Program-made: the position numbers and the translations under genes
DNA from: Lichina pygmaea
Lineage: Eukaryota > Ascomycota > Lichinomycetes > Lichinales > Lichinaceae
Assembly: GCA_963422465.1 (NCBI GenBank)
Contig: OY730170.1
Location: 434,001 to 498,000, forward strand
DNA length: 64,000 bases
Direction: 5' to 3'
Shown here: positions 1 through 64,000 of the stretch, piece by piece
Numbering within the stretch: the first letter of the stretch is position 1
Layout of the letters: the number at the start of each line of letters is the position of its first letter
The notes under the pieces: model-generated
Told to the model about the DNA's origin: nothing
The model's database searches: none
The model's input: only the letters and a program-made list of their open reading frames with translations

Positions 1-63
1 ATAGGACTTTCTGGCAAGGTGTGTGACTTGTGCCAGATATGCAACTGGGCCAGAACTGTGACA
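1..63 (-). repeat. C1 3' LTR, inner end only
   Basis: These 63 bases match the inner end of the 273-bp family C LTR seen whole at 55237-55509 and 62901-63173. About 210 bp of this LTR lies left of the window. Confidence 0.9.
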
Positions 64-78
64 TTACCCCCCTCCTTC
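64..78 (-). other. C1 polypurine tract
   Basis: Read on the minus strand this is a G-rich purine run directly before the 3' LTR, the usual plus-strand primer site. The same run precedes the C2 LTR at 62886-62900. Confidence 0.75.
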
Positions 79-89
79 ACATGGTGAAC

Positions 90-790
90 TCCTGTGAGCC
101 TCAGGCCACTTGTGGGTGTAGTTCTGTGGCTGTGGTTTTCTTGGGTATTTCTCATGGAAGTTGTAGATAGTGTCTTTGGTGTTGTCAAGATACTCAATAG
201 ACTCTTCAGTGGCATCTTCAATTGGCTATCCAGACTATTTGACCAGGTACTTGAACTTCTGTCAAGATATTGCTAGCTTGGAGTCAAAGATTTCTTCAAC
301 CTGGAACTCTTCATCTGTGTCTTGACCAATGACAGGGCCAGAGTGTTCATTTGATTGGCCAGGGATAGGATTAGCAGGTGTCAGACGTAGAAGGGAAACA
401 TGAAAGACAGGGTGGATCTTGAGAGTGTGTGGAAGCTCCAGATGGCAGGCACAGCTTCTGATTGTCTTCAACACCTTGAATAGTCCAATCCACTTGTCAT
501 CAAGCTTTTTGCATGGGTGGTGTGTCCTGATGTTCTTGGTATTCAGCCAAACAAGATCTCTAGTTTGATAGGACAGTGACAGGACTTGATGCAAATTGGC
601 GGTGTGAGCTTGAGCTTCCTGGGATAGTTGGAGTTCAGCTTGCAACTGTTCCAGAATCTGTGTCATTTCTCCAGAGATTTCCATAGCATCTTGGTTGCAG
701 GCTTCACTCATGGGTGTGATGCTGAGCTGTGGATGGAACCCTTTGTTGGCAAAGAACAGTGACATGCCAGAGGAATCAGACTGGGAGTTG
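90..790 (-). pseudogene. C1 integrase C-terminal region and chromodomain (fossil)
   Basis: On the minus strand this region carries the integrase C-terminal domain (the stretch around ...HPVFHVSLLRL) and then a chromodomain-like segment beginning EEFQVEEIFDSK. In chromoviruses this domain binds marked histone tails and steers insertion. No antisense gene is present here, unlike families A and B. Broken. Confidence 0.75.
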
Positions 791-1430
791 TTCTGCGTGA
801 ACTCTGCCAGAGGAAGCTATTGGACCCAGTCATCTTGGAGATAGTTGACATAGGATCTCAGATAGTGTTCAAGCTCCTGATTCTCTTGTTCTGTCTGACC
901 ATCTGTCTCTGGGTGGTGTCCTGAGGATAGTCGTAGCATGACATCAAGATGGGCACAGAGTGCTTTCCAGAATAAGCTGACAAACTGACCTCCTCTGTCT
1001 GAGACAATACTCCTGGGCAAGCCATGGGTACAGACAACAAACTGGATGAACATCCAGACAAGATGTGAGGTTGTTATCTCAGCACATGGCACAAAGTGGT
1101 GTTCTTTGGTGAGATAGTCAGTGATGACCCAGATGTGCTTGGCACCAGGGAAGCAGGCATCTCTTGACTTGGGCAAGTCAGTAATAAAATCCATAGCCAG
1201 ATCCTGCCAACATTGCTGAGGTATAGGAAGAGACAGCAGCTCTCCTTGGTGATCACAGGCAGGCTTTGCTTGAGAGCAGACATGACAATTCCTGATGTAC
1301 TACTGTATGATGTTCACCATCTTTGGCCAATAGTACCAACAAGACAGAAGATTGTGGGTCTTGGTAATCCCAGTGTGGCCAGCTATTGCTTGGTTATGGA
1401 CTTCTTGGAACAGGTGTAGGTGTAGCTTAT
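791..1430 (-). pseudogene. C1 integrase catalytic core (fossil)
   Basis: The minus strand encodes MDFITDLPKS, then ITDYLTK, VSDRGGQF and HPETDGQTEQ, the D, D and E blocks of a Ty3 integrase. The zinc-binding HHCC region lies upstream toward 1430. Broken. Confidence 0.85.
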
Positions 1431-1449
1431 TGTTCTCAGGGATCCAGAG

Positions 1450-2535
1450 TCAGTTCTTGTAGAAGAGATAGTTATTTTCCAAGCCGCAGTCTGAGAGAGA
1501 CACTTCTTGACTGTGCCTGACACTATCCCTTAGCATCTGTGACACTGTTGCCACTGGATCACCTTCAGCAAGGTTGTTATAGGCAGCTTGGATGATGTCT
1601 GAAAAAGGTGCAGTATCAGGTTCAGTGTCAACTGGTGCAGCTTCTGAACATCTCAGGATCTGGATGGGCTTGACTTGAACCTCTGAATGTGCAAGATTCT
1701 TGGGCTTGAGAACAACTTGCTCCATGAAGTCTTGACAGGGATCACTGTCTGACAGGAGGTCTTGGGAACATCAAGTGAGAGTGTCAGCCTTGCACTGACT
1801 GCCTGGACAGTAGCTGATCTTGAAATTGAAGTGTGACAAGAACTTGCTCCAACAGACTTGACGGTGGGAAAGGCACTTTGACAACATGAAGTACTCCAAG
1901 TTCTTATGATCAGAGATCACCTTGACAGGTTCTGGAGATTCTTCAAGCTCTACTCGCCATTCTTCAAAGACACAGACAATTGCCAGCAACTCTTTGTTGT
2001 AGATCTTGTAGTTACATTCTGCCAGCAGGTGGTGGTGTGACAAGAAGGTAACAGAGTGTAGAACTCCTTCATGATCTGGCTGTGACAGGACAGCACCAGA
2101 GATGTAGTCAGAATTGTCAGTCTCAACAACACACTCCTTCTCCAGATCAAAGTGCTGCAGGATAGGTGCAGTGCTGAATGCCTTCTTGATACTTTCAAAC
2201 AAGCACTGCTCTGGGGTTTCCCACTTGAAGGCAATATTCTTCTTGGTCAGAGCTGTGAGCAGGGATGCAAGCTTGGCAAAGTCTTTGATGAACCAGCAGT
2301 AGAAGTTTGCAAAGGCAATAAAGCTCTGCACTTCCTTGAGACTGGCAGGAGGCTTCCACTCCTTGATAGTGTCAGTCTTGGCTGAGTCCATGCTCACAGA
2401 TCTGGGTCAGCTGTCTTCAGTGGCAGACTGAATGATGAGGCCAAGGTACTTGACTTGATGCACTTCAAAGTCACACTTGGAGATGTCAACTTGCAGGCTT
2501 GCATCTTGTAGTCGACTGAGAACAAGTTTGACGTG
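1450..2535 (-). pseudogene. C1 RNase H and 3' part of reverse transcriptase (fossil)
   Basis: An open stretch at 1771-2397 (minus) carries the RT connection (SFIAFANFY) and an RNase H domain with VVETDNSDY and a downstream SDHKNLEYF block. 1450-1725 is the linker to integrase. The RT is cut at 2535 by A1 and resumes at 46390. Confidence 0.82.
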
Positions 2536-2966
2536 TGTTGCAGTCTGTACCGTACTGTCCTATCCGAGTATAGGATTAGGGCAAGATGTGGAAGGCGGGT
2601 TGGTTCTCACAGGAGAGGAGTGTCAAGGAGTGTGAAAGAGTTTGGTGGAACATGGTGGTGATGACACCTGATCAGTGGCTTCGTACAAGATTGTATTGAA
2701 GTAGATCTAGTTGTCTGGATCACAACATGAGTTGAAGATGATTATTCCATAAGGGAACTATCACCGGACTATATAGTGCTCAGTCCGTGAGCTCAGTGAG
2801 CTCTGCTCACTTTGCTCACGTATATGCGTGCTGCGGCAAGCAACCCCTGGTCAGTCTTGCTGGTCACGTGACTGCTTCCTGTGTTATGCTGCCTGGTACT
2901 TCTGTCCAGTATCCTGTCTGCTGCTTTCTGTGAGTATAAAGACTGTGTTCCTCCTGGGTTGTAACA
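2536..2966 (-). repeat. A1 3' LTR (beta type)
   Basis: 431 bp, same length as the partner at 45954-46384. It begins TGTTGCAGTC and ends GTAACA on the plus strand. It carries the shared CTATATAG box and a GTCACGTGAC palindrome near 2865. Confidence 0.92.
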
Positions 2967-3009
2967 CTATCCTCCTCTCCATCTTTCATTGTCTTGATGA
3001 AACTTGGTC

Positions 3010-3510
3010 ATGTCTCCAAAGTCATGTGTGACTGTTAGCTGAACTCAGCTTGCTGCTCAAATCTGCGATCAGGATTTTGTTTCACGTACACCCTGCAATT
3101 TTTGTGTTTTCCGTGGTCGTCCGTGCTTCCAGATGCCAGGAGAAGACAATAAGTTAAAATGTACTGTGTGCACTCAGTGCGGGAGGTCTTGTGTCTCTGT
3201 GTCCTGGGAATCTCTGAACATATCCTGGGACAACCTTTGTGAGGATGTGGCCACTGAAGAGGTAACACATGATGCACTTTTTGAACAGCTTGCTGTGGTG
3301 CAAGTTTGTCTGTCTCAGAAGTGAAAGATGTTGGAAGGTGCTGAGGTCTGTGCAAGGCAGAAGCTTCAGTGTCTGGTGAAAGAGATGGAGTCAGATGGCA
3401 AGGATTTGACTTGATCAGTCATTGATGTGTCCTTTCTGCAGGCCAAGCTGTTCAGTCCTGCTTCTGCTAAAACTGTCGCAGAAGAAGCTGGCAGTTCACG
3501 AGGTTCTTGA
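3010..3510 (+). pseudogene. A1 antisense Zn2Cys6 gene (fossil)
   Basis: Start and end align with the 501-nt antisense gene of A3 (33622-34122) and A4 (7503-8003). The central part still encodes ...NKLKCTVC...GRSCVSVSWESLN. Broken in this copy. Confidence 0.75.
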
Positions 3511-4800
3511 GTGGTTCCCAGGTATTCTCCAAGTCTGGGTATCCTTTCCACTTGACAAGGTATTGCTGACTTTTCCTAGCCAGAATCTGTTCAACTTTGA
3601 ACTCTTGTTCTTCTTCAGGTTGGTAATGAAATATCTCCTGCAAGGGTGTGCTCTGGTCGGCTGGTTTAATCATTGATATATGAAAGTTTGAATGGACTCT
3701 GGCATCTCTTGGTAGTCATATCTTGATGTTGACTGGTCCTGTTTTCTCTTTGACTGAAAATAGTCTGACCTTGATATTGTCAAGTTTCTTCATCTTTGGC
3801 TTTTTTGTTTTCTAATTTTTTGTGAGGAGGTAGACTTTATCCCCCTTCTTTAGCTGAGGTGCTATTTTTGATTTTTTGTCTATTTGACACTGTATTTTTT
3901 CTGAGGTCTCTTGAAGGTAGTGCCTCATCATTGTGTGTGTTTGTCGCAGGAGCTTGTCATGTCAGAGTGCTTTCTCTGTGTTTGGTGAAGCTCTGCTTAG
4001 TATTCTGATGTTCGCATGTTGTCTAAAATTGGCAAAGAATAGTGATTCCTTTGTTGAGTCTGATCTGTGCTGGTTGATTGCCAGCTGTGCCACCAGTAAT
4101 AACTGTACCCAATTGCTGTGGGTCTGGTTGATGTAATACTGCAAATAAGTCTCCAGGACTTGGTTTGCTTGCTCTGTCTGGCTGTCAGTTCATGGGTGAT
4201 AGGCCGTAGACATTTTGAGTTTTGTTCCCATGGCTGCACTGATTGTCTTCCAGTAGTTGGACATGAAGAGTTTGTCTCTGTCTGTAATGATCATGATTGG
4301 AACTCTGTAGTCTCTGACCAATCTGTCCAGTAAGAGGTGTCCCAACTGTTCTGCTGTGTGGGTCTCCTTGAATGGTACCACTATCAGATATTTTGTGAAT
4401 CTGTCCACTATCACTATAATCAAGTTGTAGGTGATTCCTGTGACTGGGTCTTTGGACTTGGGTAGCTTCATGATAAAGTCTATTGACAAATCTTCCCACA
4501 GGCCTCTTGGTATCATGTTCAGGTGTCCTTCTCCATATAGCTTGTGTCTTCCATGCTTGTTTTTCTGGCATAGTAGACATTTGTTGATGTAGCTTGTGAC
4601 ATGTTGTCAGAGATTGATGACATTGTTCCCTGCCTATTGGATAAGGTCTGTGGTTTTGGTGATTCCTGGGTGACTATGTGCTGGGTTGTTGTGGTAGTTC
4701 CTTATTAATTCTTCAGTGTCTTCTGCTGTGAGCTTGTTAATCTGTGGTCAAGGTACCAGGTTTCCTTGCTGGTCCTGCTGTAAGATTGTTCCTTGGTGTT
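3455..4800 (-). pseudogene. A1 integrase and chromodomain (fossil)
   Basis: Minus-strand segments 3467-3673 (chromodomain, [19 protein letters not shown]), 3962-4144 (C-terminal domain) and 4190-4516 (catalytic core with FIMKLPKSKDPVTG and ITDRDKLFMS) follow the family A order. The chromodomain is beta type, as in A3. Broken. Confidence 0.82.
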
Positions 4801-5098
4801 CATCATCTTCCATGTGGTCTTTTCATCAGCTTAGTGTGTCTGCTCTCCCATTGTCTTGTCCAGGGGTGTACAAGATCTTGAACTTGTGTTACCCTAGAAG
4901 TTCAGCCTATCTGACTTGTTGTCTGTTCAGCTTCTTGGTTGTTGTGAACATTGTCAGATTCTTGTGGTCTGTGAGAATAGTGAGTTCAGAACTGCTTTCT
5001 GTGTACACTCTCCAGTGTTTGAGTGCGTTGACAACTGCCAGTAGCTCTTTGTTGTGGATATTATAGTTCTGTTCTGCTTGTGTCATTTTCCGTGAGTA
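4801..5098 (-). pseudogene. A1 RNase H, 3' part (fossil)
   Basis: Encodes [19 protein letters not shown] and TDHKNLTMF on the minus strand. It is cut at 5098 by LINE1 and resumes at 23248. Confidence 0.82.
5086..5098 (+). repeat. LINE1 target-site duplication, left copy
   Basis: TTTTCCGTGAGTA here and TTTTCTGTGAGTA at 23235-23247 are 13-bp direct repeats with one transition. They bracket LINE1 and rejoin A1's RNase H reading. Confidence 0.88.
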
Positions 5099-5482
5099 AC
5101 TCTTCCCAGAACCACGCTGTTCAAGGACTATCACTTTTGGCAAAGACAGCATTTTGTCATATGTTCTGGAAAACAGCTGACATCCTGTCCTGACCCACCC
5201 AAACCTTAAGGTGAAAACCCATCACCTTTGAGAATCACACCTGATTGTCAAAAGTTGTGATCTTGGGATCCATGATCTGTTTCTTCAACAACCAGCAATC
5301 CAGCCACAACCAGAGAGAGAGTCTCAGGATAAGAGGAATAGTTAGAGTCTGACTGACTCTGGAGCTAGCAGAGTTCTTGACTCAAGGAAAGTCTAGATAG
5401 GGGGTCTGGTCCCTAGTCTAGGCAAATACTCCTAGCTTTACCCAGAGCTTAGTTGGAATAAGCTGCCCAGGAAAGCCTAGTC
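5099..5482 (+). other. LINE1 5' untranslated region
   Basis: No open frame of note. A 13-bp direct repeat GGGGTCTGGTCCC occurs at 5401-5413 and 5485-5497, 84 bp apart. An in-frame TAA at 5459-5461 closes the frame upstream of ORF1. An internal promoter is expected here in a LINE, but I see no specific motif for one. Confidence 0.55.
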
Positions 5483-6860
5483 TTGGGGTCTGGTCCCAGG
5501 ACTAGATTATTACTGCTGGGAAACCAGGTGACTCCTCTCCCTCTGGCACTACTTCACAGACTGGAAACAGTTGACCTGTGCCAAGCAAGCTCCACTATAG
5601 CACTAAAAAAGAAAAAACCCACTTCTTTAGAAACCAATCCCAGAGCACCACTAGCTACACCAGCTTCCAGTCTCTCTAACACTCAAGCTAGTTCTCCCAC
5701 CACTGAAAGTACTATACAGAAAGACTGGGAACTTCTTAACTCCTGGCTAAAAACCCAAACAGTTCCAGAACCAGTCAGAAAAAGCTGGGAGAACCTCAAG
5801 CAAAAACTCTCTGCAGAGCTGCAGACTAGCACTGTCCAGTCTCTACCCTCTGGTATTACCAACAAGATTATCCAGGAACTTGAAAACCTCAACAAACGTC
5901 TAGATAGACAAGAGGCAAAACTATCTTATGCACAGGCAGCTGCAAAAACTTCCTCTGCTCAAATTCCACTAGCTTCCAGAATTCTCAAAGAGGTTCTGGT
6001 ACACCCTGGGCACCAGACTCCAGACATGGCCAACAGAACCCATGTCCAGCTCTTCCAAGCCCTCCAAGACAGACTCCCAAGCTCTTATAACAAACAGATC
6101 AGGGCAGTGAGAAAACTCCCATCAGGGGATATTCTTATTCACACAGAGAGCCAGGAAACTAAGCTTTTTCTGGAAAAGGATTCCTCCTGGACTGCAACTA
6201 TCTTCAACACAAAGGCAATAGTCCAGCCCAAGAGATTCCCAGTTCTGGTTCATGGAGTCAGAACAGCAGATATCCAGCCAGAGAATCTGGAGGACACCTG
6301 CAAAAAAATCCAGACTAGCAACCTTTCTCTTGGCAAACAGATCACTATTCTGAGAGCATATTGGTCCAAGAAATCCATAGCTCAAAAGAAACAGGTCACC
6401 TCTCTTCACCTGGATCTCTCTACTCCCCAACAGGCCAATCTTCTTATTGAGAATAGACTAGTGCTGGGACACAGACTACATGAAGTGGAACCCTTCCTGG
6501 CAAATACAGTTATTGCACAATACTTCAAGTGCTTTAGCTATGGCCACCAAGCTCATGCCTGCAGGAACAGAACTGCCTGTGGAGTATGTGGTGGACAACA
6601 TAAGAGGAGAGCATACCCAATTCCTGAAAACTTGCTGAAACCAAAATGCTGCAATTGCCAGGGATCTCACCCAGCCTGGGCTAGCACATGCCCAGTACAC
6701 CAGGAAGCAGCCATGAAAGCCAGGGAAGCTTGGATTTCACACCCAGGGAAGTATGAGATCCCAATCTCTACATCTCTGACACCAGTACCCCAATCTCCAG
6801 CTACATCTTTCTCTTTCTCCCAGCCACTCCCAGGGGGGAAAAAACGTAAAACAGCTGAGC
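5483..6860 (+). pseudogene. LINE1 ORF1 (Gag-like RNA-binding protein), main part
   Basis: This encodes the nucleic-acid-binding protein of a Tad-like LINE, which packages element RNA. The frame is open from 5462. The first codon of the open stretch that looks like an initiator is a TTG at 5483; no ATG occurs until about residue 182, so the true start is lost or non-ATG. The N-terminal third is Ser/Thr/Lys-rich. A segment with SYAQAAAK near residue 150 precedes the conserved core. Three zinc knuckles follow near residues 350-410. In the first (CFSYGHQAHAC) the second Cys is Tyr, in the second (CGVCGGQHKRRAY) the last Cys is Tyr, and the third (CCNCQGSHPAWASTC) is intact. Both changes are G-to-A type. 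A4 interrupts the frame at 6860; ORF1 continues at 13404. Confidence 0.85.
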
Positions 6861-7197
6861 TGTTGCGGTCTGTACCGTACCGTCCTATCCGAGTATAGGA
6901 TTAGGGCGAGAGGTGGAAGGCGGGTTGGTTCTCGCAGGAGAGGAGTGTCAAGGAGTGCGAAGGGGTTTGGTGGAATGTGGTGGTGGTGACACCTGATCAC
7001 GGCTTTGTACAAAGGATTGTATTGAAGTAGATCTAGTTGTCTGGATCACAACATGAGTTGAAGACGATTGTTCCATAAGGGAACTATCACCAGACTATAT
7101 AGTGCTGGCCTGTCAAGACAATCAAGATTGTCTTGACAGTCTTGACGTCAAGACGGGTGAGATTGTCTTGACAGTCCCACCATGTTATGCACCCTGC

Positions 7198-7333
7198 GTC
7201 AAGACTGGTGAGATTGTCTTGATGCTTCATGCATCATGCGTCGAGACTGGTAAGATTGTCTTGATGCTTCATGCATCATGTGTTGAGACTGGTGAGATTG
7301 TCTTGATGCTTCATGCATCATGCGTCGAGACTC
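7198..7333. repeat. 42-bp tandem repeats in U3 of the alpha LTR
   Basis: About three units of 42 bp, each with GATGC/GCATC inverted arms around ATGCAT and outer TCTTGA/TCAAGA arms. Unit number varies between copies. Because 42 is a multiple of three, one frame stays open across the array. Confidence 0.85.
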
Positions 7334-7423
7334 CTGTGTGTGTCTCGACAGTCACGTGACCCCTTGTTGGTTGGTCACTTGACTTCCATGGTGTCCTCTT
7401 GCCTGGCCCGCGGCCTGATTGCC

Positions 7424-7429
7424 TATAAA
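7424..7429 (+). promoter_or_regulatory. TATA box for the antisense gene in the alpha LTR
   Basis: TATAAA lies 79 bp before the ATG of the antisense gene at 7503 and points toward it. The same box is at 48622-48627 in A5. The beta LTR has an unrelated-looking but equally placed TATATAAA (34192-34199, minus). Confidence 0.6.
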
Positions 7430-7502
7430 TGAGTGGCTCCCATCCCTGGGTTGTAACACTACCCTCCTCTCCTTCATTCATTGTCCTGATGAATTCTTGA
7501 GT

Positions 7503-8003
7503 ATGTCTGCAAAATCACGTGCCTCTGCTTACCAAAACCAACTGGCAGCCCAGATCTGTGATCATAACTTCGTGTCACTTGCTCTGTGTGACTTCTGTGT
7601 TTTGAACCACAAGCCCTGCTTCCGAATGTCTGACGACAACAATAAGTTGAAGTGCGCTGAGTGCACTTGTCGGGGAAAGTCCTGTGTATCACTTTCTTGG
7701 GAGTCGCTGAACATGACTCGGGATAACCTTCGCGAGGATTTGGCTGTTGATGAGGCCAAGCGGGATGCTCTTGTCGAGCAGCTTGCCGAGCTGCAGGCTT
7801 GTGTGTCCCGAAAGCGAAAGGTTCTTGAGGGTGCTGAGGGTCAAGCAAAGAAGAAGCTCCAATGCCTTGTTGCTGAAATGGAGGCGGATGGTGAAGACTT
7901 GTCGGCGACAGTCATTGATGCGTCTGCGCTGCAGGCTGAGCTGTTCAGTCCTGCTCCTGCCGGAACTGCTGCAGGAGGAGCTGGCAGTTCGCGAGGTTCC
8001 TGA
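7503..8003 (+). CDS. A4 antisense gene: Zn2Cys6 cluster plus coiled-coil protein, 166 aa
   Basis: Open from ATG 7503 to TGA 8003. The ATG at 7503 is chosen because it matches the start in A3 and gives the same length. Six cysteines follow the pattern CX2CX6CX11CX2CX6C (CDFC...KPC, KCAEC...GKSC; about residues 29-61), which fits the fungal Zn(II)2Cys6 binuclear cluster (CX2CX6CX5-12CX2CX6-8C). A Leu/Glu/Arg/Lys-rich stretch (about residues 70-130, EQLAELQACVSRKRKVLEG) looks like a coiled coil, and the C-terminus is Ala/Gly/Ser-rich. The family's clusters bind DNA; that role is inferred here. The gene runs opposite to gag-pol, starts 45 bp from the LTR and overlaps the end of pol. Looks whole. 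Confidence 0.8.
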   Translation: MSAKSRASAYQNQLAAQICDHNFVSLALCDFCVLNHKPCFRMSDDNNKLKCAECTCRGKSCVSLSWESLNMTRDNLREDLAVDEAKRDALVEQLAELQACVSRKRKVLEGAEGQAKKKLQCLVAEMEADGEDLSATVIDASALQAELFSPAPAGTAAGGAGSSRGS

Positions 8004-9300
8004 GTGGCTCCCAGGTATTTTCCAAGTCTGGGTAGTCTTTCCACTTGACAAGGTATCGCTGACCTTTTCTCTTCAGGATCTGTTCGGCCTTGAATTCCTG
8101 TTCTTCCTCTGGTTGGTAATGAAATGTTTCCTGCAAGGGTGTGCTCTGGTCGGCTAATTCGATCATTGAGATGTGAAAGTTTGGGTGTACCTGAGTGTCT
8201 CTCGGTAGTCGCAGTCTGACGTTGACTGGTCCGGTTTTTTCTTCGACTGAAAATAGTCTGACCTTGACATGGTCCAGTTTCTTTGTTCTTGGTTTCTTCA
8301 TTTTCCAATTTCTTGTGAGAAGGTAGACTTTATCCCCCTTCTTTAGCTGAGGTGCTATTTTCGATTTCTTGTCTATTTGACGTTACATTCTTTCTGAGGT
8401 CTCTTGAAGGTAGTGCCTCATCATCGTGTGTGTTTGTCGTAGGAGCTTGTCATGTTGGAGTGCTTTCTCCGTGTTTGGTGAAGCTCTGCTTGGCATCCTG
8501 ATGTTCACATGTTGTCCAAAATTGGCAAAAAATGGTGATTCCTTTGTTGAGTCTGATCTGTGCTGGTTGATTGCCAGCTGTGCCACCGGTAATAACTGTG
8601 CCCAATTGCTGTGGGTCTTGTTGATGTAATGCTGTAAGTAAGTCTCCAGGACTTGGTTCGCTCACTCCGTCTGGCTGTCGGTTCATGGATGATAGGCTGT
8701 AGACATTTTGGGTTTTGTTCCCATGGCTGCACTGATTGTCTTCCAGTAGTTGGATGTGAAGAGTTTATCTCTGTCTGTAATGATTGTGATCGGAACTCCG
8801 TGGTCTCTGACCAATCTGTCCAGTAAGAGGTGTCCCAACTGTTCTGCTGTGTGGATTTCCTTGAATAGTACCGCTATTAGATATTTTGTGAATCTGTCCA
8901 CTATCACCATAATCAAGTCGTAGGTGATTCCTGTGACTGGGTCTTTGGACTTGGGTAGCTTTGTGATGAAGTCCATTGACACGTCTTCCCACAGGCCTTT
9001 CGGTATCGTGTTCGGGTGTCCTTCTCTGTATAGCTTATGTCTTCCATGTTTGTTTTTCTGGCATAGTAGACACTTGCTGATGTAGTTTGTGACATGTTGT
9101 CAGAGGTTAATGACATTGTTCCCTGCCCGTTGGATAAGGTCTGTGGTCTTGGAGATTCCTGGGTGACTGTGTGCTGGGTTATCATGGTAGTTCCTTATTA
9201 GTTCTTCAGTGTCTTCTGCCGTGAGCTTGTTGATCTGTGGTTGAGGCACCAGGTTTCCTTGCTGGTCCTGCTGTAAGATCGTTCCTTGGCGTTCATCATC
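7945..9300 (-). pseudogene. A4 integrase and chromodomain (fossil)
   Basis: Minus-strand segments encode the alpha-type chromodomain (EQILKRKGQRYLVKWKDYP, 7945-8301 stretch), the integrase C-terminal domain (8383-8586) and the catalytic core (8683-8982). The HHCC region extends to about 9300. Broken. Confidence 0.88.
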
Positions 9301-10640
9301 TTCCATGTGGTTTTTTCGTCGGCTTAGTGCGTCTGCTCTCCTATTGTCTTGTCCAGGGGTGTACAAGATCTTGAACTTGTGTTGCCCTAGGAGTTCAGCC
9401 TATCTGACTTGCCGTCTGTTCAGCTTCTTGGTTGTTGTGAACGTTGTCAGATTCTTGTGGTCTGTGAGAATAGTGAGTTCAGAACTGCTTTCCGCGTACA
9501 CTCTCCAGTGTTCGAGTGCGTTGACGACTGCCAGTAGCTCTTTATCGTGGATATTATAGTTTTGTTCCGCTTGTGTCATTTTTCGTGAGTAGTAGGCAAC
9601 TGGGTGCCACTTGCTGTCTGCCTGTTGGCATAGACATGCTCCCACTGCCTGATCTGAAGTGTCCATCTTGATTTGTGTCGGTTGGCCTGTCTTGAAGTTG
9701 AGGAGAACTGGTTCCTTGGCGCAAGTGTCCTTGAGCTGTTGGAATGCTTTTTGTTATCTCTCTGTCCACCGGTACTCCACGTCCTTCTTTGTGAGTTCTG
9801 TCAGTGGTGTTGCCATCTGTGAGTAGTTCTTGATGAACTGTCAGTTGAAGTTGGCAAATCCTAGGAAGGCTTGTACTTCCTTAACTGATGTCGGTGTTGG
9901 CCATTGCTGAATCACTTTGATTTTCTCAGGGTCAATCTTGATCCCTTCAATCCCTATGATGTATCCGAGGAATTCAACTTCCAGTTTGTTGAACTCGCAT
10001 TTCTTCAGGTTAAGCTTGAGCCCTGCCTCTTGTAGGCATCGTAGAACATCCTTCACATGTTTGGTATGTTCTTGTTGTGTGTTCGAGTAGACAAGAATGT
10101 TGTCCAGGTAGGTGATAGCTGTTTGGTCCAGGTGTGCTCTGATGATGTTGTTGATCAATGCTTGACATGTTGCTGGTGCGTTTGTGAGTCCGAATAGCAT
10201 AACCAGATACTTGTAGTGTCTGTATCAGGTTCTGAAGGCTGTCTTCCATTCTTCTCCTTTTTTCATGCGTATCAGGTTGTATGCTTCTTTCAAGTCCAGC
10301 TTGGTAAAGATTGTAGCTTGGCTGATCCTGTCTCGCAATTCGTTCGCATTTGGTAGTGGATATCAATTCTTGATGGTAATGTTGTTGAGTTTCCTGTAAT
10401 CCACACAAAGTCGAAGACTTCTGTCTTTCTTCAGTGCAAATAGTATCAGGTATCCTGCTGGCGATTGAGATTCTCGAATGAAACCCTTTTTCAGGTTTTC
10501 CTCCAGGTACTCGCGAAGTACTTGGAGCTCTTTCTCTGATAACTGGTAAATTAGTCCAAATCCTGGCTCTGTCCCTGGTTGCAACTTGATCTCATGATCC
10601 CAAGGTTGGTGCTTAGGCAACACTGCTGTTGTTGTCTCTT
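9301..10640 (-). pseudogene. A4 RT and RNase H (fossil)
   Basis: Minus strand: RT from 10623 down to 9841, then RNase H 9666-9400 with MDTSDQAVGACL and TDHKNLTTF. Broken. Confidence 0.88.
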
Positions 10641-10665
10641 CCTGAAAGAGGTTATCATACCCAGG

Positions 10666-11300
10666 TCAGTACTCTTCAGGGATCTCCAGAGGGTTAACAA
10701 CTTCCTCTCTCTTCATCTCTGACTGTTTGGCCACCTGGTTCCGGGGTGTGCCTGTCGAGGCGGACCTCTTCTTTTGAGAGTTGTCCTTTCTGTTGGTGAG
10801 GTTCCACTGAGGACTTCTTCCCTTATCTGTCCACGCCTTCTGCGGCTGGTAACAGGTCCGAGCTGCGTTGTTAGTGCAGTTCCTAAACGTGAGTACTCCT
10901 GTCTTCCAGTTAACAACTGGGTTGTGCTTCTTTAGCCAAGGCATCCCCAAATAGATATCCTGAGTGGCCAACTCAACAATATCAAGGTGGATCCTTTCAG
11001 CATAGTGTCTGGTAACTATTTCCATTGGCTGCGTCTCATGGCAGACTAGCTCTGTCTGTCTATTTGCCATCGTGAGCTGATAGGGCTGCTGCTTGCGTCT
11101 CCTTCCAGTGCTGAGGGTGTCGTAAAGTTGTCTTGAAATGTAGTTTCCACTGGCTCCAGAGTCAACAAGTGCGTATGTCTGTACTGGCGTGTTGGCGTGT
11201 AGTGACACAGGCAATCGCAGGTGCTTTGTGTTGCTAGGGGTCATGTTGTTGAGCTCCCGATGTCGCCCCTTGACAAGAGAGTTCAGTCTTTTCCTGATTG
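10666..11300 (-). pseudogene. A4 protease (fossil)
   Basis: The minus-strand frame 11325-10666 carries YALVDSGASGNYIS, an aspartic protease active-site block, and a downstream LGMPWLKKHNP segment typical of retropepsins of this group. Confidence 0.86.
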
Positions 11301-12782
11301 AAGTGTCTTTCCACTGACTGGGCAATGGGTCCAGCCATTCCCATCAGTCCTGAGGAATCTGTTCATGAATTTGTCTTGCTGATGCTTGTCACATCCAGGC
11401 TTGAGGCAGTACTGCCAATTGTTGACGTAGCAGTTGTGGTTGTTGCCTTGCTGTAGGAACATGAGGTGTTTGTGCCAATCATGTGTGTGCCCGGGGAATG
11501 CAGTGTGTTGGCGTTTGTCCCAAAGGTGGATCTCACACACATCCTTCTCGCAATTGACCCAATGTTTGTGGCAGGTGGCGTGGTAGAGTGAATGTCCTCT
11601 GTACCTTTGTAGTTGTTCGTGGTAGGTGCAGTAGTGCTTCGTGCAAAACCTCCACTGTAGTTCGCCGTGCCGTAGATTTCGTGGGTCCATGCTGTAAGCA
11701 TAGCTTCCTTGTGGTATTTCTTCTTTGATAGACGCGGGTTTGTCTCAGTCCCCATCAGAGGTGGTTAAGGGCTCCTGTCCCTTGTCCTGACCTGTTAGTT
11801 CTGGTAGGTCCTTGCCTTCTGATGTTGCCAGTTGGTGGGCTGCTTCCAATGTCTGATCGTAGTTGTCCCATTATTCAAGGGATAGCTGAGCCTCTCCTGG
11901 TGGGTCCTCTGGCTTGATGACATTCCAGTCTCCGTCAAGTGTATTAAGTTGCTGTCAGTGCACCTTGTTCTTTGAACAACAGTCTTTCGCCATGTGGCCT
12001 AGCTTGCCACAGGCATAGCACTTCAGTGCTTTCCCCTTTTTGTTGTTCCTTCCCTTCGTGAACCTTCCCTTGTGGTGGACTGCATCCAGTTCCATGGGTG
12101 CATAGCCATATAGATCATGTGGTGGTGCCTTGTTAGGCGGCTTGTAGTGGTTGCTCACATGCCATGTGGGGTGGCTGTATCCTCTGTCGTGGTGTTTCTC
12201 CATCACTTGCTCGAATAGTTTGTTATCAATGTTGATTGCTTGTGCGATGAGTTCGTCCAGTGTGTCGACTGCTCGTCTGTCGAAGGTGATTTCATCCTTC
12301 ACATTTTCCTTGAGTCCACGTCAGTACATGACCATCAGGGCGTTGTCGTCCCAGTCAGTCAGTACTGAGTATTGTTTGAACTACGTGGTGTACTCTGCGG
12401 CTGAGCGTTGTTGTTTGATGTGCTGGATCATTCGTATAGCCACTTTATCTTTGTTAGATGGTCCAAGGATCCTTTTGATCTCATCCTTGAATCACGTCCA
12501 TTTTGTCATCCATTCTGTTGTGCTGTTGTGGTCTCCGTTCCCTGAGAGGTGTTTGTTGATGTAGGGTTTGATCCATCAATAAGCATTACCTCTCATGTAA
12601 GTGGTTGCGAAGAGGGGCCACTTTTCCTTAGGCAGCTTCGTCTCTGGTTGGAATTGAAAGTAGACTTGGAGTTGCATGAGCCAGTCGTCGACCTTGTTTC
12701 TTTCGCCGTAGAACAGGTCTGGCTTGGCGATGCTAATCTTTCCATCTGGGAAGTTGGGGTTGGTTGCTCCTGAGGTACTCAT
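11283..12782 (-). pseudogene. A4 gag (fossil)
   Basis: Starts MSTSGATNPNFPDG at 12782, only 18 bp after the 5' LTR. It has a retrotransposon gag domain, a CCHC knuckle CYACGKLGHMAKDC near 12000 and a His/Cys-rich C-terminal region. Broken. Confidence 0.88.
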
Positions 12783-12790
12783 CCTTGAGG

Positions 12791-12798
12791 GTCTTCAA
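12791..12798 (-). other. A4 primer-binding site, self-priming type
   Basis: Positions +3 to +10 after the 5' LTR read TTGAAGAC on the minus strand. They are complementary to GTCTTCAA inside the same LTR (12998-13005), about 36 bp downstream of the TATA box. No tRNA-type TGG start is seen. Confidence 0.6.
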
Positions 12799-12800
12799 AG

Positions 12801-13398
12801 TGTTGCGGTCTGTACTGTACTGTCCTATCCGAGTATAGGATTAGGGTGAGAGGTGGAAGGCAGGTTGGTTCTCGCAGGAGAGGAGTGTCAAGGAATGCGA
12901 AGGGGTTTGGTGGAATGTGGTGGTGGTGACACCTGATCACGGCTTTGTACAAAGGATTGTATTGAAGTAGATCTAGTTGTCTGGATCACAACATGAGTTG
13001 AAGACGATCGTTCTATAAGGGAACTATCACCGGACTATATAGTGCTGGCCTGTCAAGATGATCAAGATTGTCTTGACAGTCTTGATGTCAAGACGGGTGA
13101 GATTGTCTCGACAGTCCCACCATGTTATGCACCCTGCGTCGAGACTGGTGAGATTGTCTCGATGCTTCATGCATCATGCGTCGAGACTGGTGAGATTGTC
13201 TTGATGCTTCATGCATCATGTGTCGAGACTGGTGAGATTGTCTTGATGCTTCATGCATCATGCGTCAAGACTCCCGTGTGTGTCTCGACAGTCACGTGAC
13301 CCCTTGTTGGTTGGTCACTTGACTTCCATGGTGTCCTCTTGCCTGGCCCGCGGCCTGATTGCCTATAAATGAGTGGCTCCCATCCCTGGGTCGTAACA
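12801..13398 (-). repeat. A4 5' LTR (alpha type)
   Basis: 598 bp, identical in length to 6861-7458. The TATA-like CTATATAG lies at 13035-13042. Confidence 0.95.
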
Positions 13399-13403
13399 TG
13401 AGC

Positions 13404-13534
13404 CAACCAGAAGCTCAGAGAGAATCAGGGGAAGCTGTCCAGAAGTTCAAATTCTTGGGGCAAGATCAACAAATAATAAGAGAAAAGTATCAGCCAACCC
13501 TTTCAAGATCTTTGAAGATGAGATGTCTACATGA
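13404..13534 (+). pseudogene. LINE1 ORF1, C-terminal end
   Basis: With A4 and one TGAGC copy left out, the ORF1 frame runs on without a stop through 13404-13531 and ends at TGA 13532-13534, giving ORF1 about 502 codons from 5483. The stop overlaps the ORF2 ATG as ATGA. Confidence 0.8.
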
Positions 13535-14304
13535 AAGACTTAAAGCTCACACTTCTCCAGTATAATGCGCAAAAAAGCCAATCAGTCCAAGAGCTACTTC
13601 TAGCAACCTCAGCTCTTCAAGAGGTGGACATTATTGCACTTCAAGAACTCTGGAAAAACTCTCACCTGGAGACAAGCACCTCTACTGTTTTCTCTTCTTT
13701 TCTTTCTCTTTACTGTTCAGAGATTGGTAGAACACTTTTTCTTATTAACAAAAACCTGAAACTCTCTTCTCTTCATCCTACTTTCTGGAGTAAAGACTTT
13801 ATTTCTCTTGAAATCTACTTAGAAAACTCTTCTACTTCTCTTTGGGTGCATAATCTTTACTTTACCCCATCAAGTCAAGAAAACTATACAGAGGCAACAG
13901 AAGCTCTTCTCTGTTTACTTCAAAATACTTTACAAGTACAAGGACAACATATTCTTCTCACAGATTCAAACCTCCACTACCCAGACTAGTCAAAGAAAAG
14001 AAGACTGTACTCTGACACTGCAAACAAGTTCCAAAGTCTAATGAAAGATTTAAATCTGGATTTAGCTATTGCACCTTTTACTCCCACCAGAGCAAGATCT
14101 CTTTCAGAAAAACTATGTTCTGCAATTGATCTGTCTTTTATTTCTTCTTCTCTTTCTAACTCCCTGATTTTCTCTAAAGTGGCTCTCCAGTTTTTTCATG
14201 AGTCTGACCACAGATCTATACTAACTAGCCTGGACCTGGATCCTCCAAAACCTGGAAGCCAGAAAGGAACTGGAAGACACTGGACTCAAACCTTGCAAGA
14301 GTAG
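13531..14304 (+). pseudogene. LINE1 ORF2, endonuclease domain
   Basis: ORF2 starts at ATG 13531. It encodes an APE-type endonuclease that nicks target DNA: LTLLQYNAQKS carries the first Asn block, IIALQELW the catalytic Glu, LLTDSNLHYPD the Asp/Asn block (TDSN where GDFN is usual), and ESDHRSI the Ser-Asp-His block. A TAG at 13987-13989 lies where Trp is expected after HYPD; the same frame continues to 14304. The reading then moves to another frame at about 14240-14270, so one frameshift separates endonuclease from the RT part. Confidence 0.84.
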
Positions 14305-15654
14305 AGTGTGAGAAGCTACAGCTACCTTCCCACTTTCAAGACAAAAATAAAGTGGATAAGTACTTGGAGTACCTGGACAACTTTCTCCAAGAAGTGGCAA
14401 GCAAATGTACACAGCTCCAGAAGCAATCTGGTCACTCAGTTCCCTGGTGGAACCAAGACATCCAAAACAAGGTTAGAGAGGAAAGAAGAGTAAGAAGACA
14501 AGTTCTCAGAGGACAGGCATCCCAAGAAGACCTTGAGCAAGCAACTAAGAACAAGAAAAAAGCAGTCAGAGAGGGAAAGCAGACCACCTTCAGACAACAA
14601 GTCCATGAGCTAGCCAGTTCTTCAAAATTCTGGAAGCTTGCAAAGTGGGGAAAAACAAAGGCCAACAGAACTCCTGATCTTCCCCTGGTCCCAGACTTGG
14701 AAACTCAAGAAGGACTAGCTAAAACCTTTGAGGAGAAGACAAAAGCATTCTCAGCCCAGTTCTTCCCCAAAGCACTTGTTCCAGAACCAAGTACAGAGAG
14801 TTCCCAGAGTACTCCAGAGATCCAGCTTTCTCAGGAAGTTACTGCTGAAGAAGTGGAACAAATCCGGAACAAAAAGAAACCTTTCACAGCAGGGGAAAAA
14901 GATAAGCTGCCAAATGGATTTCTGAAAGCTCTGGGTTCCAAGTTCTGCCAAGCTATGGCTGTTCTCACATCAACATGCTGGAGACTGGAATACTTTCCAG
15001 AGAGGTTCAAGAATGCAAAAACAGTCTGTCTAAGAAAACCTGGTAAAGGATGCTATAACCAAGCTAAAGCCTGGCGCCCTATAGCTTTGCTAAACACAAC
15101 TGGCAAGCTGATGGAAGCTATTACAGCAACCAGGCTAAGCAAGGTAGCAGAAGAAGCTAGACTTTTGCCAGAAATCCAGATGGGCTTCAGGAAAGAAAGA
15201 TCAACTGAATCAGCACTCTTCCTACTAACTTCCCAAGTGGAAAAAGTCTGGAAGGAAGGCATGGTTGCATCTCTACTTTCTCTGGATATCTCAGGAGTCT
15301 ATGACAGAGTTCTACCTAAGATCCTCCAACAAATCCTAGAGAGAAAAGGAATTCCTCTCTGGCTATCTTCCTGGATTCTCTCTTTCTGCACCAGTTGTTC
15401 TACCACTCTTGTGTTTGATGACTCTGAGTCTTCTGCTATTCCTATTCACTGTGGAGTTCCCCAAGGTTCCCCTTTATCTCCTATTCTATTTCTATTTTAC
15501 ATTTCTGAACTTCATGAAACTGTACACTCTCCTTCCACTGGTGTTTCTGCTCTGGGATTTGCAGATGATACAAATCTGCTTGTATTTGGACAATCTCTAA
15601 AAAGCAACCTTCTGAAGTTAAAGAACACACACTTCAAATATCTATCATGGGCTG
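14268..15654 (+). pseudogene. LINE1 ORF2, linker and reverse transcriptase
   Basis: An open frame encodes a basic linker (PWWNQDI, then a Lys/Arg-rich helix) and the RT: WRPIALLNTTGKLMEAI, QMGFRKERSTESALF, SLDISGVYDRV (first Asp), HCGVPQGSPLSPILF and GFADDTNLL (catalytic Asp pair). The catalytic residues are present. The frame is interrupted at 15654 by B1 and resumes in phase at 21943. Confidence 0.88.
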
Positions 15655-16116
15655 TGTTAAGGCCTAGGCCGGAACAGCCCAGGTAAGCGAGGGAGGAGTG
15701 TTAGTCATGCGGAACAACATCCGACTGATCTGGTGGACAAGCAGGAGCTAAGCAAGGAGCTTGTCCAGTGGACAAGCAGGAGCTAAGCGAGGAGCTCGTC
15801 CGGTGGACAAGCAGGAGCTAAGCGAGGAGCTTGTCCGGTGGACAAGCAGAAGCTAAGTGAGGAGCTTGTCCACGCAAAAGGATGATACCCCTCAAGGAGG
15901 CCCCCCCCCTTGGGGCATCTGTATAAAGACCCTCCAAAGAGTCTGGAGGGATTAGCTCTCCAGGCTGAACACACAATACAAACCCATCATACTGAGACAA
16001 TAGCACAGGAGAGTTACCTCATCTGTCTATTCCTCTACAGAGTCCCTGTCTAGAATCTGCCCTGCGAAGCAACAGACTGAGCCACCTTCTGTGTGAACCC
16101 GGCCTAGCCTTTAACA
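15655..16116 (+). repeat. B1 5' LTR
   Basis: 462 bp, TGTTAA...TTAACA (6-bp inverted ends). It holds four 35-bp repeats (15732-15872), TATAAA at 15922-15927 and AGGCTGAA at 15962-15969. Confidence 0.95.
15732..15872. repeat. 35-bp tandem repeats in U3 of the B LTR
   Basis: Four units, each with GGACAAGC and GCTTGTCC arms, so each unit and each unit junction can fold. Three units occur in the B1 3' LTR (21588-21692), four in the B2 5' LTR (39088-39227) and seven in the B2 3' LTR (44943-45187). Confidence 0.9.
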
Positions 16117-16118
16117 GT

Positions 16119-16126
16119 TTCAGCCT
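16119..16126 (+). other. B1 primer-binding site, self-priming type
   Basis: TTCAGCCT at +3 to +10 after the 5' LTR is complementary to AGGCTGAA at 15962-15969 in R, 40 bp after the TATA box. The offset is the same as in family A. Confidence 0.6.
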
Positions 16127-16151
16127 CTAACATATAGGACACTGACTTGAT

Positions 16152-17335
16152 ATGATGGTGGATCCACAAAGCCCTACCCCTTCTCAGGTGGCTCAAGCCC
16201 AGGCTGCTCAGGTAGCTCAGGCCCAGGCTGTCCAGGCAGCACCTATTATTAACCTACCCCTGAAGCCCTTGAATGTAGGTGCCCCGAAGAGGTATAATAG
16301 ATCCAGGGGAGGACTGGAGTTGTTCTTCTCACAACTGGAGCTCTACTATAGATTCAACACAGCCCAGTTCCCGACAGACCAGGAGAAGGTGCTGTTTGCA
16401 GCCTCCTACCTGGAAGGACCAGCCTTCGCTTGGTTCAATGTCTACTTAAGGGATTACCTAGACAACCAGGCAGACCCCAAGGAGCAAGAAGACAATACCC
16501 GACAGGTCATAGAAAGCTTGAAAACCTTTAAGACAGCTATGAGGAAGATGTTTGGGATCCTTGACAAGGAAAAGAATGTGAAACAAAAGCTCCAAGCACT
16601 GCGGCAAACTGGAACAGCATCAGAATTCACAGTGAAGTTCCAACAACTAGCAGTGAGGACCCAGTGGGGAGACAGTGCACTAACAGCACTATTCTACCAA
16701 GGCCTCAAGGAACAAGTCAAGGATGACATCACGCAAGGAGACTGACCAACCGAGCTCTACGAAATGATCGAGACTGCAGCTCGCATTGACAACTGACAGT
16801 TCAAGAGAGAGCTTGAGAAGTGAGGCAAGCAGACAAAACCATGGGTGAAGAAAAAGCCAACACCTGCCAAAGATAACTACAGTTTGGTACCCATGGAAAT
16901 TGATGTGGTGGAACCACAAAAGAAGGAGACACAGAAGTGTTACAACTGTCAGAAAGTGGGCCACCTCACAGTGAACTGCAGGAGCAAGAAGAAGAACAAG
17001 AAGGGCAAGGGGAAGCAGTTGAACACTACAAGCGCCTGGAAAGGCAGGGAGATGGAGGAGCCCCAGAGGGCTCCCCAAGGCACACTGCCCTATAATCACC
17101 CTGAGGTGGCACTCCTCAGAGAGGAGGACAACCTCTGACAACACGCTGAAAAACTTGAGAACATGCTCCAAGAAACCTTGGACTGCCTTGACAAGGTCTG
17201 AAGGAAGGTTGACAGAATCCACTGGGAGGATGACCTGATCTCCGAGTTTGACACAACTGGCTATATGGAGGAACAGGTCGATGACAAAGAACCCCAGCCA
17301 CCACCAGTCCCTGACAAACCTGTCCTTCAATGACA
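16152..17335 (+). pseudogene. B1 gag (fossil)
   Basis: The frame 16152-16745 starts MMVDPQSPTPSQ with a Gln/Ala-rich tract, then a retrotransposon gag domain (FFSQLELYYRFN, SYLEGPAFAWF). A CCHC knuckle CYNCQKVGHLTVNC follows near 16936-16978, then an acidic/basic tail. Broken. Confidence 0.87.
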
Positions 17336-17428
17336 GGACACAACCCTATCAGAAATAGGGGAGACGCAAGTGTCACGATAGGTCGACAATACCCTCAGTA
17401 TCACACAGGTCAGAGACATTGCTGATGA

Positions 17429-18085
17429 TTGCAACCAAGACCTGTGGGAATGATGCCTCACCACACGATGCAAACAACATGTGGTAGAGTGTCAGGCCCA
17501 GGGCCTAGGCAGCTCAAAAAACTAGCAGTGCTCTTCAAAACTGGGGTTGGAAGAGCAGGCAAGACAACACCCTGGGAGGAAGGAGTCAAGCTGAGCCTTG
17601 ACACAACAGCCTGCAGCCTGCACTTTCGCATCAAGATCACAGTCAATGGGTGGTTGGCTAAGGCTATGATCAACTCTGGTGCGACTGGCAACTTCATGTC
17701 AGAAAGCTTTGCCAGAAGAAACAAGGTTCCAGTCCAAGGCAAGAAAGATCTCTACCAGTTGATGGTAGTGGACAGAACACCACTCTCCAAAGACAAGAGA
17801 CAAGTGATGAAGGAGACCAAGAGTCTGAGACTGAGTGTCTATAGCATGATGATCAGAACAGAGGAATTCGACTTGGTCCGGATACCACACAAAGTTATAT
17901 TGGGACTTCTGTGGTTGGAAAAACAAAACCCAAGGATTGACTGGACAAGAAGGCAACTAGTCTTTCCAGATAAGACACTGGTCCCATCAGAACCAGGGGT
18001 GACAATTAAAGAAATCTCACTAACATGCTGGAAGAAATACCACCAGCACGGGCAGGCCTGTGTAGCCTGGATGAAACCCTGAACA
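17429..18085 (+). pseudogene. B1 protease (fossil)
   Basis: Carries AMINSGATGNFMSESFARR, an aspartic protease block with Asn where Asp is usual, followed by ILGLLWLEKQNPRIDW. Open for most of its length. Confidence 0.8.
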
Positions 18086-18112
18086 CAACAACTTTGCACT
18101 ACGCAAGACACT

Positions 18113-19500
18113 GTGGGCAAGACTCAGGCACCGCAGTTGCCAAGTGAGTATAAAGAATACCAGGAGATGTTTGAAGAAACAGTGATCACAACACTACTGG
18201 AACATCAGGAGTGGGACTACAAGATTCTGCTGGAAGACAGAAAAAAACCCACACACAGCCCTATCTACACTCTGTCAGCAAAAGAGCTTGAGGCCCTGAG
18301 AGACTACCTGGACAAGAACCTAGTGAAAGAGTTCATAAGACCTTCAACATCACCAGCTGGATACCTGATATTGTTTGTGCCAAAGAAAGATGGCAAACTT
18401 TGACTGTGTGTTGATTACCAGCGGCTAAATGTGATTACGGTGAAGAACCACTACCCACTGCCACTGATATCAGAAATCCAAGACTGGATCCAAGGAGCCA
18501 AATAGTTCACCAAGTTCAACATTCAAGGCACTTTCAACCTGGTTAGGATGAAAGACAGTGAGGAATGGAAGACAGCCTTTCGTACAAGGTACAGGCACTA
18601 CAAGTATACTGTGATGCCATTCAGCCTTACAAATACACCGGCAACATTCCAATCACTTATTAACACTGTCCTCTGACAATACCTGGACATATTTGTCACC
18701 ACTTATATTGATGATGTCTTGGTATACACCAATGGAACCTTGGAGGAGTATAAACAGCATGTCAAAACAATCCTACATACACTCCAGAAAGCAGGCATGA
18801 GGTTACACCTTGATAAAAGTGTTTTCCACACAAAAGAAGTGGAATATTTGGGGTTGATCCTGACAACAGAAGGAATCTGAATGGATGACACAAAGACAGC
18901 AGCAGTACAAGACTGGCCAACACCCAAAAACCTCAAAGAAGTACAATCCTTCCTAGGATTTGCAAACTTCTACTGACAATTCATCAAGGACTACTCAAGA
19001 ACAGCAGCAGCCTTGACAGAGTTAACCAGAAAGAACAAATCTTTCAGGTGTGGGGAGAGCCAACAAGTGGCCTTCCAGGAATTGAAGGATAAATTCATCT
19101 CCGCACCCATTTTGGCATCATTTGATCCTGAGAAGAGAATTATTCTGGAAACTGATGCCTCAGACCAAGCATTGGGATCCTGCTTGTGTCAACCAGATAC
19201 TGACAACCACTTACACCCTGTCGTGTATTGATCAAGAAAGTTCTCTGGCCCAGAACTGAGGTATGATGTTCACGACAAAGAGTTGCTAGCAATCATCAAC
19301 ATATTCCAAGAATGGAGGCCTTACTTGGAGGGGGCAAAATATACAGTAGATGTGTACTCAGACCACAAGAACCTAGCTTACTTCACAACAACAAAGAAGC
19401 TAAACTGACAGCAAGTTTGATGGGCAGAGTTGTTAGCATCATACAACTTCCAAATCCTCTACCGGAAGGGCACTGAAAATACTCAAGCGGACACTCTCAG
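18113..19500 (+). pseudogene. B1 RT and RNase H (fossil)
   Basis: RT starts in the 18113-18403 frame ([32 protein letters not shown]) and runs through the YIDDVLVY block near 18708. RNase H lies at 19013-19500 with ETDASDQALGSCLCQ. Broken. Confidence 0.86.
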
Positions 19501-20720
19501 CAGGCGACCAGACCTGATGGACAAGAAAACAACAGAGGAACACCCAATCCTAGCAACAAAAGGACAAACCCTGGTCTATGCCCAACCCCAACTGGCAACA
19601 ACAGAAACAAAGGGTCCACTCCTTACTCTTGGCCACAAGACAGCAAACAAAAAGGAAATTGTGCCAGAAAGAGCACAAGAGAAGGTGATCTGGAGGCACC
19701 ATGACAGGCCTTTGCACAGACACCCCGGGTGAGATAAAACCTTGGAGAAAATCCAAAAGAATTACTGCTTCGACAGAATGAAGCGCAAGGTGACAGAGTT
19801 TATTCACAACTGTGAACAGTGTGCAAAGAACAAGCCATCAAGACATAAGCCCTATGGGCAGGCACAGCAAATAGACCTACCCGAGGCACTATGGGAAACT
19901 ATCACGATGGATTTTGTGGTCAAGTTGCCAAAGTCAACAGACCCAGTAACAAAGGTGGTATACGATAGCATTTTGGTGGTTGTTGACAAGCTCACCAAAT
20001 ACGTCCACCTGGTCCTGTGGAAAGAGTCAGGAACTGTGAACAAACTTGTGAGTGTTCTACTCAGAGAGCTGGTAAGCCACTGAGGGCTACCAAAGACAAT
20101 CATCTCAGATCAAGACAAACTCTTCACCTTGAAATTCTGGAACACGTGGACAAGGCAACTTGGCATTGATACAAGGATGTCAACAGTCTACCACCCACAA
20201 ACTGACAGACAAACTGAGCAGACAAACCAGACAATGGAGCAGTATCTACAACACTACATCAACCACCAGCAGGATAACTGGGTGGAACTGCTACCAATAG
20301 CCCAGTTTGCGTACAACAACCAGCAACATAGTGTGACAGGGACAACACTATTCTTTGCGAACTACAGAAGAAACCCCCGATGGCAGGCAACAGCAGGAGG
20401 CAATATTGTCAATGTTAGCAAACTTGCTGCTATGCACGAGATGATGAAAACAACAATCGACTATGCCCAGAACACCACCACCTGCTGATTACACAACAAA
20501 AGGTTGAAGGGACCAATCCTGGAAAGGGGGGATAAGGTCTACCTATCAACAAAAAATCTGCGCTCAAAGTGACCAAGCAAAAAGCTGGATCATGTACGAA
20601 TCAGACTATTCAAAATTGAGAAGTGCACTGGGAAGGTCAACTATCAACTGAGACTACCACAAAAAGCAAGGATACACTGAGTATTCCACATCTCACTGCT
20701 TGAACCAGCACCCAGCGACA
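19501..20720 (+). pseudogene. B1 integrase (fossil)
   Basis: Frames 19742-20083 and 20129-20488 carry the HHCC end (CEQCAKNKPSRHK), TMDFVVKLPKSTDPVT, and HPQTDRQTEQTNQTMEQYL. A C-terminal domain follows to about 20720. Broken. Confidence 0.86.
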
Positions 20721-20935
20721 CAGAGATCAAGACAGAATAGAACTTCAAGGATGACAAAGAAAAGTACAATGTCAAAAGAATCCTGGATAGTTGAAGAAAC
20801 AGACAGAAAACTGAGTACCTGGTGAAGTGGTTAGGATTTGATGAAGAGGAAAATTTGTGGGAACCAACCGAGAACTTCAGCCCTGCGATGAACCAGAAGC
20901 TGGTGGATTACCACCAAGCAAACCCGCAGTGACCA
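20721..20935 (+). pseudogene. B1 chromodomain (fossil)
   Basis: Reads as a chromodomain ending pol (TEYLVKWLGFDEEENLWEP). Its end overlaps the antisense gene. Broken. Confidence 0.72.
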
Positions 20936-21449
20936 GGTCTGACGGAGACAACAGCTCGAGAGAAGCCAAAGCCTCTGAAGAGAAGATGTCCTCAAAGGAC
21001 AGTGGAGCAGCAGCCTGACTGGCCTCTTGTTTGCGGATAACACAGAGAGCCTCCTGTTCCTGAGCATCAAAGGATTCCTGATCCTTGATGGCAGACAGCT
21101 CACAACAGATGGCATCAGCCTTCTTCTGTGAGAGATGACCCAGCTGCCAGTGGAGGCAGATCTGCCAGGGAAGCAACTTTGACAATTGGTCATCAGTCTC
21201 CCGCAACTGAGCCTCAAGCTGCTCACGCTCAAGTTCCATCTTCTTCCATTCTGATTCCAAGAGATGAAGGTCACAGTGACAACCCTTCTCAACACACTGA
21301 CAACAAAAAGATGATGCAGAGCTCACGACACACTTGGCGTGGTCACAACAACAAGCACCACATACGATTTTTGATTCCTTGCCTATTTTGCCAATACAAC
21401 AAGAAAGAAAACTGTGACAACAAGTTCAAGTTGTCTGGCTTTGGTTCAT
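20877..21449 (-). pseudogene. B1 antisense Zn2Cys6-type gene (fossil)
   Basis: Lies between chromodomain and 3' LTR on the opposite strand, the same place as in family A. The open part 20877-21326 encodes CVEKGCHC, a Leu/Glu/Arg-rich coiled-coil region (ELEREQLEAQLRETDDQL) and a Ser/Gly-rich end. Broken near its N-terminal side. Confidence 0.65.
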
Positions 21450-21510
21450 GACAAAAGAGGAGCAGGAACAAAAAGGATCTGGGGACAGAACCCTTGAAGG
21501 GAGGGGATAG

Positions 21511-21937
21511 TGTTAAGGCCTAGGCCGGAACAGCCCAGGTAAGTGAGGGAGGAGTGTTAGTCATGCAGAACAACATCTGACTGATCCGGTGGACAAGCAG
21601 GAGCTAAGCAAGGAGCTTGTCCGGTGGACAAGCAGGAGCTAAGCAAGGAGCTTGTCCGGTGGACAAGCAGGAGCTAAGCAAGAAGCTCGTCCACGCAAAA
21701 GGATGATACCCCTCAAGGAGACCCCCCCCCTTGGGGCATCTGTATAAAGACCCCCCAAAGGGCCCGGAGGGATTAGCTCTCCAGGCTGAACACACAATAC
21801 AAACCTATCGTACTGAGACAATAGCACAGGAGAGTTACCCTATCTGTCTATTCCTCTACTGAGTCCCTGTCTAGAATCTGCCCTGCGAAGCAACAGACTG
21901 AGCTGCTTTCTGTGTGAACCTGGCCCGGCCTTTAACA
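21511..21937 (+). repeat. B1 3' LTR
   Basis: 427 bp, with three 35-bp repeats (21588-21692) against four in the 5' LTR. A purine-rich tract (21497-21510) precedes it. Confidence 0.95.
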
Positions 21938-21942
21938 GGCTG

Positions 21943-23056
21943 CAAGACATGGAATGGTCTTCTCTCCTGAGAAATATGAAATACTTCATTTTTCCAGAAG
22001 AAGATCAGACAATCTTCAGCTTAAGCTCAGACTGGGGAATGTGATTCTAAGACCAAAAGAAGAAGTGCGAGTATTAGGAGTGTACCTGGATGCAAACTCC
22101 ACTGGCATAAGCACCAGAGAATTATTCTTCAAAAAGCCCAGAAAGCACTTTCCTCTCTTTCTAGAACTTCATATTCTACTTGGGGTTTCCCAGTCCTCAC
22201 ATCACGTCTTGTGTACACTGCAATACTCAGATCTTTACTGAGTTATGCTGTGGGGATCTGGTTCAATCCTCTAAGAAAATCTTCTAATATCTCTTCTCTT
22301 AGCACATTCCAGAACAAATGCCTGAGACTTATTGGAGGTGCCTTCAAAGCCACTCCATCTTTCTTATTAGAGAGTGAGCTTTTTCTTTTACCTCTAGATC
22401 TCTATTTCAAATTTCACACAGCCTGTTTTCTCTCTTCTATTCAAACCTCCTCTCTGAAAACACTTCTAGACAATATCTTTTCCAATATCTCCCACTATGC
22501 CTCTTCTGTGAAGAAACCTTTAAAGAAATCCTCAACTATCTCCCCCTATTGGAAGTTCACTTGGTTAAACCAATTAACTACTAACCAGGCAAGTTCAAAG
22601 AAAGAACTACAGAAACTCTTTGTTAAAGAGTGGGAAAACCAATAGGAGGAGAAGAAAAGAAAAAGCTACTCTGGGTGGCAGGTGTTTTGTCAAAAGCCTC
22701 ACCACAACAACCTGAAGCTCTACAAAGAACTACAGAAAGCTGAGGCAAGTCTACTACTACAAACCAGAACTGGGAGAATTAGCCTGGCAAGTTTTCTATT
22801 CAGAGCTGGAGTTCCAGACTTTCCTACCCTTTTATGTGTCTGTGGTCAAGCAGAAGAGACAGTGAAATATATCACCTTTTCATGCTCTTTTTATTCAAGT
22901 CAAAGACAGCAAGCTCCTTTTAATTCTCAAGATTTCACTTCTATTATTTCAAACCCAGAGCTTCTACAGAAGTTTCTATACTGGTTCATGTCTTTGAAAA
23001 GACTGAACCAGTTTAATCTGGCTTTCAAACTCCACTATTCACACTCTAATATCTAG
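21943..23056 (+). pseudogene. LINE1 ORF2, C-terminal part
   Basis: The RT frame resumes in phase (WAARHGMVFSPEKYEILHF, 21954 on), the thumb region. A one-base loss near 22100 shifts the frame, and the correct reading continues in the frame of 22211-23056 (YTAILRSLLSYAVGIWFNP). TAG at 22643-22645 replaces a Trp that LINE2 keeps. The end carries a zinc-like motif CVCGQAEETVKYITFSC, in which the His of LINE2 (KHITSSC) is Tyr. ORF2 ends at 23056. Confidence 0.84.
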
Positions 23057-23234
23057 AAGTTTTCTTTCTACCAGTCACTACAAGATTTCCTTTTGCTACA
23101 TCCTCTAGTCATCCCCAGTCTTCAGTTTTTATTCCTCTAAAGGTTTTCTGAAGAAAATCACTCTTAGCTAGAAGATCTGCATGGCTGAAAAGCTACTATC
23201 AGTGTAAGAATCAAATAAAAAAAAAATAAAAAAA
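23057..23234 (+). other. LINE1 3' UTR and A-rich tail
   Basis: Short untranslated stretch ending in an A-rich run with a few T (23213-23234), immediately followed by the right copy of the target duplication. Confidence 0.8.
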
Positions 23235-23247
23235 TTTTCTGTGAGTA
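23235..23247 (+). repeat. LINE1 target-site duplication, right copy
   Basis: TTTTCTGTGAGTA, matching 5086-5098 except for one transition. Confidence 0.88.
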
Positions 23248-24300
23248 GTAGGCAACTGGGTGCCACTTGTCGTCTGCCTGTTGGCATAGACATGCTCCCA
23301 CTGCTTGGTCTGAAGCGTCCATTTTGATTTGTGTCGGTTGGCCTGTCTTGAAGTTGAGGAGAACTGGTTCCTTGGCGCAAGTGTCCTTGAGCTGTTAGAA
23401 TACTTTTTGTTGTCTCTCCATCCACCAGTACTCCACATCCTTCTTTGTGAGTTCTGTCAGTAGTGTTGCTGTCTGTGAGTAGTTCTTGATGAACTGTCAG
23501 TTGAAGTTGGCAAATCCTAGGAAGGCTTGTACTTCCTTAACTGATGTCAGTGTTGGCTATTGCTGAATCACTTTGATTTTCTCAGGGTTAATCTTGATCC
23601 CTTCAATTCCTATGATGTATCTGAGGAATTCAACTTCTGGTTTGTTGAACTTGTATTTCTTCAGGTTGAGCTTGAGCTCTACCTCTTGTAGGTATTGTAG
23701 AACATCCTTCACATGTTTGGTATGTTCCTGTTGCATGTTTGAGTAGACAAGAATGTTGTCCAAGTAGGCAATAGCTGTTTGGTCCAGGTGTGCTCTGATA
23801 ACATTGTTGATCAATGCTTGACATGTTGCTGGTGCATTCATGAGTCTGAATAGCATAACCAGATACTTGTAGTGTCTATATCAGGTTCTGAAGGCTGTCT
23901 TCCATTCTTCTCCTTTTTTCATGCGTATCAGGTTGTATACTCCTTTCAAGTCCAGCTTGGTAAAGATTGTAGCTTGGCTGATCCTGTCTCACAAGTTGTT
24001 TGCATTTGGCAACAGATATCAGTTTTTGATGGTAATATTGTTGAGTTTCCTGTAATCCACACAAAGTCGAAGACTTCTGTTTTTCTTTGGTGCAAATAGT
24101 ATCAGGTATCCTGCTAGCAATTAAGATTCTTGAACGAAACTCTTTTTCAGGTTTTCCTCCAGGTACTCGTGAAGTACTTGGAGCTCTTTCTCTGATAACT
24201 GGTAAATTGGTCCAAATCCTGGCTCTGTCCCTGGTTACAACTTGATCTCATGATCCCAAGGTTGGTGCTTAGGCAACACTGCTGTTGTTATCTTTTCCTG
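23248..24300 (-). pseudogene. A1 RNase H (5' part) and RT (fossil)
   Basis: Minus strand: RT from about 24265 to 23480 (MLFRLMNAPATCQALINNV, IAYLDNILVYS) and the first part of RNase H, 23465-23248, which joins 5098 on the far side of LINE1. Broken. Confidence 0.84.
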
Positions 24301-24309
24301 AAAAAGGTT

Positions 24310-24940
24310 ATTATACCCAGGTCAGTACTCTTCAGAGATCTCCAGAGGGTTAACAACTTCCTCTCTCTTCATCTCTGACTGTTTGGCCACCTGGTTCTGG
24401 GGTGTGCCTGTCAAGGTGGACCTCTTCTCTTGAGAGTTGTCCTTTCTGTCAGTGAGGTTCCACTGAGAACTTCTTCCCTCATCTGTCCACACCTTCTACG
24501 GCTGGTAACAGGTCTGAGCTGTGTTTTTAGTGCAATTCCTAAACATGAGTACTCCTGTCCTCCAGTTAACAACTGGGTTGTGCTTCTTTAGCCAAGGCAT
24601 CCCCAAATAGATATCCTGAGTGGCCAACTTGACAATATCAAGGTGGATTCTTTCAGCATGGTGTCTGGTAACTATTTCCATTAGCTGCATCTTATAGCAG
24701 ACTAGCTCTGTCTGTCTATTTGCTATCACAAACTGATAGAGCTGCTGCTTGCGTCTTCTTCCAGTGCCAAGGGTGTTGTAAAGTTGTCTTGAGATGTAGT
24801 TTCCACTGGCTCCAGAGTCAACAAGTGCGTATATCCATACTGGCGTGTTGGCGTGTAGTGACACAGGTATTTGCAGGTGCTTTGCATTGCTAGGGGTCAT
24901 GTTATTAAGCTCCTGATGTCACCCCTTGACAAGGGAGTTC
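24310..24940 (-). pseudogene. A1 protease (fossil)
   Basis: The frame 24900-24496 carries YALVDSGASGNYISRQLYN. The conserved linker (VNPLEIPEEY in other copies) extends to about 24330. Confidence 0.83.
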
Positions 24941-26290
24941 AATCTTTTCCTGATTGAAGTGTCTTTCCACTGACTGGGCAATAGGTCCAGCCATTCCCAT
25001 CAGTTCTGAGGAATCTGTTCATGAATTTGTCTTGCTGATGCTTGTCACATCCAGGCTTAAGGCAGTACTGCCAATTGTTGATATAGCAGTTGTGGTTGTT
25101 GCCTTGCTGTAGGAACATAAGGTGTTTGTGCCAATCATGTGTGTGCCCGGGGAATGTGGTGTGTTGGTGTTTGTCCCAGAGATAGATCTCACACACATCC
25201 TTCTCACAATTGACCCAATATTTATGGCAGGTGGTGTGGTAGGGTGAATGTTCTCTGTACCTTTGTAGTTGTTTGTGGTAGGTGCAGTAGTGTTTTGTGC
25301 AAAACCTCCACTGTAGTTTGCCATGCTGTAGGTTTTGTGGGTCTATACTGTAAGCATAGCTTCCTTGTAGTATTTCTTCTTTGATAGTCGCAGGTTCATC
25401 TCAGTCCCTATCAGAGGTGGTTAAGAGCTCCTGTCTCTTGTCCTGACCTGTCTGTTCTGGTAGGTCCTTGCCTCCTGATGTTGCCAGTTGGTGGGCTGCT
25501 TCCAATGTCTGATTGTAGTTATCCTATTGTTCAAGGGATACCTAAGCCTCTCCTGGTGGGTCCTCTGGCTCAATGACATTCCAGTCTCTGTCGAGTGTAT
25601 TAAGTTGCTGTCAGTGCACCTTGTTCTTTGAACAACAGTCTTTCACTATGTGGCCTAGCTTGCCACAGGCATAGCACTTCAGTGCTTTCTCTTTTTTGTT
25701 ATTCCTTCCCTTTGTGAACCTTCCCTTGTGGTGGACTACATCCAGTTCCATGGGTGCATAGCTATATGGGTCATGTGGCAGTGCCTTGTTAGGCAGCTTG
25801 TAGTGGTTGCTCACATGCCATGCAGGGTGGCTGTATCCTCTGTCATAGTGTTTCTCCATCACTCACTTGAATAGTTTATCATCAATGTTGATTACTTGTG
25901 TGATGAGCTCATCCAGTGTGTTGACTGCTTGTCTGTCAAAGGTGATTTTATCCTTCATGTTTTCCTTGAGTCCATGTCAGTACATGACCATCAGGGTGTT
26001 GTTGTTCCAATCAGTCATTACTGAGTATTGTTTGAACTGTGTGGTGTACTCTGTGGCTGAGTGTTGTTGTTTGATGTGCTGGATCATTCATATAACCACT
26101 TTGTCTTTGTTAGATAGTCCAAGAATCCTTTTGATCTTGTCCTTGAATCACGTCCATTTTGTCATCCATTCTGTCATGCTGTCATGGTCTCTGTTTCCTG
26201 AGAGATGTTTGTTGATTAGAGCTTGATCTATTGATAAGTATTACCTCTCATGTAAGTGGTTACAAAGAGAGACCACTTTTCCTTAGGCAG
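24939..26290 (-). pseudogene. A1 gag, main part (fossil)
   Basis: Contains the His/Cys-rich C-terminal region, the CCHC knuckle (CYACGKLGHIVKDC in frame 25862-25611) and the gag core. Cut at 26295 by A2; the first codons are at 45794-45935. Confidence 0.84.
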
Positions 26291-26295
26291 CTTTG

Positions 26296-26854
26296 TGTTA
26301 CGACCCAGGGGATCGGAGCCAGTCATTTATAGGCAATCAGGCCGCGGGCCAGGCAAGAGGACACCATGGAAGTCAAGTGACCAACCAACAAGGGGTCACG
26401 TGACTGTTGAGACACACACGGGAGTCTCAACGCAGTATGCATGAAGCATCAAGACAATCTCACCAGTCTTGACGCAGGATGCATGAAGCATCAAGACAAT
26501 CTCACCTGTCTTGACGCAGGGTGCATAACATGGTGGGACTGTCAAGACAATCTCACCTGTCTTGACATCAAGACTGTCAAGACAATCTTGATCATCTTGA
26601 CAGGCCAGCACTATATAGTCCAGCAATAGTTCCCTTATGGAACAATCGTCTTCAACTCATGTTGTGATCCAGACAACTAGATCTACTTCAATACAATCCT
26701 TTTGTACGAAGCTGTTGATCAGGTGTCACTACCACCACATTCCACCAAACTCCTTCGCACTTCTTGACACTCCTCTCCTGCGAGAACCAACCTGCCTTCC
26801 ACCTCTCACCCTAATCCTATACTCGGATAGGACAGTACAGTACAGACCGCAACA
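26296..26854 (+). repeat. A2 5' LTR (alpha type)
   Basis: 559 bp, from TGTTACGACC to CCGCAACA. It has fewer 42-bp units than its partner and keeps the GTCACGTGAC palindrome near 26396. Confidence 0.94.
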
Positions 26855-26872
26855 CTTTGAAGACCCTCAAGG

Positions 26873-28195
26873 ATGAGTACCTCAGAAGCAACCAACCCCA
26901 ACTTCCCAGATGGAAAGATTAGCATTGCCAAGCCAGACCTGTTCTACAGCAAAAGAAACAAGGTTGACGACTGGCTCATGCAACTCCAAGTCTACTTTCA
27001 ATTCCAACCAGAGACAAAGCTGCCTAAGGGGAAGTGGCCCCTCTTCGCAACCACTTACATGAGAGGCAATGCTTATTGATGGATCAAGCCCTATGTCAAC
27101 AAACATCTCTCAGGAAACAGAGACTATGACAGCACAACAGAATGGATGATGAAATGGACATGATTCAAGGACAAGATCAAAAGGATCCTTGGACTATCTA
27201 ACAAAGACAAAGTGGCTATACGAATGATCCAGCACATCAAACAACAACACTCAGCCGCAGAGTACACCACGCAATTCAAACAATACTCAGTACTGACTGA
27301 CTGGGACAACAACACCCTGATAGTCATGTACTGATGTGGACTCAAGGAAAATGTGAAGGATGAAATCACCTTCGACAGACGAGCAGTTGACACACTGGAC
27401 AAACTCATCACACAAGCAATCAACATTGATGACAAGCTATTCAAGCGAGTGATGGAGAAATGCCACAACAGAGGATACAGCCACCCCGCATGGTATGTGA
27501 GCAACCACTACAAGCTGCCTAACAAGGCACTGCCACATGACCCATATGACTATGCACCCATGGAACTGGATGCAGTCCACCACAAGGGAAAGTTCACGAA
27601 GGGAAGGAACAACAAAAAAAGGAAAGCACTGAAGTGCTATGCCTGTGGCAAGCTAGGCCACATGGTGAAAGACTGTTGTTCAAAGAACAAGGTGCACTGA
27701 CAGCAACTTAATACGCTTGACAGAGACTGGAATGTCATCAAGCCAGAGGACTCACCAGGAGAGGCTCAGCTATCCCTCAAACAATAGGACAACTACAATC
27801 AGACATTGGAAGCAGCCCACCAACTGGCAACATCAGGAGGCAAGGACCTACCAGAACAGATAGGTCAGGACAAGGGACAGGAGCCCTTAACCACCTCTGA
27901 TGGAGACCAAGATGAACCTGTGTCTATCAAAGAAGAAATACCACAAGGAAGCTATGCTTACAGCATGGACCCACGAAATCTACAGCACAGCAAACTACAG
28001 TGGAGGTTTTGCACAAAGCACTACTGCACCTACTACGAACAACTACAAAGGTATGGAGGACATTCACCCTACCACACCACCTGCCACAAGCATTGGGTCA
28101 ATTGTGAGAAGGATGTGTGTGAGATCCATCTTTGGGACAAATGCCAACACACCGCATTCCCCGGGCACACACATGATTGGCATGAACACCTCATG
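26873..28195 (+). pseudogene. A2 gag, 5' part (fossil)
   Basis: Starts MSTSEATNPNFPDG. The knuckle CYACGKLGHMVKDC lies in frame 27353-27700, and the His/Cys-rich end runs into 28195, where A3 interrupts. The remainder is 34764-34940. Broken. Confidence 0.86.
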
Positions 28196-28321
28196 TGTTA
28201 CGACCCAGGAGGAACACAGTCTTTATATACTCACAGAAAGCAGCAGACAGGATACTGGACAGAAGTACCAGACAGCATGACACGGGAACCAGTCACGTGA
28301 CCGGCGAGACAAACCAGGGGG

Positions 28322-28567
28322 TGCTCGCCGCAGCATGCATATGCACAAACAAGTGAGCAAAGTGAGCAGAGCTCACCCAGCTCGCCGCAGCGTGCATGAA
28401 AAGTGAGCAAAGTGAGCAGAGCTCACTTATCTCGCCGCAGCGTGCATGAAAAGTGAGCAAAGTGAGCAGAGCTCACCCAGCTCACTGCAGCGTGCATGAA
28501 AAGTGAGCAAAGTGAGCAGAGCTCACTTATCTCACCGAGTGAGCAAAGTGAGCAGAGCTCACTCTGC
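28322..28567. repeat. About 50-bp tandem repeats in U3 of the beta LTR
   Basis: Units contain GTGAGCAAAGTGAGCAGAGC followed by TCAC, so GTGAGC and GCTCAC form inverted arms within each unit. The array is shorter in the 3' LTR (34321-34505) and nearly absent in A1. Confidence 0.85.
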
Positions 28568-28582
28568 TCACGAACTGGGCAC

Positions 28583-28588
28583 TATATA
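28583..28588 (+). promoter_or_regulatory. TATA box for gag-pol in A3 5' LTR
   Basis: TATATA within CTATATAG, the one block of the LTR that is shared closely by alpha and beta types. Confidence 0.65.
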
Positions 28589-28826
28589 GCCAGGCAATAG
28601 TTCCCCTATGGAACGATCGTCTTCAACTCATGTTGTGATCCAGACAACTAGATCTACTTCAATACAATCCTTTGTACGAAGCCATTGATCAGGTGTCACC
28701 ACCACCACGTTCCACCAAACCCCTTCGCACTCCTTGACACTCCTCTCCTGCGAGAACCAACCCGCCTTCCGCCTCTCGCCCTAATCCTATACTCGGATAG
28801 GACAGTACGGTACGGACCGCAACACT

Positions 28827-28834
28827 TTGAAGAC
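28827..28834 (+). other. A3 primer-binding site, self-priming type
   Basis: TTGAAGAC at +3 to +10 is complementary to GTCTTCAA at 28619-28626, 36 bp downstream of the TATA box and so near the expected mRNA 5' end. Confidence 0.65.
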
Positions 28835-28842
28835 CCTCAAGG

Positions 28843-30342
28843 ATGAGTACCTCAGGAGCAACCAACCCCAACTTCCCAGATGGAAAGATTAGCGTCGCCA
28901 AGCCAGACCTGTTCTACGGTGAAAGAAACAAGGTTGACGACTGGCTCATGCAACTCCAAGTCTACTTTCAATTCCAACCAGAGACAAAGCTGCCTAAGGA
29001 AAAGTGGCCACTCTTTGCAACCACTTACATGAGAGGCAATGCTTATCGATGGATCAAACCCTACGTCAACAAACACCTCTCAGGGAACGGAGACCACGAC
29101 GGCACATCAGAATGGATGACGAAATGGACGCAATTCAAGGACGAGATCAAAAGGATCCTTGGACCATCTAACGAAGACAAAGTGGCTATACGAATGATCC
29201 AGCACATCAAACAACAACGCTCAGCCGCAGAGTACACCACGCAGTTCAAACAATACTCAGTACTGACTGACTGGGACGACGACGCCCTGATGGTCATGTA
29301 CCGACGTGGACTCAAGGAAAACGTGAAGGATGAGATCACCTTCGACGGATGAGCGGTCGACACACTGGACGAGCTCATCGCACAAGCAATCAACATCGAT
29401 GACAAACTATTCGAGTGAGTGATGGAGAAACGCCACGACGGAGGATACAGCCACCCCGCATGGCATGTGAGCAACCACTACAAGCCGCCTAACAAGGCAC
29501 CACCACATGATCCATATGGCTATGCACCCATGGAACTGGATGCAGTCCACCACAAGGGAAGGTTCACAAAGGGAAGGAACAACAAAAAGGGGAAAGCACT
29601 GAAGTGCTATGCCTGTGGCAAGCTAGGCCACATGGCGAAAGACTGTCGTACAAAGAACAAGGTGCACCGACAGCAACTTAATACGCTCGACGGAGACTGG
29701 AATGTCATCGAGCCAGAGGACCCACCAGGAGAGGCTCAGCTATCCCTCGAACAATGGGACGACTACGATCAGATATTGGAAGCAGCCCACCAACTGGCAA
29801 CATCAGGAGGCAAGGACCTACCAGAACTAACAGGTCAGGACAAGGGACAGGAGCCCTTAACCACCTCTGATGGGGACCGAGACAAACCCGCGTCTATCAA
29901 AGAAGAAATACCACGAGGAAGCTATGCTTACAGCATGGACCCACGAAATCTACGGCACGGCGAACTACAGTGGAGGTTTTGCACGAAGCACTACTGCACC
30001 TACCACGAACAACTACGAAGGTACGGAGGACATTCACCCTACCACACCACCTGCCACAAGCATTGGGTCAATTGCGAGAAGGATGTGTGTGAGATCCATC
30101 TTTGGGACAAACGCCAACACACCGCATTCCCCGGGCACACACATGATTGGCACGAACGCCTCATGTTCCTACAGCAAGGCAACAACTACAACTGCTACGT
30201 CGACAATTGGCAGTACTGCCTCAAGCCTGGATGTGACAAGCATCAGCAAGACAAATTCATGAACAGATTCCTCAGAACTGATGGGAATGGCTGGACCCAT
30301 TGCCCAGTCAGTGGTAAGACACTTCGATCGGGAAAAGACTGA
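28843..30342 (+). pseudogene. A3 gag (fossil)
   Basis: Structural protein of the particle. Starts MSTSGATNPNFPDG, 18 bp after the LTR. The gag domain runs from about residue 20 to 165 (FYGERNKVDDWLMQLQVYF at its start). A Lys-rich stretch and the knuckle CYACGKLGHMAKDC lie near 29604-29646, followed by an acidic segment and a region rich in His and Cys (CTKHYCTYHEQL) that is unusual for gag and could bind metal. Broken. Confidence 0.9.
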
Positions 30343-30380
30343 ACTCCCTTGTCAAGGGGTGACATCGGGAGCTCAACAAC

Positions 30381-30960
30381 ATGACCCCTAGCAACGCAAA
30401 GCACCTGCGATTGCCTGTGTCACTATACGCCAACACGCCGATACGGACATACGCACTTGTTGACTCTGGAGCCAGTGGGAACTACATTTCAAGACAACTT
30501 TACGATACCCTCGGCACTGGAAGGAGACGCAAGCAGCAGCCCTATCAGCTCGTGATAGCAAATGGACAGACAGAGCTAGTCTGCCATGAGACGCAGCCAA
30601 TGGAAATGGTTACCGGACACCATGCTGAAAGGATCCACCTTGATATCGTCAAGTTGGCCACTCAGGATATCTACTTGGGGATGCCTTGGCTAAAGAAGCA
30701 CAACCCAGTTGTTAACTGGAAGACAGGAGTACTCACGTTTAGGAACTGCACTAACAACGCAGCTCGGACCTGTTACCAGCCGCAGAAGGTGTGGACAGAT
30801 GAGGGAAGGAGTCCTCAGTGGAACCTCACCGACAGAAAGGACGACTCTCAAGAGAAGAGGTCTGCCTTGACAGGCACACCCCGGAACCAGGTGGCCAAAC
30901 AGTCAGAGATGAAGAGAGAGGAAGTTGTTAACCCTCTGGAGATCCCTGAAGAGTACTGAC
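30381..30960 (+). pseudogene. A3 protease (fossil)
   Basis: Aspartic protease that cuts the polyprotein. YALVDSGASGNYISRQL carries the active-site DSGA; the second lobe ends IYLGMPWLKKHNPVVNW. A basic linker then leads to RT. Confidence 0.9.
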
Positions 30961-31790
30961 CTGGGTATGATAACCTCTTTCAGGAAGAGACAACAACAGC
31001 AGCGTTGCCTAAGCACCAACCTTGGGATCATGAGATCAAGTTGCAACCAGGGATGGAGCCAGGATTTGGACCAATTTACCAGTTATCAGAGAAAGAGCTC
31101 CAAGTACTTCGCGAGTACCTGGAGGAAAACCTGAAAAAGGGTTTCATTCGAGAATCTCAATCGCCAGCAGGATACCCGATACTATTTGCACCAAAGAAAG
31201 ACGGAAGTCTTCGACTTTGTGTGGACTACAGGAAACTCAACAACATTACCATCAAGAACTGATATCCGTTGCCAAATGCGAACGAATTGCGAGACAGGAT
31301 CAGCCAAGCTACAATCTTTACCAAGCTGGACTTGAAAGGAGCATACAACCTGATACGCATGAAAAAAGGAGAAGAATGGAAGACAGCCTTCAGAACCCGA
31401 TACGGACACTACGAGTATCTGGTTATGCCATTCGGACTCACAAACGCACCAGCAACATGTCAAGCATTGATCAACAATGTCATCAGAGCACACCTGGACC
31501 AAACAGCTATCGCCTACCTGGACGACATTCTTGTCTACTCGAACACGCAACAGGAACATACCAAACATGTGAAGGATGTTCTACGATGCCTACAAGAGGC
31601 AGGGCTCAAGCTCAACCCAAAGAAATGCGAGTTCAACAAACCAGAAGTTGAATTCCTCGGATACATCATAGGGATCGAAGGGATCAAGATTGACCCTGAG
31701 AAAATCAAAGCGATTCAGCAATGGCCAACACCGACATCAGTTAAGGAAGTACAAGCCTTCCTGGGATTTGCCAACTTCAACTGACAGTTC
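30961..31790 (+). pseudogene. A3 reverse transcriptase (fossil)
   Basis: Copies element RNA to DNA. Blocks in order: [63 protein letters not shown] and the catalytic AYLDDILVYS near 31511-31540. Broken. Confidence 0.92.
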
Positions 31791-32300
31791 ATCAAGAACT
31801 ACTCACAGATGGCAACTCCACTGACAGAACTCACGAAGAAGGACGTGGAGTACCGGTGGACGGAGAGACAACAAAAAGCATTCCAACAGCTCAAGGACGC
31901 TTGCGCCAAGGAACCAGTTCTCCTCAACTTCAAGACAGGCCAACCGACACAAATCGAGACAGACGCTTCAGATCAAGCAGTGGGAGCATGTCTATACCAA
32001 CAGGCAGACGGCAAGTGGCACCCAGTTGCCTACTACTCACGAAAGATGACACAAGCGGAACGAAACTATGATATCCACGATAAAGAGCTACTGGCAGTCG
32101 TCAACGCACTCGAACACTGGAGAGTGTACGCGGAAAGCAGTTCCGAACTCACTATTCTCACAGACCACAAGAATCTGACAACGTTCACGACAACCAAGAA
32201 GCTGAACAGACGGCAAGTCAGATGGGCTGAACTCCTAGGGCAACACAAGTTCAAGATCTTGTACACCCCTGGATGAGATAATAGGAGAGCAGACGCACTA
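31791..32300 (+). pseudogene. A3 RNase H (fossil)
   Basis: Carries ETDASDQAVGACLYQQ, the [19 protein letters not shown] block and TDHKNLTTF, the usual Ty3 RNase H layout, then FKILYTPG toward integrase. Confidence 0.9.
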
Positions 32301-33530
32301 AGCCGACAAAAAGACCACATGGAAGATGATGAACGCCAAGGAACGATCTTACAGCAGGACCAGCAAGGAAACCTGGTGCCCCAGCCACAGATCAACAAGC
32401 TCACGGCAGAAGACACTGAAGAACTAATAAGGAACTACCACGACAATCCAGCACATAGTCACCCAGGAATCTCCAAAACTACAGACCTTATCCAACGGGC
32501 AGGGAACAATGTCATTAACCTCTGACAACATGTCACAAACTACATCAGCAAGTGTCTACTATGCCAGAAAAACAAATATGGGAGACACAAGCCATACGGA
32601 GAAGGACACCCGAACACGATACCGAGAGGCCTGTGGGAAGACGTGTCAATGGACTTTATCACAAAGCTACCCAAGTCCAAAGACCCAGTCACAGGAATCA
32701 CCTACGACTCAATTATGGTGATAGTGGACAGATTCACAAAATATCTAATAGTGGTACCATTCAAGGAGACCCACACAGCAGAACAATTGGGACACCTCTT
32801 ACTGGACAGATTGGTCAGAGACCACAGAGTTCTGATCATGATCATTACAGACAGAGATAAACTCTTCACATCCAACTACTGGAAGACAATCAGTGCAGCC
32901 ATGGGAACAAAACCCAAAATGTCTACGGTCTATCACCCACGAACTGACGGCCAGACGGAGTGAGCGAACCAAGTCCTGGAGACTTACTTACGGCATTACA
33001 TCAACAAGACCCACAGTAATTGGGTACAGTTATTACCGGTGGCACAGCTGGCAATCAACCAGCACAGATCAGACTCAACAAAGGAATCGCCATTTTTTGC
33101 CAATTTTGGACAACATGCAAACATCGGGATGCCAAGCAGAGCTTCACCAAACGCGGAGAAAGCACTCCAACACGACAAGCTCCTACGACAAACACACACG
33201 ATGATGAGGCACTACCTTCAAGAGACCTCAGAAAGAATACAACACCAAATGGACAAGAAATCGAAAATGGCACCTCAGCTAAAGAAGGGGGATAAAGTCT
33301 ACCTCCTCACAAGAAATTGGAAAACAAAGAAACCAAGAACAAAGAAACTGGACTATGTTAAGGTCAGACCATTTTCAGTCAAAGAAAGAACTGGACCAGT
33401 CAACGTCAGACTGCGACTACCAAGGGATGCCAGAGTCCACCCAAACTTTCATATATCAATGATTGAACCAGCCGACCAGAGCACACCCTTGCAGGAAACA
33501 TTCCATTACCAACCCGAAGAAGAACAAGAG
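32301..33530 (+). pseudogene. A3 integrase (fossil)
   Basis: Inserts the DNA copy. HHCC region 32319-32580 (HPGISKTTDLI, CLLCQ). The core at 32643-32963 has MDFITKLPKSKD with VDRFTKY, ITDRDKLFTSNYW and YHPRTDGQTE. The C-terminal domain includes [20 protein letters not shown]. Broken. Confidence 0.9.
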
Positions 33531-33680
33531 TTTGAGGTTGAACAGATCCTGGCTAGGAAAGGTCAGCAATACCTCGTCAAGTGGAAAGGATACCCAGACT
33601 CAGAAAATACCTGGGAACCACTCAAGAACCTCGTGAACTGCCAGCTTCTTCTGCGACAGTTTTGGCAGGAGCAGGACTGA
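33520..33680 (+). pseudogene. A3 chromodomain, beta type (end of pol)
   Basis: [20 protein letters not shown] and [11 protein letters not shown] match the chromodomain fold with the aromatic-rich KWKGY block. Chromoviral chromodomains bind methylated histone H3 and direct insertion to heterochromatin. The last 59 bp of pol overlap the antisense gene. Confidence 0.85.
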
Positions 33681-34122
33681 ACAGCTCAGCCTGCAGGAGG
33701 GACGCGTCAATGACTGATCGAGTCAAATCCTCGCCATCTGACTCCATCTCTTTCACCAAGCACTGAAGCTTCTGCCTTGCACGGACCTCGGCGCCCTCCA
33801 ACACCTTTCGCTTCCGAGACAGACGAGCCTGCACTGTGGCAAGTTGTTCAAAGAGTGCATCACGTGTTGCCTCGTCAGCGGCAACATCCTCACGGAGGTT
33901 GTCCCGGGACATGTTCAAAGATTCCCAGGACACAGAGACACAAGACCTTCCATGCCGAGTGCACGCAGCACATTTCAACTTATCGTCTTCTCCCGGCATC
34001 TGGAAGCACGGACGACCACGGAGAACACAAAAGTCGCAGGGCGTACGCGAAACAAAACCCTGATCGCAGATTTGAGCAGCCAGCTGAGTTCGGCTAACAG
34101 TCGCACGTGACTTTGGAGGCAT
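33622..34122 (-). CDS. A3 antisense gene: Zn2Cys6 cluster plus coiled-coil protein, 166 aa
   Basis: Open from ATG (34122) to a stop at 33622 on the minus strand, opposite to gag-pol. Cysteines 29, 32, 39, 51, 54 and 61 fit CX2CX6CX11CX2CX6C, the fungal Zn2Cys6 cluster, with an Arg-containing loop (VLRGRP). A Leu/Glu/Arg-rich segment about 70-125 (LATVQARLSRKRKVLEGAE) suggests a dimerizing coiled coil; the C-terminus is short and Gly/Ser-rich. Versus A4, differences in the VSVSWESLN...RDNLRED region are mostly at third codon positions, so the protein has been conserved. Its start lies 43 bp from the 3' LTR, which carries a TATA box pointing at it. It may regulate the LTR or host genes; that is inference. 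Confidence 0.82.
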   Translation of the reverse strand: MPPKSRATVSRTQLAAQICDQGFVSRTPCDFCVLRGRPCFQMPGEDDKLKCAACTRHGRSCVSVSWESLNMSRDNLREDVAADEATRDALFEQLATVQARLSRKRKVLEGAEVRARQKLQCLVKEMESDGEDLTRSVIDASLLQAELFSPAPAKTVAEEAGSSRGS

Positions 34123-34149
34123 GACCAGATTTCATCAAGACAATGAAAG

Positions 34150-34165
34150 ATGGAGAGGAGGATAG
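34150..34165 (+). other. A3 polypurine tract
   Basis: A purine run (GGAGAGGAGGA) immediately before the 3' LTR, conserved in all six family A copies. It also lies in the leader of the antisense gene. Confidence 0.7.
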
Positions 34166-34758
34166 TGTTACGACCCAGGAGGAACACGGTCTTTATATAC
34201 TCACAGAAAGCAGCAGACAGGATACTGGACAGAAGTACCAGACAGCATGACACGGGAACCAGTCACGTGACCGGCGAGACAAACCAGGGGGTGCTCGCCG
34301 CAGCATGCATATGCACGAACAAGTGAGCAAAGTGAGCAGAGCTCACCCAGCTCGCCGCAGCGTGCATGAAAAGTGAGCAAAGTGAGCAGAGCTCACTTAT
34401 CTCGCCGCAGCGTGCATGAAAAGTGAGCAAAGTGAGCAGAGCTCACCCAGCTCACTGCAGCGTGCATGAAAAGTGAGCAAAGTGAGCAGAGCTCACTCTG
34501 CTCACGAACTGGGCACTATATAGCCAGGCGATAGTTCCCCTATGGAACGATCGTCTTCAACTCATGTTGTGATCCAGACAACTAGATCTACTTCAATACA
34601 ATCCTTTGTACGAAGCCATTGATCAGGTGTCACCACCACCACGTTCCACCAAACCCCTTCGCACTCCTTGACACTCCTCTCCTGCGAGAACCAACCCGCC
34701 TTCCGCCTCTTGCCCTAATCCTATACTCGGATAGGACGGTACGGTACAGACCGCAACA
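34166..34758 (+). repeat. A3 3' LTR (beta type)
   Basis: 593 bp, 36 bp shorter than the 5' LTR in the tandem array. Confidence 0.95.
34192..34199 (-). promoter_or_regulatory. TATA box for the antisense gene in the beta LTR
   Basis: On the minus strand TATATAAA lies 77 bp before the antisense ATG (34122). The spacing matches the alpha LTR (79 bp), although the surrounding U3 sequence is different. Confidence 0.65.
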
Positions 34759-34763
34759 TCATG

Positions 34764-35560
34764 TTCCTACAGCAAGGCAATAACTACAACTGCTACATTG
34801 ACAATTGGCAGTACTGCCTCAAGCCTGGATGTGACAAGCATCAGCAAGACAAATTCATGAACAGATTCCTCAGAACTGATGGGAATGGCTGGACCCATTG
34901 CCCAGTCAGTGGTAAGACACTTTGATCAGGAAAAGACTGAACTCCCTTGTCAAGGGGCAACATCAGGAGCTCAACAACATGACCCCTAGCAACGCAAAGC
35001 ACCTGCGATTGCCTGTGTCACTACACACCAACACGCCAGTACGGACATACGCACTTGTTGACTCTGGAGCCAGTGGAAACTACATCTTGAGACAACTTTA
35101 CAATACCCTCAGCACTGGAAGGAGACGCAAGCAGCAGCCCTATCAGCTCACGATGGCAAACAGACAGACAGAGCTAGTCTGCCATGAGACACAGCCAATG
35201 GAAATAGTTACTGGACACTATGCTGAAAGGATCCACCTTGATATTGTCAAGTTGGCCACTCAGGATATCTATTTGGGGATGCCTTGGCTAAAGAAGCACA
35301 ACCCAGTTGTTAACTGGAAGACAGGAGTACTCACATTTAGGAACTGCACTAACAACACAGCTCAGACCTGTTACCAGCCGCAGAAGGTGTGGACAGATGA
35401 GGGAAGGAGTCCTCAGTGGAATCTCACCAACAGAAAGGACAACTCTCAAGAGAAGAGGTCTGCCTCGACAGGCACACCCCGGAACCAGGTGGCCAAACAG
35501 TCAGAGATGAAGAGAGAGGAAGTTGTTAACCCTCTGGAGATCCCTGAAGAGTACTGACCT
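34764..35560 (+). pseudogene. A2 gag end and protease (fossil)
   Basis: Gag C-terminus to about 34940, then the protease in frame 34922-35557 with YALVDSGASGNYILRQLYN. Fairly well kept. Confidence 0.85.
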
Positions 35561-36900
35561 GGGTATGATAACCTCTTTCAGGAAGAGACAACAACAGCAG
35601 TGTTGCCTAAGCACCAACCTTGGGATCATGAGATCAAGTTGCAACCAGGAACAGAGCCAGGATTTGGACCAATTTACCAGTTATCAGAGAAAGAGCTCCA
35701 AGTACTTCGTGAGTACCTGGAGGAAAACCTGAAAAAGAGTTTTGTTTGAGAATCTCAATCGCCAGCAGGATACCCAATACTATTTGCACCAAAGAAAGAC
35801 AGAAGTCTTCAACTTTGTGTGGATTACAGGAAACTCAACAACATTACCATCAAAAACTGATATCTGTTGCCAAATACAAATGAATTGCGAGACAGGATCA
35901 GCCAAGCTACAATCTTTACCAAGCTGGACTTGAAAGGAGCATACAACCTGATATGCATGAAAGAAGGAGAAGAATGGAAGACAGCCTTCAGAACCTGATA
36001 CAGACACTACAAGTATCTGGTTATGCCATTCAGACTCACGAACACACCAGCAACATGTCAGGCATTGATCAACAACATCATCAGAGCACACCTGGACCAA
36101 ACAGCTATCACCTACCTGGACGACATTCTTGTCTACTTGAACACCCAACAGGAATATACCAAACATGTGAAGGATGTTCTATGATGCCTACAACAGGCAG
36201 GGCTCAAGCTGAACCCAAAGAAATACAAGTTCAACAAACTGGAAGTTGAATTCCTTGGATATGTCATAGGGATTGAAGAGATCAAGATTGACCCTGAGAA
36301 AATCAAAGTGATTCAGCAATGGCTAATACTGACATCAGTTAAGGAAGTACAAGCCTTCCTAGGATTTGCCAACTTCAACTGACAGTTCATTAAGAACTAC
36401 TCACAGATGGCAACACCACTGACAGAACTCATGAAGAAGGACGTGGAGTACTGGTGGACAGAGAGACAACAAAAAGTATTCCAACAGCTCAAGGACACTT
36501 GCGCCAAGGAACCAGTTCTCCTCAACTTCAAGACAGGCCAACCAACACGAATCAAGACAGACACTTCAGATCAGGCAGTAGGAGCATGTCTATACCAACA
36601 GGCAGACAGCAAGTGGCACCCAGTTGCCCACTACTCACGAAAAATAACACAAGCAGAACAAAACTATGATATCCACAACAAAGAGCTATTGGTAGTCGTC
36701 AACGCACTTGAACACTGGAGAGTGTACACGGAAAGCAGTTCTGAACTCACTGTTCTCACAGACCACAAGAATCTGACAATGTTCACAACAACCAAGAAGC
36801 TGAACAGACAGCAAGTCAGATAGGCTGAACTCCTAGGGCAACACAAGTTCAAGATCTTGTACACCCCTGGACAAGACAACAGGAGAGCAGACACACTAAG
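35561..36900 (+). pseudogene. A2 RT and RNase H (fossil)
   Basis: RT spans about 35600-36400; RNase H lies in frame 36407-36823 with KTDTSDQAVGACLYQQ. Broken, and more decayed than A3. Confidence 0.85.
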
Positions 36901-38275
36901 CTGACGAAAAGACCACATGGAAGATGATGAACACCAAGGAACAATCTTACAGCAGGACCAGCAAGGAAACCTGGTGCCTCAGCCACAGATCAACAAGCTC
37001 ACAGCAGAAGACACTGAAGAACTAATAAGGAACTACCACGACAATCCAGCACATGGTCACCCAGGAATCTCCAAGACCACAGACCTTATCTAACAGGCAG
37101 GGAACAATGTCATTAACCTCCAACATGTCACAAACTACATCAGCAAGTGTCTACTATGCCAGAAAAACAAACATGGAAGACATAAGCTATACGGAGAAGG
37201 ACACCCGAACACAATACCGAAAGGCCTGTGGGAAGACGTGTCAATGGACTTCATCACAAAGCTACCCAAGTCCAAAGACCCAGTCACAGGAATCACCTAC
37301 AACTTGATTATGGTGATAGTGGACAGATTCACAAAATATCTAATAGCGGTACTATTCAAGGAAACCCACACAGCAGAACAGTTGGGACACCTCTTACTGG
37401 ACAGATTGGTCAGAGACCACAGAGTTCCAATCATGATTATTACAGACAGAGACAAACTCTTCACATCCAACTACTGGAAGACAATCAGTGCAGCCATGGG
37501 AACAAAACCCAAAATGTCTACAGCCTATCACCCACGAACTGACAGCCAGACAGAGTGAGCAAACCAAGTCCTGGAGACTTACTTACAGCATTACATCAAC
37601 AAGACCCACAGCAATTGGGTACAGTTATTACTGGTGGCACAGCTGGCAATCAACCAGCACAGATCAGACTCAACAAAGGAATCACTATTTTTTGCCAATT
37701 TTGGACAACATGCGAACATCAGGATGCCAAGCAGAGCTTCACCAAACACGGAGAAAGCACTCCAACACAACAAGCTCCTACGACAAACACACACAATGAT
37801 GAGCCACTACCTTCAAGAGACCTCAGAAAGAATACAACATCAAATAGACAAGAAATCGAAAATGGCACCTCAGCTAAAGAAGGGGGATAAAGTCTACCTC
37901 CTCACAAGAAATTGGAGAACGAAGAAACCAAGAACAAAGAAACTGGACCATGTTAAGGTCAGACTATTTCCAGTCGAAGAAAAAACTGGACCAGTCAACG
38001 TCAGACTGCGACTACCGAGAGACGCTCGGGTACACCCAAACTTTCACATCTCAATGATTGAATTAGCCAACCAGAGCACACCCTTGCAGGAAACATTTCA
38101 TTACCAACCAGAGGAAGAACAGGAATTCAAGGCCGAACAGATTCTGAAGAGAAAAGGTCAGCGATACGTTGTCAAGTGGAAAAACTACCCAGACTCAGAA
38201 AATACCTGGGAACCACTCAGGAACCTTGTGAACTGCCAGCTCCTCCTGCAGCAGTTCTGGCAGAAGCAGGACTGA
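36901..38275 (+). pseudogene. A2 integrase and alpha chromodomain (fossil)
   Basis: Core in frame 37238-37558 (MDFITKLPKSKDPVTG). C-terminal domain and chromodomain in frame 37634-38275 (EQILKRKGQRYVVKWKNYP), alpha type. Broken. Confidence 0.87.
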
Positions 38276-38717
38276 ACAGCTTGGCCTGCAGTGCGGACAC
38301 ATCAATGACTGTCACCGACAAATCTTCACCATCCACCTCTATTTCAGTAACAAGGCACTGGAGCTTCTTCTTTGCTCAACCCTCAGCACCCTCAAGAACC
38401 TTTCACTTTCAGGACACACAAGCCTGCAGCTCGGTAAGCTGCTCAACAAGAGCATCCCGCTTGGTCTCATCAACAGCCAAATCCTCGCGAAGGTTATCTT
38501 GAGTCATGTTCAACAACTCCCAAGAAAGTGACACACAGGACTTCCCACGACAAGTGCATTCAGCGCACTTCAACTTATCGTTGTCATCAGATATTCGGAA
38601 GCAGGGCTTGTGGTTCAAAACACAGAAGTCACACAGAGTAAGTGACACAAAGTTATGATCACAGATCTGGACTGCCAGTTGGTTTCAGTAAGCAGAGGCA
38701 TGTGATTTTGCAGACAT
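38217..38717 (-). pseudogene. A2 antisense Zn2Cys6 gene (fossil)
   Basis: Occupies the same 501-nt span as in A4. The open part 38409-38648 keeps CDFCVLNHKPCFRISDDN and KCAECTCRGKSC. Broken. Confidence 0.75.
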
Positions 38718-38761
38718 ACTCAAGAATTCATCAGGACGATGAATGAAGGAGAGGAGGGTAG

Positions 38762-39010
38762 TGTTACAACCCAGAGGATAGGAGCCACTCATTTATAGGC
38801 AATCAGGCCGCGGACCAGGCAAGAGGACACCATGGAAGTCAAGTGACCAACCAACAAGGGGTCACATGACTGTCGAGACACACACAGGAGTCTTGACGCA
38901 GCATGCATGAAGCATCAAGACAATCTCACCAGTCTTGACGCAGGATGCATGAAGCATCAAGACAATCTCACCAGTCTTGACGCAGGATGCATGAAGCATC
39001 GAGACAATCT
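38762..39010 (+). repeat. A2 3' LTR, first part
   Basis: 249 bp of the alpha LTR up to the B2 insertion in its 42-bp array; continues at 45437. Confidence 0.92.
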
Positions 39011-39471
39011 TGTTAAGGCCTAGGCCGGAACAGCCCAGGTAAGTGAGGAAGGAGTGTTAGTCATACAGAACAACATCCGACCGGTCCGGTGGACAAGCAG
39101 GAGCTAAGCGAGGAGCTTGTCCGGTGGACAAGCAGGAGCTAAGCGAGGAGCTCGTCCGGTGGACGAGCAGGAGCTAAGTGAGGAGCTTGTCCGGTGGACA
39201 AGCAGGAGCTAAGTGAGGAGCTTGTCCACACAAAAGGATGATACCTCTCAAGGAGACCCCCCCCTTGGGGCATCTGTATAAAGACTCCCCAAAGGGCCCG
39301 GAGGGATTAGCTCTCCAGGCTGAACACACAACACGCACACATCGTACTGAGACAATAGCACAGGAGAGTTACCCCACCTGTCTATTCCTCTACCAAGTCC
39401 CTGTCTAGAATCCACTCTACGAAGCAACAGACTGTACTGGTTTCTGTGTGAACCCGGCCCAGCCTTTAACA
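39011..39471 (+). repeat. B2 5' LTR
   Basis: 461 bp, four 35-bp units (39088-39227), TATAAA 39277-39282, AGGCTGAA 39317-39324. Confidence 0.95.
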
Positions 39472-39473
39472 GT

Positions 39474-39481
39474 TTCAGCCT
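39474..39481 (+). other. B2 primer-binding site, self-priming type
   Basis: TTCAGCCT at +3 to +10, complementary to 39317-39324 in R. Same arrangement as B1. Confidence 0.6.
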
Positions 39482-39509
39482 CTAACATACAGGACACTGA
39501 CTTGATACG

Positions 39510-40690
39510 ATGGTGGATCCACAAAGCCCTACCCCTTCTCAGGCAGCCCAAGCCCAGGCTGCTCAGGCAGCTCAGGCCCAGGCTGTCCAGGTGACACCTA
39601 TTGTTAACGTACCCCCAAAGCCCTTGAAGGTAGGTGCTCCGAAGAGGTATGATGGATCCAGGGAAGGACTGGAGTTGTTCTTCTCACAACTGGAGCTCTA
39701 CTATGGGTTCAACACAGCCCAGTTCCCGACAGACCAGGAGAAGGTGCTATTTGCAGCCTCCTACCTGGAAGGACCAGTCTTCACTTGGTTCAACATCTAC
39801 TTAAGGGATTACCTAGACAATCAGGCAGACCCCAAGGAGCAAGAAGACAATACCCGACAGGTTATGGGAAGCTTGAAAACCTTTAAGACAGCCATGAGAA
39901 AGATGTTTGGGATTCTTGACAAGGAAAGGGATGCAGAACAAAAGCTCCAAGCACTGCGGCAAACTGGATCAGCATCAGAATTTGCGGCGAAGTTCCAACA
40001 ACTAGCAGTGAGGACCCAGTGGGGGGACAGTGCACTAACAGCACTATTCTACCAAGGCCTCAAGGAACAAGTCAAGGATGACATTGCGTGAGGAGACTGA
40101 CCAACCAAGCTCTACGAAATGATTGAGACTGCAGCTCACATCGACGACTGACAGTTTGAGAGAGAGCTTGAGAAGTGAGGCAAGCAGACAAAACCATGGG
40201 TGAAGAAAAAGCCAACACCTGCCAAAGATAACTACAGCTTGGTACCCATGGAAATCAATGTGGCAGAACCACGAAAGAAGAAGACACAGAAGTGTTACAA
40301 CTGTCAGAAAGTGGGCCACCTTGCGGTGAACTGCAGGAGCAAGAAGAAGAACAAGAAGGGCAAAGGGAAGCAGTTGAACACCACAAGCGCCTGGAAAGAC
40401 AGGGAGATGGAGGAGCCCCAGAGGGCCCCCCAAGGCACACTGCCCCACAATCACTCTGAGGCGGCACTCCTCAGAGAGGAGGACGACCTCCAACAACACA
40501 CCAAAAAACTCAAGAACATGCTTCAGGAAACCTTGGATCACCTCAACAAGGTCCAAAGGAGGGTCAACAAGATCCACTGGGAGGAAGACCTGATCTCCGA
40601 GTTTGACACAACTGGCTATATGGAGGAACAGGTTGACGACAAGGAAGCCCAGCCACCACCAGTCTCTGACAAACCTGTCCTTCAATGACA
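39510..40690 (+). pseudogene. B2 gag (fossil)
   Basis: Starts MVDPQSPTPSQAAQ with a Gln/Ala tract. The gag domain runs to about 40091; the knuckle CYNCQKVGHLAVNC is in frame 40200-40688, followed by a charged tail. Broken. Confidence 0.88.
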
Positions 40691-40783
40691 GGACACAACC
40701 CTATTGGAAATAGGGGAGACGCAAGTGCCACGATGGGTTGACAATACCCTCAGTATCACACAGGTCAGAGACATTGCTGATGA

Positions 40784-41520
40784 TTGCAACCAAGACCTGG
40801 GGGAATGATGCACCACCACACGATGCAAACAACACACGGTAGAGCACCAGGCCCAGGGCCTAGGCAGCTCAAAAAACTAGCAGCACTCTTCAAAACTGGG
40901 GTTGGAAGAGCAGGCAAGACAACACCCCGGGAGGAAGGAGTCAAGCCAAGCCTTGACGCAACAGCCTGCAGCCCGCACTTTCGCATCAAGATCAGAGTCA
41001 ATGGGCGGTTGGCTAAGGCCATGATCAACTCTGGTGCGACTGGCAACTTCATGTCAGAAAGCTTTGCCAGAAGAAACAAGGTTCCAGTCCAAGGTAAGAA
41101 AGACCTCTACCAGTTGACGGTAGTGGACGGAACACCACTCTCCAAGGACAAGGGATAAGTGATGAAGGAGACCAAGAGTCTGAGACTGAGTGTCCATGGC
41201 ACGACGATCAGAACAGAGGAATTCGACTTGGTCCAGATACCACACAAAGTTATATTGGGACTTCCGTGGTTGGAAAAACAAAACCCAAGGATTGACTGGA
41301 AAAGAAGGCAACTAGTCTTTCTGGACAGAACACTGGTCACGTCAGAACCAGGGGTGATGATTAAAGAAATCTCACTGACACGGTGGAAGAAATACCACCA
41401 GTGCGGGCAGGTCTGTGTGGCCTGGATGAAACCCCGAACACAACAACTTTGCACCACACAAGACGCCGTGGGCGAGACTCAGGCACCGCAGTTGCCAAGT
41501 GAGTATAAAGAATACTAGGA
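40784..41520 (+). pseudogene. B2 protease (fossil)
   Basis: AMINSGATGNFMSESFARR and ILGLPWLEKQNPRIDW, as in B1. Both B copies have Asn where the catalytic Asp is usual. Confidence 0.8.
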
Positions 41521-42850
41521 GATGTTTGAAGAAACAGCGATCGCGACACTACCAGAACATCAGGAGTGGGACCACAAGATTCTGCTGGAAGACAGAAAAA
41601 AACCCACACACAGCCCTATCTACACTCTGTCAGCAAAAGAGCTTGAGGCCCTGAGAGACTACCTGGACGAGAACCTAGTGAAAGGGTTCATAAGACCTTC
41701 AACATCACCAGCTGGATACCTGATATTGTTTGTGCCAAAGAAAGATGGCAAACTTCGACTGTGTGTTGATTATCGGTGGCTAAATGTGATTACAGTGAAA
41801 AACTGCTACCCACTGCTATTGATATCAGAAATCCAAGACTAGATCCAAGGAGCCAAATAGTTTACCAAGTTTGACATTCGAGGTGCTTTCAACCTGGTTA
41901 GGATGAAAGACAGCGAAGAATGGAAGACAGTCTTTCGTACAAGGTACAGGCACTACAAGTATACTGTGATGCTATTCAGCCTTACGAATGCACCAGCAAC
42001 ATTCCAATCACTTATTAACACTGTCCTCTGACAATACCTGGACATATTTGTCACCGCTTATATCAACGATGTCTTGGTATACACCAATGGAACCTTGGAG
42101 GAGTATAAACAGTATGTCAAGAAGATCCTACATGCACTCCAGAAAGCAGGAATAAGGTTACGCCTGGATAAAAGTGTTTTCCACACAAAAGAAGTGGAAT
42201 ATTTGGGGTTGATCCTGACAACAGAAGGAATCTGAATGGACGACACAAAGACAGCAGCAGTACAAGACTGGCCAACACCCAAAAACCTCAAAGAAGTACA
42301 ATCCTTCCTAGGATTTGCAAACTTCTACTGACGATTCATCAAGGACTACTCAAGAACAGCAGCAGTCTTGACAGAGTTAACCAGAAAGAACAAATCTTTC
42401 AGGTGGGGGGAAAGCCAACAAGTGGCCTTCCGGGAGTTGAAGAATAAATTCATCTCTGTACCTATTTTGGCATCATTTGATTCTGAGAAGAGGATCATTC
42501 TGGAAACTGATGCCTCGGACCAAGCATTGGGATCCTGCTTGTGTCAACCAGATGCCGACAACCACTTACACCCTGTCACGTACTGATCGAGAAAGTTCTC
42601 TGGCCCAGAACTGAGGTACGATGTTCACGACAAAGAGTTGTTAGCAATCATCAACACATTTCAAGAATGGAGGCCTTACTTGGAGGGGGTAAAATACATG
42701 GTAGATATGTACTCAGACCACAAGAACTTAGCTTACTTCACAACGACAAAGAAGCTAAACTGACAACAAGTTCGATGGGCAGAGTTGTTAGCATCATACA
42801 ACTTCTAAATCCTCTACTGGAAGGGCACTGAAAATGCTTGAGTGGACGCT
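41521..42850 (+). pseudogene. B2 RT and RNase H (fossil)
   Basis: RT begins in frame 41522-41842 ([28 protein letters not shown]). RNase H lies at 42368-42850 with ETDASDQALGSCLCQ. Broken. Confidence 0.86.
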
Positions 42851-43990
42851 CTCAGCAGGTGACCAGACCTGATGGATAAGAAAACAACAGAGGAACACCC
42901 AATCCTAGCGACAAAAGGACAAACCCTGCTCTATGCCCAACCCCAACTGGCAACAACAGAAACAAAGGGTCCACTCCTTACTCTTGGCTACAAGACAGCA
43001 AACAAAAAGGAAATTGTGCCAGAAAGAGCACAAGAGGAGGTGATCCGGAGGCACCATGACAGGCCTTTGCACAGACACCCTGGACAAGATAAAACCTTGG
43101 AGAAAATCCAAAGGAACTACCGCTTCAACGGAATGAAGCGCAAGGTGACAGAGTTCATCCACAACTGCGAACAGTGCGCGAAGAACAAACCATCAAGGCA
43201 TAAGCCCTACGGGCAGGCACAGCAAATAGACCTACCCAAGGCACTATGGGAAACTATCACGATGGATTTTGTGGTCAAGTTGCCAAAGTCAACAGACTCA
43301 GCAACAAAGGTGGTATACGATAGTATTTTGGTGGTTGTTGACAAGCTCACCAAATACACCCACCTGGTCCTGTGGAAAGAGTCAGGAACTGCGAACGAAC
43401 TTGCGAGCGTTCTACTCAAAGAGCTGGTAAGCCACTGAGGGCTACCAAAGACAATTATCTCAGATCAAGACAAACTCTTCACCTTGAAATTCTGGAACAC
43501 GTGGACAAGGCAACTTGGCATTGATACAAGGATGTCAACAGTCTACCACCCACAAACTGACAGACAAACTGAGTGGACAAACCAGACAATGGAGCAGTAT
43601 CTACGACACTACGTCAACCACCAGCAGGATAACTGGGTGGAACTGCTACCAATAGCCCAGTTTGTGTACAACGACCAGCAACATAGCGTGACAGGGACAA
43701 CACTGTTCTTTGCGAACTACGGAAGAAACCCCTGATGGCAGGCAACAGCAGGAGGCAACATTATCGATGTTAGCAAACTCACTGCTATGCACAAGATGAT
43801 GAAAACAATGATTGACTGTGCCCAGAACACCACCGCCCGCTGATTACACAACAAAAGGTTGAAGGGACCAACCCTGGAAAAGGGGGATAAGGTCTACCTA
43901 TCAACAAAAAACCTGCGCTCAAAGTGACTGAGCAAAAAGCTGGACCACGTACAAATCAGACTATTCAAAATCGAGAAGCGCACTGGGAAG
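42851..43990 (+). pseudogene. B2 integrase (fossil)
   Basis: Frame 42872-43438 carries the HHCC region (CEQCAKNKPSRHK) and the first Asp block (TMDFVVKLPKSTD). 43484-43735 carries HPQTDRQTEWTNQTMEQYL. Broken. Confidence 0.87.
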
Positions 43991-44047
43991 GTCAACTATC
44001 AACTGAGACTACCACGAAAAGTAAGGATACACTGAGTATTCCACGTC

Positions 44048-44314
44048 TTGCTGCTTGAACCAGCACCCAGCGACGCAGAGATCAAGACAGAATGGAACTT
44101 CGAGGACGACAAAAAAGAGTATGATGTTGAAAGGATCCTGGATAGTCGAAGAAACAGACAGAAAACTGAGTACCTGGTGAAGTGGTTAGGATTTGATGAA
44201 GAGGAGAATTCATGGGAACCAACTGAAAACTTCAGCTCTGCGATGAACCAGAAGCTGGTGGATTACCACCAAGCAAACCCGCAGCGACCAGGTCTGACGG
44301 AGACAACAGCTTGA
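44048..44314 (+). pseudogene. B2 integrase end and chromodomain
   Basis: The 88-residue open frame is a clean chromodomain: YDVERILDSRRNRQKTEYLV followed by KWLGFDEEENSWEP. It ends pol and overlaps the antisense gene by about 80 bp. Confidence 0.86.
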
Positions 44315-44804
44315 GAGAAGCCAAAGTCTCCGAAGAGAAGACGTCCTCAAAGGACAGTGGAGCAGCAGCCTGACAGGCCTCCCGTTCGTGGATAACGTGG
44401 AGGGTCTTTTGTTCCTGAGCATCAAGGGACTCTTGATCCTTGATGGCTGACAGCTCACGACGGATGGCATCAGCCTTCTTCTGTGAGAGACGACCCAGCT
44501 GCCGGCAGAGGTGGATCTGCCGGGGAAGCAACTTTGACAATTGGTCATCAGTCTCCCGCAGCTGAGCCTTGAGCTGCTCACGCTCAAGTTCCATCTTCTT
44601 CTATTCTGATTCTGAGAGATGAAGGTCACAGTGACAACCTTTCTCAACACACCGACGACAAAAAGATGACGCAGAGCTCACGACACACTTGGCGTGGTCA
44701 CGATGACAAGCACCGCACGTGATTTTTGATTCCTTGCCCATTTTGCCAATACAACAAGAGAGAAAACCACGACAACAAGTTCGAGTTGTCTGGCTTTGGT
44801 TCAT
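44232..44804 (-). pseudogene. B2 antisense gene: Zn2Cys6 cluster and coiled coil (fossil)
   Basis: The N-terminal open part 44601-44804 (MNQSQTTRTC...) has six cysteines spaced CX2CX6CX8CX2CX6C (CGACHRDHAKC, then CRRCVEKGCHC), again matching the fungal Zn2Cys6 pattern. The adjoining part 44232-44594 is Leu/Glu/Arg-rich (ELEREQLKAQLRETDDQL) with a Ser/Gly-rich end. It starts about 60 bp from the 3' LTR; I see no TATA box facing it. Broken. Confidence 0.75.
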
Positions 44805-44865
44805 GACAAAAGAGGAGCAGGAATGAAAAGGATCTGGGGACAGAACCCTTGGAGGGAGGGGATAG

Positions 44866-45431
44866 TGTTAAGACCTAGGCCAGAACAGCCCAGGTAAGTG
44901 AGGGAGGAGTGTTAGTCATACAGAACAACATCCGACCAGTCTGGTGGACAAGCAGGAGCTAAGTGAGGAGCTTGTCCAGTGGACAAGCAGGAGCTAAGCG
45001 AGGAGCTCGTCCAGTGGACAAGCAGGAGCTAAGCGAGGAGCTCGTCCAGTGGACGAGCAGGAGCTAAGCGAGGAGCTTGTCCGGTGGACGAGCAGGAGCT
45101 AAGCGAGGAGCTCGTCTGGTGGACAAGCAGGAGCTAAGCGAGGAGCTCATCCGGTGGATGAGCAGGAGCTAAGCGAGGAGCTTGTCCACGCAAAAGGATG
45201 ATACCCCTTGAGGAGACCCCCCCCTTGGGGTATCTGTATAAAGACCCCCCAAAGGGCCTGGAGGGATTAGCTCTCCAGGCTGAACACACAACACGCACAC
45301 ATCGTACTGAGACAATAGCACAGGAGAGTTACCCCACCTGTCTATTCCTCTACCGAGTCCCTGTCTAGAATCCACCCTACGAAGCAACAGACTGTACCGG
45401 TTTCTGTGTGAACCCGGCCCGGCCTTTAACA
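44866..45431 (+). repeat. B2 3' LTR
   Basis: 566 bp with seven 35-bp units (44943-45187), the largest array in the window. Confidence 0.95.
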
Positions 45432-45436
45432 AATCT

Positions 45437-45788
45437 CACCCGTCTTGACGCAGGGTGCATAACATAGTGGGACTGTCAAGACAATCTCACCTGTCTTGAC
45501 GTCAAGACTGTCAAGATAATCTTGATTGTCTCGACAGGCCAGCACTATATAGTCCAGCAATAGTTCCCTTATGGAATGATCATCTTCAACTCATGTTGTG
45601 ATCCAGACAACTAGATCTACTTCAATACAATCCTTTTGTACGAAGCTGTTGATCAGGTGTCACCACCACCACGTTCCACCAAACCCCTTCGCGCTTCTTG
45701 ACACTCCTCTCCTGCGAGAACCAACCCGCCTTCCACCTCTCACCCTAATCCTATACTCAGATAGGACAGTACAGTACAGACCGCAACA
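45437..45788 (+). repeat. A2 3' LTR, second part
   Basis: Remaining 352 bp, ending CCGCAACA, then the CTTTG duplication. Confidence 0.92.
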
Positions 45789-45793
45789 CTTTG

Positions 45794-45953
45794 TCTCTGG
45801 TTGGAATTGAAAGTAGACTTGGAGTTGCATGAGCCAGTCGTCAACCTTGTTTCTTTCGCTGTAGAACAGGTCTGGCTTGGTGACACTAATCTTTCCATCT
45901 GGGAATCCAGGGTTGGTTGCTCCTGAGGTACTCATCCTTGAGGGTCTTCAAAG
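45794..45953 (-). pseudogene. A1 gag start and primer-binding site
   Basis: Minus strand: gag begins MSTSGATNPGFPDG at 45935. The 18 bp before it (45936-45953) include the TTGAAGAC primer site. A2 cuts gag after about 47 codons. Confidence 0.85.
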
Positions 45954-46384
45954 TGTTGTAGTCTATACTGTACTGTCCTATCCGAGTATAGGATTAGGGT
46001 GAGATGTGGAAGACAGGTTGGTTCTCGCAGGAGAGGAGTGTCAAGGAGCATGAAGGGGTTTGGTGGAATGTGGTGGTGATGACACCTGATCAGTGGCTTC
46101 ATACAAGATTGTATTGAAGTAGATCTAGTTGTCTGGATCACAACATGAGTTAAAGACAATTGTTCCATAAGGGAACTATCGCCAGACTATATAGTGCTCA
46201 GTCTGTGAGCTCAGTGAGCTCTGCTCACTGAGCTCACACATATGCATGCTGCGGTGAGCAACCCCTGGTCAGTCTCACCGGTCACATGACTGCTTCCTGT
46301 GTTATACTGCCTGGTACTTCTGTCCAGTATCCTGTCTGCTGCTTTCTGTGAGTATAAAGACTGTGTTCCTCCTGGGTCGTAACA
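45954..46384 (-). repeat. A1 5' LTR (beta type)
   Basis: 431 bp, equal in length to 2536-2966. Confidence 0.92.
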
Positions 46385-46389
46385 ACATG

Positions 46390-46780
46390 CTTCCAGTGTT
46401 CCTTGAGTGTCTGACTGTAGACAAGGATGTCATCCACATAGGCAGTACCAAAGACGTCAAGGATGTCAGGTCCCAAAACATCATTGATGTAGTTCTGGAA
46501 CATGCTTGGAGCATTGGCAAGACTAAAGGGTATGACAAGGTATTCGTAGAGGCCTGAGCGTGTGCGGAACGCAGTCTTCTATTCTTCACCTTCCTTCATC
46601 TGGATATAGTTGAAGACACCAACAATGTCAAGCTTGGTGTACCACACAGCTTTGCAAAGCTGGTCCAACATCTCCCGGATCAGTGGCAGGGGGTAACAGT
46701 TCTTGATGGTGATGGTGTTGAGTGCTCTGTAGTCTACACAGAAACACAATCCACCTTCTGGCTTCTTGACAAAGAGGACT
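46390..46780 (-). pseudogene. C1 reverse transcriptase, 5' part (fossil)
   Basis: Minus strand: CVDYRALNTITIKNCYPLPL, WYTKLDIVGVFNYIQMKEGE and [13 protein letters not shown] near 46420-46445. The remaining RT lies at 2050-2535 on the other side of A1. Broken. Confidence 0.84.
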
Positions 46781-47600
46781 GGTGCAGCAGCAGGTGATGA
46801 AGATGCTTGAATAAAGCCCTTGTTCAGGTTCTCTGTCAGGTACTTCTTGAGAACTTCAAGTTCTTCTCTGCTCATACTGTACAGAGGTCCAGAGGGTGCC
46901 TGGGTTCCTGGTTCCATCTTGATCTTGTGGTCAACTCCTGGGCGTAGAGAAGGAAGCTTGTCAGCGTCATCCTTGCTGAAGACATCCAGGAACTTGTGGT
47001 ACTGAGCAGGGAGAAGTGTGGCAGAATCCACACACTTCTTTGGCTTCAACACCTGCTCAATGTCTCTCAGAGAAACACTGAACACCTGGTGATCTGGCTT
47101 GGCAGCAAGGAGAGAAAATGCGGTAGTATTGATGGGGATTGGCGTGGCAGAAAGGGGCTTGGGATCCTGAGACTTTCCAGCAGACGTCTTGGCTTCAAGA
47201 TCCAAAAAGATTGGATAGCCATTGTTTGACTTGAGGCATGTGGATCAGCAGTGATCTGACTTGAACATGATTAAGGTGTTTGTCTAATCAATGTGTGGCC
47301 TGTGCTTCTGGAGCTATGGCATCCCCAGAATCACATCATAGTGAAGACCAGGAGACACAAAGAGAGAGACTTTCTCCTGGTGCACGCCATGTGCTGTGGT
47401 CATGATTGTCTTGGTGAGATGTGTGGTTTGTGATGTCTTGCCATCGAACAATCACAATGTGCGTGGGTAGGGGAGAGGTTCTTGGTGAAGAGATTGCGCA
47501 AAGGAAGCACCAATGCAGCCAAATGCTGAACAGCCAGAGTCAACAAGAGTATTGCACTTGAATTTCCCATCTAGGATACAAGGAAGAAACAAGCACTTGC
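46781..47600 (-). pseudogene. C1 protease and linker to RT (fossil)
   Basis: A 208-residue frame (47205-46579) starts in the linker, with LPAQYHKFLDVFSKDDADKL before RT. The protease lies at about 47240-47560; the Cys-containing NTLVDSGCSAF-like block is near 47530-47560. Broken. Confidence 0.7.
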
Positions 47601-48054
47601 TGTCCAATTGCTGGTCTGGAGACAGATAGCCAACATGGAGATCCTTTTAATGTTCTTGGGCATGATGATGACCAAGGACTACTTGTTTTCCGACTCTGGA
47701 GTAGTCTCAACAGTGGCAGACTTGGTGGTGGTTGTGGTGGTGGCAACAACAGGTATACTTTTCACTGGACAGAAGGTTGAGATGTGATCTTGGTTCCCAC
47801 AGTAGAAGCAGAGGTCTTTGCTTCAGTGATGTTCTCACTCTTCTGGTGTCAGCTTAGAGTGGCTGAGATCCATGGTAGGACTTGGTGGCTGTGGCGTGAA
47901 GACTGGCTTGATGAACTCTGGACACAGAACTGAAGCTCCTGACTGTGGAACTGAGGCTTGGGTGGGAGGTGCTTGACATGGACAGTGAGAGTTGGCAGAA
48001 GTGGCACACAACTGGTTATCCTGCAGCTGGCATTCCTCAACAAGCTTCTGATAG
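47601..48054 (-). pseudogene. C1 gag C-terminal part with CCHC knuckle (fossil)
   Basis: The minus strand near 47780-47825 reads LCFYCGNQDHISTFCPV, a CCHC knuckle. The flanks are Pro/Ser-rich. Cut at 48059 by A5; gag continues at 54603. Confidence 0.72.
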
Positions 48055-48059
48055 CTGAT

Positions 48060-48657
48060 TGTTGCGGTCTGTACTGTACTGTCCTATCCGAGTATAGGAT
48101 TAGGGCGAGAGGTGGAAGGCGGGTTGGTTCTCGCAGGAGAGGAGTGTCAAGAAGTGCGAAGGGGTTTGGTGGAACGTGGTGGTGGTGACACCTGATCAAT
48201 AGCTTTGTACAAAGAATTGTATTGAAGTAGATCTAGTTGTCTGGATCACAACATGAGTTGAAGACGATTGTTCCATAAGGGAACTATCGCTGGACTATAT
48301 AGTGCTGGCCTGTCAAGACGATCAAGATTGTCTTGACAGTCTTGATGTCAAGACAGGTGAGATTGTCTTGACAGTCCCACCATGTTATGCACCCTGCGTC
48401 AAGACAGGTGAGATTGTCTTGATACTTCATGCATCCTGTGTCAAGACTGGTGAGATTGTCTTGATGCTTTATGCATCCTGCGTCAAGACTGGTGAGATTG
48501 TCTTGATGCTTCATGCATCCTGTGTCAAGACTCCCGTGTGTCTTGACAGTCACGTGACCCCTTGTTGGTTGGTCACTTGACTTCCATAGTGTCCTCTTGC
48601 CTGGCCCGCAGCCTGATTGCCTATAAATGAGTGGCTCCTATCCCCTGGGTTGTAACA
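48060..48657 (-). repeat. A5 3' LTR (alpha type)
   Basis: 598 bp; antisense-facing TATAAA at 48622-48627. Confidence 0.95.
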
Positions 48658-48701
48658 CTACCCTCCTCTCCTTCATTCATTGTCCTGATGAATTCTTGAG
48701 T

Positions 48702-49202
48702 ATGTCTGCAAAATCATGTGCCTCTGCTTACTGAAACCAACTGGCAGCCCAGATCCATGATCATAACTTTGTGTTGCTTGCTCTGTGTGACTTCTGTGTT
48801 TTGAACCACAAGCCCTGCTTCTGAATGTCTGATGACAACGATAAGTTGAAGTGCGCTGAATGCACTTATCGTGGGAAGTCCTGTGTGTCACTTTCTTGGG
48901 AGTCGCTGAACATGACTCAGGATAACCTTTGCAAGGATTTGGCTGTTGATGAGGCCAAGCGGGATGCTCTTGTTGAGCAGCCTGCCGAGCTGCAGGCTTG
49001 TGTGTCCTGAAAGCGAAAGGTTCTTGAGGGTGCTGAGAGTTGAGCAAAGAAGAAGCTCCAGTGTCTTGTTGCTGAAATGGAGGTGGATGGTGAAGACTTG
49101 TCGGTGACAGTCATTGACGTGTCCGCGCTGCAGGCCAAGCTGTTCAGTCCTGCTTCTGCTGGAACTGCTGCAGGAGGAGCTGGCAGTTCGCAAGGTTCCT
49201 GA
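48702..49202 (+). pseudogene. A5 antisense Zn2Cys6 gene (fossil)
   Basis: 501-nt span equal to A4's gene; the part 48825-49010 keeps the second half of the cluster and the start of the coiled coil. Broken. Confidence 0.76.
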
Positions 49203-50515
49203 GTGGCTCCCAGGTATTTTCTGAGTCTGGGTAGTTTTTCCACTTGACAAGGTATCACTGACCTTTTCTCTTCAGGATCTGTTCAGCCTTGAATTCCTGT
49301 TCTTCCTCTGGTTGGTAATGAAATGTTTCCTGCAAGAGTGTGCTCTGGTTGGCTAATTCAATCATTGAGATGTGAAAGTTTGGGTGTACCTGAGCGTCTC
49401 TCGGTAGTCGCAGTCTGACGTTGACTGGTCCAGTTTTTTCTTCGACTGGAAATGGTCTGACCTTAACATGGTCCAGTTTCTTTGTTCTTGGTTTCTTCGT
49501 TCTCCAATTTCTTGTGAGGAGGTAGACTTTATCCCCCTTCTTTAGCTGAGGTGCCATTTTCGATTTCTTGTCTATTTGATGTTGCATTCTTTCTGAGGTC
49601 TCTTGAAGGTAGTGCCTCATCATCGTGTGCGTTTGTCGTAGGAGCTTGTCGTGTTGGAGTGCTTTCTCCGTGTTTGGTGAAGCTCTGCTTGGCATCCTGA
49701 TGTTCGCATGTTGTCCAAAATTGGCAAAAAATAGTGATTCCTTTGTTGAGTCTGATCTGTGCTGGTTGATTGCCAGCTGTGCCACCGGTAATAACTGTAC
49801 CCAATTGCTGTGGGTCTTGTTGATGTAATGCTGTAAGTAAGTCTCCAGGACTTGGTTTACTCACTCTGTCTGGCTGTCGGTTTGTGGGTGATAGGCCGTA
49901 GACATTTTGGGTTTTGTTCCCATGGCTGCACTGATTGTCTTCCAGTAGTTGGATGTGAAGAGTTTATCTCTGTCTGTAATGATCATGATCAGAACTCCGT
50001 GGTCTCTGACCAACCTGTCCAGTAAGAGGTATCCCAACTGTTCTGCTGTGTGGGTCTCCTTGAATGGTACTGCTATTAGATATTTTGTGAATCTGTCCAC
50101 TATCACCATAATCAAGTTGTAGGTGATTCCTGTGACTGGGTCTTTGGACTTGGGTAGCTTTGTGATGAAGTCCATTGACACATCTTCCCACAGGCCTCTC
50201 AGTATCATGTTTGGGTGTCCTTCTCTGTATGGCTTATGTCTTCTATGTTTGTTTTTCTGGCATAGTAGACACTTGCTGATGTAGTTTGTGACATGTTGTC
50301 GGAGGTTAATGACATTGTTCCCTGCCTGTTGGATAAGGTCTGTGGTCTTGGAGATTCCTGGGTGACCATGTGCTGGATTATCATGGTAGTTCCTTATTAG
50401 TTCTTCAGTGTCTTCTGCTGTGAGCTTGTTGATCTGTGGTTGAGGCACCAGGTTTCCTTGCTGGTCCTGCTGTAAGATTGTTCCTTGGCGTTCATCATCT
50501 TCCATGTGGTCTTTT
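49160..50515 (-). pseudogene. A5 integrase and alpha chromodomain (fossil)
   Basis: Minus strand: the HHCC region and catalytic core form one open frame (50505-49861). The C-terminal domain runs 49785-49255 and the chromodomain follows to about 49160. Only lightly broken. Confidence 0.9.
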
Positions 50516-51840
50516 CATCAGCTTAGTGTGTCTGCTCTCCTATTGTCTTGTCCAGGGGTGTACAAGATCTTGAACTTGTGTTGCCCTAGGAGTTCAGCCC
50601 ATCTGACTTGCCATCTGTTCAGCTTCTTGGTTGTCGTGAATGTTGTCAGATTCTTGTGGTCTGTGAGAATGGTGAGTTCAGAACTGCTTTCCGTGTACAC
50701 TCTCCAGTGTTCGAGTGTGTTGACGACTGCCAGTAGCTCTTTATCGTGGATATCATAGTTTTGTTCTGCTTGTGTTATTTTTTGTGAGTAGTAGGCAACT
50801 GGGTGCCACTTGCCGTCTGCCTGTTGGCATAGACATGCTCCCACTGCCTGATCTGAAGTGTCTGTCTTGATTCGTGTTGGTTGGCCTGTCTTGAAGTTGA
50901 GGAGAACTGGTTCCTTGGCGTAAGTGTCCTTGAGCTGTTGGAATGCTTTTTGTTGTCTCTCCGTCCACCAGTACGCCACATCCTTCTTTGTGAGTTCTGT
51001 CAGTGGTGTTGCCATCTGTGAGTAGTTCTTGATAAACTGTCAGTTGAAGTTGGCAAATCCTAGGAAGGCTTGTACTTCCTTAACTGATGTCGGTGTTGGC
51101 CATTGCTGAATCACTTTGATTTTCTCAGGATCAATCTTGATCTTTTCGATCCCTATGATGTATCTGAGGAATTCAACTTCCGGTTTGTTGAACTCGCATT
51201 TCTTCGGGTTGAGCTTGAGCCCTGCCTCTTGTAGGCATCGTAGAACATCCTTCACATGTTTGGTATGTTCTTGTTGCGTGTTCGAGTAGACAAGAATGTC
51301 GTCCAGGTAGGTGATAGCTGTTTGGTCCAGGTGTGCTCTGATGATGTTGTTGATCAATGCTTGACATGTTGCTGGTGCGTTGGTGAGTCTGAATAGCATA
51401 ACCAGATACTTGTAGTGTCTGTATCAGGTTCTGAAGGCTGTCTTCTATTCTTCTCCTTCTTTCATGCGTATCAGGTTGTATGCTTCTTTCAAGTCCAGCT
51501 TGGTAAAGATTGTAGCTTGGCTGATCCTGTCTCACAATTTGTTCGCATTTGGCAATAGATATCAGTTCTTGATGGTAATGTTGTTGAGTTTCCTGTAATC
51601 CACACAAAGTTGAAGACTTCTGTCTTTCTTTGGTGCAAATAGTATCGGGTATCCTGCTGGCGATTGAGATTCTCGAATGAAACCCTTTTTCAGGTTTTCC
51701 TCCAGGTACTCGCGAAGTACTTGGAGCTCTTTCTCTGATAACTGGTAAATTGGTCCAAATTCTGGCTCTGTCCCTGGTTGCAACTTGATCTCATGATTCC
51801 AAGGTTGGTGCTTAGGCAACACTGCTGTTGTTGTCTCTTC
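50516..51840 (-). pseudogene. A5 RT and RNase H (fossil)
   Basis: RT from about 51822 to 51040 (TYLDDILVYS); RNase H 51015-50518 (KTDTSDQAVGACLCQ). Lightly broken. Confidence 0.9.
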
Positions 51841-51864
51841 CTGAAAGAGATTATCATACCCAGG

Positions 51865-52445
51865 TCAGTACTCTTCAGGGATCTCCAGAGGGTTAACAAC
51901 TTCCTCTCTCTTCATCTCTGACTGTTTGGCCACCTGGTTCCGGGGTGTGCCTGTCAAGGCAGACCTCTTCTCTTGAGAGTTGTCCTTTCTGTCAGTGAGG
52001 TTCCACTGAGGACTCCTTCCCTCATCTGTCCACACCTTCTGCGGCTGGTAACAGGTCCGAGCTGTGTTGTTAGTGCAGTTCCTAAATGTGAGTACTTCTG
52101 TCTTCCAGTTAACAACTCGGTTGTGCTTCTTTAGCCAAGGCATCCCCAAATAGATATCCTGAGTGGCCAACTCGACAATATCAAGGTGGATCCTTTCAGC
52201 ATAGTGTCCGGTAACTATTTCCATTGGCTGCGTCTCATGGCAGACTAGCTCTGTCTGTCCATTTGCTATCACGAGCTGATAGGGCTGCTGCTTGCACCTC
52301 CTTCCAGTGCTGAGGGTGTCGTAAAGTTGTCTTGAAATGTAGTTTCCACTGGCTCCAGAGTCAACAAGTGCGTATGTCCATACTGGCGTGTTGGCGTGTA
52401 GTGACACAGGCAATCACAGTTGCTTTGCGTTGCTAGGGGTCATGT
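51865..52445 (-). pseudogene. A5 protease (fossil)
   Basis: The frame 52413-51865 has YALVDSGASGNYISRQLYD and the basic linker ending VNPLEIPEEY. Confidence 0.88.
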
Positions 52446-52479
52446 TGTTGAGCTCCCGATGTTGCCCCTTGACAAGGGA

Positions 52480-53981
52480 GTTCAGTCTTTTCCTGATTGA
52501 AGTGTCTTTCCACTGACTGGGCAATAGGTCCAGCCATTCCCATCAGTCCTGAGGAATCTGTTCATGAATTTGTCTTGCTGATGCTTGTCACATCCAGGCT
52601 TGAGGCAGTACTGCCAATTGTTGACGTAGCAGTTGTGGTTGTTGCCTTGCTGTAGGAACATGAGGTGTTTGTGCTAATCATGTGTGTGCCCGGGGAATGC
52701 AGTGTGTTGGTGTTTGTCCCAAAGACAGATCTCACACACATCCTTCTCGCAATTGACCCAATGCTTGTGGCAGGTGGTGTGGTAGGGTGAATGTCCTCTG
52801 TACCTTCGTAGTTGTTCGTGGTAGGTGCAGTAGTGCTTTGTGCAAAACCTCCACTGTAGTTCACCGTGCCGTAGATTTTGTGAGTCCATGCTGTAAGCAT
52901 AGCTTCCTTGTGGTATTTCTTCTTTGATAGACACGGGTTTGTCTTGGTCTCCATCAGAGGTGGTTAAGGGCTCCTGTCCCTTGTCCTGACCTGTCAGTTC
53001 TGGTAGGTCCTTGCCTCCTGATGTTGCCAGTTGGTGGGCTGCTTCCAATGTCTGATCGTAGTTGTCCTATTGTTCGAGGGATAGCTGAGCCTCTCCTGGT
53101 GAGTCCTCTGGCTTGATGACATTCCAGTCTCTGTCAAGCGTATTAAGTTGCTGTCAGTGTACCTTGTTCTTTGAACAACAGTCTTTCACCATGTGGCCTA
53201 GCTTGCCACAGGCATAGCACTTCAGTGCTTTCTCTTTTTTGTTGTTCCTTCCCTTTGTGAACCTTCCCTTGTGGTGGACTGCATCCAGTTCCATGGGTGC
53301 ATAGCCATATGGATCATGTGGTGGTGCCTTGTTAGGCGGCTTGTAGTGGTTGCTCACATACCATGCGGGGTGGCTGTATCCTCCGTTGTGGTGTTTCTCC
53401 ATCGCTCGCTCAAATAGTTTGTCATTGATGTCGATTGCTTGTGTGATGAGTTCATCTAGTGTGTCGACCGCTCGTCCGTCGAAGGTGATTTTATCCTTCA
53501 TGTTTTCCTTGAGTCTATGTCGGTACATGACCATCAGGGTGTTGTCGTCCCAGTCAGTCAGTACTGAGTATTGTTTGAACTGCGTGGTGTACTCTGTGGC
53601 TGAGCGTTGTTGTTTGATGTGCTGGATCATTCGTATAGCCACTTTGTCTTTCTTAGATGGTCCAAGGATCCTTTTGATCTTGTCCTTGAATCACGTCCAT
53701 TTTGTTATCCATTCTGTTGTGCTGTTGTGGTCTCTGTTTCCTGAGAGATGTTTGTTGACGTAGGGCTTGATCTATTGATAAGCATTGCCTCTCATGTAAG
53801 TGGTTGCAAAGAGTGGCCACTTTTCCTTAGGCAGCTTTGTCTCTGGTTGGAATTGAAAGTAGACTTGGAGTTGCATGAGCCAGTCATCGACCTTGTTTCT
53901 TTCACCGTAGAACAAGTCTGGCTTGGCGACACTAATCTTTCCATCTGGGAAGTTGGGGTTGGTTGCTCCTGAGGTACTCAT
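52480..53981 (-). pseudogene. A5 gag (fossil)
   Basis: Starts MSTSGATNPNFPDG at 53981. The knuckle CYACGKLGHMVKDC is in frame 53642-53154. Broken. Confidence 0.88.
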
Positions 53982-53999
53982 CCTTGAGGGTCTTCAAAG

Positions 54000-54597
54000 T
54001 GTTGCAGTCTGTACCGTACTGTCCTATCCGAGTATAGGATTAGGGTGAGAGGTGGAAGGCGGGTTGGTTCTCGCAGGAGAGGAGTGTCAAGGAGTGCGAA
54101 GGGGTTTAGTGGAACGTGGTGGTGGTGACACCTGATCAACAGCTTTGTACAAAGGATTGTATTGAAATAGATCTAGTTGTCTGGATCACAACATGAGTTG
54201 AAGATGATTGTTCCATAAGGGAACTATCACCGGACTATATAGTGCTAGCCTGTCAAGACAATCAAGATTGTCTTGACAGTCTTGACGTCAAGACAGGTGA
54301 GATTGTCTTGATGGTCCCACCATGTTATGCACCCTGCGTCAAGACAGGTGAGATTGTCTTGATGCTTCATGCATCCTGCGTCAAGACTGGTGAGATTGTC
54401 TTGATGCTTTATGCATCCTGCGTTGAGACTGGTGAGATTGTCTTGATGCTTCATGCATCCTGCGTCAAGACTCCTGTGTGTCTTGACAGTCACGTGACCC
54501 CTTGTTGGTTGGTCACTTGACTTCCATGGTGTCCTCTTGCCTGGCCTGCGGTCTGATTGCCTATAAATGAGTGGCTCCCATCCCCTGGGTCGTAACA
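54000..54597 (-). repeat. A5 5' LTR (alpha type)
   Basis: 598 bp, partner of 48060-48657. The 18 bp 53982-53999 between LTR and gag carry the primer site. Confidence 0.95.
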
Positions 54598-54602
54598 CTG
54601 AT

Positions 54603-55178
54603 GTTCTTGAGGTTGATGCTGACAAGCTGCTTGGCAAGCTCTTCAGAGACAGTGCATCGAAGATAGTACTTCAAGGCCTTGTTGTTGAAGTCTGTGCATG
54701 GAGCATACCAATTGAACTCTGTGAAGAACTCAGCAAAGGAACAGTTGGCCTGACGCAAGGCGATAAGCTTTCTCTGAGCTAGGAACTCTGGGTCTGAGTC
54801 AGAGAAGGTGTTCCAGAGATCTTGGACGATGTTGTGCCAGTCAATGTACTGGCCAGCCATGATCTTAGCTGAGATGTAGGACTGCGCAGTGCCAGTCATG
54901 TGTGAAAAGACGTACACAATCCGCAATGTTTCTGTGGGGTACCAGTCATTGTTGAGTGTCATCTTGAGTGACAGTGACATGATGAAGCTCTCAAGCTTCT
55001 CATACATGATTTCCGTGTTTCCACCATCACCACTGAAGATCTCTGAGTCAGCAGTGTGTTCAGACTTGGACTTGGGAGTGGTGTTGGTAGCTTGAATTCA
55101 CATGAACTCTGCAAACATGTTGTGAAGGAACTTGTCATTTCCAGCAACTAGTATAGCTTGGTCTGGTTGTTGAGACAT
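54603..55178 (-). pseudogene. C1 gag, N-terminal part (fossil)
   Basis: Starts MSQQPDQAILVAGNDKF at about 55178. The gag domain is in frame 55007-54561 (YEKLESFIMSLSLKMTLN, FVFSHMTGTAQSY-like block). The end is cut by A5. Broken. Confidence 0.82.
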
Positions 55179-55225
55179 GACAAGGATGTGAACATGGCTT
55201 GGTGAAGTGTGTTATGGTTGGGTTG

Positions 55226-55234
55226 GTCTTTTGT
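55226..55234 (-). other. C1 primer-binding site, candidate self-priming
   Basis: ACAAAAGAC at +3 to +11 after the 5' LTR is complementary to GTCTTTTGT in the family C LTR (63068-63076 in C2). The distance from TATAAG is about 60 bp, longer than in A and B, so support is weaker. Confidence 0.45.
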
Positions 55235-55236
55235 AG

Positions 55237-55509
55237 TGTGACAAGGCAATAGCAGAGCAGAACTCAAGCCTAACTGATCCAGTAACCTTGACCTGACTTG
55301 GCTTGAGACTTGAGACTTGGATTGATGTACAAGATGAAAGACAAGGAAGGAAAAGAGAAAAGAAGAAGAGAAGAAGCTGGGGGAGCAGGAGAAGTTCTTA
55401 TAGGCAGGGGATCAGGCAACAGCGGAGCAAGCAGGCAACAGTGCAGATAGGACTTCCCGGCAAGGTGTGTGACTTGTGCCAGATATGCAACTGGGCCAGA
55501 ACTGTGACA
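55237..55509 (-). repeat. C1 5' LTR
   Basis: 273 bp, same length as 62901-63173; CT-rich leader on the element strand. Confidence 0.93.
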
Positions 55510-56026
55510 GACAGATGGTCAGACAGAACAAAAGAATCAGGAGCTTGAACACTACCTGAGATCCTATGTCAACTATCTCCAAGATGACTGGGTCCAATAG
55601 CTTCCTCTGGCAGGGTTCACGCAGAACAACTCCCAGTCTGATTCCTCTGGCATGTCACCAGTCTTTGCCAACAAAGGGTTCCATCCACAGCTCAGCATCA
55701 CACCCACAAGTGAAGCCTGCAACCAAGATGCTATGGAAATCTCTGGAGAAATGACGCAGATTCTGGAACAGTTGCAAGCTGAACTCCGACTATCCCAGGA
55801 AGCTCAAGCTCACACCGCCAATTTGCATCAAGTCCCATCACTGTTCTATCAAACTGGAGATCTTGTTTGGCTGAATACCAAGAACATCAGGACACACCAC
55901 CCATGCAAAAAGCTTGATGACAAGTGGATTGGACTATTCAAGGTGTTGAAGACAATCAGAAGCTGTGCCTGCCATCTGGAGCTTCCACACACTCTCAAGA
56001 TCCACCCTGTCTTTCATGTTTCCCTT
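55510..56026 (+). pseudogene. C2 integrase, 3' part of core and C-terminal domain (fossil)
   Basis: Starts within the DGQTEQ-type block and continues [14 protein letters not shown], then frame 55652-56026 (MSPVFANKGFHPQLSITPTS, GDLVWLNTKNIRTHHPCKKL). Cut by A6. Confidence 0.84.
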
Positions 56027-56627
56027 TGTTGCAGTCTGTACTGTACTGTCCTATCCGAGTATAGGATTAGGGTGAGAGGTGGAAGGTGGGTTGGTTCTCA
56101 CAGGAGAGGAGTGTCAAGGAGTGCGAAGGGGTTTGGTGGAACATGGTGGTGGTGACACCTGATCAATAGCTTCGTACAAAAGGATTGTATTAAAGTAGAT
56201 CTAGTTGTCTGGATCACAACATGAGTTGAAGACAATTATTCCATAAGAGAACTATCACTGGACTATATAGTGCTGGCCTGTCAAGATGATCAAGATTGTC
56301 TTGACAGTCTTGATGTCAAGACAGGTGAGATTGTCTTGACAGTCCCACCATGTTATGCACTCTGCGTCAAGACTGGTGAGATTGTCTTGATACTTCATGT
56401 ATCCTGCGTCAAGACTGGTAAGATTGTCTTGATGCTTCATGCATCCTGCGTCAAGACTGGTGAGATTGTCTTGATGCTTCATGCATGCTGTGTCAAGACT
56501 CCTGTGTGTGTCTCAACAGTCACGTGACCCCTTGTTGGTTGGTCACTTGACTTCCATAGTGTCCTCTTGCCTGGCCTGCGGCCTGATTGCCTATAAACGA
56601 GTGGCTCCCATCCCATGGGTCGTAACA
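56027..56627 (-). repeat. A6 3' LTR (alpha type)
   Basis: 601 bp with 42-bp array and GTCACGTGAC near 56519. Confidence 0.95.
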
Positions 56628-56671
56628 CTACCCTTCTCTTCTTCATTCATCATCCTGATGAATTCTTGAGT

Positions 56672-57172
56672 ATGTCTGCAAAATCACATACCTCTGCTTA
56701 CTGAAAACAACTGGCAGTCCAGATCTGTGATCATAACTTTGTGTCACTTGCTCTGTGTGATTTCTGTGTTTTGAACCACAAGCCCTGCTTCCAAATGTCT
56801 GACAACAACGATAAGTTGAAGTGCACTGAATACACTTGTTGTGGGAAGTCCTGTGTGTTGCTTTCTTGAGAGTCACTGAACATGACCTGAGATAACCTTC
56901 GTGAGGATTTGGCTGTTAATGAGGCCAAGCGGGATGCTCTTGTTAAGCAGCTTGCCAAGCTGCAGACTTGTGTGTCCTGAAAGTGAAAGGTTCTTGAAGT
57001 TGCTGAGGGTTGAGCAAAGAAGAAGCTCCAGTGCCTTGTTGCTAAAATGAAGGTGGATGGTGAAGACTTGTTGGCGACAGTCATTGACATGTCCGCGCTG
57101 CAGGCTGAGCTGTTCAGTCCTACTTCTGCCAGAACTGCTGCAGGAGGAGCTGGCAGTTTGTGAGGTTCCTGA
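56672..57172 (+). pseudogene. A6 antisense Zn2Cys6 gene (fossil)
   Basis: 501-nt span as in A4, with clear similarity but several breaks. Confidence 0.74.
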
Positions 57173-58480
57173 GTGGTTCCCAGGTATTTTCCAAGTCTGG
57201 GTAGTTTTTCCACTTGACAAGTTATCACTGGCCTTTTCTCTTCAGGATCTGTTCAACCTCAAATTCCTGTTCTTCCTCTGGTTGGTAATGAAATGTTTCC
57301 TGCAAGGGTGTGCTCTGGTCAGCTAATTCAATCATTGAGATGTGAAAGTTTGGGTGTACCCGAGCATCTCTTGGTAGTCGCAGTCTGATGTTGACTGGTC
57401 CAGTTCTTTCTTTGACTGAAAATAGTCCAACCTTGACATAGTCCAGTTTCTTTGTTCTTGGTTTCTTGACTTTCCAATTTTTTGTGAGGAGGTAGACTTT
57501 ATCCCCCTTCTTCAGCTGAGGTGCTATTTTCAATTTTTTGTTTATTTGGTGTTGCATCTTTTCTGAGGTCTCTTGAAGGTAATGCCTCATCATTGTGTGT
57601 GTTTGTCATAGGAGCTTGTCATGTTGGAGTGCTTTCTCTGTGTTTGGTGAAGCTCTGCTTGGTATTCTGATGTTTGTGTGTTATCCAAAATTGGCAAAGA
57701 ATAGCGATTCCTTTGTTGAGTCTGATCTGTGCTGGTTGATTGCCAGCTGTGCCACCGGTAATAACTGTACCTAATTGCTGTGGGTCTGGTTGATGTAATG
57801 CTGCAAATAAGTCTCCAGAACTTGGTTTGCTTGCTCTGTCTGGCTGTCAGTTCATGGGTGATAGGCTGTAGACATTTTAGATTTTGTTCCCATAGCTGCA
57901 CTGATTGTCTTCCAGTAGTTGGATGTGAAGAGTTTGTCTCTGTCTGTAATGATCATGATCGGAACTCCGTGGTCTCTGACTAATCTGTCCAGTAAGAGGT
58001 GTCCCAACTGTTCTGCTGTGTGGGTCTCCTTGAATAGTACTACTATCAGATATTTTGTGAATCTGTCCACTATCACCATAATCAAGTTGTAGGTGATTCC
58101 TGTGACTGGGTCTTTGGACTTGGGTAGCTTTGTGATGAAGTCCATTGACATGTCTTCCCACAGGCCTCTTGGTATTGTGTTTGGGTGTCCCTCTCTGTAT
58201 GGCTTATGTCTTCCATGTTTGTTTTTCTGGCATAGTAGACACTTGCTGATGTAGCTTGTGACATGTTATTGGAGGTTGATGACATTGTTCCCTGCCTGTT
58301 GGATAAGGTCTGTGGTTTTGGTGATTCCTGGGTGACTATATGCTGGATTATCATGGTAGTTCCTTATTAGTTCTTCAGTGTCTTCTGCTGTGAGCTTGTT
58401 GATCTGTTGTTGAGGTACCAGGTTTCCTTGCTGGTCCTGCTGTAAGATTGTTCCTTGGTGTTCATCATCTTCTATGTGGT
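57173..58480 (-). pseudogene. A6 integrase and alpha chromodomain (fossil)
   Basis: Minus-strand segments: chromodomain and C-terminal domain 57593-57173, core 58151-57852, HHCC region to about 58480. Broken. Confidence 0.87.
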
Positions 58481-59800
58481 TTTTTTGTTGGCTTAGTGCG
58501 TCTGCTCTCCTATTGTCTTGTCCGGGGGTGTACAAGATCTTGAACTTGTGTTACCCTAGGAGTTCAGCCCATCTGACTTGTTATCTGTTCAGCTTCTTGG
58601 TTGTTGTGAACATTGTCAGATTCTTGTGGTCTGTGAGAATAGTGAGTTCAGAACTGCTTTCCACATACACTTTCCAATGTTTGAGTGCGTTGACAACTGC
58701 CAGTAGCTCTTTGTCGTGGATATCATAGTTTTGTTCCACTTGTGATATTTTGCGTGAGTAGTAGGCAACTGGGTGCCACTGGCTGTCTGCCTGTTGGCAT
58801 AGACATACTCCCACTGCCTGATCTGAAGTGTCTGTCTTGATTCATGTTGGCTGGCCTGTCTTGAAGTTGAGGAGAACTGGTTTCTTGGTGCAAGTGTCCT
58901 TGAGCTGTTAGAATACTTTTTGTTGTCTCTCTGTCCACTGGTACTCCACATCCTTCTTTGTGAGTTCTGTCAGTGGTGTTGCTGTCTGGGAGTAGTTCTT
59001 AATAAACTGTCAGTTGAAGTTGGCAAATTCTAGGAAGGCTTGTACTTCCTTGACTGATATTGGTGTTGGCTATTGTTGAATCACTTTGATTTTCTCAGGG
59101 TTGATCTTGATCCCTTCAATTCCTATGATGTATCTGAGGAATTCAACTTCCAGTTTGTTGAACTCGCATTTCTTTGGGTTAAGCTTGAGCCCTGCCTTTT
59201 GTAGGTATCGTAGAACATCCTTCACATGTTTGGTATGTTCCTGTTGCGTGTTCGAGTAGACAAGAATGTTGTCCAGGTAGGTGATAGCTGTTTGGTCCAG
59301 GTGTGCTCTGATGATATTGTTGATCAATGCTTGACATGTTGCTGGTGTGTTTGTGAGTCTGAATGGCATAACCAGATACTTGTAGTGTCTGTATCAGGTT
59401 CTGAAGGCTGTCTTCCATTCTTCTCCTTCTTTCATGTGTATCAGGTTGTATGCTTCTTTCAAGTTCAGCTTGGTAAAGATTGTAGCTTGGCTGATCCTGT
59501 CTCGCAATTTGTTTACATTTGGCAACAGATATCAGTTTTTGATAGTAATGTTGTTGAGTTTCCTGTAGTCCACATAAAGTTGAAGACTTCTGTCTTTCTT
59601 TGGTGCAAATAGTATTGGGTATCCTGCTGGTGATTGAGATTCTTGAATGAAACCTTTTTTCAGATTTTCCTCCACGTACTCGCAAAGTACTTGGAGCTCT
59701 TTCTCTGATAACTGGTAAATTGGTCCAAATCCTGGCTCCATCCCTGGTTGCAACTTGATCTCATGATCCCAAGGTTAGTGCTTAGGCAACACTGCTGTTG
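58481..59800 (-). pseudogene. A6 RT and RNase H (fossil)
   Basis: RT about 59790-59010 (TYLDNILVYS); RNase H 58990-58540 ([19 protein letters not shown]). Broken. Confidence 0.87.
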
Positions 59801-59834
59801 TTGTCTCTTCCTGAAAGAGGTTATCATACCCAGG

Positions 59835-60420
59835 TCAGTACTCTTCAGGGATCTCTAGAGAATTAACAACTTCCTCTCTCTTCATCTCTGACTGTTTGGC
59901 CACCTGGTTCTGGAGTGTGTCTGTCAAGGTGGACCTCTTCTCTTGAGAGTTGTCCTTTCTGTCAGTGAGGTTCCACTGAGGACTCCTTCCCTCATCTGTC
60001 CACGCCTTCTGCGGCTGGTAACAGGTCCGAGCTGTGTTGTTAGTGCAGTTCCTAAACATGAGTACTCCTGTCCTCCAGTTAACAACTGGGTTGTGCTTCT
60101 TTAGCCAAGGTATCTCCAAATAGATATCCTGAGTGGCCAACTTGACAATATCAAGGTGGATCCTTTCAGCATGGTGTCTGGTAACTATTTCCATTGGCTG
60201 CGTCTTATGGCAGACTAGCTCTGTCTGTCTATTTGCCATTGCAAGCTGATAGGGCTGCTGCTTGCGTCTTCTTCCAGTGCTGAGGGTGTTGTAAAGTTGT
60301 CTTGAAATGTAGTTTCCACTGGCTCCAGAGTTGACAAGCGTGTATGTCTGTACTGGCATGTTGGCGTGTAGTGACACAGGCAATCACAGGTGCTTTGCGT
60401 TGCTAGGGGTCATGTTGTTG
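59835..60420 (-). pseudogene. A6 protease (fossil)
   Basis: The frame 60383-59835 has YTLVNSGASGNYISRQLYN; the active-site block is altered. Linker retained. Confidence 0.85.
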
Positions 60421-60449
60421 AGCTCCCGATGTCACCCCTTGACAAGGGA

Positions 60450-61951
60450 GTTCAGTCTTTTCCTGATTGAAGTGTCTTTCCACTGACTGGGCAATAGGTC
60501 CAGCCATTCCCATCAGTTCTGAGGAATCTGTTCATGAATTTATCTTGCTGATGCTTGTCACATCCAGACTTGAGACAGTACTGCCAATTGTTGATGTAGC
60601 AGTTGTGGTTGTTGCCTTGCTGTAGAAACATGAGGTGTTTGTGCCAATCATGTGTGTGCCCGGGGAATGCGGTGTGTTGGCGTTTGTCCCAAAGATGGAT
60701 CTCACACGCATCCTTCTCACAATTGACCCAATGCTTGTGGCAGGTGGTGTGGTAGGGTGAATGTCCTCCATACCTTCGTAGTTGTTCGTAGTAGGTGCAG
60801 TAGTGCTTTGTGCAAAACCTCCACTGTAGTTCGCTGTGCTGTAGATTTCGTGGGTCCATGCTGTAAGCATAGCTTCCTTGTGGTATTTCTTCTTTGATAG
60901 ACACAGGTTCATCTTGGTCTCCATCAGAGGTGGTTAAGGGCTCCTGTCCCTTGTCCTGACCTGTCTGTTCTGGTAGGTCCTTGCCTCCTGATGTTGCCAG
61001 TTGGTGGGCTACTTCCAATGTCTGATCGTAGTTGTCCTATTGTTCAAGGGATAGCTGAGCCTCTCCTGGTGAGTCCTCTGGCTTGATGACATTCCAGTCT
61101 CTGTCGAGTGTATTAAGTTGCTGTCGGTGCACCTTGTTCTTTGAACAACAGTCTCTCACCATGTGGCCTAGCTTGCTACAGGTATAGCACTTCAGTGCTT
61201 TCCTTTTTTTGTTATTCCTTCTCTTCGTGAACCTTCTCTTGTGGTGGACTGCATCCAGTTCCATGGGTGTATAGCCATATGGGTCATGTGGTGGTGCCTT
61301 GTTAGGCAGCTTATAGTGGTTGCTCACATGCCATACGGGGTGGCTGTATCCTCCGTTGTGGTGTTTCTCCATCGCTCACTCGAATAGCTTGTCATCAATG
61401 TTGATTGCTTGTGTGATGAGCTTGTCCAGTGTGTCAACCACTCGTCTGTCAAAGGTGATTTCATCCTTCATGTTTTCTTTGAGTCTACGTCAGTACATGA
61501 CTATCAGGGTGTTGTCATCCCAGTCAGTCAGTACTGAGTATTGCTTGAACTACGTGGTGTACTCTGCGGCTGAGCGTTGTTGTTTGATGTGCTGGATCAT
61601 TCGTATAGCCACTTTGTCTTCGTTAGATAGTCCAAGGATCCTTTTGATCTTGTCCTTGAATCATGTCTATTTTGTCATCCATTCTGATGTGCTGTCGTGA
61701 TCTCTGTTTCCTGAGAGATGTTTGTTGACGTAGGGCTTGATCTATCAATAAGTATTGCCTCTCATGTAAGTGGTTGCAAAGAGGGGCCACTTCTCCTTAG
61801 GCAGCTTTGTTTCTGGTTGGAATTGAAAGTAGACTTGGAGTTGCATGAGCTAGTCATCAATCTTGTTTGTTTCGCCGTAGAACAGGTCTGGCTTGGCGAC
61901 ACTAATCTTTCCATCTGGGAAGTTGGGGTTGGTTACTCCTGAGGTACTCAT
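60450..61951 (-). pseudogene. A6 gag (fossil)
   Basis: Minus strand from 61951 (MSTSGVTNPNFPDG). Frame 61372-61037 carries the degraded knuckle region; the His/Cys-rich end is 61018-60452. Broken. Confidence 0.86.
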
Positions 61952-61969
61952 CCTTAAGGGTCTTCAAAG

Positions 61970-62568
61970 TGTTGTGGTCTGTACTGTACTGTCCTATCCG
62001 AGTATAGGATTAGGGTGAGAGGTGGAAGGTGGGTTAGTTCTCGCAGGAGAGGAGTGTCAAGGAGTGCGAAGGGGTTTGGTGGAATGTGGTGGTGGTGACA
62101 CCTGATCAATGGCTTTGTACAAAAAGATTGTATTGAAGTAGATCTAGTTGTCTGGATCACAACATGAGTTGAAGACAATTGTTCCATAAGGGAATTATCA
62201 CCGGACTATATAGTGCTGGCCTGTCACGACAATCAAGATTGTCTCAACAGTCTTGATGTCAAGACAGGTGAGATTGTCTTGACAGTCCCACCATGTTATG
62301 CACCCTGCGTCAAGACTGGTGAGATTGTCTTGATGCTTCATGCATCCTGCGTCGAGACTGGTGAGATTGTCTTGATACTTCATGCATCCTGCGTCAAGAC
62401 TGGTGAGATTGTCTTGATGCTTCATGCATGCTGCGTCAAGACTCCCGTGTGTCTCGACAGTCACGTGACCCCTTGTTGGTTGGTCACTTGACTTCCATGG
62501 TGTCCTCTTGCCTGGCCCGCGGCCTGATTGCCTATAAATAAGTGGCTTCCATCCCATGGGTCGTAACA
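61970..62568 (-). repeat. A6 5' LTR (alpha type)
   Basis: 599 bp, partner of 56027-56627. Confidence 0.95.
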
Positions 62569-62573
62569 CCCTT

Positions 62574-62900
62574 CTACGTCTGACACCTGCTAATCCTATC
62601 CCTGGCCAATCAAATGAACACCCTGGCCCTGTCATTGGTCAAGACACAGATGAAGAGTTCCAGGTTGAAGAAATCTTTGACTCCAAGCCAGCAACGTCTC
62701 GACAGAAGTTCAAGTACCTGGTCAAATAGTCTGGATGGCCAATTGGAGATGCCACTGAAGAGCCTATTGAGCATCTTGACAACGCCAAAGACACTATCTA
62801 CAACTTCCATGAGAAATACCCAAGGAAACCACAGCCACGGAACTACATCCACGAGCGGCCTGAGGCTCACAGGAGTTTGCCATGTGAAGGAGGGGGGTAA
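62574..62900 (+). pseudogene. C2 chromodomain, end of pol, and polypurine tract (fossil)
   Basis: Encodes EEFQVEEIFDSKPATSRQKF and KYLVK, a chromodomain-like end of pol, then a short tail and the G-rich polypurine tract at 62886-62900. Confidence 0.8.
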
Positions 62901-63173
62901 TGTCACAGTTCTGGCCCAGTTGCATATCTGGCACAAGTCACGCACCTTGCCGGGAAGTCCTATCTGCACTGTTGCCTGCTTGCTCCGCTGTTGCCTGATC
63001 CCCTGCCTATAAGAACTTCTCCTGCTCCCCCAGCTTCTTCTCTTCTTCTTTTCTCTTTTCCTTCCTTGTCTTTTGTCTTGTATATCAATCCAAGTCTCAA
63101 GTCTCAAGCCAAGTCAGGTCAAGGTTACTGAATCAGTTAGGCTCGAGTTCTGCTCTGCCATTGCCTCGTCACA
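62901..63173 (+). repeat. C2 3' LTR
   Basis: 273 bp, TGTCACAG to CGTCACA, with TATAAG at 63008-63013 and a long CT-rich stretch after it. Confidence 0.93.
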
Positions 63174-64000
63174 ACGTCTTGTGTACACTGCAATACTCAG
63201 ATCTCTACTGAGTTATGCTGTGGGGATCTGGTTCAATCCTCTAAGAAAATCTTCTAATATCTCTTCTCTTAGCACATTCCAGAACAAATGCCTGAGACTT
63301 ATTGGAGGTGCCTTCAAAGCCACTCCATCTTTCTTATTAGAGAGTGAGCTTTTTCTTTTACCTCTAGATCTCTATTTCAAATTTCGCACAGCCTGTTTTC
63401 TCTCTTCTATTCAAACCTCCTCTCTGAAAACACTTCTAGACAATATCTTTTCCAATATCTCCCACTATGCCTCTTCTGTGAAGAAACCTTTAAAGAAATC
63501 CTCAACTATCTCCCCTTATTGGAAGTTCACTTGGTTAAACCAATTAACTACTAACCAGGCTAGTTCAAAGAAAGAACTACAGAAACTCTTTGTTAAAGAG
63601 TGGGAAAACCAATGGGAGGAGAAGAAAAGAAGAAGCTACTCTGGGTGGCAGGTGTTTTGTCAAAAGCCTCACCACAACAACCTGAAGCTCTACAAAGAGC
63701 TACAGAAAGCTGAGGCAAGTCTACTACTACAAACCAGAACTGGGAGAATTGGCCTGGCAAGTTTTCTATTCAGAGCTGGAGTTCCAGATTTTCCTACCCC
63801 TTTATGTGTCTGTGGTCAAGCAGAAGAGACAGTGAAACATATCACCTCTTCATGCTCTCTTTATTCAAGTCAAAGACAGCAAGCTCCTTTTAATTCTCAA
63901 GATTTCACTTCTATTATTTCAAACCCAGAGCTTCTACAGAAGTTTCTATACTGGTTCATGTCTTTGAAAAGACTGAACTAGTTTAATCTGGCTTTCAAAC
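63174..64000 (+). mobile_element. LINE2: second Tad-like LINE, ORF2 C-terminal end, runs off the window
   Basis: Matches LINE1 from 22202 on at nearly every base. Frame 63175-63981 encodes RLVYTAILRSLLSYAVGIWF through MSLKRLN without a break; it keeps the Trp lost in LINE1 at 22643 and the intact CVCGQAEETVKHITSSC motif. TAG at 63979-63981 falls where LINE1 has CAG and ends ORF2 about a dozen codons early. The 5' part is separated by C2 and lies outside the window. Confidence 0.88.

Follow-up and report, generated by a model that had tools for sequence, protein, structure and literature searches.

A gene named brtn was reportedly described by Zhao et al. in 2011 (Virology 417:248) in the Boty-like elements of Botrytis cinerea. 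According to the accessible part of PMC7264820, brtn is placed between pol and the 3' LTR, and antisense genes at this position are found in the plant elements Grande, RIRE2 and Retand as well as in fungal Boty; what such genes do in LTR retrotransposons is stated there to be not known. The antisense protein of Grande (gene23) is a nuclear protein expressed from a promoter of its own (PMC7264820, same part), and the antisense TRP28 proteins of Retand probably bind DNA (PMC11963269, 2025, accessible part). A zinc cluster is not named for the plant antisense ORFs in the accessible portions of these two papers. The words 'antisense' and 'zinc' are both absent from the available text of 'LTR Retrotransposons in Fungi' (PMC3248453), and the literature searched, most of it outside subscription journals, showed no fungal Ty3 element with an antisense gene of the zinc-cluster kind.

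The window considered here, a 64,000-nucleotide stretch of the Lichina pygmaea genome, harbours a gene with the same place and orientation as Grande gene23, RIRE2 and Retand TRP28. A first-pass annotation of this DNA had reported a 166-aa antisense gene between the chromodomain and the 3' LTR of the copy designated A3, and the frame is indeed present and intact (Table 1). Its further remark that such a gene is missing from standard Ty3 elements was overstated, as antisense genes at this position have already been described for plant Ty3 elements and for Boty. The A3 gene has the place, orientation, many copies and conserved protein that characterize an aORF-3R. Compared by description only, Boty and A3 are both fungal Ty3 chromoviruses with an extra antisense gene. 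If BRTN is homologous, the protein family is not new; even then, as far as the papers go, the measured selection, the zinc-cluster assignment and the linkage to U3 would be.

Table 1. Features of A3 and of the antisense gene copies in the window
Feature	Position	Strand	Basis
5' LTR of A3	28196-28824	+	
A3 gag-pol, reading frame open only piecewise	28843-33680	+	
Likely exchange point, where between-type divergence falls to within-type level	33220-33370	.	
pol chromodomain, on the diverged side of the exchange	33531-33668	+	
Intact 166-aa antisense gene of copy A3	33622-34122	-	ORF, codon-position and random-substitution analyses
Coiled-coil helix (predicted), residues 66-128	33739-33927	-	predicted fold, heptad period
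Six-cysteine zinc-cluster-like region, residues 29-61	33940-34038	-	spacing, profile, predicted fold
3' LTR of A3	34166-34758	+	
U3 of A3 type, aligning poorly with A4-type U3	34166-34513	+	
Antisense-strand TATA box, first base 77 before ATG	34190-34199	-	
GTCACGTGAC, common to all three U3 types, 94-99 bases from LTR start	34262-34271	.	
Candidate operator (conjecture), inverted repeat GGCGAG-N15-CTCGCC in A3	34273-34299	.	
CACTATATAG, likely TATA box of the sense transcript	34514-34523	+	
Same antisense gene, A4 type, 166 aa, intact	7503-8003	+	
A3-type copy of antisense gene, internal stops	3010-3510	+	
A4-type copy of antisense gene, internal stops	38217-38717	-	
A4-type copy of antisense gene, internal stops	48702-49202	+	
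A4-type copy of antisense gene, internal stops	56672-57172	+	

The carrying element is a Ty3 chromovirus. It is flanked by a 5-bp target duplication, TCATG, and by two LTRs, and its internal region matches gag, zinc knuckle, protease, RT, RNase H, integrase (just below the Pfam cut-off), SH3_Tf2-1 and Chromo domains. The copy is young, since the 5' and 3' LTRs differ at only 6 of 594 aligned bases, all of them at CpG. Despite these near-identical LTRs the gag-pol frame survives only in fragments, unlike the antisense gene, which is complete; gag-pol may have decayed right after insertion, or the copy may have been moved by the proteins of another.

The counterpart claimed in element A4 exists, is likewise exactly 166 aa long and shares 117 of 166 residues (70%) with the A3 protein; the remains claimed in further elements of the window correspond to four more copies, every one with stops. 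Across the 32.5-Mb genome (8 contigs) a first look gave at least 512 candidates, and all 150 that were scored match the antisense gene. The loci compared below are the best-scoring copies among the 150 scored of these candidates and of at least 507 found with the P0006-type query, so they are biased towards well-kept genes. Four of 65 were dropped as duplicates, leaving 61; the A3-type (31) and A4-type (28) counts leave out L063 and L064, which are of a type C and carry an inverted LTR. Intact genes are found in 5/31 A3-type and 8/28 A4-type copies. A stop at codon 135, present in 25 of the 31 A3-type copies examined, leaves most of them with a 134-aa product; this shortened form has apparently multiplied, and the C-terminal 32 residues may be dispensable in the A3 type.

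Three loci depart from this pattern. L033 (G000:C1:2424771-2425262) is an intact A-type antisense gene with no recognisable LTR or antisense TATA box upstream, and could be a truncated copy or possibly a gene taken over by the host. The type C copies L064 (G000:C7:1388697-1390407) and L063 (G000:C3:4397175-4398763) have an inverted LTR joined at the end of the antisense gene, into which it would read, and a truncated internal region. They were considered as elements using the gene in sense; with one inverted LTR each and a truncated interior this was rejected, and the arrangement looks like autointegration or rearrangement.

The antisense gene is protein-coding and under purifying selection. 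Between A3 and A4 it differs at 140 of 501 bases, of which 33, 28 and 79 fall at first, second and third antisense codon positions, the third-position excess noticed by the first-pass annotation. In the antisense frame dN/dS (NG86) is far from 1, at 0.15 for the whole gene and 0.10 for codons 1-145, which lie outside pol, and it barely moves once CpG-containing codons are removed (0.14 and 0.11). Four of the other frames give 1.0 or more; the fifth, on the sense strand, gives 0.18-0.25 and contains stops, a low value that is the expected shadow of the antisense frame, as their third positions coincide. When the same substitutions were placed at random 5000 times over codons 1-145, the mean number of synonymous codon changes was 18.2 and the maximum 32, against 50 observed, and a stop-free antisense frame was rare (P = 0.0068). 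All 40 pairs of intact A3-type and A4-type genes have a dN/dS of 0.13-0.18, and the type C gene of L064 gives 0.24 against A3 and 0.11 against A4 (0.16 and 0.12 when codons with a CpG are dropped). Inside each type only a faint signal is left, as copies in decay would lead one to expect: of the non-CpG changes found in at least three copies 12 are synonymous and 9 are not, and of the single ones 24 and 44 (P = 0.064).

These values bear on the reading in which there is no gene and the frame is open by chance or as a by-product of sense coding. Such a reading can draw on the 3' end, where the final 59 bases overlap the end of pol and codons 135-166 have a dN/dS of 0.53. Over codons 1-145 it is largely refuted by the low ratio and by the stops in the sense-strand frames, and with protein homologues in existence it is scarcely credible for the gene as a whole.

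The homologues extend beyond the element family. A first protein search returned 33 matches at E <= 1e-3, and later profile searches at E <= 1 returned 192 (the best 120 listed) and then 98, with identity down to about 28%. The relatives come from ena, jgi, lgn and ncbi records and include members in other assemblies and in metagenomes; one of them (P0130) bears the name Watsoniomyces obsoletus (MAG). Some belong to the same fungus or near kin: P0009 is identical to one locus of the source genome. The P0006 type reaches at best 64% there (150 of at least 507 candidates scored). Among IMG/VR viral contigs scanned for relatives with neighbours, 60 pattern matches included no relative. One family member, P0096, is listed with a precomputed domain, PF27583.1, that the Pfam copy used does not report; some of the antisense-protein family may already fall within a more recent Pfam entry.

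The annotation had described the product as a Zn2Cys6 protein with a coiled coil. The spacing it gave, CX2CX6CX11CX2CX6C, is confirmed in the 166-aa ORF (C29-X2-C32-X6-C39-X11-C51-X2-C54-X6-C61), and the family alignment keeps the six cysteines. Among 38 chosen members, C29, C32 and C39 are kept in all 28 that reach them, C51 in 36/37, and C54, C61, C121 and W66 in 37/37, a conservation that is partly built in, as members were found by profile score. Against 13 host zinc clusters (14 were fetched; L082, with no match to the cysteine pattern, was left out) the family profile scores 27.1, compared with a maximum of 21.7 in 40 shuffles that kept the cysteines fixed. The window protein itself, P0001, matches no Pfam family even at E 10, so that the label 'Zn2Cys6' depends on spacing, family profile and predicted fold. 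In the wider family 9 of 38 members match Zn_clus (PF00172) at E <= 1, the best at 3.6e-4; P0077 reaches 14.2 bits, below the cut-off of 21. A profile of nine near members gave nine matches in the PDB, none of them a zinc cluster. AF2 models built with 9 sequences had pLDDT below 50 over most of the zinc region, and 38 sequences raised it; in a structural second look 7 of the 11 entries listed are zinc-cluster proteins. The coil is consistent with dimerisation, the dimer itself being a prediction: a helix is predicted over residues 66-128, and in the 38-member alignment hydrophobic positions within residues 67-120 recur most strongly with a period of 3.5.

The likeness to GAL4, PUT3 and HAP1 comprises the six-cysteine spacing and, in the predicted fold, a short helix at each CxxC and a coil after the cluster. 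Unlike in those regulators, the coil begins almost at once after the cluster, most family members fall below or outside Pfam detection, and the basic recognition loop between the second and third cysteines is absent, with a mean of 0.6 K/R in 21 members against 4.3 in the 13 host clusters. Profile comparison and the predicted fold together lend weak to moderate support to a GAL4/PUT3/HAP1-like Zn2Cys6 cluster without a basic recognition loop. The cysteine spacing and the predicted coil agree with the Zn_clus type; the Pfam score of the window protein and the loop do not. DNA binding by the protein is uncertain, because the loop that is basic in host zinc clusters is not so in this family. The source genome yields only 27 Zn_clus matches in six frames, which is few for a filamentous ascomycete and, taken by itself, might point to a basidiomycete.

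The type of the gene and the type of U3 agree in all 58 typable copies of the 61, the others being L033, which has no LTR, and the two type C copies, whose U3 is distinct. In 50-base windows A3 and A4 pol are 92-98% identical over positions 33,000-33,349 and 82-90% from there to 33,699; identity drops to 56-78% in the rest of the gene and mostly 32-74% in U3, and returns to 94-100% in R-U5. Non-CpG divergence between types (31 A3-type and 28 A4-type copies; 200, 200 and 300 pairs sampled) is 0.22-0.32 over antisense bases 1-375, 0.10-0.14 over bases 376-750 and 0.03-0.08 beyond, where divergence within types is 0.04-0.10 (A3) and 0.02-0.06 (A4). Likewise, the gene has an A3-A4 dS of about 1.3, compared with 0.08-0.09 for three pieces of pol, the gapped piece 33351-33620 being left out of the dN/dS analysis. 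This contrast between gene/U3 and pol is most simply read as at least one exchange between types. Reverse transcription copies U3 from the RNA's 3' end and R-U5 from its 5' end; one template switch between pol and the gene would therefore yield the mosaic observed, in which the gene and both U3s would come from one parent, and gag-pol and R-U5 from the other. With L033 left out, the gene tree needs one change of type and the pol tree four (19.7 in shuffles); repeated exchange is unsupported, as the AU test does not reject a single clade (P 0.27). A partial parallel is crapaud of Podospora, a chromodomain element whose subfamilies differ mainly in the U3 before the TATA box (PMC10787394, accessible part); unlike A3, it is shown in the figure legend with two ORFs (gag, pol), and the available text never uses the word 'antisense'.

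The linkage could be mere neighbourhood if the product were not a transcription regulator but a nuclear protein that assists integration or chromatin targeting in partnership with integrase or the chromodomain. The diverged block does take in the chromodomain, and the loop is not basic, both of which suit such a role; a zinc-cluster-like fold with a coil, an architecture known mainly from transcription regulators, and a U3 that matches the gene in every typable copy make it somewhat unlikely. Roles of this kind are discussed for plant antisense genes in the accessible part of PMC7264820.

The LTR carries signals compatible with expression of the gene and with action upon it. Counted from the ATG, the antisense strand has a TATA box at -75 or -77 in 31/31 A3-type copies and at -79 or -80 in 27/28 A4-type copies, and the type C copy L067 has TATAAAAG at -76; the box may belong to a promoter of the antisense gene. 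Its retention in 58 of 59 A3- and A4-type copies would also suit an element for which the antisense RNA matters and not the protein, through double-stranded RNA or interference from 3' LTR transcription, a role that PMC7264820, in the part accessible, raises for plant elements. An RNA role alone needs neither the low dN/dS nor protein-level homologues, and this reading is very unlikely, albeit RNA and protein could both act.

All words of at least 8 bases common to the U3s of A3, A4 and C67 fall in or around GTCACGTGAC. Counting both strands, the three share seven 8-mers (null mean 0.51, maximum 6) and six 9-mers (null mean 0.06, maximum 4). GTCACGTGAC is intact in 54/58 copies, and its CpG has decayed in 2/31 and 2/27, less than other U3 CpGs; the test is one-sided and modest (P 0.044 and 0.0045, or 0.0097 and 0.037 when R-U5 rates are used), excludes L033, and some other U3 CpGs are kept as well. 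The inverted repeat adjoining it reads GTCGAG-N14-CTCGAC in A4 and GTCGAG-N15-CTCGAC in L063 and L064, so that its arms change together between types, while one arm is altered in L067. It is no more than a candidate operator, because the U3 tandem units hold the same half-site.

Taken with the linkage of gene and U3 types, which makes action on the element's own LTR more likely, these features suggest that the antisense gene, expressed from the 3' LTR, encodes a dimeric regulator of the element's own U3, a reading that has about an even chance of being right. The TATA box at the margin of the 3' LTR would drive an antisense mRNA, whose product would dimerise through its coil, enter the nucleus and tune sense transcription by acting on the U3 of its own element type; a first guess at the effect would be copy-number control or repression of like by like. 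One template switch between pol and the gene would equip another gag-pol backbone with a new gene and, in both LTRs, with the U3 that matches it, which is why gene and U3 would move together. HBZ of HTLV-1 is a dimeric bZIP regulator made antisense from the 3' LTR, and the comparison is one of working only: HBZ is not a zinc cluster, and no kinship is claimed. An antisense promoter is described in the HTLV 3' LTR (PMC7264820, accessible part).

Selection on the protein and its long-term keeping would equally fit a host-directed factor that interferes with host silencing or host genes instead of its own LTR; this does not predict that the gene should change together with U3, and is quite unlikely. 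A bolder form of the self-acting regulator is offered tentatively, with doubt outweighing belief: antisense protein and U3 might constitute a swappable self-recognition module, the dimer controlling only LTRs with a matching U3. If so, types that share one gag-pol engine would escape mutual control through a joint change of gene and U3, comparable to the change of repressor and operator in heteroimmune phages. The natural gene/U3 types on similar gag-pol backbones provide matched and mismatched pairs; with the measured selection and an architecture of the DNA-binding kind, they make self-regulation and type specificity directly testable.

Two further observations concern the decay and the surroundings of these copies. 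The antisense genes of the A3-type (31) and A4-type (28) copies decay from C to T almost exclusively at CpG (0.135 and 0.165 per site, compared with 0.006-0.016 elsewhere), a pattern that suggests a methylation-like process rather than classical CpA RIP. A second repeat family is present in the window at 15655-15914, 21476-21770, 39011-39270 and 44866-45230; its copies are offset by 35 bases, and it therefore has a 35-bp tandem unit.
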